DNA of 36,436 bases from a virus. Below, one piece after another: positions 1 to 36,436 of the stretch. Position 1 is the first letter of the stretch. Every line of letters begins with the position of its first letter. The position numbers were made by a program, and so were the translations under genes. The notes below the pieces were generated by a model. It made no database searches and was not told the DNA's origin. It saw nothing but the letters and a program-made list of their open reading frames with translations. Location: the IMG/VR virus record IMGVR_UViG_3300032322_000749, positions 1 to 36,436 of that record. One strand, 5' to 3'.

Positions 1-485
1 AGCCAGAAGACGACGAGCCACAGGACTCAACCCCTCAGACTCCTCCGACAACCGAGCCTGAAATGCCTCAACCCGAAACAACGCTAGAAACAGAAACGAC
101 ACCAGAAGAAACATTCCCAGAACCGGAAACAGAAGAAGAATCATCAGAGTCAACCATACCCGAGGAGCCGACATCGGAGCAGGCAGCAACCCTAGCCAGC
201 AGCCCAGAGGTACTTGCCACGATCAGCAGCGAAGAAGCCGAAGCAATCTTTGAAGCCCTCGACCTCGGCACGTTGGACGAGGCACAGGTGGCGGAACTGG
301 TCGCCGCAGTCCAAGACGCCCCCACCGAAGTCAGAGAAGCGTTCGAGGAGAAGGTAGACATCTTCAAAGAAGGACTAGATGACTATATTCCGACAGGCTC
401 CAACATCCCCGTCGGGGAACGCCGCGCCCTCATCGCCATCGGCGCAGCCATCACCGCAGCAGGAGCGACTAGGATACGCCGATAA
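1..485 (+). CDS. Acidic E/P/T-rich phage protein, C-terminal part (5' truncated)
   Basis: The reading frame is open from base 3 to a TAA at 483-485, so the gene starts before the window. The visible part begins with a long disordered stretch rich in Glu, Pro, Thr and Ser. A more ordered acidic helical region follows (SSEEAEAIFEALDLG, then DEAQVAELVAAVQDAP). The last 30 residues hold a short Ala/Ile-rich hydrophobic segment with a basic tail (RIRR), which could be a C-terminal membrane anchor. Its stop overlaps the start of the next small membrane gene (TAATG). The position, after the tail genes and before lysis genes, would suit a tail-end or lysis-associated protein, but I do not recognise the family and the function is unknown. 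Confidence 0.75.
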   Translation, partial: PEDDEPQDSTPQTPPTTEPEMPQPETTLETETTPEETFPEPETEEESSESTIPEEPTSEQAATLASSPEVLATISSEEAEAIFEALDLGTLDEAQVAELVAAVQDAPTEVREAFEEKVDIFKEGLDDYIPTGSNIPVGERRALIAIGAAITAAGATRIRR

Positions 486-652
486 TGAAACGCATACTGG
501 ACTACATCACCGAAAACTCGTGGACCTTAGCCGGCACAGGGCTAGTACTTATCACCCTCTCGGGTCCAACATTGCGTCAAGCTCTCTGGATCACAGGCGT
601 AGCACTGGTGCTACACTCAGTCCTGACCTTCACAGGGGGGAAAGATGACTGA
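485..652 (+). CDS. Small two-helix membrane protein (55 aa), lysis cassette
   Basis: This short ORF starts at the ATG of a TAATG overlap with the preceding gene and runs for 55 codons. The peptide begins MKRILDYITENSW and carries two hydrophobic stretches, around residues 14-26 and 35-48, separated by a short polar turn. It ends in a charged tail (GGKDD). Two short transmembrane segments directly before a holin-like gene and an endolysin suggest a second holin, antiholin or lysis-accessory membrane protein. No family was recognised, so the role is inferred from topology and position. It overlaps the next gene by 8 bases. Confidence 0.65.
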   Translation: MKRILDYITENSWTLAGTGLVLITLSGPTLRQALWITGVALVLHSVLTFTGGKDD

Positions 653-899
653 CATCATGCTCAAAGCCAACGCAACCGTCGCCAAGTTCTTGGACTTGGG
701 ACAACGCCTGTTCTCCCTATTCCTCGCCAACGCCCTCCCAGCAGTCACTGGTGGCGCCGTGATCGGTGTTTCGGTAGCCAAGTCTGCATTGCTCGCAGGG
801 TTCATGGCCGTTGTGCAGGTCGTCCAAAAGCTTGCCTCCGCCTCAACTGACGGAGAGTTGACCAGTGAAGAAATCCAAGAGGCGTTCGGGAAGAAGTAA
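645..899 (+). CDS. Putative holin
   Basis: An 84-residue protein with a strong ribosome binding site (the GGGGGG run at 635-640, just before the ATG). A polar N-terminal helix is followed by hydrophobic segments around residues 22-45 and 46-62, then an acidic C-terminal tail (DGELTSEEIQEAF) ending in lysines. Size, hydrophobic core, charged tail and the position immediately upstream of an endolysin fit small phage holins, which permeabilise the inner membrane so that endolysin reaches the wall. It resembles r1t-type actinophage holins in overall pattern, but that assignment is by eye. It is coupled to the endolysin by a TAATG overlap. Confidence 0.7.
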   Translation: MTDIMLKANATVAKFLDLGQRLFSLFLANALPAVTGGAVIGVSVAKSALLAGFMAVVQVVQKLASASTDGELTSEEIQEAFGKK

Positions 900-1453
900 T
901 GCCCGACAAATATCCGGTAGTCAAAGTACAACTGTGTTCTCACCTGAAAGGGGTAAAACCTGGTGAACTCGATCCGTCGCTCCTTCGCGGTATTGAAGGC
1001 AAAGGCAAACTCCATCATTGTGCGGCTGACGCATACGAAGCAATGGACGCAGCAGCCAACGCCGACGGCATCGACCTCTCCCCAACCAGCCAAGCCGACA
1101 CGTACCGCTCCCTCGAAACCCAAGAGTACGGCTTCTACCAAAGGTACACAGACAAGCCGAACAAAAAGCTCCTCAAGCAAACGCCCCGCATCTACAAAAA
1201 CAAAGCGTGGTACCTCAAAAAAGGCGTAGCACCAATGGCGGTCCCAGGGACCTCGAACCATAACCTTGGTATCGCTATCGACATCGCCAACGCCAGCGGC
1301 GCTCGCTTGGCGTGGATGTTGAAGAACGCTCAACGGTTTGGATTTAGTTGGGAGTTGCAAAGCGAACCCTGGCACCTGCGCTTTGTAGCGGGTGATGTGA
1401 CACCTGAAGCCGTGAAATCCTGGCTCGCTACACGCCCAGCACCAGAGGCATAA
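899..1453 (+). CDS. Endolysin, M15 (VanY-type) peptidase
   Basis: A 184-aa protein with the zinc-peptidase signature of family M15 (D-alanyl-D-alanine carboxypeptidase / L-Ala-D-Glu endopeptidase). Residues 119-128 read SNHNLGIAID, matching SxHxxGxAxD with zinc ligands H121 and D128. Residues 156-159 (EPWH) provide the catalytic E156 and third ligand H159. It should cut peptide stems in host peptidoglycan during lysis. There is no signal peptide, consistent with holin-dependent release. The catalytic domain fills most of the protein and no separate wall-binding domain is evident. It sits between a holin-like gene and a membrane-anchored coiled-coil gene and overlaps both by TAATG junctions. 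Confidence 0.92.
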   Translation: MPDKYPVVKVQLCSHLKGVKPGELDPSLLRGIEGKGKLHHCAADAYEAMDAAANADGIDLSPTSQADTYRSLETQEYGFYQRYTDKPNKKLLKQTPRIYKNKAWYLKKGVAPMAVPGTSNHNLGIAIDIANASGARLAWMLKNAQRFGFSWELQSEPWHLRFVAGDVTPEAVKSWLATRPAPEA

Positions 1454-1737
1454 TGGACGGGGGTTGGGCGCTTGTCCTTGCTGCCGTCGTTACGGCGGTC
1501 GGCGGGATTATCGTCGCAGTCCTCCAACAATTCAAGAAGGAAAACCATACCGACCACCAAATCGTTGTCGGCCTGTTGCAAGTGCTACGCAAGTCCCAGA
1601 TGCGAGTCGAAGACAAAGTGGACCGAGTTGACGAACGGCTCACCAGCCACCTAGATTCACATGCCTCGGAGGGGATACTTGACAATGGGCGAACAGTTCA
1701 CCAAAATGGAGTTGAAGCAACTAGCAAAGTTTCTTAG
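1453..1737 (+). CDS. Membrane-anchored coiled-coil protein (second holin-like candidate)
   Basis: A 94-aa product starting in a TAATG overlap with the endolysin stop. Residues 4-24 form one strong transmembrane segment (WALVLAAVVTAVGGIIVAVL). A cytoplasmic-looking helical region with heptad character follows (LLQVLRKSQMRVEDKVDRVDERLTSHL). This N-in/anchor-plus-coil layout is common for accessory lysis proteins encoded next to actinophage endolysins and resembles DUF2746-type phage proteins, a tentative comparison from memory. The last about 17 codons are also read in another frame by the next gene. Confidence 0.75.
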   Translation: MDGGWALVLAAVVTAVGGIIVAVLQQFKKENHTDHQIVVGLLQVLRKSQMRVEDKVDRVDERLTSHLDSHASEGILDNGRTVHQNGVEATSKVS

Positions 1738-1855
1738 GAAGGTTTATCCAGGCGTCGGAGATCAAGACGAACTGTGGAACCTGATTGAGAAAACCGAACA
1801 ACTCACAAAGGGGAAACATGGAACCAGCAACCGCAGGCGCGGAGATCATAAGTGA
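1685..1855 (+). CDS. Small helical protein of unknown function (56 aa)
   Basis: I chose the ATG at 1685 because a GGAGGGG motif lies about ten bases upstream; an in-frame ATG at 1661 has no such motif. The product begins MGEQFTKMELKQLAKFLRK and ends in a basic tail (SNRRRGDHK). It overlaps the preceding gene by 53 bases and the following gene by 38 bases, both in other frames. That is more than is usual here and lowers confidence. No family was recognised. Confidence 0.5.
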   Translation: MGEQFTKMELKQLAKFLRKVYPGVGDQDELWNLIEKTEQLTKGKHGTSNRRRGDHK

Positions 1856-2186
1856 GGCATACAACCTCATTACCGGTCAACGCCAAAACGATTACGACCA
1901 CCCGCTAGAGGACTACTCACGCACCGTAGATATCTTCCGTGCCATCACAGGAATCAACCTGAGCGCAGAAGAAGGCATCATGTTCATGGTGTCAATGAAA
2001 CTGTCTCGTCTGGCGAACGAGTTGAACAACGAACTGAACGTCCCCGACAACACACGGGACGCCATCGGCTACCTCGGCTGCTTGAACATGGTGCGCAGAA
2101 AGCAGCGCGAAGAACAGTCAGAGATTGACCGAGTGTTCGACCAGTTACATAAGCACTACAAGACAGGAGATTCAACATGGGGATGA
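1818..2186 (+). CDS. DUF6378-like phage protein
   Basis: A 122-aa acidic helical protein; the start at 1818 follows the ribosome binding site AAGGGG. The core reads NDYDHPLEDYSRTVDIF near residues 24-40, then EEGIMFMVSMKLSRLANEL (51-69), then DAIGYLGCLNMV (81-92). This pattern matches my memory of phage DUF6378 proteins, compact helical proteins sometimes likened to MazG-type nucleotide hydrolases. The biochemical role is not established by anything visible. It lies at the front of the early gene block and overlaps the next gene by ten bases. Confidence 0.7.
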   Translation: MEPATAGAEIISEAYNLITGQRQNDYDHPLEDYSRTVDIFRAITGINLSAEEGIMFMVSMKLSRLANELNNELNVPDNTRDAIGYLGCLNMVRRKQREEQSEIDRVFDQLHKHYKTGDSTWG

Positions 2187-2413
2187 TGGACGAACTGATG
2201 GGTGAAGTCAACACCCCTCGCCGCAACAAGTGGTCAGAGATACAAGAGAAACTTGACAAGAAAGACTTCGACGAGTTCTGCGAAGCGTTACAAGAACCCA
2301 AGATCAGTCAAGCATCGTTGCGTAGGGCGCTCGCCAAACGCGGTGTCCACATCGGCACCGGCACCATCAGCGAACTGCGACGCGACTACCTTCGTCAGTT
2401 GGCCACCCGATGA
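2177..2413 (+). CDS. Helix-turn-helix DNA-binding protein
   Basis: A 78-aa protein starting MGMMDELMGEVNTPRR. The C-terminal half (ISQASLRRALAKRGVHIGTGTISELRR, residues about 43-69) has the pattern of a small helix-turn-helix domain, with helix, G-V-H-I turn, and a recognition-like TGTISELRR helix. Similar HTH proteins often precede a phosphoesterase gene in actinophages (from memory). The start is 2177, overlapping the previous gene by ten bases; its stop overlaps the next start as ATGA. It is a candidate early regulator or DNA-processing partner, but its target cannot be read from the sequence. Confidence 0.7.
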   Translation: MGMMDELMGEVNTPRRNKWSEIQEKLDKKDFDEFCEALQEPKISQASLRRALAKRGVHIGTGTISELRRDYLRQLATR

Positions 2414-3471
2414 GTTTCAAAGACGAACTATCCGACGACAACGAGGCACTAGCAAAAGCCGACCTCATCAAAGCTCGACGTGAACGAGACGTCGCAACGA
2501 AAGAGTTGACCCGCATACGGGAAGAACTTGACGCTGCGAACCGTGCCCTATCCATCGTGTCCTCCGTTGAGCAGACACGCCTGGAACCACCAAAGTGGAT
2601 GACCCCAGCAAAACCCAAACCATCAGCAGCAACCCTGCTCCTCATGCTCTCAGACACCCACTTTGATGAAGTGGTCAACCCTGATGAGGTGGAAGGTTTG
2701 AACGCATACAACCGCGAGATAGCGGTCATGCGTCTCCACAAGTGGGCAACCAACACCGTCAACGTCGCACGCCACTACCTTGCCGGTGTCGACTACGACG
2801 GGGTGGTACTCATGTTGGGTGGCGACATCTTCTCTGGAGACATCCACGAAGAACTAGCCCAAACCAACGAGGACACCATGATCTCCTCAGTCCTGTTCTG
2901 GTCTGAGCAGGTGGCTGCGGCTGTGGATGTGTTGGCGAACGAGTTCGGCAAAGTCCATGTGCCGGTCGTTGTCGGCAACCACGGGCGCATGTCTCGTAAG
3001 CCGCGCATGAAACTTCGAGCCAAAACAAACTTCGATTGGCTGCTCGGCAAAATGGTCGAGAAACATTTCGCCAAAGACAAACGCGTCACCTTTGACATCC
3101 CCGAGGGTACGGATGCGTTGGTGTCTATCTATGAGTGGAACCATCTGCTATCCCACGGCGACCAGGTATCTGGCGGTGGCGGTATCGGTGGCATCTATCC
3201 GCCAATCATGCGGATGCGGGCACGCAAAGCCCAACGGTACCTCACCACCGGACAAGATTTTTCAACACTTTGGATCGGACACTGGCACCAATACCTCCCA
3301 TCCCCACACCTTGTCGTCAACGGCAGCTTGAAGGGTTACGATGAGTATGCGTTCATCAACAACTTCCAGTTCGAGCAACCACAGCAGGCGTTGGCAGTCG
3401 TGACACCAAAACACAACATCACCTTCCACGCACCAATCTTTTCAAGTGATAGGCGAAAAGAAAAATGGTAG
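2410..3471 (+). CDS. Calcineurin-like metallophosphoesterase
   Basis: A 353-aa protein. The N-terminal about 55 residues are a charged helix, probably coiled coil (ALAKADLIKARRERDVATKEL). The catalytic domain shows the ordered metallophosphoesterase motifs: SDTHFD (81-86), GGD (137-139), GNHGR (189-193), SHGD (248-251) and GHWH (290-293). These residues bind two metals and cleave phosphoester bonds. Related phage enzymes are compared with Mre11/SbcD nucleases, so a DNA-end-processing role is plausible but inferred. It is translationally coupled (ATGA) to the upstream HTH gene. The gene ends just before a free-standing HNH endonuclease. Confidence 0.9.
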   Translation: MSFKDELSDDNEALAKADLIKARRERDVATKELTRIREELDAANRALSIVSSVEQTRLEPPKWMTPAKPKPSAATLLLMLSDTHFDEVVNPDEVEGLNAYNREIAVMRLHKWATNTVNVARHYLAGVDYDGVVLMLGGDIFSGDIHEELAQTNEDTMISSVLFWSEQVAAAVDVLANEFGKVHVPVVVGNHGRMSRKPRMKLRAKTNFDWLLGKMVEKHFAKDKRVTFDIPEGTDALVSIYEWNHLLSHGDQVSGGGGIGGIYPPIMRMRARKAQRYLTTGQDFSTLWIGHWHQYLPSPHLVVNGSLKGYDEYAFINNFQFEQPQQALAVVTPKHNITFHAPIFSSDRRKEKW

Positions 3472-3480
3472 TATGGTGAT

Positions 3481-4032
3481 GTGTCAACCGAACAGAAACG
3501 CGAACAAGGCAGAGAGGCGATGGCAAGATTCCGTGCCAAACTTGATCCATCTGTCAGAAAACAACTCGCACGGGAAGCATCACGTAAGTGGCGCGAACGC
3601 AACAGAGAGAAACATCGCGCATACACGCGGGACTACGAAAAACGGAATCGACAGAATTGCTCTAGGTGTGGCAGCAAAATGCGTCGCACTGCAAAACTGT
3701 GTGGTCAATGTTCTAGGAAAATCGTTCCGACGCTACGAGCCAAGGGGCGATACGTTGATGGCTCCGGCTACGTTCATGTCAAAGCAAGAATCGGTGAACC
3801 TGGTGCCAAGAAAAATGGATTCATCGTGGAGCATCGTCGCGTCATGCAGGATGCCATTGGCCGAGGTCTTATGAAATGTGAAAACGTTCATCACAAGAAT
3901 GGCAATCGAAGCGATAACCGCATTGAAAACTTAGAACTTTGGGTAACTATGCAACCCACCGGTCAGCGACCGCAAGATTTATTGAAATATGCCCACCAAA
4001 TTATTGCCAGATACGAAAATTGGAAGTGGTAG
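3481..4032 (+). CDS. HNH endonuclease (probable free-standing homing endonuclease)
   Basis: A 183-aa basic protein. After a charged N-terminus it has a four-cysteine zinc knuckle (C60-x2-C63, C74-x2-C77), then the HNH core with VEHRRVM around 117-122, VHHKNGN at 136-142 and N146/N150 in SDNRIENLELW. Such enzymes nick or cut DNA and often spread as selfish intergenic elements. I used GTG 3481. An alternative ATG at 3520 has a better ribosome binding site (AGAGAGG) and would remove 13 residues. It sits between a phosphoesterase and a short conserved gene, both apparently intact, which fits insertion between genes rather than within one. Confidence 0.88.
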   Translation: MSTEQKREQGREAMARFRAKLDPSVRKQLAREASRKWRERNREKHRAYTRDYEKRNRQNCSRCGSKMRRTAKLCGQCSRKIVPTLRAKGRYVDGSGYVHVKARIGEPGAKKNGFIVEHRRVMQDAIGRGLMKCENVHHKNGNRSDNRIENLELWVTMQPTGQRPQDLLKYAHQIIARYENWKW

Positions 4033-4034
4033 CC

Positions 4035-4310
4035 ATGTCCTGCCCATGGTCGCTGGTCGCCGTACATTGGATAGACGCGTTCGATTCCAGCAACGGTTGG
4101 ATCAACACCAAGGACTACAAACCTAAAACCCAGCACGTCGTATCGGTCGGTTGGCTATGGCCCGACCTGCTTGACGGTTATGTGTCGGTGACCTGTTCGT
4201 GGTGTCCTGGTGAAGAACCGGAGTTGGATACGGTGGGTATGGTGACGCACATTCCGCAGGGGATGGTGCAGCGTGTGTCAATCCTTGGTGAGCCTGACTG
4301 GAATATTTGA
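4035..4310 (+). CDS. Conserved hypothetical phage protein (91 aa)
   Basis: The start at ATG 4035 is two bases after the HNH stop; the frame upstream belongs to the overlapping endonuclease gene. The protein reads MSCPWSLVAVHWIDAFDSSNGW, followed by VVSVGWLWPDLLDGYVSV and ending TVGMVTHIPQGMVQRVSIL. It is rich in Trp and beta-prone residues with two cysteines in TCSWCPG. Short proteins with this VHW-DAFD and GMVTHIP pattern are familiar from actinophage early regions, but no function is known to me. Its stop overlaps the -35 box of the next promoter. Confidence 0.75.
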   Translation: MSCPWSLVAVHWIDAFDSSNGWINTKDYKPKTQHVVSVGWLWPDLLDGYVSVTCSWCPGEEPELDTVGMVTHIPQGMVQRVSILGEPDWNI

Positions 4311-4342
4311 CTTTGTGACACCCCACCTGTATGGTGGATAAT
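4307..4342 (+). promoter_or_regulatory. Promoter before the recombination genes, with a GGTGG palindrome
   Basis: TTGACT (4307-4312) and TATGGT (4330-4335) are separated by 17 bases, a good match to a sigma-70-type promoter. A second reading, GTGACA (4315-4320) with GATAAT (4337-4342), overlaps it. The first -10 box lies in a short inverted repeat, CCACC-TGTAT-GGTGG (4323-4337), which could be an operator. The exonuclease gene starts at 4372 behind an AAGGGG ribosome binding site. Confidence 0.6.
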
Positions 4343-4371
4343 GTAATCACAACAACCAAAGGGGATAAGCA

Positions 4372-5307
4372 ATGCTCACTCAGATAAACAAACCTGCCCA
4401 CGGTTCAAACGCGTGGCTCGAAGTCAGATGGCGTAACGATAACGGTGAAGCCCGCATCGCAGCCTCAGCTTGCGCTGCAGTCCACGGACAACACCCGTTC
4501 ATCACCGTCGCAGACCTCGCCAACGAACTGCTCTCCGAGACGCCACCGCAACCCAAAGAGCAGAACTCTGCGATGCTGCGAGGCACCACCCTTGAAGCAC
4601 CGATCCGTGACTGGGCAGCGCAACTGCTCGGACATCCACTCACCGAACCACAAACCCTCTACTGCTGGGACGAACCAGGCGTACGCCTGATTGCCACCAT
4701 TGACTCGATGAGCAAAGACGGCAGGGTGTTTGAGCAGAAGACGACGAACAAGATTTGGCGTGGCGAACTGCCCGACTACTGGTATTGGCAGGGCGTACAG
4801 CAAGCCATCTGCACCGGTGTCTCAGAGATTACGTGGGTCGTGTTTGACTCCACCCTTGACCTGCACTTCCACATTCAGGCGGTGTCAAGCGATGAGAAAC
4901 AAACCCACATTGAGGCGTGCCGACGATTCCTCGCAGCCATCGACATGGGCATCATGCCCGATGACGCCGTACTTGAATACCGTCACGTGCAAGACCGCCA
5001 CCCAGAAGGCACAGCCAAGAAAGAAGTCGAACTCCCAATGTCAGCACTCGCCACCATCGAGCGACTGCTGCTAGCCAAGGAGCAAATCAAATCTGCGGAA
5101 GCGTCAGAGGATGCGTGCAAAGCAGAACTGTGCGAGATTCTGGGCGACGCCGAATACGGCCTCATCCAAGACGAACTTGTATGCACATGGAAAACGACGC
5201 AACGCGAATCGTTCGACTCCAAGAAGTTCCAGAAGGATCACCCAGCGTTGTGGGAAAAGTATCGCAAGTCGTCACCGGTACGCACATTCAGGGTGTCAGG
5301 CAAATGA
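4372..5307 (+). CDS. YqaJ-like viral recombinase / lambda-type exonuclease
   Basis: A 311-aa protein with the PD-(D/E)xK exonuclease layout of the YqaJ family. It shows GSNAWLEVR (11-19), G71...E75 in GTTLEAPI, D111 in IATIDSM, E121-Q-K123 in FEQKTTN, and the helix YWQGVQQA (138-145). The family degrades one strand of linear double-stranded DNA to give single-stranded tails for annealing. The single-strand annealing protein two genes downstream is its expected partner. A C-terminal helical region (residues about 220-260) precedes a short beta segment. It is the first gene after a promoter and overlaps the next gene as ATGA. Confidence 0.88.
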   Translation: MLTQINKPAHGSNAWLEVRWRNDNGEARIAASACAAVHGQHPFITVADLANELLSETPPQPKEQNSAMLRGTTLEAPIRDWAAQLLGHPLTEPQTLYCWDEPGVRLIATIDSMSKDGRVFEQKTTNKIWRGELPDYWYWQGVQQAICTGVSEITWVVFDSTLDLHFHIQAVSSDEKQTHIEACRRFLAAIDMGIMPDDAVLEYRHVQDRHPEGTAKKEVELPMSALATIERLLLAKEQIKSAEASEDACKAELCEILGDAEYGLIQDELVCTWKTTQRESFDSKKFQKDHPALWEKYRKSSPVRTFRVSGK

Positions 5308-5477
5308 CCACCTACAACAAGGCTTACTATGACACACCCGCAGGTAAAGCTAAACAGAAGCGGGCAAACCAGCGACTCCAAACGAAACGCAAACTTGCGT
5401 GGCTATGGCTCGCAGAGAACCGTCCAGATGTAATAGAAGAAATCAACAACCAACTGAAAAAGGAGAACAACCAATGA
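5304..5477 (+). CDS. Small basic protein between exonuclease and annealase (57 aa)
   Basis: This short gene begins at the ATG overlapping the exonuclease stop (ATGA) and ends overlapping the annealase start. The peptide (MTTYNKAYYDTPAGKAKQKR...) is rich in Lys/Arg/Gln and probably helical, ending EEINNQLKKENNQ. Its charge suggests nucleic-acid binding. Position between two recombination genes suggests a shared role, but no family was recognised. Confidence 0.65.
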   Translation: MTTYNKAYYDTPAGKAKQKRANQRLQTKRKLAWLWLAENRPDVIEEINNQLKKENNQ

Positions 5478-6328
5478 ACCTGCAAGACATCCTCACCAAC
5501 TATGGGGTGCCCGACCCGTCTATCGTCGGCAAACTCCCACGAGGCGGCATCACCCTCGACTTCGTAGGACACGCCGAGATCACCAAGATTCTGATTGAGG
5601 TTGACCCGAACTGGTCATGGGAACCGGTGGCATGGACTACCGATGGGCGTCCCGCTATCAACACGGTGAACGGTATGGCTGTGATGTGGGGCAAGCTCAC
5701 AGTGCTAGGTCAAACCAGGTTGGGTGTCGGCTCAGCCCGCCACGACAAACCAGACCTTGACAAGGAACTCATCGGAGACTTCCTACGCAACGCAGCCATG
5801 CGATTCGGCATCAGCCTCAGCCTGTGGTCGAAGTCAGAGTGGGAGGAGCAGGCGGCTACGCCACGCAAACCTGCCGAACCGAAGCCAGTGTCCCAAGATT
5901 TCGTTGCCAAGTTCCGTGAAGCTTGCACCAAGAAAGGGATTGACGCCGACCAGGTAGCCAAAGATGCTGGCGTCAACCTTGACGCAATCACCGATGAGGA
6001 CGCACCGAAGTTGCGGGATGCGTTCAAGCAGGCAGAACAGAAACCTGCTGATCCTGTGGAGGCGGTGAAGAACGTGTTTGGTGAGCAAGTCAAAGTGATT
6101 GCGGAAACCAAACACGAAGGCCCATACCCGAAGAACCCCAGCGAGCCGGCAACGAAAGCACAGATTGGTAAGATTCGTGCGCTGCTCAACGCGTCAGGTG
6201 TCGCATCCTTTACGGAGAAGACTGAGGTGTGTGCCGATCTCATCAACCGTCCTATCAACAAGATGGAACAGATGAATCAGGGTGAGGCGTCGCAAGTGAT
6301 TGAGATTCTCGATGCGAGGGCGGGATGA
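5474..6328 (+). CDS. Rad52/Erf/DdrA-like single-strand annealing protein
   Basis: A 284-aa protein starting at ATG 5474 behind an AAGGAG ribosome binding site. Residues about 20-120 form the core: LPRGGITLDFVGHAEITKIL, DPNWSWEPV, then LGVGSARHD and ELIGDFLRNAAMRFGISLSLW. This order of motifs is typical of the Rad52-like annealing proteins carried by phages (Erf, Sak and DdrA types). A charged linker follows. A C-terminal helical domain (PATKAQIGKIRALLNASG...) resembles tails seen on many annealases. It should coat single-stranded DNA made by the upstream exonuclease and pair homologous strands. The exact subfamily is uncertain. Confidence 0.8.
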   Translation: MNLQDILTNYGVPDPSIVGKLPRGGITLDFVGHAEITKILIEVDPNWSWEPVAWTTDGRPAINTVNGMAVMWGKLTVLGQTRLGVGSARHDKPDLDKELIGDFLRNAAMRFGISLSLWSKSEWEEQAATPRKPAEPKPVSQDFVAKFREACTKKGIDADQVAKDAGVNLDAITDEDAPKLRDAFKQAEQKPADPVEAVKNVFGEQVKVIAETKHEGPYPKNPSEPATKAQIGKIRALLNASGVASFTEKTEVCADLINRPINKMEQMNQGEASQVIEILDARAG

Positions 6329-6771
6329 CCGATGACCGCAAAGGGGAATGTCAAGGCAATAAGGACAGATGTACCTTGGACAACTGCCCGCTGTTTGGCA
6401 CTTTGGGAAGACCCGACCGACGTGGCGTACGCCGCGTACGAGGGTGTGCCGATCCTGCCGCTCGCGGTCGTAGAAATCGGACTAAAGGGGATGCGAAGGC
6501 GCGTCGTGCCCGTAAAAAGTTGGGGTTGGGCGGTCACCTTACACGTCACGAGGAGAATTGGGGTGGTGCTTTTCGTACCGAAATCAAAGCCGGCTTACAG
6601 ATCGGTCCGATTGCTACCCGTTTCTACGCCGCTAAAGCCCAGTCTGATGCGGCGAAGGCGTTGGGCGACATTCGCCCGTTCGTAATGGTAGCGATGCCAG
6701 ACGGGACAACGAAAGGCATTATTCTCATGGATTTGGATGAGTTCAGTGACCTTGTTAGTCTTCTTGCGTGA
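6325..6771 (+). CDS. Putative Holliday-junction-resolvase-like nuclease with Cys-rich N-terminus
   Basis: A 148-aa protein overlapping the annealase stop (ATGA). The N-terminus has four cysteines (C9, C16, C21 and C41) that may bind a metal. After a basic region (GRRNRTKGDAKARRARKKLG) comes HEENWGGAFRTEIKAG, resembling the E...ExK active site of PD-(D/E)xK enzymes, then ATRFYAAKAQSDAAKALGD and RPFVMVAMPDGT. Archaeal-type resolvases have a comparable layout, and a resolvase would complete the exonuclease-annealase set. The assignment rests on motif spacing and context only. It could also be another small nuclease or a non-catalytic DNA-binding protein. Confidence 0.5.
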   Translation: MTDDRKGECQGNKDRCTLDNCPLFGTLGRPDRRGVRRVRGCADPAARGRRNRTKGDAKARRARKKLGLGGHLTRHEENWGGAFRTEIKAGLQIGPIATRFYAAKAQSDAAKALGDIRPFVMVAMPDGTTKGIILMDLDEFSDLVSLLA

Positions 6772-7016
6772 AGCTTTACTTCGGGCGTAACCCCGACGAC
6801 GGAACCGAAATCGAACAACAAGTCCGAAACTTTGAGGCTGCCACCTGCATCATCGGGATGGCTGCCCTCGTTGCTGCCGCTGGCCCCGAAGGATTCGAGG
6901 AGGACGAGTTGGATGCGGTGATGATTGGTGCGTCTCCGGCTGAAGTGACAAGGATGGTGTTGCAAGCGTTGGGTTCGCTGGTAGAAAGGTCTTGGCCAGA
7001 TCACGAGTGGTCGTGA
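6768..7016 (+). CDS. Acidic hypothetical protein (82 aa)
   Basis: The gene starts at GTG 6768 in a GTGA overlap with the preceding stop. It encodes a mainly helical, acidic protein with an Ala-rich hydrophobic stretch (IIGMAALVAAAG) and an acidic turn (EGFEEDELDAVMIG). It ends ERSWPDHEWS. No family was recognised. Its place at the end of the recombination cluster suggests co-expression with it. Confidence 0.65.
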   Translation: MKLYFGRNPDDGTEIEQQVRNFEAATCIIGMAALVAAAGPEGFEEDELDAVMIGASPAEVTRMVLQALGSLVERSWPDHEWS

Positions 7017-7037
7017 ACTAAGGTAAAGGGGAAATAG

Positions 7038-7565
7038 ATGGAGTGGATTATCCGCCTGTTCGCAGGCTTGACGGCAACGTTCGCACTTGTGGGCTTTTGG
7101 GGGATGTCCGAACCGACCCCTCCCACACCTACCCCCACCCCCGTAACGACGCTTATAACGCTTCCTATTGCGCCTGAGACGGTACCTACCACCACTTTGC
7201 CGATACCGGCAGATGCCCTCTGCCCCCAATGGTGGGCCTTGGCTGTCGAGGCAGGCTGGACACCCGACCTCCTCCCCACCCTCGACTATGTGATGTGGCG
7301 CGAGTCCCGATGCCAGCCCGAAGCACACAACACCACCCTCAACCGAGATGGCTCAGCCGACGTCGGCCTCACCCAAATCAACGACCGAAGCTGGTGCAAA
7401 GGCACACGCTGGTATCCAGAAGGATACTTGCAAACCGTCGGCGCATTATCTACTGTTGGATGCGAACAACTATTCGACCCATACCTCAACCTCCTCTCAG
7501 CGAAAGCCATCTACGACTATGCGCAAACAACCAACGGAAACGGATGGCAACCGTGGAAACTCTAA
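7038..7565 (+). CDS. Secreted or anchored lysozyme/transglycosylase-like protein
   Basis: A 175-aa protein behind a clear AAAGGGG ribosome binding site. Residues 4-22 form a signal-anchor helix, then a Thr/Pro-rich linker (TPPTPTPTP, residues 27-58). The C-terminal domain resembles SLT-type lysozymes: MWRESRC with candidate catalytic E89, ADVGLTQIN (108-115), and a late helix (YLNLLSAKAIYDYA). Four cysteines may form disulfides outside the membrane. It should act on peptidoglycan from the outer face of the membrane. Unlike the endolysin it is encoded among early genes, so it may serve wall remodelling or superinfection control rather than terminal lysis; that is inference. Confidence 0.8.
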   Translation: MEWIIRLFAGLTATFALVGFWGMSEPTPPTPTPTPVTTLITLPIAPETVPTTTLPIPADALCPQWWALAVEAGWTPDLLPTLDYVMWRESRCQPEAHNTTLNRDGSADVGLTQINDRSWCKGTRWYPEGYLQTVGALSTVGCEQLFDPYLNLLSAKAIYDYAQTTNGNGWQPWKL

Positions 7566-7575
7566 GTACACGTAC

Positions 7576-7833
7576 ATGCAACTGCTAAGCGAATGGGAAC
7601 TGGCCGACAAACACCAGGACTGGAAAGACGAAGCAGCCTGCTACGGACTCTCAGGCGACCTGTTCTTCCCAGGAGACAACAACCACTACAACCCCGAAGC
7701 GTTCACGATCTGCAACCGATGTCCGGTACGTGAACGCTGTCTAGCATTTGCAATGAACAACTACATCGCATACGGTATTTGGGGTGGAATGACCCCACCG
7801 GAACGACAACGATACAGAAGAAGCTTGTGCTAA
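7576..7833 (+). CDS. WhiB-family iron-sulfur transcription regulator
   Basis: An 85-aa protein with four conserved cysteines, C22, C46, C49 and C55 (C-x2-C-x5-C after the first), that in WhiB/Wbl proteins ligate a 4Fe-4S cluster. The G[I/V]WGG turn follows (GIWGG, 67-71), then a basic C-terminus (PPERQRYRRSLC). Wbl proteins bind the primary sigma factor and alter promoter choice. Phage copies can shut down host Wbl function. No strong ribosome binding site precedes ATG 7576; an in-frame ATG at 7519 would overlap the upstream gene. This gene is the best evidence for an actinobacterial host. Confidence 0.92.
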   Translation: MQLLSEWELADKHQDWKDEAACYGLSGDLFFPGDNNHYNPEAFTICNRCPVRERCLAFAMNNYIAYGIWGGMTPPERQRYRRSLC

Positions 7834-8063
7834 TGGCATGGAACGACGAAGTAACCGAGAAACAGTTGCGCATGATTACCGCACTCGAACTGCAACTCGG
7901 TCGCATACCATCGCACCGAACAGGGTTCAACCGACGCAAAGCACAAATGCTTATTGACGGATTGCAAGAAGAACTTCGCGCAGTCAACCAGCAAGAACAA
8001 CGCTGGTGCTGCCCGAACTGCGGAATAGAACTACAACTACCAAACACTCAGGAGGTATCATGA
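7833..8063 (+). CDS. Small helical protein with C-terminal Cys motif (76 aa)
   Basis: Starts in a TAATG overlap with whiB. The body is helical (EVTEKQLRMITALELQLGR, then KAQMLIDGLQEELRAV). A C-terminal CCPNCG motif suggests half of a zinc knuckle, perhaps completed by dimerisation. The KQLRMI...L start resembles the C-terminal helical module of some recombination proteins. I could not assign a family. It overlaps the next gene by four bases. Confidence 0.65.
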   Translation: MAWNDEVTEKQLRMITALELQLGRIPSHRTGFNRRKAQMLIDGLQEELRAVNQQEQRWCCPNCGIELQLPNTQEVS

Positions 8064-8236
8064 GCGACAACCAATCCATTTTCTATGAGGCGTGGATTAG
8101 CGATCTGCAACGCGACCTCGACAGTCTGCGAGAAGACAAACGAGAACTGCTACGCAAAGTGGCACAACTCGAACATCTCATCGCGGAATACGGCAATAAA
8201 CTAACCAACCTCATCCAACAAAGGGGAGATGAATAA
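8060..8236 (+). CDS. Small coiled-coil protein (58 aa)
   Basis: The ATG at 8060 follows an AGGAGGT ribosome binding site. Almost the whole peptide is a predicted coiled coil (WISDLQRDLDSLREDKRELL, then VAQLEHLIAEYGNKLTNL). It is likely a dimerising accessory protein. No function is evident. It is coupled to the following gene by a TAATG overlap. Confidence 0.7.
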   Translation: MSDNQSIFYEAWISDLQRDLDSLREDKRELLRKVAQLEHLIAEYGNKLTNLIQQRGDE

Positions 8237-8490
8237 TGTCAGCAGCAACGTGGTACAAACTCAAAAGCGGCGTATGGGGCGTAAAGATTCGCCACGACGG
8301 GCAACCAAACGAACAAATTGAAGTCACGAACAAAAACGGCGAAACCAAAACCGTCTATCTGGTCGGTTGCGCAGCCAAGTTTGATGACGCCCAACTGTGG
8401 TCGATTACCGACAACGCACCACAAAACGTGATACCAACCAGGAACATCACGGCATCAGGTCCAAAAACGTTGGACGAAGAACCGTTCTAA
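8236..8490 (+). CDS. Small beta-rich hypothetical protein (84 aa)
   Basis: The protein reads MSAATWYKLKSGVWGVKI, then EQIEVTNKNGETKTVYLV, and ends TLDEEPF. Alternating hydrophobic residues suggest a small beta barrel. An acidic tail ending in Phe recalls single-strand-binding proteins, but no OB-fold signature is secure. It lies between a coiled-coil gene and an HTH gene, with TAATG overlaps on both sides. Confidence 0.65.
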   Translation: MSAATWYKLKSGVWGVKIRHDGQPNEQIEVTNKNGETKTVYLVGCAAKFDDAQLWSITDNAPQNVIPTRNITASGPKTLDEEPF

Positions 8491-8771
8491 TGTTCGTCAA
8501 ACAACACCGCCTCCCGTATCAAGCGTTGGAACGAATGTTCAACGGCGAGATCACGGCAGAAGATTTGGCGGAAGTTGCACAAGTGAACTCCGGAACTATT
8601 TGGAACTGGAAAAAACATGGCATCCCCGAACCGCAAGCAGACAAAGTTGCAGTCCGAATGGGACTGCACCCAGCCTCCATTTGGGGCGACCAATGGTGGG
8701 ATTTGGCGAACCTGCCTCCACTGCGGGACGGTCGAGAGAGCACTGACACCACTCCCTCAGCAGATACATGA
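8490..8771 (+). CDS. Helix-turn-helix regulator
   Basis: A 93-aa protein starting in a TAATG overlap. Residues about 18-48 (EDLAEVAQVNSGTIWNWKKHGIPEPQ) look like a Cro/C1-type or MerR-like helix-turn-helix. ADKVAVRMGLHPASIWGDQWW follows, the usual helix closing such domains. The last about 20 residues are polar and probably disordered. From base 8617 on, the same DNA also reads as a Cys-rich ORF in another frame. It probably regulates phage early genes; the operator is unknown. Confidence 0.75.
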   Translation: MFVKQHRLPYQALERMFNGEITAEDLAEVAQVNSGTIWNWKKHGIPEPQADKVAVRMGLHPASIWGDQWWDLANLPPLRDGRESTDTTPSADT

Positions 8772-8868
8772 CACTTGCGGCTGCCCCTGCCACGCATACC
8801 GCATGGGCAAACTGACATCAGCAGACAACAACTGGAAGAAAAAGAAACCTAAAACGAAGGGGAAATAA
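8617..8868 (+). CDS. Cys-rich zinc-binding-like protein overlapping the HTH gene
   Basis: An 83-aa ORF whose first 155 bases overlap the HTH gene in another frame. Its middle has a credible zinc pattern, TCLHCGTVERALTPL followed by HDTCGCPCHAYRM: two CxxC-like pairs plus a final Cys-His. The tail is very basic (KKKKPKTKGK). The stop overlaps the methyltransferase start as TAATG, the usual junction in this phage, and the last 97 bases have no other gene. The true start may be later than ATG 8617. The Cys pattern and junction support it; the long overlap keeps confidence moderate. Confidence 0.5.
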   Translation: MASPNRKQTKLQSEWDCTQPPFGATNGGIWRTCLHCGTVERALTPLPQQIHDTCGCPCHAYRMGKLTSADNNWKKKKPKTKGK

Positions 8869-10568
8869 TGAAAGTGTTATCACTGTTCTCAGGTGTTGGC
8901 GGATTCGACCTGGGCTTAGAGGCCGCTGGTATGGAAACGGTGTTCCAATGCGAATGGGACAAACACGCCACCAACATCCTCGAAAAACATTGGCCTCACG
9001 TTCCACGGTGGGGTGACATCTCCACCCTCACCGGCAAACACATCCTCCAACACGCACCCGTCATTGACGTCGTGGCGTGGGGATCACCATGCCAAGACCT
9101 CTCCGTTGCAGGCAAACGAGCAGGCCTAGAAGGGTCACGCTCAGGACTATTCCATGAAGGTGTACGAATCATCAAAGAACTACGAAAGGAAACCAACAAT
9201 GAATACCCAAGAATCTCTATTTGGGAAAACGTCTACGGAGCACTCAACTCCAACCGAGGCGCTGACTTCGGGGTCATCCTCAACGAAATGGCTGAAGCAG
9301 GGGCGCTGGTCCAAGAATGGCGAGTCCTGGATGCACAATACTTCGGAGTCCCACAACGGCGTCGACGAGTGTTCCTCATCTCTGTCTTTGATACTGCAAC
9401 CGCAACACGATGTCCCGACCCGCTACTACCTGTCAGCGAAGGCGTGCAGTGGCATCCTGCGACGAGCCACACGACGAGGCAAACAGTTACCGGCGAGACT
9501 TCAGCAAGCTTTGGAAGCGGTAGTCAATGGCCAGCCGGCGCAAATGAACACGGAGTCCTCAGACAATCCATAAGTTCCAAATGGAGCAAAGGTTCAAGCG
9601 GACCAAGTGGCGATGAATGCATCAACATGGTTGTCGGTGCGTTGGCTGCTCGTGACTACAAAGGCGTCGGTAACCAATACGTCAACGAAGGCAAGGTCAT
9701 CGTTGAACCGTTCACCAAATCGAAGCGGCCTCAAACAGCAACCGACGACGAAACATGGGTCGCAGATCAACCCAACCCCACACTCAACGCCTTCGACCAA
9801 GGCGACACACGCACCACCACCGTCATCGTGGAAGACCCCGTGTTGATGCGTCAACGAGAAGGCAAACCAAGAGGAGGCAAAGGCCCACTCCTCTCCAACG
9901 ACAAATCATTGACCCTCTCTGGTGGCAACGACCAAACATTATTCCAACCCGCCGAAGACCCCATCGTGTTTGAGAACTCATACCGTGACGCTGCACGCAT
10001 CGCAGAAGACGGCATCACCCAAACACTCACCAGCAAAATGGGCACCGGCGGAGGCAACACACCAATGATTGCCTTCCCCATACAAGACGGACGTGAAATG
10101 GAAAAGAACCAGAACGGCATCGGAGTAGCAGACGACGGCACACCTGCGTACACCATCGACCGAACCGGTGCGCAAGCCGTCGCTTACTCTGTGCGCGAGG
10201 ATGCAAAAGCCAACACGTTCTCGGCAACCGAACTAGACAAAGCGAACTCGCTGTCGGCTCTACGCCCCAGCCCGCAATCACACCATGCCCAAATGTTCAT
10301 CGCAGAACACGTCGTCTCACCAAGCCTCACCGCCAGCAACGACCCATCAAGATCACCACAATCAGCCGAAATCACCCAACAAGTCACCGCCATCCACCAA
10401 GCCACCATGGCAGTCCGACGCCTCACCCCACTCGAATGCGAACGACTCATGGGCTGGCCCGATGACTGGACAGCAGGACAATCAGACACCCACCGATACA
10501 AACAATGCGGCAACGGCGTAGCCTCACCCGTCGCCCAATGGATTGCCCAACAACTCCTCAAACTATGA
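8868..10568 (+). CDS. DNA (cytosine-5) methyltransferase with long variable insert
   Basis: A 566-aa C5-cytosine methyltransferase. Motif I is LFSGVGGFDLG (6-16). Motif IV is GSPCQDLS with catalytic C75. Motif VI is ENV (120-122), motif VIII QRRRR (163-167), motif IX starts near RRLTPLECERLMGWP (517-531), and motif X has GNGVA (548-552). It transfers methyl groups from AdoMet to cytosine and probably protects phage DNA from restriction. The region between motifs VIII and IX (about 180-515) is unusually long. It contains repeated Thr/Leu-rich phrases (ITQTLTSKMG, KSLTLSGGN, SPSLTASND) and presumably includes target recognition. A separate gene is nested inside at 9199-9573 in another frame. 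Confidence 0.93.
   Translation: MKVLSLFSGVGGFDLGLEAAGMETVFQCEWDKHATNILEKHWPHVPRWGDISTLTGKHILQHAPVIDVVAWGSPCQDLSVAGKRAGLEGSRSGLFHEGVRIIKELRKETNNEYPRISIWENVYGALNSNRGADFGVILNEMAEAGALVQEWRVLDAQYFGVPQRRRRVFLISVFDTATATRCPDPLLPVSEGVQWHPATSHTTRQTVTGETSASFGSGSQWPAGANEHGVLRQSISSKWSKGSSGPSGDECINMVVGALAARDYKGVGNQYVNEGKVIVEPFTKSKRPQTATDDETWVADQPNPTLNAFDQGDTRTTTVIVEDPVLMRQREGKPRGGKGPLLSNDKSLTLSGGNDQTLFQPAEDPIVFENSYRDAARIAEDGITQTLTSKMGTGGGNTPMIAFPIQDGREMEKNQNGIGVADDGTPAYTIDRTGAQAVAYSVREDAKANTFSATELDKANSLSALRPSPQSHHAQMFIAEHVVSPSLTASNDPSRSPQSAEITQQVTAIHQATMAVRRLTPLECERLMGWPDDWTAGQSDTHRYKQCGNGVASPVAQWIAQQLLKL
9199..9573 (+). CDS. Gene nested out of frame inside the methyltransferase gene
   Basis: A 124-aa product read in another frame wholly within the methyltransferase. 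ATG 9199 has its own ribosome binding site (GAAAGGA, eight bases upstream). The sequence does not look like a random shadow: NTQESLFGKTS at the N-terminus, a Ser-rich centre with VDECSSSLSLIL, then RYYLSAKACSGILRR (75-89) and RRGKQLPARLQQALEAV. From memory, phage proteins encoded at or overlapping cytosine methyltransferases carry this YYLS-KACAGILRRA-RRGK-LP signature, which would mean a conserved overlapping pair. Its biochemical role is unknown. The family recognition needs a database search to confirm. Confidence 0.7.
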   Translation: MNTQESLFGKTSTEHSTPTEALTSGSSSTKWLKQGRWSKNGESWMHNTSESHNGVDECSSSLSLILQPQHDVPTRYYLSAKACSGILRRATRRGKQLPARLQQALEAVVNGQPAQMNTESSDNP

Positions 10569-10714
10569 AAAAATCTGTGCGCTACGAATGTCCACGCTGC
10601 GGCCAAACAGTAGTGCTACACGTCCAGGCGACACAGCCGCCGATGTGCAGAAACCCGAAAGCTCACGGCTCAACAGCCGTAGAAATGGCGACCCGCCCAA
10701 GAAAGAGAGAGTAA
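10565..10714 (+). CDS. Small zinc-ribbon protein (49 aa)
   Basis: Begins at the ATG overlapping the methyltransferase stop (ATGA). The peptide has YECPRCGQ followed by PPMCRN, giving three clear cysteines, plus a His downstream (KAHG), and a basic end (RPRKRE). It looks like a minimal zinc ribbon and may bind nucleic acid. It is the last plus-strand gene before the convergent minus-strand block. Confidence 0.7.
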   Translation: MKKSVRYECPRCGQTVVLHVQATQPPMCRNPKAHGSTAVEMATRPRKRE

Positions 10715-10745
10715 CTCGGGCAGGCCGCCATCGAAACACTAGCAA

Positions 10746-11024
10746 TCAAATACGTCGTTTACGCAACGGACGGAACTCCAACCGTGCCACCTCAACGATC
10801 TCAACGCCTGTCCAACCGTTCCAACTAGCAGCCACTTGTGCGGCCTCCCGTCGCCCCCACAAGTAGGCCAACCGTTTATTCTTCGTGAACGTCTCACCAC
10901 GCCACCGATACGGTCCGGCCCACCACGCCCCGTCGCGCAATCTCACCACGACAAACACCGTGTTGCGTGGTTGAGGCTGCCTAATCTTATGGGCGAGACG
11001 GCGGTAAAGATACCGTCTCATCGA
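10746..11024 (-). CDS. Basic hypothetical protein (92 aa)
   Basis: The last gene of the minus-strand block, converging on the plus-strand early genes 32 bases away. I start it at ATG 11024, overlapping the upstream membrane gene by seven bases. The product is strongly basic, with a Trp-rich middle (WWAGPYRWRGETF) and a C-terminus REAAQVAASWNGWTGVEIVEV. The beta-strand then helix pattern resembles small conserved actinophage proteins of unknown role. No ribosome binding site is obvious. Confidence 0.6.
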   Translation of the reverse strand, partial: SMRRYLYRRLAHKIRQPQPRNTVFVVVRLRDGAWWAGPYRWRGETFTKNKRLAYLWGRREAAQVAASWNGWTGVEIVEVARLEFRPLRKRRI

Positions 11025-11191
11025 CGGCGATGCCACGCACGCCACGCCAAGTAGCTGACGGCGAGAGAGCCAACGAGCCTTGCGGCCCACACTCCGTAGC
11101 CGTCGGTAGGGCTACCGGTAGTGATGCCAAGTAGGAGGGTGGCGGCGAGCGCGGTAGCCCACGCGTCGGTGAACGTCGTCCTACCGTTCAT
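11018..11191 (-). CDS. Small membrane protein (57 aa)
   Basis: From ATG 11191 the peptide has two hydrophobic segments, AWATALAATLLLGITTG (about 10-26) and VWAARLVGSLAVSYLAW (about 34-50), and a basic C-terminus (RAWHRRR). This predicts a hairpin membrane protein. It overlaps the preceding and following minus-strand genes by a few bases. Small early membrane proteins of phages may affect superinfection or host membrane functions, but nothing specific can be claimed. Confidence 0.6.
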   Translation of the reverse strand: MNGRTTFTDAWATALAATLLLGITTGSPTDGYGVWAARLVGSLAVSYLAWRAWHRRR

Positions 11192-11495
11192 CGTTGGCCA
11201 ACACGTTGCGGCATAGTTCGGTAGTGGCGTTGAGGTAGCCCTGATTCCATGCTTGCTCGTAGTACCAAAGATCGGACCATGACCAGCCTTCGGTGTTGAG
11301 GTCGGCGGGTATCTCATCGAACGGTCCTGGTATCTCATAGTTGTGGAGTGTGCCGGCTTCGGCGTTGCGTGCCCATTCGGTAGCCATGTCGTATTCGGCA
11401 GGGTCGAGCTGCCAATAGTGGTGCGCGGCCTCCACGCCGTAGTCGTACGCCATGCGTTCGATCTGAACGCGGCTCGGTGTGTCGGTGGTTTCCAT
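11181..11495 (-). CDS. Acidic hypothetical protein (104 aa)
   Basis: The start at 11495 lies in a TAATG overlap with the upstream gene. The protein is acidic and rich in Trp/Tyr/Ala (YDYGVEAAHHYWQLDPAEY, then GWSWSDLWYYEQAWNQGYL). It is probably all-helical. The composition resembles the ArdA-like protein and the 203-aa protein of the same block: acidic, aromatic, possibly DNA-mimicking. No family was recognised. Confidence 0.65.
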   Translation of the reverse strand: METTDTPSRVQIERMAYDYGVEAAHHYWQLDPAEYDMATEWARNAEAGTLHNYEIPGPFDEIPADLNTEGWSWSDLWYYEQAWNQGYLNATTELCRNVLANDER

Positions 11496-12106
11496 TAGTT
11501 GCCGCCTTCGCCGTTGTCGTCGGTCCAGAACGGTGTTGGCGCGAACTCGCCTTCGTCGGTGAACCGGCGGGTCAGTTCGTGGCACTCGCTGTATGTTTCG
11601 ATGACGTACTCGGCACTTGTGTACGCTTCGCATTGTTGGCGGGCGTAGCGGTACAGCTTGCCGTTGAGCGTGTCAATCATGTCCTGGGTAGCGTCGTAAA
11701 GGTCGCCGTGTTCGATGTATGCCTCGTCGTCGGTTTCCACGCACTCCACTCGGCTGCCGCCGTAGTTGCGGTTGCTGACGCGTGCGTAGGTGACGCCTTC
11801 GGGCCACGCCAGGTTGGGCAGGTCGGATCGGTGGAGTTTGCCTTCGATACTTGCGTGGTCGGACTGTGAGTATGAGACGGACCAGAAGATTCGTACGCCG
11901 TACTTGTCTGCGAGTTCTCGGCGGCTGAGTACGGTGCCGTCGCTGCCGGTGGCGAGCATTGCAAAGTAGCCTGCGAGGTCCTCGGTCACCATGTCGGCGT
12001 CGAGTGATTCCCACGCCTCGTTACTCAACACTTCGAGCGCACGTTTCTGTGCGTCGGGTGGTAGCTCGTCGTAGGTGTACACGTTGTGGGTTGCTGTTAC
12101 TTTCAT
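11495..12106 (-). CDS. Acidic hypothetical early protein (203 aa)
   Basis: ATG 12106 follows an AAAGGAGAAA ribosome binding site. The product is acidic and starts with VYTYDELPPDAQKRALEVL. A central IFWSVSYSQSDHASIEGKL motif precedes a Cys/Tyr-rich C-terminal half (YARQQCEAYTSAEYVIETY). Phage proteins with the Y-x-[FY]-DEL-PxAQ-A start and the SYSQSDxASIEG core recur in phage early regions (from memory) without known function. Its location beside an ArdA-like gene hints at an anti-defence block. Confidence 0.7.
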   Translation of the reverse strand: MKVTATHNVYTYDELPPDAQKRALEVLSNEAWESLDADMVTEDLAGYFAMLATGSDGTVLSRRELADKYGVRIFWSVSYSQSDHASIEGKLHRSDLPNLAWPEGVTYARVSNRNYGGSRVECVETDDEAYIEHGDLYDATQDMIDTLNGKLYRYARQQCEAYTSAEYVIETYSECHELTRRFTDEGEFAPTPFWTDDNGEGGN

Positions 12107-12126
12107 GGGTTTCTCCTTTGTTGTTG

Positions 12127-12270
12127 TTATTTGATTTCGGTTCGGGTTGAGTGTCTATGTGCGCGTCGGCGGGCGTTGCGTCGGCGTTCTTGATCTATGC
12201 CAGCGTCTTTGCCTACGAAGTAGGCGGCGATTATGAGGCCGTTAGCGAGGGCGAATACTGTCCAGGTCAT
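12127..12270 (-). CDS. Small membrane protein (47 aa)
   Basis: A 47-codon gene. ATG 12270 overlaps the stop of the ArdA-like gene (ATGA). An N-terminal transmembrane helix (WTVFALANGLIIAAYFVG, residues 3-20) is followed by a very basic tail (RRRNARRRAHRH). One membrane pass with a positive cytoplasmic tail suggests N-out topology. No homologue was recognised; support is the clean overlap junction and the membrane-protein composition. Confidence 0.6.
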   Translation of the reverse strand: MTWTVFALANGLIIAAYFVGKDAGIDQERRRNARRRAHRHSTRTEIK

Positions 12271-12851
12271 ACGCTGCGCCACGTGTGACCGGTGGCCTCG
12301 TCGTAGTAGTAGTCCATTTCTAGGTCGCGTGCGAACTTTTCATCGTCGAAGTATTGGGCGAGGTGGTCGGGTAGTTCGTCAAGAAGGCCAGCGTTGACTA
12401 TGTACTCGTTAGCACACTCTAAGAATGTGTTCCATTGGCCGCAGTAGTTGTCCGCGTCGTACTCAATGAGGCTGGCCAACTTGTCGGTGCCAAGCCAGCC
12501 GGCTAGCACGTTGATACGTTCCAGGTCGCCTGAGTCGTCGAGCTCCGCTAATACGTCGGAGTTGTTGTAGAACTCTGCCAGAGTTCGGCAGTCTGCGGGT
12601 ACGTGTTCTGTGTCGAATACGTCGAACTCGTCGCCGCCACACGCTACGCAGCGGGCGTACGTGGTGCCGCTCGGGTAGGTGGCGGGTTCGGCTTGGTGGC
12701 CGTAGGTGAGTGCGCCGTCGGTGCGCTCGGCTTCGGCTATGTCGTCGGCGGCTTCGCGGGCGGTGATCCATCGACCGACGAGCCTCCCTGAGTTGTGGCA
12801 CGATAGGCAGCCAATCCAGGCTGCCGGCTCCGTGCGGGTCGTAGTTGTCAT
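12267..12851 (-). CDS. ardA: ArdA-like antirestriction protein
   Basis: A 194-aa acidic protein. The C-terminal half matches the ArdA pattern: GWLGTDKLASLIEY, DNYCGQWNTFLECANEY, and especially YFDDEKFARDLEMDYYYDEATGH (167-189). ArdA proteins are extended DNA mimics that block type I restriction enzymes. The N-terminal domain starts WIGCLSCHNSGRLVGRWI (12-29), as ArdA does (position, small residues, N-G, WI), but it also has paired cysteines (C15-x2-C18 and C68-x2-C71) that may bind zinc. The start is ATG 12851 behind a GAGAGAGA leader; a longer ORF upstream lacks such a signal. It is first in its transcription unit. Confidence 0.8.
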   Translation of the reverse strand: MTTTTRTEPAAWIGCLSCHNSGRLVGRWITAREAADDIAEAERTDGALTYGHQAEPATYPSGTTYARCVACGGDEFDVFDTEHVPADCRTLAEFYNNSDVLAELDDSGDLERINVLAGWLGTDKLASLIEYDADNYCGQWNTFLECANEYIVNAGLLDELPDHLAQYFDDEKFARDLEMDYYYDEATGHTWRSV

Positions 12852-12872
12852 GTCTCTCTCTTTCTTTGGGTT

Positions 12873-12901
12873 GGTGGTATAGCCACCGATAACACTATCG
12901 G
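12873..12901 (-). promoter_or_regulatory. Operator-like palindromes at the ardA promoter
   Basis: Two inverted repeats lie side by side 22-50 bases upstream of ardA: GGTGG-TATAG-CCACC (12873-12887) and CCGATA-ACAC-TATCGG (12886-12901). On the minus strand GTGACT, 17 bases, then TAGTGT gives a plausible promoter whose -10 box falls inside the second palindrome. Its core GATAACACTATCG (12888-12900) recurs at the other minus-strand promoter (13661-13673) with two mismatches. This is consistent with a shared regulator binding site. Confidence 0.55.
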
Positions 12902-12909
12902 CGGTTAGT

Positions 12910-12958
12910 ACCCTAGTCACCTAATGAGGGTGAATCAGGCGCCAAGCCTGACTAGGGT
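12910..12958. repeat. 10-bp inverted repeat upstream of ardA
   Basis: ACCCTAGTCA (12910-12919) and TGACTAGGGT (12949-12958) are perfect reverse complements, 29 bases apart. A smaller hairpin (TCAGGC-GCCAA-GCCTGA, 12935-12951) lies between them. The left arm overlaps the likely -35 region of ardA. It could be a pair of operator half-sites or a terminator-like structure for the preceding minus-strand genes; no U-run follows, so a simple terminator is less likely. Confidence 0.5.
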
Positions 12959-12966
12959 CGTATTCT

Positions 12967-13134
12967 TCATCCTCCGAAGGCTCGAATGATGTCCTCCCGC
13001 ATTTCTTCGGGAGTCTGTCCCTCTACTGCCTTAGCGTGGCACGGTAGGCAACGATTCTGAGGGAATCTTTCTAGCCAATGCACCATTACGCCACACTCTG
13101 AGCATGGCGTCTCTTCTGGTTCATTGCGCCTCAT
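12967..13134 (-). CDS. Small zinc-knuckle protein (55 aa)
   Basis: ATG 13134 follows a near-perfect ribosome binding site (GGAGGTGA). The peptide has PCSECG (C11, C14) and RCLPCH (C29, C32, H33), a classic four-cysteine zinc knuckle. It ends in an acidic helix (TPEEMREDIIRAFGG). Such mini-proteins are often nucleic-acid-binding or accessory to HNH nucleases, but no HNH core is present. The start overlaps the upstream gene's stop. Confidence 0.7.
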   Translation of the reverse strand: MRRNEPEETPCSECGVMVHWLERFPQNRCLPCHAKAVEGQTPEEMREDIIRAFGG

Positions 13135-13352
13135 GCCGTCACCTCCACGACATCAAGAACGATGCTCTTCCAATCGTTCGCGTATGCGTCCATTCGGGTG
13201 AGCGCATCGTAGGCGCAATCCATGAACTCAATAGCGTCCGATTCATTCTCAAACTCCGCTACTTGGTTGTCCCAATCCAACGGGTCGGAGTTGTCGTTGG
13301 TAAGAAACGATGGTGAACCATCGACCCCCAACCTGAAAAGTATGCGGTACAT
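13131..13352 (-). CDS. Acidic hypothetical protein (73 aa)
   Basis: Starts at ATG 13352 with a strong ribosome binding site (GGAGGAGAG). The acidic product reads MYRILFRLGVDGSPSFLTND, then VAEFENESDAIEFMDCAYDA, ending in beta-prone IVLDVVEVTA. The order of beta strand, acidic helix and strand suggests a compact alpha/beta fold. It could belong to the anti-host early set; no family was recognised. Confidence 0.65.
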   Translation of the reverse strand: MYRILFRLGVDGSPSFLTNDNSDPLDWDNQVAEFENESDAIEFMDCAYDALTRMDAYANDWKSIVLDVVEVTA

Positions 13353-13363
13353 TCTCTCTCCTC

Positions 13364-13570
13364 CTATTGCCTTGAGTCGTAACGGTTAGAAGGTGAGGCA
13401 AAGAAGGTGACGCAACAATAACTACTGTCGTCGCCCTTCACGGGCTTAGCGGTTGCCTCAATGTTGAGATACCAACCGTCGTTGTCCGCAATAACGACAT
13501 GAGTCTTATCACTCAATCCTTTGAGTAGTTGTCGTAGCTGCCCAACGGTAAGTACCGGTTGGTCAGTCAT
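13364..13570 (-). CDS. Small hypothetical early protein (68 aa)
   Basis: I start this at ATG 13570 because GGGGAGGT lies about seven bases upstream and the resulting N-terminus (MTDQPVLTVGQLRQLLKGL) has the look of a known phage family with TVGQLR...L and DGWYLNI motifs. An upstream in-frame ATG at 13612 adds 14 residues and carries the same GAGAGAGACATGAC leader seen at ardA, so both starts are possible. It is the first gene of the minus-strand block. Function unknown. Confidence 0.65.
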   Translation of the reverse strand: MTDQPVLTVGQLRQLLKGLSDKTHVVIADNDGWYLNIEATAKPVKGDDSSYCCVTFFASPSNRYDSRQ

Positions 13571-13660
13571 CCCCGACCTCCCCTCAGATCCGAAAACATT
13601 CTCCCTGGTCATGTCTCTCTCTCTTTCTGTCGGCCCCTTGCCGACACCCACAAACTATCG

Positions 13661-13685
13661 GATAACCGTATCGAAATGGTGTCAA
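13661..13685 (-). promoter_or_regulatory. Minus-strand early promoter with operator-like core
   Basis: On the minus strand TTGACA (13685-13680) forms a good -35 box. The sequence downstream contains CGATACGGTTATC (13673-13661), the reverse of the GATAACnnTATCG core also present at ardA. Candidate -10 boxes (TATCCG or GATAGT) have non-ideal spacing of 15 or 20. A core lying between -35 and -10 is a classic place for a repressor site. Confidence 0.5.
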
Positions 13686-13719
13686 GCGGCCAAAAGTAAC
13701 ACAACCGCAACACAACCAA

Positions 13720-13749
13720 CCTACCCACAAGTAACCTACCCGCAAGTAA
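13720..13749 (+). repeat. Tandem 15-bp direct repeat
   Basis: CCTACCCACAAGTAA (13720-13734) is followed immediately by CCTACCCGCAAGTAA (13735-13749), identical except for one base. A related AAAAGTAAC occurs at 13692-13700. Short tandem iterons like this often mark initiator or regulator binding sites; here that is inference. Confidence 0.7.
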
Positions 13750-13833
13750 CATAGGCGGAGGCAACCGCTAACTACCGACCGCAAAGTGCTTGCAATAGTT
13801 AGCAGTACTTTAGTACCGGTGGCCACGTGACCG

Positions 13834-13874
13834 CTCTCCGTGGTCGAACACTCTCCGTGGCCGCAACCACGGAG
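13834..13874. repeat. CTCTCCGTGG repeats forming a perfect hairpin
   Basis: CTCTCCGTGG occurs at 13834-13843 and 13851-13860. The second copy is followed by a perfect inverted arm: CTCCGTGG (13853-13860), loop CCGCAA, CCACGGAG (13867-13874). The 8-bp GC-rich stem could act as a protein site or a fold-back structure in single strands. No T-run follows, so it is not a standard terminator. Confidence 0.65.
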
Positions 13875-13888
13875 CGTGGCGATCACCA

Positions 13889-13919
13889 AACACGCGTTCG
13901 CACAAACACACGTTCGCAC
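13889..13919 (+). repeat. Near-perfect 15-bp direct repeat (16-bp period)
   Basis: AACACGCGTTCGCAC (13889-13903) and AACACACGTTCGCAC (13905-13919) differ at one position and are spaced by one base. Together with the tandem repeat at 13720 and the hairpin at 13853 they form an iteron-like cluster. Confidence 0.65.
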
Positions 13920-14043
13920 CACGGGGAGTCTGCCGAGGCACCCCCGCGTATGGGTATGTATAAGGGTTGTTGTGTGTGGTCATTTTTGTGGTTGGGTCTC
14001 GTGGGCCGTGAGGGTGGGTTGCTTTGTGGCGCCGTGTGTGCAC

Positions 14044-14069
14044 GGAGGGAGGTGGGTGGAGGTGGGAGG
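14044..14069 (+). other. G-rich tract with quadruplex potential
   Basis: The plus strand contains GGAGGGAGG followed by TGGGTGGAGG and TGGGAGG, with three GGG runs and many GG runs separated by one or two bases. More GGG runs lie just upstream (13980-14026). Two-layer G-quadruplexes are possible. The C-poor strand bias of the whole 13955-14070 stretch is unlike the genes on either side. Confidence 0.5.
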
Positions 14070-14316
14070 TGAATGTTATCTTTTGTGCTGCGGTGACCTG
14101 GGCCGGTTTGCGTGGTCGAGGTTGTGTGCAGATAGCAACCGAACGTATGTGAGGGCGCTAGGACAACGAGCGTATGCGAGGCGTCAGGCTCTTGACCTTT
14201 TTAGCCCCCCCAAGTTCTGTTTTACGCCTGAACCCGTCTGTCTTGATACCGAAAGAAGGCGACCACCATCGGTCCCCTTTTCAGGCCACTTGTCCCGTGC
14301 GATCTAACCATGCTGC

Positions 14317-14339
14317 CCTCACCGATAGTTGTGGTGAGG
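14317..14339. repeat. 7-bp hairpin in the noncoding hub
   Basis: CCTCACC (14317-14323), a 9-base loop, and GGTGAGG (14333-14339) form a perfect stem. There is no following T-run. Role unknown. Confidence 0.5.
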
Positions 14340-14417
14340 AGGAATGTAATCGTTTAGGGTCCGTATTCTTTGGGTGTTGTGCGCGTCTCTCGACGTGGCG
14401 GTGTTGAGTGTAGCAGG

Positions 14418-14475
14418 TGCCGGTCGACGCCAACAACCCGTCGCACAACCCATATGCGATCAACGCCGACCGGCA
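14418..14475. repeat. 9-bp inverted repeat upstream of the terminase gene
   Basis: TGCCGGTCG (14418-14426) and CGACCGGCA (14467-14475) are perfect reverse complements, 40 bases apart, ending just before the -10 box of the terminase promoter. A smaller pair (TCGCA / TGCGA) lies inside. The arrangement suits cooperative binding of a regulator or of packaging proteins. Confidence 0.55.
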
Positions 14476-14480
14476 GCGTG

Positions 14481-14506
14481 TATGCTAGCAGGCGTTCATG
14501 CCTGCT
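14481..14506 (+). promoter_or_regulatory. Terminase promoter -10 box and palindrome around the start codon
   Basis: TATGCT (14481-14486) fits an actinobacterial TANNNT -10 box. The ATG follows at 14498 with no good ribosome binding site, so the message may be leaderless or nearly so. AGCAGGC (14487-14493), loop GTTCAT, GCCTGCT (14500-14506) is a perfect 7-bp inverted repeat whose loop contains the first two bases of the start codon. Confidence 0.5.
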
Positions 14507-16474
14507 GGTCGTTCGGGGAGACGGCAAATCCCGCCACAAGACGTAGCCCGCTACTGGCAATCCAGGGCATCAGGGATGTCTATACAAGATGCGGCGAAGA
14601 TTGCTGGCATCCACCCCAACACTGCATCGCAGTGGGAAGCAAAACGACGTAAAGCTGCTGCCGAAATCAAACTTGCTGAAGTAGAAGTCGGTCAGGTTCG
14701 CAAAAAGCAGGGTGGTGTACAGAATGATGCGTGGAAACATGCGATGGATGTCGCTGATCTACCACCTGTTATCCCCTATGAGCGTCTTAGTCCGGAGGCG
14801 CAGAGGGGTTGGGATGATTTTGACTACTTTCGTCGACGCTATTTGGGGCGTGTCCCTAGCCCGTGGCAGGTAGATGCCGCATACAAGATTGTGCAAATGT
14901 TGGAATCACCGGAAAAAGAGTTCATTTGCATCAACTGTCCACCAGGAGCAGGCAAGTCGACACTGTTTCACGACTTCGCATGTTGGATGATTGTACGGAA
15001 TCGTAAGATTCGTGTGCTGATTGGTTCGGCTACGCAAACGTTGGCGAAGATGTACTCGCGTCGTATTCGTGAAACGTTGGAACGACCATTTCCTCTCAGC
15101 CCTGATCCGATTCTTGTGGAGAAAGGGTTGGCGCTCAACGCCGAAGGCTGCCTCTCTATCGACTATGGGCGTTTCAAACCGTCATCAAGTGGTGCGTTGT
15201 GGCGTGCTGAGGAGTTCATCGTTGAGCAAGAAGACTTGTCGGGTTTGGATAACAAGGAACCTACGGTGTCGTCGTATGGTATTGACTCAGAGTTCATCGG
15301 TCATCGTGCTGACCTCTGTTTGTTCGACGACGTGGCAACCCCAGAGAACGCCAAAGAGTCTGTTGCTCGCGACAAACTTTTGGAACGGTGGGATACCGTC
15401 GCTGAGGCACGCGTCGACCCAGGTGGCTTGCTCGCTGTCATCGGGCAGCGTCTCGGGCCAGGTGATCTCTACGCCCACTGTTTGTCCAAAGTGACTTACG
15501 AGGAGGACCCTGACGCGTACGACGGGTCCGACGTCACCGACATTTCCGACGTCAAAGAACCAGAAAAAAAATCCAAGTACACCCACTTTATTTACAAGGC
15601 TTACTACGACGAACTGGATACCGGCAGGGAATCTCGTAAGACTACGGCACCACCATGGCCCAACGGACCGTTACTTGACCCGTATCGTTTGTCGTGGAAA
15701 GACCTGTCGTACCTGAAACATTCGACGCCAGCCAAGTTCCAAGTCATCTACCAGCAAGAAGACATGGCACAAGGCCAATACCTGATTGAACGCGTCTGGG
15801 CGACAGGTGGCATGGGCAACGACGGTGTGCTGTACCCAGGGTGCATTGACGGTGACCGCAAAGCTGGCTACATCCCAGGCGGTCTAGAACCCCCAATCAT
15901 CTCGATTGCATCCGTAGACCCATCACCCACAAACTTTTGGGCAGTCCAATGGTGGCTATTCCAACCCAACACCAATCTGCGCTACCTGATAGACGTTGAA
16001 CGAACCAAGTTGACTGCTGAGGAGCTACTTGGTTTTGATACGTCCAGCCGACAGTACGGCGGCATAATGGAGGTTTGGCAGAACAGGTCGTTCGAGATGG
16101 GCTACCCGATCTCCCATTGGGTAGTTGAGGTCAACGCCGCCCAACGCTTCCTGTTGGCTCACGATTTCGTTCGCAAGTGGCAAGCCCTTCACGGTGTCAT
16201 GGTTGTTCCTCATACGACCTCCCGCAACAAACTAGACGAAAACCTAGGTGTCGAAGCACTACTGCCACCCCTGTGGAGAGCAGGGCAGGTTCGCTTGCCG
16301 ACGATGAGAGAAAACTGGAAGACGCTTGCCTTCATTGAGGAAATGTCCAGTTGGACTCGCAACAAAAAGAACGGAACCGACCTCGTAATGGCACACTGGT
16401 TCGCAGAACTCCACATGCCTCAACTCGGTCCGGTGAAGCGTCCACCACGCATGTGGCGCCCAACCTGGATATGA
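14498..16474 (+). CDS. Terminase large subunit with N-terminal HTH domain
   Basis: A 658-aa packaging motor. Residues about 10-50 contain a helix-turn-helix (MSIQDAAKIAGIHPNTASQWE) of the sort normally in the small subunit. The ATPase domain has Walker A CPPGAGKST (147-155) and Walker B LCLFDD (273-278). The nuclease domain shows SVDPS with D474 and VVEVN with E544, and a late conserved segment NGTDLVMAHWFAELH. The protein should recognise, cut and pump phage DNA into proheads. No separate small-terminase gene is seen nearby, so the fused HTH may do DNA recognition. It opens the late block. Confidence 0.92.
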   Translation: MPAGRSGRRQIPPQDVARYWQSRASGMSIQDAAKIAGIHPNTASQWEAKRRKAAAEIKLAEVEVGQVRKKQGGVQNDAWKHAMDVADLPPVIPYERLSPEAQRGWDDFDYFRRRYLGRVPSPWQVDAAYKIVQMLESPEKEFICINCPPGAGKSTLFHDFACWMIVRNRKIRVLIGSATQTLAKMYSRRIRETLERPFPLSPDPILVEKGLALNAEGCLSIDYGRFKPSSSGALWRAEEFIVEQEDLSGLDNKEPTVSSYGIDSEFIGHRADLCLFDDVATPENAKESVARDKLLERWDTVAEARVDPGGLLAVIGQRLGPGDLYAHCLSKVTYEEDPDAYDGSDVTDISDVKEPEKKSKYTHFIYKAYYDELDTGRESRKTTAPPWPNGPLLDPYRLSWKDLSYLKHSTPAKFQVIYQQEDMAQGQYLIERVWATGGMGNDGVLYPGCIDGDRKAGYIPGGLEPPIISIASVDPSPTNFWAVQWWLFQPNTNLRYLIDVERTKLTAEELLGFDTSSRQYGGIMEVWQNRSFEMGYPISHWVVEVNAAQRFLLAHDFVRKWQALHGVMVVPHTTSRNKLDENLGVEALLPPLWRAGQVRLPTMRENWKTLAFIEEMSSWTRNKKNGTDLVMAHWFAELHMPQLGPVKRPPRMWRPTWI

Positions 16475-16476
16475 TT

Positions 16477-16485
16477 TGCTATCGT
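16477..16485 (+). promoter_or_regulatory. Extended -10 promoter before the portal gene
   Basis: TTGCTATCGT, with TATCGT at 16480-16485 preceded by TGC, matches an extended -10 element. The same TGCTATC(A/G)T string occurs at 28294-28302 before the next late unit. No -35 box is evident. Confidence 0.45.
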
Positions 16486-16495
16486 ATTGGAGACT

Positions 16496-18250
16496 GTGCG
16501 CTCACTAGACGAAATCGTTGAACTCTACCACCAGCGCCGACTCGCGGCTGGACCCGTACATGAGCAGATGCGTCGCGTACGCGACCTCGCAAACGGCGAC
16601 GTCGTAGTACCACTCAACGAACTAGACCGCAACGCCAAAACCAATGTCGCCAACCTGCTCGTGCAGGGCTTGGATCAGATGTCGATGCGTGTATCGTCCA
16701 CGATGCCATCACCGTTCTTCCCTCCAGTGAAGGAAGGTTCGGAGAACGCCAAGAAGTATGCGCGTATGCGCAAGAAAGCATTGCTGTCGTTTTGGGATGA
16801 GAACAAGATGCAGATGAAACTGCGTCGCCGCGCACGTCACCTCCTCGCATACTCATCTTCCCCAGTCTTCATCAAACCAGACTTTGCCACCCTTACCCCA
16901 AAATGGGTTGTACGCAACCCGTTGGACACGTTTGCTGCCCCAATGGAAGACGATGACGTTGTACCAGAAAACTGCATCTTCACTTCACGCGTCACCGCAT
17001 CATGGCTTCTCAAAAACTATGGGCCACTCGTCTCAGACCAGTTACGTTTCGGTCGCGTTGACTCCGACTCCCGCTACACACTCCTCGAATACGTATGCGG
17101 AGACTCCATGCAACTCATCGTCTTGGGTGCCGAAGACAACCCCGAGCTGTCACAGTCTGAGCGTGCAGGTTTGGAAGCAATCCTTCTTGAAGCAATCCCG
17201 AATCGCACCGGTATGCCACTCGCAGTCGTACCACAACGCATCACTCTCGATAAACCACGCGGCCAATTTGACGGCGTACTCGGCATGTACTACACGCGTG
17301 CCCGCCTCCAAGCATTGACCGAGATTGCTATTGAGCGCGGCATCTTCCCTGAAGAATATTTGGTTGCACGCCCAGGAGAAAACCCTGAGATCATGCAACT
17401 TGCCGACGGCAAAGCCGGCATCTTGGGTGTTGTCAAAGGTGGCGACATCCAGCAGTTGCAACTAAATCCTGGTTACAAAACCGACACAGCCCTCGACCGT
17501 TTGGAACGCCAAGAACGTCTTGAAGGCGCGATACCCGCAGAGTTCGGTGGCGAGTCCGCAACCAACATCCGAACCGGACGCCGAGGCGAAACCGTTCTTT
17601 CTGCGACCGTGGATTACCGTGTACAAGAAGCACAAGAAACCTTCGCCAACTCGATACTCCACGAAGATAAAATTGCCATCGCATTAGAAAAAGCGTATTG
17701 GGGTGACCAACCAAAAACGTTCTTCATGTCTGGTCGTATGACACAAGGCCAAGAGTCGTACACGCCGAACAAAGTGTGGCAAACCGACTTCCACTATGTC
17801 GCATACTCGGCGGCGGGTTCCGACGTCAACAATCTCATCGTTGCCCTCGGACAACGTTTGGGTGTCGGTCTGATGTCAAAAGAATCTGCCCGCGAAGCCG
17901 ACCCACTCATCTCCGATCCAGACTTTGAACATGATCGCATCATCGCAGAAGGCGTAGAGGACGCCTTGCTGTCATCCATCCAACAGCAGGCAGCCAACCC
18001 GCAAGGCCCATACCAGCCAGACGACCTCGCCTACCTCACCCGTCTCGTCGTAGAACAAGATGTGCCCTTATTTGAAGCCGTATCCAAAACCGATGAGCGT
18101 GCCCGCCAACGCCAAGCACAAGCCATGCCACAAGGCTCACCAGAAACCATGCCAGGACTAGCAATGCCAGGTATGGGCGCTGAAGCACCAATGCAAGCAC
18201 CAGCAGGCCCGCCACCAATCGAGGCGCTACTCGCACAGTTGGGGGGATAA
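16496..18250 (+). CDS. Portal protein
   Basis: About 584 residues, directly after the terminase, the usual portal position. The N-terminal half has SMRVSSTMPSPFFPPVKEG, then PKWVVRNPLDTFAAPMEDDD and helical segments; a DVNNLIVALGQRLGVGLMS region and an acidic helix follow. It ends in a Met/Pro/Gly-rich tail (MPGLAMPGMGAE). Portals form the dodecameric ring through which DNA enters and leaves the capsid. I used GTG 16496; TTG 16487 is an in-frame alternative. GGAG at 16489-16492 is close to the GTG. Assignment relies on size, order and composition rather than a sharp motif. Confidence 0.8.
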   Translation: MRSLDEIVELYHQRRLAAGPVHEQMRRVRDLANGDVVVPLNELDRNAKTNVANLLVQGLDQMSMRVSSTMPSPFFPPVKEGSENAKKYARMRKKALLSFWDENKMQMKLRRRARHLLAYSSSPVFIKPDFATLTPKWVVRNPLDTFAAPMEDDDVVPENCIFTSRVTASWLLKNYGPLVSDQLRFGRVDSDSRYTLLEYVCGDSMQLIVLGAEDNPELSQSERAGLEAILLEAIPNRTGMPLAVVPQRITLDKPRGQFDGVLGMYYTRARLQALTEIAIERGIFPEEYLVARPGENPEIMQLADGKAGILGVVKGGDIQQLQLNPGYKTDTALDRLERQERLEGAIPAEFGGESATNIRTGRRGETVLSATVDYRVQEAQETFANSILHEDKIAIALEKAYWGDQPKTFFMSGRMTQGQESYTPNKVWQTDFHYVAYSAAGSDVNNLIVALGQRLGVGLMSKESAREADPLISDPDFEHDRIIAEGVEDALLSSIQQQAANPQGPYQPDDLAYLTRLVVEQDVPLFEAVSKTDERARQRQAQAMPQGSPETMPGLAMPGMGAEAPMQAPAGPPPIEALLAQLGG

Positions 18251-18589
18251 ATGGTTCAGCCACAGTTCAAAGGACAAACCTACGGTGAAGCCACCGCACA
18301 GGAACGTCGCGTTCGTGCCGTACCAACAGGTGCAGCACCCACCCAGCAACGCGCACAACAGCAAGCACAACAGGCACCATTGACTCCGTTGACGGCATCA
18401 ACAGGTCGCCCAATGGAACCAATCACAGCCGGTGCGCCGTTCGGTGAAGGTCCAGGACCAGAAGCTCTACCGTTTCCTGTCGCACCAGCAATCGGGGATC
18501 GCGTCGACCTTGCGATGCGTGTGCGGGCAATCGCCGCCCAGTTCCCGAACGCTGCCCTCTTAGGGTTGCTAGCGGAACTGGAAGCATAA
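18251..18589 (+). CDS. Gln/Pro/Ala-rich structural-region protein (112 aa)
   Basis: The gene follows the portal stop immediately. The first 85 residues are low-complexity (QQRAQQQAQQAPLTPL, PMEPITAGAPFGEGPGPE). A short C-terminal helix (DRVDLAMRVRAIAAQFPNAALLGLLAELEA) is the only ordered part. It resembles small linkers between portal and virion-protein genes and might be a portal or scaffold partner. Function unknown. Confidence 0.75.
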   Translation: MVQPQFKGQTYGEATAQERRVRAVPTGAAPTQQRAQQQAQQAPLTPLTASTGRPMEPITAGAPFGEGPGPEALPFPVAPAIGDRVDLAMRVRAIAAQFPNAALLGLLAELEA

Positions 18590-18976
18590 ATGGCGAATCC
18601 GTCAGACACGTTTTGGCAATCAGTTGCAGATGCGGCCAACACCGAAGAAGTGCGCATGGACCAATACGGCAAACAGTATGGAGAACAGTACGCATACCGT
18701 TTAGGTAACGCATACGCCCAATATCCGTGGGTCAACCCGCAGATCACTGCATCGCTCGTGTTGACCGACAACGACGATTTGATGCCACAAGTTGCCGAAT
18801 ATGCCGCTGCACGCATGGCACAAACAGGTGTCACCCCACGTGACATCGCCCAAAAAGATTCGGTCGGTCGTGGCGTACAGGAACGTTTGTTGAAAGAGGC
18901 GATGAAAGCCGACCCCAACGGAGACTTTTTGTTGAACGAAATGTTGATGTCGGTTCGTTCCGCGGAGGAGATGTGA
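18590..18976 (+). CDS. Structural-region protein of unknown function (128 aa)
   Basis: Starts one base after the preceding stop. It is helical, with Tyr-rich segments (DQYGKQYGEQYAYRLGNAYAQYPWV), then VTPRDIAQKDSVGRGVQERLLKEA and an acidic end. Its stop overlaps the start of the giant virion gene as GTGA, so the two are probably translated together. No family was recognised. Confidence 0.75.
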   Translation: MANPSDTFWQSVADAANTEEVRMDQYGKQYGEQYAYRLGNAYAQYPWVNPQITASLVLTDNDDLMPQVAEYAAARMAQTGVTPRDIAQKDSVGRGVQERLLKEAMKADPNGDFLLNEMLMSVRSAEEM

Positions 18977-21900
18977 GTTTCTGGGATATTGATTGGGCGA
19001 AACGCGGATACAAATGGCTTGATAACGCGTTGTCGTCGGTCGTGCCAGACCAGATTGAGAAACCGTTGGTCAAATACGGTTCAGTCCAGGGCATCAAAGA
19101 TTATGCGCTGAAGCCAACGATTCGTTCAGCGACAACCGTTGCGTTTGATGCAGCGAACCTTTTTGAGTACATCATGGCTGACAACTACGAGTCGGTGTTC
19201 AAACGCAAAGAATATTTGGAACGCGTCAAACGAGAAGGAACATTCGGTTACGCAACCAACCTGAAAGACCAACTCATTCTCGGGCAAGGAACAAGCGATG
19301 TCGGCACCGGCTATCTGCCTGGTGGTGAGGCGTTGCGTCGTTCGCAAGAAAGCATTTTGTCCGACCGACCCAAAGTTGGCGAACTGCCATTCACGCTAGG
19401 TCGAGCAGCCGCATATCCGCCAGTAGCCCTCGGCTTGTACTCGCAAGATTCCATCCTCTACAAGATGACCTCTGGCGCAGTAGACATCGTAAAAGCAGTC
19501 AAGAACCCCGTTGATCCGTTCAACTGGATTGGCAAAATCCGTCCAGCAGGTATCGGAGCAGAATCCGTTTCCGCTACCGCCAACACCAAAATCATTGCCA
19601 AACAAGACTTTGCCAATTCGTTCAACCAGTTGGAAGACGAAATCCTCAACCTGCGCGAAGAACTTGCCATCGCCCCACGACAGTTGACCCCCGACGAAAC
19701 AGCCAAGTCTGCACTGTTCAACGATTTGACAAGCCGTGTCGTACCAACCCTGAGCCGTGAAGTCAACGACCCACTCCTCCCAGGCACCACCAAAACGGTG
19801 CAGTCTTACAACGCTGGCGACATCTACGAAGCATGGCGACCAGACGTTGACGACATGCTCAACAACGCCCCAATTCAAACCGGTGCAGTCGTAGATGTGG
19901 CACCTTCGATGGTGCAAAACAACTATCAGCGTTGGCGTGCATCGGCAGCAGGAACCGAATGGGCACAAACACTCATGGACGGTGTGCGTTCTGGTCGTCT
20001 GAACGCTGGCGAAGTATGGCGCACGGTACTCAACCGTGAAGGCCCACAAACAGCTGCCCGTCTCGTGCAAGAACTTGCCAACCCCAACACAACCATTGAC
20101 GATGTATGGCGCATCGTAGATGAAGGCGTCGCATCCTTTGAACCTGGTTTCAACTTGCGTAACCTCGGACGCAACCGACTGGACTCAATCCGAATGGGTG
20201 ATGGAAACGTCATCAAATACAAAGCCCAGCAACGTGGCAGTCGCGCCGTAGAAATCCTGCCAGAAGACACAAAGATTGGCTTGACTGATGTTCCTCAGTC
20301 TGCCCGCAACTTGGACAACTTGATGGGTTCATTCGGATTCAAACTCGAAGACCGCAACGACTGGCTATCCCGATTCTTCGTAGCAGCTTCAGGATCAAAA
20401 GACGAAATGTTCACTTTCTTGCGGGACTTTGAATACCAAGCCGTCGGCAGCCGTCTCCGTGAAATCACATTCCCTGGTACGAATCGCCAACTGTTGCCGG
20501 AAGATGCCATCCGTGAACTGACCTCGTGGACACAAAAGATGGCTGACGAAGTTCGCTTGTTTGCCACCGACGACATCGGAAACGGTGTTCCTTTGCCTTG
20601 GCTTGACGGTGACGGAATCGGTCCATTGCGTTTGTCGCAGTTGATGGGCGACGACTACTACGTGATGCCAAAACAAGTCGTTGAAGAAATCGTTCGATTG
20701 TCTGGATTGGCTGGCGCTTTCGTTCGTGGCGGCCAAGAAATCCCAGTGATTGGAAAAGGATTCAAAGGCTACGAGGCGTTGGCTGACGGTGTTCGCAACT
20801 ACATGGGCGGATATTGGAAACCAGCCCGCGTAGCCAAACCAAGCCACCTTATTCGAGTCGTACCGGAAGAAGTCCTACGAGGTGCAGCATCAGGCATCTA
20901 TGAACATCCGATGGAACAAATGTTGGCAATGCTTACCACCACTCTGCGTCGTGACGCCACAGGCAATGTCATCAAAGGCAAGATTCCCAACGTCATCAAA
21001 ATGCACACCCAACTTGACGAACTAGACAATCTGTTGATTGAAGCCAAACAGTATCAAGCGCAAGCGACAACAGGCGCAAGTATCACCGCCAAACAACAAA
21101 AACTAGTTGACGAAATCCCAGAGATTCAACAGAAGATTACCAACCTGACCGCCAAAATCAACGCCTCACCACAAGCCATCCAAGACGTCCTCATCGGCCC
21201 TCGAAGCCGAGGCGCTATGGCTTCAGCCACCGGCGAATATGCACCCGTCTACCTGCGCATGGTACGCCGTGGCGTCATGCAACTCCCTGATCGCACCATC
21301 CAAAACCAGCGCGGCGGCTGGGTCAAAGGTGTCGTGCAAGAAGTTGTGGACATGGCATACAACGAGGACTATCGCCGTATTGCTGCCCAAAAACTCTTTG
21401 ACGATGATTTGGTGACCATCAACGGACAAACCAAAAGCATTGCCGACCACATTGCGGCAGGCGAAAACCACCCGTACACCGGTCAACGACTTACGAACGA
21501 TTTGGATGCGGTAAAACTTTGGTTGTTTGACGGCGAGGGACGCCGTTTCTTTGACCAATACTTTGACAACCTTGCGAACCTCAAGCCTGGGATGAAAGGT
21601 GGAGGCTACGACTCATACGCTGTTGCGTCCGAGCGTGTTGAAACCATTCTCAACAATGACATCCGTTGGGTTACTGGCATGGACCAAACACTTTTGGATG
21701 TCATCACCAAGGGCGAGTATCAGGGTGGTCGTGCCGTGTTCAAGGAAGTGACTGGGCGTGGTTCTGTGTCTCCAGATTTGGAAGCGTGGATTGCCAACAA
21801 TTTCGTGAACTTGCCTCACGCACCACGAAAAGTGAAGTTCTTCCCTGTACGCGAACTGTCACAATACGAGTTCGCCCCACAAAAGGGCGTCGGTATTGCA

Positions 21901-23763
21901 CGAGGATTGCAACGACTGTACGGTTTCTACTTCCAAGAAATGTACGGTCGGGTGTCGGACTTTGCGGCACGATCCCCAAGCTGGAAAGCAAACTACTGGA
22001 ACCGCATGGAAGAACTCGTCCCACTGATGACGAAGTTTGATGCACGTGCAACATTGGATGCAGCCAAGAAAGCACGACTGACCGTAACCAGACTGGAACG
22101 CATTGAAACGGCGGCTCGTATGGCAAGAGGCGAAGGCACCTTGGAAGGAGCCAACATCCTTGCCGAACAGTTCGCTACACGAGCAACCAACGACCTGCTA
22201 TTCAACGCCAACCGTCGCTCGGTGTTCGCAACCCAACACAAGATTCTGTTCCCGTTCTTTGAAGCGTTCCGAGAAGTAACAAGCACGTGGCTACGTCTCA
22301 TGGCAATGAACCCTCGAATTGTTCGAAACACCGCACAATTCGTTGACGCCTCACAAAACGACGGCGCATTTACCACCGATCAGAATGGTCGCAAGGTATT
22401 TGAATTGCCAATGACCGGCAAAATTGCCTCCATGCTTATTGGCTCAGACCAAACAATCATCCGCAACTTCACCGTCGGTACGGATGCCGTGAACATTGCC
22501 TTGCAAATGCGCCCAGGTTTCGGACCAGTCGTACAGTACTTTGTCAACGACTTCGCACCAGCAACGCCAGATTACGACTGGTTGCGCAACTTTGCGTCAC
22601 CATTCGGATATCAGTCATTCGTGCAAAGTTTTGCACCGTTCCCGTCCCAGTTGTCACAGTTGGCACAAATCATCTACGAAGTGCCAGGAGTAAAAGACAC
22701 CGAGTTATTTACTGGTTTGGCAGACTCCCTCTTGGATGCAGAAAATGTTGACTACAAACAAAAGGCTGTTATTCGGGCGCACCAATTCCTGTTGAACAAC
22801 TACCCAGAAAAGTATGTTGGCGAAGACGGATTCTCGCAAGCATTTGATGATGCAGAAGAAATAGCAAACAAAATAACGTTCTGGCGTGGCTTGACCTCTT
22901 TCGCTGGTCCAGGCGCAACCCTCACCGAATGGGTAACAAAAACCAAGTACGGCAACGTTGACGCAGCAATCGTCATGGACGACCTATACAAACGCCAAGA
23001 AGACAAACAGAAACTTGGATTGCCAAGTTCACAAGCGTTCGGTGAATGGTTGGACTTCTGGGGCGAAATCGTCTGGCCGTACACCGGCACTTTGACCCGT
23101 TCAAATATCGGTGGGCAGGTGGCTAGCACCGAGTTCAACAAGTGGACGGCAGAAAACGGGCAACTCGTAGAGCAGTATCCGCTAGTTGCCGGCTATCTGG
23201 GTCCGCGTACGGGTGACCGCACGTTTGAGGCTTGGCAACAGCAGTCCGAGGCTGGACGTCGAGAAATCAAAGATGTGAAAACCGCATCAGAGGAAGCCCA
23301 ACAACGTCTTGGGAACTACCTTTACTACAGTTTCAAAGACAACTTTACCGAAGATCAGTTGAAGATGCCGCAAGTTCGTAACCTTTTGGCTGAAAAACTT
23401 CAAGCAATTACTACAGATTTGCCACTGTATTCACCCCCAGGTGAGCAACGTGAGAAGTCCAAAGACCGTCTCCGCCGTCAACTTTCCCAGTTGCGTGCCA
23501 TTGTCGCCAACCCAGATTTGCAACAAAATGGGGTTGTGCGCACCTTGGCTTCATACTTTGATGCCCGCGACAAAGCCGTTGACGCGATGATCGCCTCCAA
23601 TAAAACCGTGAACGTGGGCAACTGGGGAACTGTCAAACCCGCAAAAGCACTTCGTCTCTACCTGTCAGAGCAGTTGGCGCCATTCCTCATCCAACAGAAC
23701 CCTTCCTTCAGGGACGTGTATGAGCAAGTGTTATCGTATGAGTTCATAGTTGATGAGGACTAA
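18973..23763 (+). CDS. Very large virion protein (1,596 aa), candidate internal/ejection protein
   Basis: The longest gene in the window, starting at GTG 18973 in a GTGA overlap. The protein is mostly helical. A coiled-coil region lies around residues 680-740 (LDELDNLLIEAKQYQAQ, then LVDEIPEIQQKITNL). A well-packed segment follows near 1,070-1,110 (NRRSVFATQHKILFPFFEAFREV, split here by motif), then WLRLMAMNPRIV. No tape-measure-like repeats, transmembrane series or enzyme motif were found. Its place between portal and capsid genes matches phages whose large internal proteins are ejected with DNA; that role is inference. Alternatives are a MuF-like fusion or a structural scaffold. Confidence 0.8.
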   Translation: MSFWDIDWAKRGYKWLDNALSSVVPDQIEKPLVKYGSVQGIKDYALKPTIRSATTVAFDAANLFEYIMADNYESVFKRKEYLERVKREGTFGYATNLKDQLILGQGTSDVGTGYLPGGEALRRSQESILSDRPKVGELPFTLGRAAAYPPVALGLYSQDSILYKMTSGAVDIVKAVKNPVDPFNWIGKIRPAGIGAESVSATANTKIIAKQDFANSFNQLEDEILNLREELAIAPRQLTPDETAKSALFNDLTSRVVPTLSREVNDPLLPGTTKTVQSYNAGDIYEAWRPDVDDMLNNAPIQTGAVVDVAPSMVQNNYQRWRASAAGTEWAQTLMDGVRSGRLNAGEVWRTVLNREGPQTAARLVQELANPNTTIDDVWRIVDEGVASFEPGFNLRNLGRNRLDSIRMGDGNVIKYKAQQRGSRAVEILPEDTKIGLTDVPQSARNLDNLMGSFGFKLEDRNDWLSRFFVAASGSKDEMFTFLRDFEYQAVGSRLREITFPGTNRQLLPEDAIRELTSWTQKMADEVRLFATDDIGNGVPLPWLDGDGIGPLRLSQLMGDDYYVMPKQVVEEIVRLSGLAGAFVRGGQEIPVIGKGFKGYEALADGVRNYMGGYWKPARVAKPSHLIRVVPEEVLRGAASGIYEHPMEQMLAMLTTTLRRDATGNVIKGKIPNVIKMHTQLDELDNLLIEAKQYQAQATTGASITAKQQKLVDEIPEIQQKITNLTAKINASPQAIQDVLIGPRSRGAMASATGEYAPVYLRMVRRGVMQLPDRTIQNQRGGWVKGVVQEVVDMAYNEDYRRIAAQKLFDDDLVTINGQTKSIADHIAAGENHPYTGQRLTNDLDAVKLWLFDGEGRRFFDQYFDNLANLKPGMKGGGYDSYAVASERVETILNNDIRWVTGMDQTLLDVITKGEYQGGRAVFKEVTGRGSVSPDLEAWIANNFVNLPHAPRKVKFFPVRELSQYEFAPQKGVGIARGLQRLYGFYFQEMYGRVSDFAARSPSWKANYWNRMEELVPLMTKFDARATLDAAKKARLTVTRLERIETAARMARGEGTLEGANILAEQFATRATNDLLFNANRRSVFATQHKILFPFFEAFREVTSTWLRLMAMNPRIVRNTAQFVDASQNDGAFTTDQNGRKVFELPMTGKIASMLIGSDQTIIRNFTVGTDAVNIALQMRPGFGPVVQYFVNDFAPATPDYDWLRNFASPFGYQSFVQSFAPFPSQLSQLAQIIYEVPGVKDTELFTGLADSLLDAENVDYKQKAVIRAHQFLLNNYPEKYVGEDGFSQAFDDAEEIANKITFWRGLTSFAGPGATLTEWVTKTKYGNVDAAIVMDDLYKRQEDKQKLGLPSSQAFGEWLDFWGEIVWPYTGTLTRSNIGGQVASTEFNKWTAENGQLVEQYPLVAGYLGPRTGDRTFEAWQQQSEAGRREIKDVKTASEEAQQRLGNYLYYSFKDNFTEDQLKMPQVRNLLAEKLQAITTDLPLYSPPGEQREKSKDRLRRQLSQLRAIVANPDLQQNGVVRTLASYFDARDKAVDAMIASNKTVNVGNWGTVKPAKALRLYLSEQLAPFLIQQNPSFRDVYEQVLSYEFIVDED

Positions 23764-24689
23764 TGGCATCTAAACCACGCAAAAATCTGTCGCCCGACGA
23801 TCAGGCGAAGTATGACCAGTTGCCCCCGCAACTGAAACAAATCGTTGACCAGAACACCAACATGGCGTCCAAGTCGGCACAAATCCAACAGTTGTTTGCC
23901 CTCGTATCGCAGGGCGCTGGAACGAATACGCAAATCGGTGGCGGAAGCGCAGCACCAACATTCAACCCAAGCGCAACTCAAACTTATACCGACCGCTTCG
24001 AATCCGCTATCGGTCTTGAAGGTGGTCGTCGAGTTGACATAGCCTCCGGTGCAACCATCCCAGGTACCACAACCAGAATCGGAACCGTAGTCACCCCATA
24101 CGGCGCATCACCAGGTTTCGCACCACGATACTTTGAACGCGACGCAGACCTTATTGCTCGGTTTAGCCGTGACCAAATTGCAGACATCCAAGCCAAACTC
24201 AACAAGTCGGGTCTACTTGGAAGCAAATACCGTATCGGTGTCATTGACGACGCCACACGCAAAGCCTGGGTCGAACTGCTCGGTGAAGCCAACCGATCCA
24301 ACGTAGACTGGAACACCGCCCTCAGCACCGCCACAGCTTCACCCATTGGCGGTGGAACTGGCGCATTGCCACCAAGAGTGTCCAACCCTGAAGACATCAA
24401 GAAGATTGTTCAACAGGTGTCCTCGAAGATTCTTGGGCGTAGCGCAGACCAAAACGTTGTTGACCAAATCGTTCGACAGTTCCAAGCATCCCAAGTCCAA
24501 TCACAAACTGGTTTGCCGATGTCTGGTGGTCGCCGTGTTGAGCCGATGGATTTGCAGAACCTTGCCGAACAGAAGATTCGTCGTGCTGCTGGCCCAGAAG
24601 CCAATGCTTTCCGTTTCGCACAATTTGCTGAACGTGTATTCGGTGCTGCTGGTAGTGGCACTGGTGTCCCCGAAACGAGTATGCCGTGA
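23763..24689 (+). CDS. Virion-region protein with peptidoglycan-binding-like segment (308 aa)
   Basis: Starts in a TAATG overlap. An N-terminal helical part is followed by a Gly/Thr-rich section. A segment around residues 135-165 (SRDQIADIQAKLNKSGLLG, then RIGVIDDATRKAWVELL) has the spacing of a PG_binding_1 repeat. The rest is helical with two DPEDIKKI/QNVVDQIVRQF-type helices. If that segment is right the protein could contact the wall during entry, but the match is by eye. It is first of three similar-sized coupled genes before the scaffold. Confidence 0.65.
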   Translation: MASKPRKNLSPDDQAKYDQLPPQLKQIVDQNTNMASKSAQIQQLFALVSQGAGTNTQIGGGSAAPTFNPSATQTYTDRFESAIGLEGGRRVDIASGATIPGTTTRIGTVVTPYGASPGFAPRYFERDADLIARFSRDQIADIQAKLNKSGLLGSKYRIGVIDDATRKAWVELLGEANRSNVDWNTALSTATASPIGGGTGALPPRVSNPEDIKKIVQQVSSKILGRSADQNVVDQIVRQFQASQVQSQTGLPMSGGRRVEPMDLQNLAEQKIRRAAGPEANAFRFAQFAERVFGAAGSGTGVPETSMP

Positions 24690-25573
24690 ACTTAGACCAA
24701 GCAACGATTGACCAAATCAAGAAACTGTTCCCAAACTTCAGGTTCCTATTTGATGAGGATGCCGGTGATTTCGGTGCAGACCTTCTTGATTTGCTGGTTC
24801 GCGCAACCCTTGACCCGAACTTCACCACGGATCGTTTTGACCAAGAGTTCGCTCAAACCCGTTACTCCAACGAAACCACAGATGCAGCCAAACTCTTTGA
24901 CAAACAAACCAAAGCCGAACGGGATGCCGATGTAGAGAAATATTTGGCAGAAATTACTGAGGCGTATGCTGACGCATTTGACAACGCCCAAACTGCACGT
25001 ACTGTTGCTGAGCGAGCGGCACGTTTCGGACTGACTGGCACACGTCTAAAGAACTTTGTGTACGCAGAATCCATGAAGAATGTTCCCGCTGGAACCAAAG
25101 CGCCAGCGTTGGAATCAACACAGGCAGATGCGTTGCGCAACACCGTACGCGAATACGGATACATGGCAACCGATGACGAAATCGCCTCAGTGCTTACGGG
25201 CGCCCCTGACCGCAAAGGCATGGTGCTGAATCAGAACGCCCTTGTTGAGCGAGCAAAAAACTCAGCCAAAGCCCTCTATCCGCATTTGGCTCAACAACTT
25301 GATTCAGGTTTGTCATTGGATGATTTGTTCAAGAACTATCGCCAATACGCCTCAGCAATTTTGGAAGTAGAACCGAACAGCATCGACTTTGTGCAAGACC
25401 CGAAATGGTCACGTGCGTTCGGCACCGCCGACAAAGGGCCGATGTCGTTGGCTGACTGGGAACGCGAACTGAAGACGAACAAGGACTACGGATGGCGTTT
25501 CACCAATCAGGCAAATCAACAGGTGTCTAGCGTGGTTTCTACTCTTGAAAGGGCTTTCGGGTTAGTGCGATGA
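24686..25573 (+). CDS. Helical virion-region protein (295 aa)
   Basis: GTG 24686 overlaps the previous stop (GTGA). The protein is acidic and helical. It shows FPNFRFLFDEDAGDFGADLL at the start, a long Ala/Glu helix region, then LYPHLAQQLDSGLSLDDLF and KDYGWRFTNQANQQVSSVV at the end. Proteins with the PHLAxxLDxGxSLxDLxxxY phrase occur among large actinophage virion proteins (from memory). It is probably a structural or internal protein made together with its neighbours. Confidence 0.7.
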   Translation: MNLDQATIDQIKKLFPNFRFLFDEDAGDFGADLLDLLVRATLDPNFTTDRFDQEFAQTRYSNETTDAAKLFDKQTKAERDADVEKYLAEITEAYADAFDNAQTARTVAERAARFGLTGTRLKNFVYAESMKNVPAGTKAPALESTQADALRNTVREYGYMATDDEIASVLTGAPDRKGMVLNQNALVERAKNSAKALYPHLAQQLDSGLSLDDLFKNYRQYASAILEVEPNSIDFVQDPKWSRAFGTADKGPMSLADWERELKTNKDYGWRFTNQANQQVSSVVSTLERAFGLVR

Positions 25574-26661
25574 GCAACGTAGAAATTGGTCCTATTGAGC
25601 TGCCCGAGTTGCGTCGTCAACTTGATGAGGCGTTTGCTAACCAGACCCCAGAGCAGATTGCGGCTTTGCGTGAAGCGCTGGGCGTAGCCCCACAGCCACC
25701 CGCAGCATCAACCACCCCAGGGCAAACCGAAGCGGATCGTATCGCCCAGCAGCAGTTGGAAGAACAGCAACGCCAATTCAACGCACTCCAGCAAGCATCC
25801 CAAGCGGCAGCGCAACGGGTACGCACCGACGCTTTCAGTCGACTCCGAACCCTTCTCAGCCGAGTCGGACTGTCCGAACTGGAAGGCGCAGTAGAGGGCG
25901 TCATCACCGGTGGTGCAGTAGACCTCAACGATTCCAACGCCATTCTGTTCGCCATACGTGAACAGCCCGCATACCAGCGCCGTTTTGCTGGCAACGCAGC
26001 CAGAGCCAAAAAAGGTTTGCCAGAACTTGACCCCGCAACCTATGTCGGGTTGGAAGAACAGTACCGCCAACTCATGCAATCCAACGGTCTACCCACAGGC
26101 TTCTACGACCAAAACGACGACTTCCGACGACTCATTGAGGGCGACGTTTCACCCCAAGAACTACAGGATCGCATCCAACAGGGTTACCGTCGGGTACAGG
26201 ATGCTGACCCAGAGGTTCGCCGTCAGATGCGAGAACTGTACGGGGTAGACGATAACGGTCTTACCGCCTATTTCCTTGACCCAGAACGCGCAGCGCCTCT
26301 GCTCACCCGTCAGGCTCGTGCAGCAGAAATTGCGGCCCGAGGCCGTGAACAGGGACGTATGCAACTAACCGCCCTGCAAGCCGAAGAACTTGCCGCACGT
26401 GGTATCACCGCCGAGGAAGCCCAAGCCCGTTTCACGCAACAAGGTCTACTCTCAGGTTTGTACAGCGAAATGACCGGCGAAGAAGCCCTCACCCAAGAAC
26501 AACAACTTGGCGCCACATTCGGCTACGACGTAGCAGCACAGCAAGCATTGGAACGCCGTCGCGCTCAACGCGTCGGAGAGTTCGCTGGCGGCGGATCATT
26601 CGCACGCACCACAGGAGCCACCTCCCGCACCGTTGAAACCGGTGCAGGCATGGCCCAATAG
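25570..26661 (+). CDS. Gln/Ala-rich helical virion-region protein (363 aa)
   Basis: ATG 25570 overlaps the previous stop (ATGA). The first third is Gln-rich coiled coil (QQQLEEQQRQFNALQQASQ). The middle has GLPELDPATYVGLEEQYRQL and FYDQNDDFRRLIEGDVSPQE. The C-terminal part is Ala/Glu-rich helix (LTALQAEELAARGITAEEAQ). An end segment (FAGGGSFARTTGATSR) is Gly-rich. It lies just before a promoter and the scaffold/capsid pair. Probably structural; not recognised. Confidence 0.7.
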   Translation: MSNVEIGPIELPELRRQLDEAFANQTPEQIAALREALGVAPQPPAASTTPGQTEADRIAQQQLEEQQRQFNALQQASQAAAQRVRTDAFSRLRTLLSRVGLSELEGAVEGVITGGAVDLNDSNAILFAIREQPAYQRRFAGNAARAKKGLPELDPATYVGLEEQYRQLMQSNGLPTGFYDQNDDFRRLIEGDVSPQELQDRIQQGYRRVQDADPEVRRQMRELYGVDDNGLTAYFLDPERAAPLLTRQARAAEIAARGREQGRMQLTALQAEELAARGITAEEAQARFTQQGLLSGLYSEMTGEEALTQEQQLGATFGYDVAAQQALERRRAQRVGEFAGGGSFARTTGATSRTVETGAGMAQ

Positions 26662-26668
26662 CACCCCC

Positions 26669-26696
26669 TTGACAAAAGTAGTCATACTGCTACTCT
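26669..26696 (+). promoter_or_regulatory. Promoter for scaffold and capsid genes
   Basis: TTGACA (26669-26674) and TACTCT (26691-26696) are separated by 16 bases in the only 100-base gap of the capsid block. A strong dedicated promoter here fits the need for high capsid expression. Confidence 0.65.
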
Positions 26697-26720
26697 GGTA
26701 GTTGTCATATCAGACACAGC

Positions 26721-26743
26721 CACCAGGAACCTCCAACCTGGTG
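26721..26743 (+). other. Hairpin in the scaffold-capsid leader
   Basis: CACCAGG (26721-26727), a 9-base loop, and CCTGGTG (26737-26743) form a perfect 7-bp stem in the 5' leader between the promoter and the scaffold ribosome binding site (AAAGGAG). It may stabilise the abundant capsid message or tune translation. Confidence 0.5.
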
Positions 26744-26762
26744 TGGGTAAAGGAGTGAGCCA

Positions 26763-27215
26763 ATGTCCAATGTCCACGAGTTCGAAGACGACAATGTTGA
26801 CGAGGCACCGAAAGACCCCGTGCGGGCACGGATGCGTCTACTGGAAAAGGAATCCGCAGAGCTGAAGAAACAGATTGCGGAAGCCGAAGCAGTCAAACGC
26901 GAAATGGCTTTCATCAAAGCAGGAGTTCCAATGGATAATCCTGTTTCGAAGTATTTCGTAAAAGGCTACGACGGCGAAGTAACACCAGAGGCAATCCGGT
27001 TAGCAGCGGAGGAAGCGAATCTCATCGCGAAAGCAGCAGAGACGGCGCAAGCCAAATCTGAGGCTGATGCGTGGAGCCGTATTACGAAGGCTCAACGTGC
27101 CGGTGAGTCAAGTGATCCTGTGGTCGATTGGTCAACCAAAATCAACCAGGCTCGTAACGAGCAAGAGGTCATGCAGATTTTGGCTCAGGCAAGGCAAGAA
27201 GCAGAAAACATCTAG
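26763..27215 (+). CDS. Scaffolding protein
   Basis: A 150-aa acidic, highly helical protein immediately before the major capsid gene, the standard scaffold position. It has a long charged coiled coil (RARMRLLEKESAELKKQIAEAEAVKREMA in overlapping motifs, residues about 21-50), a middle segment VPMDNPVSKYFVKGYDGEVTPE, and an Ala/Glu helix. It should guide assembly of the capsid shell and leave before or during packaging. The start ATG 26763 has AAAGGAG upstream. It is short for a scaffold but typical of small phage ones. Confidence 0.82.
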   Translation: MSNVHEFEDDNVDEAPKDPVRARMRLLEKESAELKKQIAEAEAVKREMAFIKAGVPMDNPVSKYFVKGYDGEVTPEAIRLAAEEANLIAKAAETAQAKSEADAWSRITKAQRAGESSDPVVDWSTKINQARNEQEVMQILAQARQEAENI

Positions 27216-27252
27216 CCCACGGGCATAAACCTGTGGGAGAAAGAACCACAGG
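27216..27252 (+). promoter_or_regulatory. Competing hairpins before the major capsid gene
   Basis: CCTGTGGG (27230-27237) can pair upstream with CCCACGGG (27216-27223; eight pairs including one G-U, loop CATAAA). Alternatively CCTGTGG (27230-27236) pairs downstream with CCACAGG (27246-27252; seven perfect pairs, nine-base loop), which covers the AGG just before the capsid ATG at 27255. The two folds are mutually exclusive. Confidence 0.45.
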
Positions 27253-27254
27253 AA

Positions 27255-28214
27255 ATGTCCAAGACACAACAGAGCAGCCTGCTCACAGACCAGGTTGCAT
27301 TTGACAGGATTGCGTACTTCGCACTCCGCAGCGAACTTCTGTTCGACGCGGTTGCAGACGTGATGCCAGTCGCACAAGCAATGCCAGGATCATCGGTGAA
27401 GTTCACCATTTTCAATGACCTGAGCGAGAAGACCAGCACCTTGACTGAGGACACCGACGTGACCCCAGTTGTCATGGGTGACAGCCAAGTTGAAGTGACG
27501 TTGGATGAGTACGGCAATGCCGTGAACACCACCGCCAAGTTGCGTGGCACGTCGTTCCTTGACGTGGATGCGGCAGCCGCAAACCTCGTTGGTTACAACG
27601 CCGGTATCAGCATCGACGGAGTTATCCGTGACGTGCTTTCGGCTGGCACCAACGTGATCTACGGCGGTGGCGGAACCACCACCCCAACTGCTCGCAACAA
27701 CATTGCGGCAGCAGACATCATCGAGGCAAACGACGTTCGCAAGATTGTCGCCGCCCTCCGCAAGGCCAACGCCGTTTCGTTCAACGGCATGTACATGGGT
27801 TACATTCACCCAGACGTGTCCTACGACCTTCGCCGTGAAACCGGTGTCGCGTCGTGGCGTGACCCGCACGTGTACAGCGACCCAGCCGGCATCTACAACG
27901 GCGAAATCGGAGCCTTCGAAGGTGTGCGTTTCATTGAGACGCCACGTGCGAAGATTTTCGAGAACGCCTCCAACGGCTCAGGCTCGACGGGCACCATTGA
28001 CGCGTACTGCACCCACATCTGTGGACGTCAGGCACTCGCCAAGGCCCACTCGATCGTGGATGGCAATGGCGCGTTCCCACGCGTTGTGCGCGGTCCAGTG
28101 GTCGACGTGCTCCAGCGCTTCCAGCCTGTCGGCTGGTACTGGCTCGGCGGTTACGCACGATTCCGCGAGGCTTCGTTGCGTCGCATTGAGTCGGCGTCGT
28201 CGCTTGGCGCGTAA
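27255..28214 (+). CDS. Major capsid protein (N4-gp56-like)
   Basis: A 319-aa protein following the scaffold. It has the N-arm/long-helix start (QVAFDRIAYFALRSELLFDAVADV), then VKFTIFNDLSEKTSTLTED, and a central VSFNGMYMGYIHPDVSYDLRRE. The later segment has GAFEGVRFIETPRAKIF and ends HSIVDGNGAFPRVVRGP and WYWLGGYARFREASLRRIES. The IHPDVxYDLR, GExGxFEGVRFIET and WYW--GYA-- order is that of the N4-gp56 family of HK97-fold capsid proteins. It builds the icosahedral shell. The gene ends at a strong terminator. Family recognition is by motif order. Confidence 0.88.
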   Translation: MSKTQQSSLLTDQVAFDRIAYFALRSELLFDAVADVMPVAQAMPGSSVKFTIFNDLSEKTSTLTEDTDVTPVVMGDSQVEVTLDEYGNAVNTTAKLRGTSFLDVDAAAANLVGYNAGISIDGVIRDVLSAGTNVIYGGGGTTTPTARNNIAAADIIEANDVRKIVAALRKANAVSFNGMYMGYIHPDVSYDLRRETGVASWRDPHVYSDPAGIYNGEIGAFEGVRFIETPRAKIFENASNGSGSTGTIDAYCTHICGRQALAKAHSIVDGNGAFPRVVRGPVVDVLQRFQPVGWYWLGGYARFREASLRRIESASSLGA

Positions 28215-28233
28215 CTGAACTAACCAGTTCAGT
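28214..28233. repeat. 8-bp inverted repeat at the capsid gene stop
   Basis: ACTGAACT (28214-28221), loop AACC, AGTTCAGT (28226-28233) is a perfect 8-bp hairpin beginning at the last base of the stop codon. With the terminator just downstream it gives the capsid message two 3' stem-loops, which may protect it from exonucleases. Confidence 0.6.
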
Positions 28234-28243
28234 CAACGATTGT

Positions 28244-28292
28244 GAGGGGTGGTTCGACGTTCCCCTGGTCGGCCACCCCTCCTTCGTTTTTT
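28244..28292 (+). terminator. Rho-independent terminator after the capsid gene
   Basis: GAGGGGTGG (28244-28252) pairs with CCACCCCTC (28273-28281), a 9-bp GC-rich stem with a 20-base loop. CTTCG and six T residues (28287-28292) follow. This is the clearest terminator in the window, separating the capsid unit from the downstream decoration and tail unit. Confidence 0.85.
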
Positions 28293-28293
28293 C

Positions 28294-28302
28294 TGCTATC
28301 AT
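28294..28302 (+). promoter_or_regulatory. Extended -10 promoter for the post-capsid unit
   Basis: TGCTATCAT (TATCAT at 28297-28302) lies two bases after the terminator T-run and 18 bases before the next start codon. It repeats the TGCTATC(A/G)T string found before the portal gene. The predicted leader is only about ten bases and carries a GAGG ribosome binding site. Confidence 0.5.
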
Positions 28303-28319
28303 TTTGCGCGAGGTAACTG

Positions 28320-28682
28320 ATGTCGATTTCTAACTACGCAGAGAACAAACTGCTCGATACCCTTCGCGCTCAATCGTTCTCGGTGAGCAACGTCTACGTG
28401 AAGCTGCACACCGGTGACCCTGGCGAAGCGGGCACGAGCAACGCAGCCACAGAGACAACCCGTGAGGAAGTCACGTTCTCTGCCGCATCGTCTGGTTCGA
28501 TGGCGTCGTCTGCGACCGTTGAGTGGACGAACGTTTCCACCACGGAAACCTATTCGCATTTTTCGCTGTGGGATAACTCCACTGCCGGTAACTGTTTGTG
28601 GACTGGCGCGTTGTCGTCGTCTGCTGCGGTGACTGCTGGTGACACTTTTCAGATCACTTCGCTGACGCTGACATTGGATTGA
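28320..28682 (+). CDS. Gp80-like phage structural protein
   Basis: A 120-aa protein, first gene after the terminator/promoter pair, with GAGG six bases upstream. The sequence pattern SNYAENKLLDTL, VYVKLHTGDPGEAGTSN, REEVTFSAASSG, then VEWTNV and SHFSLWDNSTAGNCLWTGAL is a widespread phage family of small beta-rich proteins (Gp80-like). They are found next to capsid or tail genes and thought to be structural, possibly decoration or fibre-base proteins. The exact site in the virion is unknown. Confidence 0.75.
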   Translation: MSISNYAENKLLDTLRAQSFSVSNVYVKLHTGDPGEAGTSNAATETTREEVTFSAASSGSMASSATVEWTNVSTTETYSHFSLWDNSTAGNCLWTGALSSSAAVTAGDTFQITSLTLTLD

Positions 28683-28696
28683 GGTGAGGTAGCCAG

Positions 28697-29779
28697 ATGG
28701 CTACTGGAGTCACCGATTTCAGTTTCGGGTTCACCGACTCTCCTGGGTTTCGAGAGTTTGAGGAAGTACCGAATTACACGTACCGCAAGGTCGTCTATTT
28801 CGCTTCTCCTTATAAGACGACGCAAGGTTTCTATCGCGGTCTAGTCGTTGTTGACCGTACTGCTTCAGCAGCAGGTACAGGGTCGTCAACTGCGCAACGT
28901 CTAGTTCTATCGCTGCGTACTGCGACAGGTTCAGGGTCAGGTGCATCATCGACTACTACGGTGCTGGTTGCTAAGCGCACGGCACTCGCCGCTGGTACGG
29001 GTACGCAGACTGCTGAGGGTGAGCGTGTCGTCCTACGGTCGGCTACTGCGAGTGGTCAAGGAACTACGGATGGTGGTGCTGTCGGGTTGCATATCGCGCC
29101 ACGTACGGCTACAGGCGCAGGCACAGGGGCTTCTAGCGCACAACGCAACGTGGTTCGTGCGTATACGGCATTGGGGGCTGGTACAGGCACCCAGACCGCT
29201 ACAGGGCTTCGTATCGTGCCACGCACCGCCACAGCCGCAGGCACAGGCACCCAGACGGCTGCAGGTGCGGTTACCCGCGCACGTATGGGCACCGCTTCGG
29301 GGACAGGTGCATCGAGCGTCAGCCAACTGCATATCGCACCCCGCACCGCTACAGGCATCGGTGCAGGCGATTCGCTGGTCGCCAAACTCATTACCCGTTT
29401 CCGTACCGCCTCAGCATCAGGTACGGGTGGCAGGGAGATTGTGTCGGCTCGTGTCGCTCAACGCACCGCCTCAGCTTCGGGCACCAGCAGCCAATCCACC
29501 ACCACAGTCAAACTGTTGCTGTTCCGCCCACCTGCAACCACCGAGATTGCGCCAGCGGATCGAGATGACATGTCGATTGCTGGCCGCCTGTTCCGTTACG
29601 CCGAACCCACCTATGCCGGTAGCAACGTCTACAAATTGACTGATGGTTCTTATACGACGGTGGAGCAGAGGGACTATTCGTTGATTGCCAAGATTTATTA
29701 CGGCGGTTCCCAGAACTTTGTGACCGCCGAGGAGAAAGCCGACCTGATTGCGGCAGGCTATGGTGATTACGTCTCGTGA
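28697..29779 (+). CDS. 20-residue-repeat fibre-like protein with conserved C-terminal domain
   Basis: A 360-aa protein. After about 53 ordered residues come eleven near-identical 20-residue units (residues about 54-275) with consensus RTATaaGTGtsTa followed by hydrophobic-alternating residues. This layout fits a beta-solenoid or beta-roll fibre. The C-terminal about 85 residues (LFRPP..., AGRLFRYAEP, NVYKLTDGSYTTVE, IAKIYYGGSQNFVTAEE, AAGYGDYVS) are a separate domain repeated as the next gene. It is likely a capsid or tail fibre displayed on the virion. The repeats could vary in number between relatives. Confidence 0.75.
   Translation: MATGVTDFSFGFTDSPGFREFEEVPNYTYRKVVYFASPYKTTQGFYRGLVVVDRTASAAGTGSSTAQRLVLSLRTATGSGSGASSTTTVLVAKRTALAAGTGTQTAEGERVVLRSATASGQGTTDGGAVGLHIAPRTATGAGTGASSAQRNVVRAYTALGAGTGTQTATGLRIVPRTATAAGTGTQTAAGAVTRARMGTASGTGASSVSQLHIAPRTATGIGAGDSLVAKLITRFRTASASGTGGREIVSARVAQRTASASGTSSQSTTTVKLLLFRPPATTEIAPADRDDMSIAGRLFRYAEPTYAGSNVYKLTDGSYTTVEQRDYSLIAKIYYGGSQNFVTAEEKADLIAAGYGDYVS
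28856..29521 (+). repeat. Eleven degenerate 60-bp coding repeats
   Basis: The repeats encode 20 residues each (the fourth encodes 22). Arg starts nine of the units and GTG, GSG or a close variant sits at positions 7-9. At DNA level they are diverged, with different codons for the same residues, so the array is old or selected for protein rather than a recent slippage product. They lie wholly inside the fibre-like gene. Confidence 0.8.
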
Positions 29780-30060
29780 GCATCTTTAGACCACCAACCG
29801 ACGACTTCCTAGTGTTGGGTATCCCACCCAAGGAGTTTGATTCCCAAGAGGTGCGACTGGCGTATTCGCTGTTCCGCCACTTTGATGCCGAACCTCGCGG
29901 TAGGAATGTGTTCCTACTCACTAACGGCACTTACACGGAGAACGAACCGAATGAGATTGCGACGATTGCCAAGGTGTATTGGGGTGGGACAGATAACGAA
30001 GTGTCGGCTGATGAGGTTGCTAGTCTTACTGCGGCAGGTTACGGCGCATACATTTCGTAG
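29776..30060 (+). CDS. Stand-alone paralogue of the repeat protein's C-terminal domain (94 aa)
   Basis: GTG 29776 overlaps the preceding stop (GTGA). The protein aligns by eye along its length with the C-terminal domain of the upstream gene: FRPPTDDF / FRPPATTE, YSLFRHFDAEPRGRNVFLLT / GRLFRYAEPTYAGSNVYKLT, NGTYTENE / DGSYTTVE, IAKVYWGGTDNEVSADE / IAKIYYGGSQNFVTAEE, AAGYGAYIS / AAGYGDYVS. The two probably co-assemble or attach to the same virion site, one bearing a fibre and one not. Function beyond that is unknown. Confidence 0.78.
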   Translation: MSIFRPPTDDFLVLGIPPKEFDSQEVRLAYSLFRHFDAEPRGRNVFLLTNGTYTENEPNEIATIAKVYWGGTDNEVSADEVASLTAAGYGAYIS

Positions 30061-30066
30061 GGGAAA

Positions 30067-30300
30067 ATGAAACACGCAGAAACACATCCAACGCTCGATG
30101 TTGAAGGCTGTTTCGCTTGTCGTATCAGCCATGTGCGCATGTCCGGTGTTGCGATGCCGACACGCCACAACGTCCAACATTTGAACAGCAAAGAGAAACA
30201 GCTTGACAAAGACTTGGATGCCTACAAGCGGATACGTCGCACCGGTGGGCAGCCGATGAAGATTGACGGATCAGCGAAACTAGAGAAGACAGCCGACTGA
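30067..30300 (+). CDS. Small conserved phage protein with CxxC motif (77 aa)
   Basis: ATG 30067 follows GTAGGGGAAA. The protein begins MKHAETHPTLDVEGCFACRISHV and continues with MPTRHNVQHLNSKEKQLDKDLDAYKRIRR and QPMKIDGSAKLE. The HPTLDVEGCF-C start and the EKxxDKDxxAYKRxRxxGxQPxxIDGSA body are a pattern familiar from actinophage structural regions. It may be a small DNA- or capsid-associated protein. The two cysteines plus nearby His residues could bind metal. The stop overlaps the next start. Confidence 0.75.
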   Translation: MKHAETHPTLDVEGCFACRISHVRMSGVAMPTRHNVQHLNSKEKQLDKDLDAYKRIRRTGGQPMKIDGSAKLEKTAD

Positions 30301-31001
30301 TGCGGCTGACAATCTACATTCCCACATTCCAGCGCCTCGAACTTGCCGCCTGTCTTGAATCCATTTTGCCGCAGTTGACCGACGACTGCCGGCTCATCGT
30401 TTCAGATAACGACCCCGAACAATCAGCCCGCCAATACTGCCAAGACGCACGCATTCTCTACAGCCACAACTATCTGAATGTTGGGGCAGACGGCAACTGT
30501 CTACGTTCACTTGCCTGCACTGATGACGAATACCTGTGGGTGTTCGGGGATGACGACATCATGTTGCCAAACGCAATAAACGCAACGTTGGCGATGATGC
30601 AAGGACAAGACCGAATCGTTCACGTGGGGGAACAGCACGGTGAAGTGCCGTTCGGTTTTGATGGAACTACAGCCGATTGGATGGACAGCGTTCAAGACAA
30701 ATCTATGGTCGTGGCCTCCACGCTTTGCTCAATGAATGTGTGGCGCACAGCAATCCTTGACGCCGCGCAAGGCATCAGAGGACTAGACACGCGCAACGTC
30801 ATGTGTTGGGCAGGCATCAACGCCCATACCACCACCGTCGCCAACCAGCCGTATGTTCGGGTAGGTCGTGGGCATCCATTCCCGTTCCCATATTTCACTC
30901 GCTCAATGAACATGTACCTAGCAGCGTTACGTCTACGTGTCGGGAATCAAATCCCATTCACAATGCAAGATGCAAACAACTGGAACTATACGAACGCATG
31001 A
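30300..31001 (+). CDS. GT2-like glycosyltransferase
   Basis: A 233-aa protein with the nucleotide-sugar-binding start of family 2 transferases: MRLTIYIPTFQRLELAACLESI, then CRLIVSDNDPE, and the metal-binding acidic motif GDDD (83-86, in LWVFGDDDIMLP). It should transfer a sugar from a nucleotide donor. The C-terminal part is short and soluble, with no membrane helices. It is the first of three coupled sugar-metabolism genes inside the structural region. Modification of virion proteins or of host glycans is the likely role; the acceptor cannot be inferred. Confidence 0.82.
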   Translation: MRLTIYIPTFQRLELAACLESILPQLTDDCRLIVSDNDPEQSARQYCQDARILYSHNYLNVGADGNCLRSLACTDDEYLWVFGDDDIMLPNAINATLAMMQGQDRIVHVGEQHGEVPFGFDGTTADWMDSVQDKSMVVASTLCSMNVWRTAILDAAQGIRGLDTRNVMCWAGINAHTTTVANQPYVRVGRGHPFPFPYFTRSMNMYLAALRLRVGNQIPFTMQDANNWNYTNA

Positions 31002-31456
31002 CCGAAATCTTTCATTCGGGTGCGTGGTCGCCACTCCATTTTGATGTGTACACAGGTGGCACGTTTGACTTGTTCCATTTGGGTCACGTGAACTTGTTGC
31101 GCCAATGTCGAGAGATTGCCGGTACAGGCACGGTGACGGTGGGGTTGAATACGGATTCATTCGCAGAGTCATACAAACGGAAACCCATCTGCACGCTGGA
31201 GGAACGTTTCGCTGTCGTTGAAGCGTGCCGCTACGTGGATGAGGTTGTCATCAACTGGGGTGGGGCAGACTCTCGCATGATTGTTGATTCGGTGCGCCCA
31301 AACTATGTCGTCGTCGGTGACGATTGGCGTGACCGTGACTACAACACGCAGATGGGTTGGGATGAGGCATGGCTGCGAGATAGGGACATCGGAATCCTGT
31401 TCGTGCCGTACACCAAAGAAGTTTCTTCTAGCGACATCATCAGTCGGATCAAATGA
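30998..31456 (+). CDS. Cytidylyltransferase-like nucleotidyltransferase (TagD/glycerol-3-phosphate type)
   Basis: A 152-aa protein starting in an ATGA overlap. It has the nucleotidyltransferase signature YTGGTFDLFHLGHVNLLR with HxGH at 27-30, then the VVGDDWRDR segment and the closing VSSSDIISRIK motif, equivalent to the ISTT/ISSS-x-I loop. Enzymes of this class activate glycerol-3-phosphate, ribitol phosphate or a heptose-like sugar with CTP or another NTP. It would supply an activated donor for the two adjacent transferases. Substrate is not determined by the sequence. Confidence 0.85.
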   Translation: MTEIFHSGAWSPLHFDVYTGGTFDLFHLGHVNLLRQCREIAGTGTVTVGLNTDSFAESYKRKPICTLEERFAVVEACRYVDEVVINWGGADSRMIVDSVRPNYVVVGDDWRDRDYNTQMGWDEAWLRDRDIGILFVPYTKEVSSSDIISRIK

Positions 31457-32556
31457 ACTATCAGTCCTGGCTCGGCTACCCGCATCCACGCTACGGCTAC
31501 GGTGCGATGTTCAAAGGATTCATGGACCACGTGCCCGACGACGTGACGTTGCACGAACACGCCGACGTGATGGTGAACATGATGCAGCCATACCAAATCA
31601 AAACGTTCTACAAGAACCAGTGGCGAGCCTGTTTCACGATGTGGGAATCCACCCAACTCAACCAACGCCAATCTGACTGGTGCAACGTCTACGATCAAAT
31701 CATCGTCCCCTGCGACCACAACGTCGAACTGTTCAGCCGATACCACAAGAACGTTCACAAGGTTCCGTTGGGTGTTGACTCAAAGATTTGGAAACCGAAG
31801 AAACGGGCCGCTAATCCCAGGTTCAGGTTTCATGCTGGCGGGTCACAGTGGCTGCGCAAAGGTTTGGACATCGTGCTGGAGGCGTTCATCATCGCTGACC
31901 TTGACGCCGAACTGCATCTGAAACCGAACCCTGAAGCCTTCGGGGTGCCCGACTTGAAACTGCGAGACAACGTGTTCATGCACCGACAATGGTTCACCGA
32001 ACAGGAAACCATTGACTATTTTCATCAGGCTGACTGTTTCATTGCCGTCACCAGAGGGGAGGGTTTTGGGTTGATGCCGTTGCAGGCGATGGCGTGCGGG
32101 ATACCTACAATCTTGAACGATTCGTCTGGGCAGAAAGAGTTCGCCCATCTAGCCCCATTCGTCTTGGGCCATAAACCTGCCCCATCTATTTACGGTGGGG
32201 ATTGGGATGTGTCGGACCCGAAGGAACTAGCGGAGGCCATGCGGGAGATGTACGCCAACCACGACACCTATCTGGCGTGGGCGAAAGCCCAACTGCCCGA
32301 GGTTCGCAAATGGTCCTGGACATCGGCTGCCCGCCAGCTCGCGGACACGTTGCCGGCAGGCAAACTGCTGTCGAGCGTTGAACCAGAAACCGCTACCCTC
32401 TGGCATCACGTCACCTTGAAACGCACCTTGCAATGCGACATCGCCGGCAAGACATACAGGTTTGTGAGAGGGGAGCCGTTGCGGGTACCTGAAGGGGTGC
32501 TTGACGTGCTGCTTGCATCAGGTTATGTTGATGCATATACAGTGGAGGTACGATGA
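31453..32556 (+). CDS. GT4-like glycosyltransferase with extra C-terminal domain
   Basis: A 367-aa protein overlapping the previous stop (ATGA). The N-terminal domain starts MNYQSWLGYPHPRYGYGAMF. The C-terminal Rossmann domain has FHAGGSQWLRKGLDIVLEAF, HLKPNP, and RGEGFGLMPLQAMACGIPT (201-219). The usual E-x7-E pair is E203 but Q211, an uncommon change of the second acidic residue. After residue about 315 there is a 50-residue extension (VTLKRTLQCDIAGKTYRFV, then EPLRVPEGVLDVLLASGYVDA) unlike GT4 enzymes and resembling small phage virion domains. This may dock the enzyme on the capsid. Confidence 0.82.
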   Translation: MNYQSWLGYPHPRYGYGAMFKGFMDHVPDDVTLHEHADVMVNMMQPYQIKTFYKNQWRACFTMWESTQLNQRQSDWCNVYDQIIVPCDHNVELFSRYHKNVHKVPLGVDSKIWKPKKRAANPRFRFHAGGSQWLRKGLDIVLEAFIIADLDAELHLKPNPEAFGVPDLKLRDNVFMHRQWFTEQETIDYFHQADCFIAVTRGEGFGLMPLQAMACGIPTILNDSSGQKEFAHLAPFVLGHKPAPSIYGGDWDVSDPKELAEAMREMYANHDTYLAWAKAQLPEVRKWSWTSAARQLADTLPAGKLLSSVEPETATLWHHVTLKRTLQCDIAGKTYRFVRGEPLRVPEGVLDVLLASGYVDAYTVEVR

Positions 32557-32711
32557 AAAAGAAAAAACAGTTCTGGGACAAGAAGAACCCAAACAAGAAA
32601 TCTAAGCCGTTGAGTCCGAAGCAGAAGTCTGCTGCGAAGCGACGTGCCGCTGATGCGGGTCGCCCGTATCCGAATCTTGTTGATAACGCGTGGGCGAAAC
32701 GTAATGGCTAA
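32553..32711 (+). CDS. Very basic small protein (52 aa)
   Basis: ATG 32553 overlaps the glycosyltransferase stop and follows a perfect GGAGGT. The peptide begins MKKKKQFWDKKNPNKKSKPL and ends RPYPNLVDNAWAKRNG; nearly one third is Lys/Arg. It is first of four tiny basic genes. Such proteins may condense DNA in the capsid or bind nucleic acid, but this is inference. The stop overlaps the next start by eight bases. Confidence 0.72.
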   Translation: MKKKKQFWDKKNPNKKSKPLSPKQKSAAKRRAADAGRPYPNLVDNAWAKRNG

Positions 32712-32964
32712 GACTCCGGCGTGGCAACGCAAAGAAGGTAAAGACCCGAAGGGCGGTTTGAACGCTAAGGGTCGTGCGTCTGCTAAACGTCAGGGTATGA
32801 ATCTGAAGCCGCCTGTGTCGGCTGCTCAAGCGAAACGGTCACCGAAAGCTGCTGCTCGACGCCGATCCTTTTGTGCCCGCATGGGTGGGATGCCTGGTCC
32901 GATGAAAGACAGCAAGGGTCGTCCGACGCGTAAGGCTTTGGCTTTACGTAAGTGGGACTGCTAA
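32704..32964 (+). CDS. DUF6321-like basic phage protein (86 aa)
   Basis: Starts at ATG 32704, inside the previous gene's end. The sequence MAKTPAWQRKEGKDPKGGLNAKGRASAKRQG, then LKPPVSAAQAKRSPKAAARRRSFCARMGGMPGPMKD and RPTRKALALRKWDC, shown here as separate blocks, is a highly conserved phage family (DUF6321-like, from memory) seen in many aquatic phages. The strong conservation and two cysteines (C76 region and C-terminal C86) suggest a defined fold. It is probably a virion or DNA-associated protein; function unproven. Confidence 0.82.
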   Translation: MAKTPAWQRKEGKDPKGGLNAKGRASAKRQGMNLKPPVSAAQAKRSPKAAARRRSFCARMGGMPGPMKDSKGRPTRKALALRKWDC

Positions 32965-32965
32965 G

Positions 32966-32974
32966 TGGTAAGGT
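32966..32974 (+). promoter_or_regulatory. Possible extended -10 promoter
   Basis: TGGTAAGGT (TAAGGT at 32969-32974) in the 37-base gap before ATG 33002 fits TGnTANNNT. No -35 box is clear. The gap also holds CAGGAG, the ribosome binding site for the next gene. Confidence 0.35.
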
Positions 32975-33001
32975 GTTAGCCAACTACTAGACAGGAGTTT
33001 T

Positions 33002-33115
33002 ATGCCGAAAGTTGGAAAGAAAGAGTTCTCATACACCGCAAAGGGTATGGCTATGGCGAAGGCTGAAGCGAAGAAGACTGGCAAGAAAATGAAGTCAGGC
33101 AAGAAGAAAAAGTAA
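33002..33115 (+). CDS. Tiny lysine-rich protein (37 aa)
   Basis: The peptide MPKVGKKEFSYTAKGMAMAK followed by a lysine-rich end (KKTGKKMKSGKKKK) begins after a CAGGAG ribosome binding site. Peptides starting MPKVGKKxFxYT are repeatedly encoded in aquatic phage structural regions (from memory). With 14 lysines in 37 residues it should bind DNA or acidic surfaces. It is coupled to the next gene by TAATG. Confidence 0.75.
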   Translation: MPKVGKKEFSYTAKGMAMAKAEAKKTGKKMKSGKKKK

Positions 33116-33270
33116 TGCCACTTCCAAAGAACAAGAAGTCTTCCGTGAAAGGTGCTCCCGCTAAGGAGTATCGTCCTGCCCCGAAACGCAAGAAGGGTAA
33201 GCGCACGATGAAGTCTTCTGCGAAAGCACAAGCAGGTTCGTTCCCAGGGTACGGAGGGTACGTCTACTAA
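33115..33270 (+). CDS. Tiny basic protein with Gly/Tyr tail (51 aa)
   Basis: Starts in a TAATG overlap and ends one base before the next start. The N-terminal two thirds are basic (MPLPKNKKSSVKGAPAKEYR, then PKRKKGKRTMKSSAKAQAG). The end is SFPGYGGYVY, an aromatic-glycine tail that might insert into a protein pocket or the head interior. No family was recognised. Confidence 0.7.
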   Translation: MPLPKNKKSSVKGAPAKEYRPAPKRKKGKRTMKSSAKAQAGSFPGYGGYVY

Positions 33271-34155
33271 ATGACTACGGTTGCGACGGTCCTGAACAGG
33301 GCTTCGCGGCAGATGTTGGCAGGGGTCGTTGAAGAACGCAACAAGTTGGCTGCAAGTCTCACGAGTGGTGACACGAGTGTTGTCACTTCTTACGATGTTG
33401 GCGGCCTTCGTACTGGTTCTGTATTCGAGGTCGGATCAGAACTTTTCTATGTTTGGGATGCGAACCCTGCGACGAAAACACTTACGGTCGAACGCGGTTA
33501 TGCGGGCACGACTGCGACATCCCACGCTTCGGGAGCGATAGTAACGCTCAGCCCACGGTTCCCTCGGGCACAGATGTTGGATGCGTTGAACGCAGACCTC
33601 GATGATTTGTCTTCTACGGCGAACGGTTTGTTTCGTGTGGTGAGCGTCGATTTGACGTACAACGGTTCGGATCGCCAAATCAACATTACTGGGTCGGGAA
33701 CAATTTTGGAGTTGTTGGATGTCCGTCTGCGTTATTTGGCTGACGACCATCCCGTGTTGAGTTACGTGCGTTTGCAGACTGGTTTGCCGACCTCCGATTT
33801 TGCGTCAGGGAACACGCTCGTGTTTGATGAGCCGGTGATGGCTGGCACGGTACGTGTGCGCTACAAAGCTCCTTTTACTCGTGCCAGTTCAGAGTCGTCG
33901 GATTTGACGACTGATTGTTTCTTGCCTGCGACGTGTGATGACATCGTGGAGATGGGTGTTGTGATGCGTTTGATGGCTGGCCGTGAAATCAAACGGAACT
34001 TTACTGAGTCGCAGGGGGATACTCGTCGCCCTGATGAGGTGCAGGCTGGTGCGGTTGCGAACTCGATTGCGAACATTCAACGGTTGCGTCGTGAGCGTGT
34101 TATCGCTGAGGCTGGGCGTTTGAAGGCGCAGTACCCAATCAAGTTTAGGAAGTAG
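33271..34155 (+). CDS. Head-tail adaptor-like protein (294 aa)
   Basis: Starts directly after the preceding stop. N-terminal residues (TTVATVLNRASRQMLAGV) form a helix, then a beta-rich module with VFEVGSELFYVWDANPATKTLTVERGYAGTTATSHASGA, here in pieces, which recurs in the last gene of the window. Later come FPRAQMLDALNADLDDL, VVSVDLTYNGSDRQINI, and a helical C-terminus (IANIQRLRRERVIAEAGRLK). The layout resembles phage adaptor or connector proteins that join the portal to the tail. Placement before a large tail protein supports this. Not a firm family match. Confidence 0.6.
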   Translation: MTTVATVLNRASRQMLAGVVEERNKLAASLTSGDTSVVTSYDVGGLRTGSVFEVGSELFYVWDANPATKTLTVERGYAGTTATSHASGAIVTLSPRFPRAQMLDALNADLDDLSSTANGLFRVVSVDLTYNGSDRQINITGSGTILELLDVRLRYLADDHPVLSYVRLQTGLPTSDFASGNTLVFDEPVMAGTVRVRYKAPFTRASSESSDLTTDCFLPATCDDIVEMGVVMRLMAGREIKRNFTESQGDTRRPDEVQAGAVANSIANIQRLRRERVIAEAGRLKAQYPIKFRK

Positions 34156-34158
34156 CCG

Positions 34159-36012
34159 ATGGCTACGCTGACGCGTTTCAAAGACGCTTTCAAACCTGCG
34201 TCAAGTTTCTACACCGGTACGGGTGCGACACAGCTCGTTCCTGATGTGTTCCCTATTGCGATCAACGGTCGCCCGTACATGTTGGATATGAAGGCGAATG
34301 AGTTTAGTCGCCAGTTTGATGCGCGTGTTCGTGATTCGGTTGACCAGTCAACTGAACCTGGCGAGTCGGCGTTGAATCCGCAGGGTTTGTGGCGTCGTTC
34401 GCAGTCATCGTGGCATTACGGTGCAGGGCAACAGTATTCGGATACGGCTGACGCTGAGGCGTACAGGTTTTATTCAAGCAAGGGTGTGGACCCGTGGACG
34501 AAAGGTCGTCTGTCGTTGCTGAGCGACACGTCCAATGTGTACCCGACTTCCGGAACCAATCTGTACGCAGTGACTGCTGACGGTCGCCTCTATGGGACAG
34601 ACGGACAAAGCGTCAAGTACACCAGCGATTTCGTGACGGTCACAACGGTGACAGGTACCAAAACATCAAACCTGTATTCGATTACGTCTGACGGCTACAA
34701 CGTGTTCTACTCGTACGCCAACGGCGACATTGACCAGACGAACGCTGGCATCTCTACTTCTTCGGCGTACATTACCGGTATTGAGGCTGGAGTCCTGGCT
34801 TACGTCAGGGGGCGTCTGATGGTCGCTGGGCAGGGTACCGATAAGCGCAAGATTTGGAACATCACCACCGCGGCAGGTTCATCAGCCAACAACCCGACTG
34901 CGCTCTATACGCATCCGAACACGAACTGGACGTGGGTCGGTTTCGCTGCTGGACAAACCCACATCTATGCCGCGGGCTACGCAGGCAATACGAGCATTAT
35001 CTACAAGACGCAAATCCAAGCCGATGGCACAGCACTTGCCATCCCAACCGCAGCCGCCGAACTACCCCTTGGAGAAATCGTCCAATCCATCTACGGCTAC
35101 CTCGGCTACGTCATCATTGGTACGACCACAGGGTTTCGTTTCTGCTCGTCGGACACCGACGGCAACCTCACCGTCGGACCACTCGTACAAACAGGTGCAG
35201 CAGTCGGAGCGATGGCAGGCATCGGTCAATACGTCTACTTCTCATGGTCCAACTTTGACTCCACCTCCACAGGCATCGGACGCATGGACATCTCCGTGTT
35301 CATCTCCCCGAACCAACCGGCATACGCAACCGATCTGATGGCCACCGCACAAGGTACGGTGCAGTCAATCCACGAGTTTCAAAACAAGCCACTCTTCACC
35401 GTCTCAGGTGTCGGCGTGTTCACACCCCACGCCACGAACCTGGTCGCCTCGGGCTATCTACGATCAGGTATCTACCGTTGGGGTGTACCGGACGCCAAGT
35501 TCATCCCCAAACTTGACTTGCGTTGCTTGCCGTTGAAGGGTTCGGTCACCATGTCGGTGGCATCAGACGGCGGAGACTTCTTTGACTTTGCCACCCTGAC
35601 TACGGCGAATGTGAAGGAGAAGACGTTTGACGGGTTGGAAGACAAGGTGTTCGAAGCCGAAATCAAAGTGACCCTCAACCGTGACGCCGTTACCAGCACC
35701 GGTCCAACCCTTACCCGTTGGATGGCTCGTGCCTATGCCGCCCCGCTACGATCCCAAATCTTTTCCGTCCCCCTCATCATGCACCACAAGCTGTCTATCA
35801 ACGGACGGGAATACTGGCAGGATGTGGACCGTGAACTCGGCTATTTGCGTGACTTGGTGGAGAACCCTCGGGTGGTGACCTATCAGGAGAACGAGGAGAC
35901 GTTTGCGGTGGTGGTGGAGAATGTGCAGATGCGGATAGCCCAGTTGGTGAACGCCCATCGGACGAACGATTTTGAGGGGACGGCTATTGTGGTTATGCGT
36001 AGTGTAAGATGA
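34159..36012 (+). CDS. Beta-propeller-like tail protein (617 aa), nozzle or hub candidate
   Basis: ATG 34159 has AGGAAG upstream. The middle (about residues 130-420) consists of repeated short beta strands with aromatic/Gly ends (NLYAVTADGRLYGTD, NLYSITSDGYNVFYSYANGD, HIYAAGYAGNTSIIYKTQI, QYVYFSWSNFDS), as in a beta-propeller. The C-terminal part (LTRWMARAYAAPLRSQIFSV, DVDRELGYLRDLVENPRVVTY, FEGTAIVVMRSV) resembles a tail-tip domain. A podovirus nozzle or hub protein would have this architecture; a siphovirus tip protein is possible. Codon usage changes sharply inside it near 34,990 and again near 35,480. Confidence 0.6.
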   Translation: MATLTRFKDAFKPASSFYTGTGATQLVPDVFPIAINGRPYMLDMKANEFSRQFDARVRDSVDQSTEPGESALNPQGLWRRSQSSWHYGAGQQYSDTADAEAYRFYSSKGVDPWTKGRLSLLSDTSNVYPTSGTNLYAVTADGRLYGTDGQSVKYTSDFVTVTTVTGTKTSNLYSITSDGYNVFYSYANGDIDQTNAGISTSSAYITGIEAGVLAYVRGRLMVAGQGTDKRKIWNITTAAGSSANNPTALYTHPNTNWTWVGFAAGQTHIYAAGYAGNTSIIYKTQIQADGTALAIPTAAAELPLGEIVQSIYGYLGYVIIGTTTGFRFCSSDTDGNLTVGPLVQTGAAVGAMAGIGQYVYFSWSNFDSTSTGIGRMDISVFISPNQPAYATDLMATAQGTVQSIHEFQNKPLFTVSGVGVFTPHATNLVASGYLRSGIYRWGVPDAKFIPKLDLRCLPLKGSVTMSVASDGGDFFDFATLTTANVKEKTFDGLEDKVFEAEIKVTLNRDAVTSTGPTLTRWMARAYAAPLRSQIFSVPLIMHHKLSINGREYWQDVDRELGYLRDLVENPRVVTYQENEETFAVVVENVQMRIAQLVNAHRTNDFEGTAIVVMRSVR

Positions 36013-36019
36013 TGAGCCG

Positions 36020-36436
36020 ATGGCAGCAGTAACTCGTAGACAGTACAAGGGCGCGGCGGCGCAGACGACGATCACGAACGCTTTGGCGTCTGGTGATACG
36101 TCGGCTACGTTGGCGGCGACGACTGGTTGGCCTTCAACGGCTGGTGTTCCGTTCTATGTTGTGATTAGTCCTGGGACTGCGAGCGAGGAGAAGTGCAGCG
36201 CCACGATCTCAGGCTCCGTGTTGACTTTGACTCGTGCGCAGGATGATACGACTGCTCAGAGTCATGCTTCTGGTGCGACGATTTATCCTGTGTTCTCAGC
36301 GGATGATGCTGATGAGGCGAACTTCCTTGCGTCGCGCTATACGACGAAGGGTGACCTTGTTGCGTTCAATGGGACTGATGTGGCTCGTCTTGGTGTTGGG
36401 ACGAATGAGTATGTGTTGACGGCTGATTCGGCTGAG
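36020..36436 (+). CDS. Tail fibre/tip protein, N-terminal part (3' truncated)
   Basis: ATG 36020 opens a frame that is still open at the window edge after 139 codons. The N-terminus reads MAAVTRRQYKGAAAQTTITN, then SATLAATTGWPST, and a module VLTLTRAQDDTTAQSHASGATIYPVFS like the adaptor gene's ERGYAGTTATSHASGAI. KGDLVAFNGTDVARLGVGTNEYVLTADSAE follows, a phrase typical of phage fibre or tail-spike heads. It is probably a receptor-binding or fibre protein; the variable tip is outside the window. Confidence 0.78.
   Translation, partial: MAAVTRRQYKGAAAQTTITNALASGDTSATLAATTGWPSTAGVPFYVVISPGTASEEKCSATISGSVLTLTRAQDDTTAQSHASGATIYPVFSADDADEANFLASRYTTKGDLVAFNGTDVARLGVGTNEYVLTADSAE

Follow-up and report, generated by a model that had tools for sequence, protein, structure and literature searches.

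Why does a phage whose genes otherwise lie on the plus strand carry one compact block of small minus-strand genes, and does this block constitute a counter-defence set? We addressed this question in the IMG/VR record IMGVR_UViG_3300032322_000749, an uncultivated phage, which was analyzed over its whole length of 36,436 bases (hereafter, the window). The record encodes a terminase, a portal protein, a major head protein, a RecE-like exonuclease and a single-strand annealing protein (the latter two at 4372-6328), a WhiB-like protein, and a C5 DNA methyltransferase. Because of the WhiB-like proteins and a distant similarity of the large terminase (TerL) to Streptomyces phages, at about 26% for the TerL of the window, the phage group probably infects actinobacteria. 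No close phage was found in INPHARED, and the genomes searched for a host contained neither a TerL relative among their contigs nor a match to the conserved element of the locus.

A compact minus-strand block between z and the terminase

The locus is flanked on the left by the C5 DNA methyltransferase gene (8868..10568, plus strand) and bordered there by z, a 49-amino-acid zinc-motif gene (10565..10714, plus strand); on the right, a non-coding gap (13930..14490, plus strand) precedes the TerL gene (14498..16474, plus strand). Between z and TerL, nine small minus-strand genes occupy positions 10746-13612, and their ORFs overlap or have short junctions. Codon usage, scanned along the full window, picked out minus-strand genes only in this island, bar one spurious 39-amino-acid ORF, and the AT skew changed sign exactly over the same stretch. 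These results, together with the ORF positions, confirmed the original prediction that the nine compact genes are the only convincing minus-strand genes of the window.

The first gene of the leftward operon is g9 (13364-13570), possibly extending to 13612, where an in-frame upstream alternative start has its own ribosome-binding-site-like leader. Upstream of g9, an alignment of leftward relatives marked a candidate leftward promoter region (13605..13720, minus strand). TTGACA is present in this region of the window with a noncanonical -10 spacing, and a consensus scan returned no sigma-70 match for the leftward promoter. Downstream follow g8 (13131-13352), which encodes a protein of 73 amino acids that is the most acidic of the island, and g7 (12967-13134), which encodes a 55-amino-acid zinc-ribbon-like CxxC...CxxC protein. 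The ArdA antirestriction protein of 194 amino acids, with CxxC at 15-18 and 68-71, is the product of g6 (12267-12851), and it is accompanied in the closest relatives, as here, by g5 (12127-12270), a 47-amino-acid, probably membrane protein of one helix and a basic tail. Then come g4 (11495-12106), encoding an acidic protein of 203 amino acids with a predicted alpha/beta fold; g3 (11181-11495), encoding an acidic, aromatic protein of 104 amino acids that is predicted to be all-helical and has no known family; and g2 (11018-11191), encoding a hydrophobic, probably membrane mini-protein of 57 amino acids. The basic 114-amino-acid protein of g1 (10746-11090) belongs to family F01, the last gene of leftward islands. 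Comparison with homologues gave dN/dS values of 0.06-0.53 for g1 to g7, including 0.47-0.53 for g1 and 0.06 for g7 against the relative L021, while the dS of g8 was saturated. Such low ratios indicated that the genes are under selection and are not chance ORFs.

ArdA and its eight neighbours

ArdA mimics DNA and blocks host Type I restriction-modification, and the original prediction that the island encodes an ArdA-like protein was borne out. The g6 protein matched PF07275 in Pfam over residues 11-184, scoring 68.2 bits where the cut-off is 27 (E=1.6e-18), and so did 8/8 aligned g6 homologues. A profile of the g6 family alignment (A3) found the structure of ArdA from Tn916, PDB 2w82, at E=5.7e-9, the best stretch being profile positions 70-176. 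W28, which is invariant in A3, corresponds to W23 of Orf18 of Tn916, the tryptophan known from domain 1 of ArdA (PMC3969726); the two proteins have this residue in a G-x-LVG-x-W motif and are further alike in their strong negative charge and their siting in a mobile element. With tblastn, g6 had no match at E 1e-5 in phage or plasmid collections. On the domain and profile matches, g6 almost certainly encodes ArdA, which by analogy with the family would shield the phage against Type I restriction-modification.

Four cysteines, arranged in two CxxC pairs (C15/C18 and C68/C71), are invariant in the A3 alignment and suggest that the N-terminal part of g6 forms a zinc ribbon. Among the prophage and phage ArdAs that were inspected, the first pair, within a WIGCLACYN motif, was common. 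The second is confined to the group of the window and its closest kin: it occurred in the other A3 members and in L128, L136-L139, and L144, and was absent from the remaining prophage and phage ArdAs examined. A length of 194 amino acids combined with two CxxC pairs distinguishes g6 from ArdAs such as Orf18 of Tn916, and this uncommon form is open to direct test. The single zinc knuckle originally noted, that of g7, is present, and ArdA has these two further motifs. Within the family, g6 belongs to the actinobacterial branch, as do the small ArdA proteins sArdN and sArdC of Actinomycetota, whose antirestriction activity has been shown; unlike these, it is full-length and not an N- or C-terminal third (PMC12548430).

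For the other eight proteins, no functional match was obtained in Pfam, PHROGs, or PADLOC, and the six proteins run against NCBIfam (g1, g3, g4, g8, g9, and ArdA) had no match there. With no convincing match in the first three collections, or in NCBIfam for the five tested, named families were dropped for all eight. A weak link connected g4 to PHROG 5162, of unknown function. AlphaFold modelled it with confidence (pLDDT 88.9) as an alpha/beta fold, whose single significant match in a Foldseek search of viral structures was an uncharacterized protein of an E. coli phage, and no PDB match was found by Foldseek at E<=0.001. The g3 model is all-helical (pLDDT 83.2), again with no Foldseek match in the PDB at E<=0.001. 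Structure prediction had been proposed as a check on mimicry, and the outcome against it was to be folds lacking a DNA-mimic surface together with housekeeping homologues. By Foldseek, neither the g3 nor the g4 fold resembled a solved DNA mimic. No housekeeping homologues of the island proteins were found, so that the outcome named as counting against the prediction did not occur either, and g3 and g4 may or may not mimic DNA.

Composition set several of the island proteins apart. Net charge per residue was -0.144 for g3, -0.103 for g4, -0.134 for g6, and -0.164 for g8, each more acidic than 30 of the 32 non-island genes, and 4 of the 9 island proteins, compared with 2 of the other 32, fell below -0.10 (Fisher p = 0.015). 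This acidity is conserved, since the family-wide charge per residue was -0.143 for g3, -0.094 for g4, and -0.122 for ArdA with small spread, and at conserved positions the g3 family has 14 acidic residues and 2 basic ones. The acidic neighbours of ArdA predicted at 11181, 11495, and 13131 are g3, g4, and g8 and proved acidic indeed, and the two predicted membrane mini-proteins correspond to the hydrophobic g2 and g5. The wider description of the genes as acidic and aromatic-rich applied to g3, g4, g6, and g8 as to acidity and to g3 as to aromatic residues, of which it has a larger share (14.4%) than any other protein of the window, but it overlooked g1, g2, and g5, which are strongly basic (+0.18, +0.07, and +0.13 per residue); therefore, the block is mixed and not uniformly acidic. 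Like Ocr of phage T7, g3 is small, acidic, and, by its model, all-helical, but it has 20 acidic and 5 basic residues of 104, compared with 34 and 6 of 116 in Ocr (PMC4872106), and Foldseek gave no match for it.

Two orientations of the island in relatives

Relatives were the best 80 of the 163 retrieved by TerL, in which ORF calling and family clustering were automatic. In these phages the island between z and the terminase measures about 4-7 kb, and its gene content turns over rapidly. As a rule, phage genes at a syntenic locus are expected to stay on the same strand. Among the 44 islands from these best 80 of 163 relatives, however, 32 were leftward and 12 rightward, and the leftward direction originally noted is no fixed property, because near-identical phages carry the same genes rightward. 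The AT skew, a measure independent of ORF calls, ranged from +0.22 to +0.37 in all rightward islands but L026 and from -0.23 to +0.11 in leftward ones. Automatic clustering of the 44 islands gave about 100 conserved gene families, of which 22 occurred in both orientations. By the same clustering, the g4 family was present in 15/44 islands and occurs in both orientations, whereas ArdA, in 6/44 equivalent islands, was an occasional passenger. F01 was detected in 26 of the 32 leftward and in 0 of the 12 rightward islands.

The TerL tree forced at least five switches of orientation, a number counted from TerL-island pairings that recombination between the two could inflate. Opposite islands occurred even with identical TerL, as in leftward L015 versus rightward L012 and L032, and in leftward L063, L066, and L067 versus rightward L064. 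When the window was compared with rightward L002, the plus strands matched at 99.2% identity in the WhiB-TerS left flank and at 95.4% in TerL, whereas the island was 0% covered on the plus strand and 61% covered on the minus strand at 87% identity. Its inverted g2 and g4 were 96-97% identical, and ArdA plus g5 were 81% identical. Genes common to both orientations had in general 80-97% DNA identity on opposite strands, about 96% in the case of g2. Leftward L010, with TerL DNA 95% identical, nevertheless had only 22% of the island in common, and L033 and L034 were hybrids with the rightward-type families F08 and F07 ahead of a leftward island. Misassembly of metagenome contigs is unlikely to have produced the two forms, because both recur across many independent samples. 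Thus, the same accessory genes run in opposite directions beside identical terminases, which makes transfer between opposed operons traceable at the nucleotide level. The two-way architecture of the island is a stronger result than its counter-defence reading.

The flanks differ in how they relate to orientation. The non-coding gap is common to leftward and rightward relatives at about 86-97% DNA identity. The z allele follows island orientation and not TerL: it was 98-100% identical among rightward relatives, versus 59-61% against leftward relatives of the same TerL group. Rightward islands have a sigma-70-like promoter of the type TTGACA-N17-TA(A/T)AC(T) upstream of g4. Since the z allele tracks orientation and rightward islands have this promoter, the two forms are linked haplotypes; together with repeated switching and the near-identical genes on opposite strands, we infer from this linkage two haplotypes that have been swapped.

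Proposed haplotype exchange and competing explanations

We consider it probable that the locus holds accessory cargo in two alternative haplotypes exchanged via their flanks, and that genes move between the haplotypes; the leftward operon of this phage includes a real ArdA. In the leftward haplotype the candidate promoter end adjoins the terminase and g1 usually comes last; in the rightward one the sigma-70-like promoter lies next to z. Whole haplotypes would most simply be swapped by homologous recombination acting both towards the methyltransferase and within the conserved gap (13930-14490), and the RecE-like exonuclease and annealing protein that the phage encodes are candidate agents. Transfer between haplotypes is required by the near-identical genes found in both, and single genes or small modules may be transferred at gene junctions. 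In leftward forms the g2 ATG overlaps the g3 stop codon, and in rightward forms it overlaps that of another gene; this overlap, kept with either upstream gene, indicated that junctions can be gene-precise. Moved genes would be retained only if co-directional with the recipient operon, and their strand would thereby be reversed relative to the genome; the shared direction of nearly all genes in an island suggests that being transcribed from the promoter of the recipient is selected for. Phage recombinases of the annealing type are well known to generate mosaic genomes through homologous or homeologous exchange, usually with synteny left undisturbed (PMC2327257). The locus resembles such mosaics in its presumed module exchange via conserved flanks and in encoding both recombination proteins, but differs in that the same genes occupy the same locus on opposite strands.

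If a recombinase, or phage annealing over inverted repeats, flipped a segment in place to give two expression states, this would account for genes 96-97% identical on opposite strands and for opposite orientations with identical TerL, and the window has a 16-nt inverted repeat (10696-10711 / 12854-12869, 94% complementary). This repeat, however, was not found in rightward relatives, no border repeat was conserved, and no invertase or site-specific recombinase was recognized among the window proteins searched, features by which a Gin/Cin-type invertible segment would be known. Nor is module order simply reversed: rightward L002 is transcribed g4-g3-g2-ArdA-g5, whereas the inverted window would give ArdA-g5-g4-g3-g2, and for the 12 families common to both forms the left-right positions are positively correlated (rho 0.62, n = 12, p = 0.03), a weak signal. 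The z allele also differs between the forms. Gene order and z linkage together led us to reject inversion of the island as a whole, and active inversion of a segment is highly improbable. Alternatively, genes could be re-oriented singly in place by a cassette-like mechanism, through excised intermediates or annealing at junction overlaps, keeping their position on the other strand, and the phage group would then place the same anti-host genes in turn under early-operon (rightward) and terminase-side (leftward) control; we judge this improbable. Two sequence candidates were also discarded, namely, leader-mediated recombination at a AGAAAGAGAGAGACATG repeat, which occurs at g6 and g9 and inverted at the z end and was absent from the rightward relatives tested, and a GATAnnnTTATC operator at both island promoters, which had two matches in the window and was not general across relatives.

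As for function, if the block were a dedicated counter-defence island, in line with the original prediction of a counter-defence set, most or all of its nine proteins would act against host defences, and g3, g4, and g8 would join ArdA and Ocr as DNA mimics. The presence of ArdA, the family-wide negative charge of g3, g4, and ArdA, the small all-helical g3 with its conserved acidic positions, and the adjoining orphan C5 methyltransferase are consistent with this reading, and anti-defence genes cluster in mobile elements, where, as in plasmid leading regions, compact small unknown genes likewise accompany ArdA near an orphan methyltransferase (PMC7648647, PMC11541004). The locus does show small unknown genes enriched at one conserved site, but, unlike those islands, it has one recognized anti-defence gene instead of at least two clustered ones, has no conjugation tie, and occurs in two orientations, while the methyltransferase lies outside the island on the other strand. 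Beyond ArdA, itself in just 6 of the 44 islands, the assignment is guilt by association; g1, g2, and g5 are basic, the g4 fold is unlike Ocr or ArdA by Foldseek, and acidity by itself is not diagnostic. A real ArdA and conserved acidity are thus what stands of the predicted set, and its extension to most of the nine proteins is possible but doubtful. Ordinary neutral cargo (morons), with short-lived genes of heterogeneous or no function, ArdA as one passenger of many, and incidental orientation, fits the number of automatically clustered families, the 22 found in both orientations, and the rapid turnover seen with L010. The dN/dS values nevertheless indicate genes that are useful while held, and the co-oriented genes and the promoter heading rightward islands argue for a functional operon, which makes purely neutral cargo rather unlikely.

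The locus is most likely a fast-evolving site of host-interaction cargo, and a counter-host role of the non-ArdA genes is plausible given the precedents for clustering (PMC11541004, PMC7648647). It thereby offers a defined place to seek new anti-host proteins of uncultivated actinophages, among them the g3, g4, and F04 families, which are uncharacterized and strongly conserved, acidic, or widespread at the locus.

A conserved non-coding block before the terminase gene

A near-invariant non-coding block was located immediately upstream of the large terminase (TerL) gene, at 14195-14360 on the plus strand of the window, with the sequence CAAGTTCT[G/C]TTTT[A/G]CG[C/T]CTGAACCCGTCTG..., which continues further. 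It occurred as one copy per contig in 41 IMG/VR contigs, was retained in relatives whose TerL identity falls to about 72%, and accompanied leftward and rightward islands of small genes alike. RNAalifold detected several compensatory pairs in a second hairpin. No copy was found in genome contigs and no match in Rfam. The block could act in packaging, as a cos/pac site, or it could be a structured RNA. TerL directly follows it in the window, without an intervening gene; in some relatives, an unrelated additional gene (family F05 or similar) sits between the two (L002:7192-7757, with equivalents in L032, L014, and L015).

A repeated site ahead of ArdA and g9

The site GATANNNTTATC occurred twice on the minus strand of the window, at 12888-12899 ahead of ArdA and at 13661-13672 ahead of g9, the first gene of the leftward operon; a count of two was reached in 0 of 100 shuffles. 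The promoter of close rightward relatives holds a similar site, and the motif is not general.

Variation at the island locus and the neighboring methyltransferase

The islands of L033 and L034 are hybrids, carrying rightward-type F08 and F07 family genes at the left border (3869-4305 in each) followed by a leftward island. In a more distant TerL group (L073, L074, L081, L082, and L085-L089), the small-gene island is replaced at this locus by two rightward genes, one for an AAA ATPase of PHROG 16448 and the other for a protein of PHROG 33218. As for the C5 methyltransferase (window 8868-10568), several relatives aligned at both ends only, leaving the middle unaligned, which suggests that its target-recognition region has been swapped.
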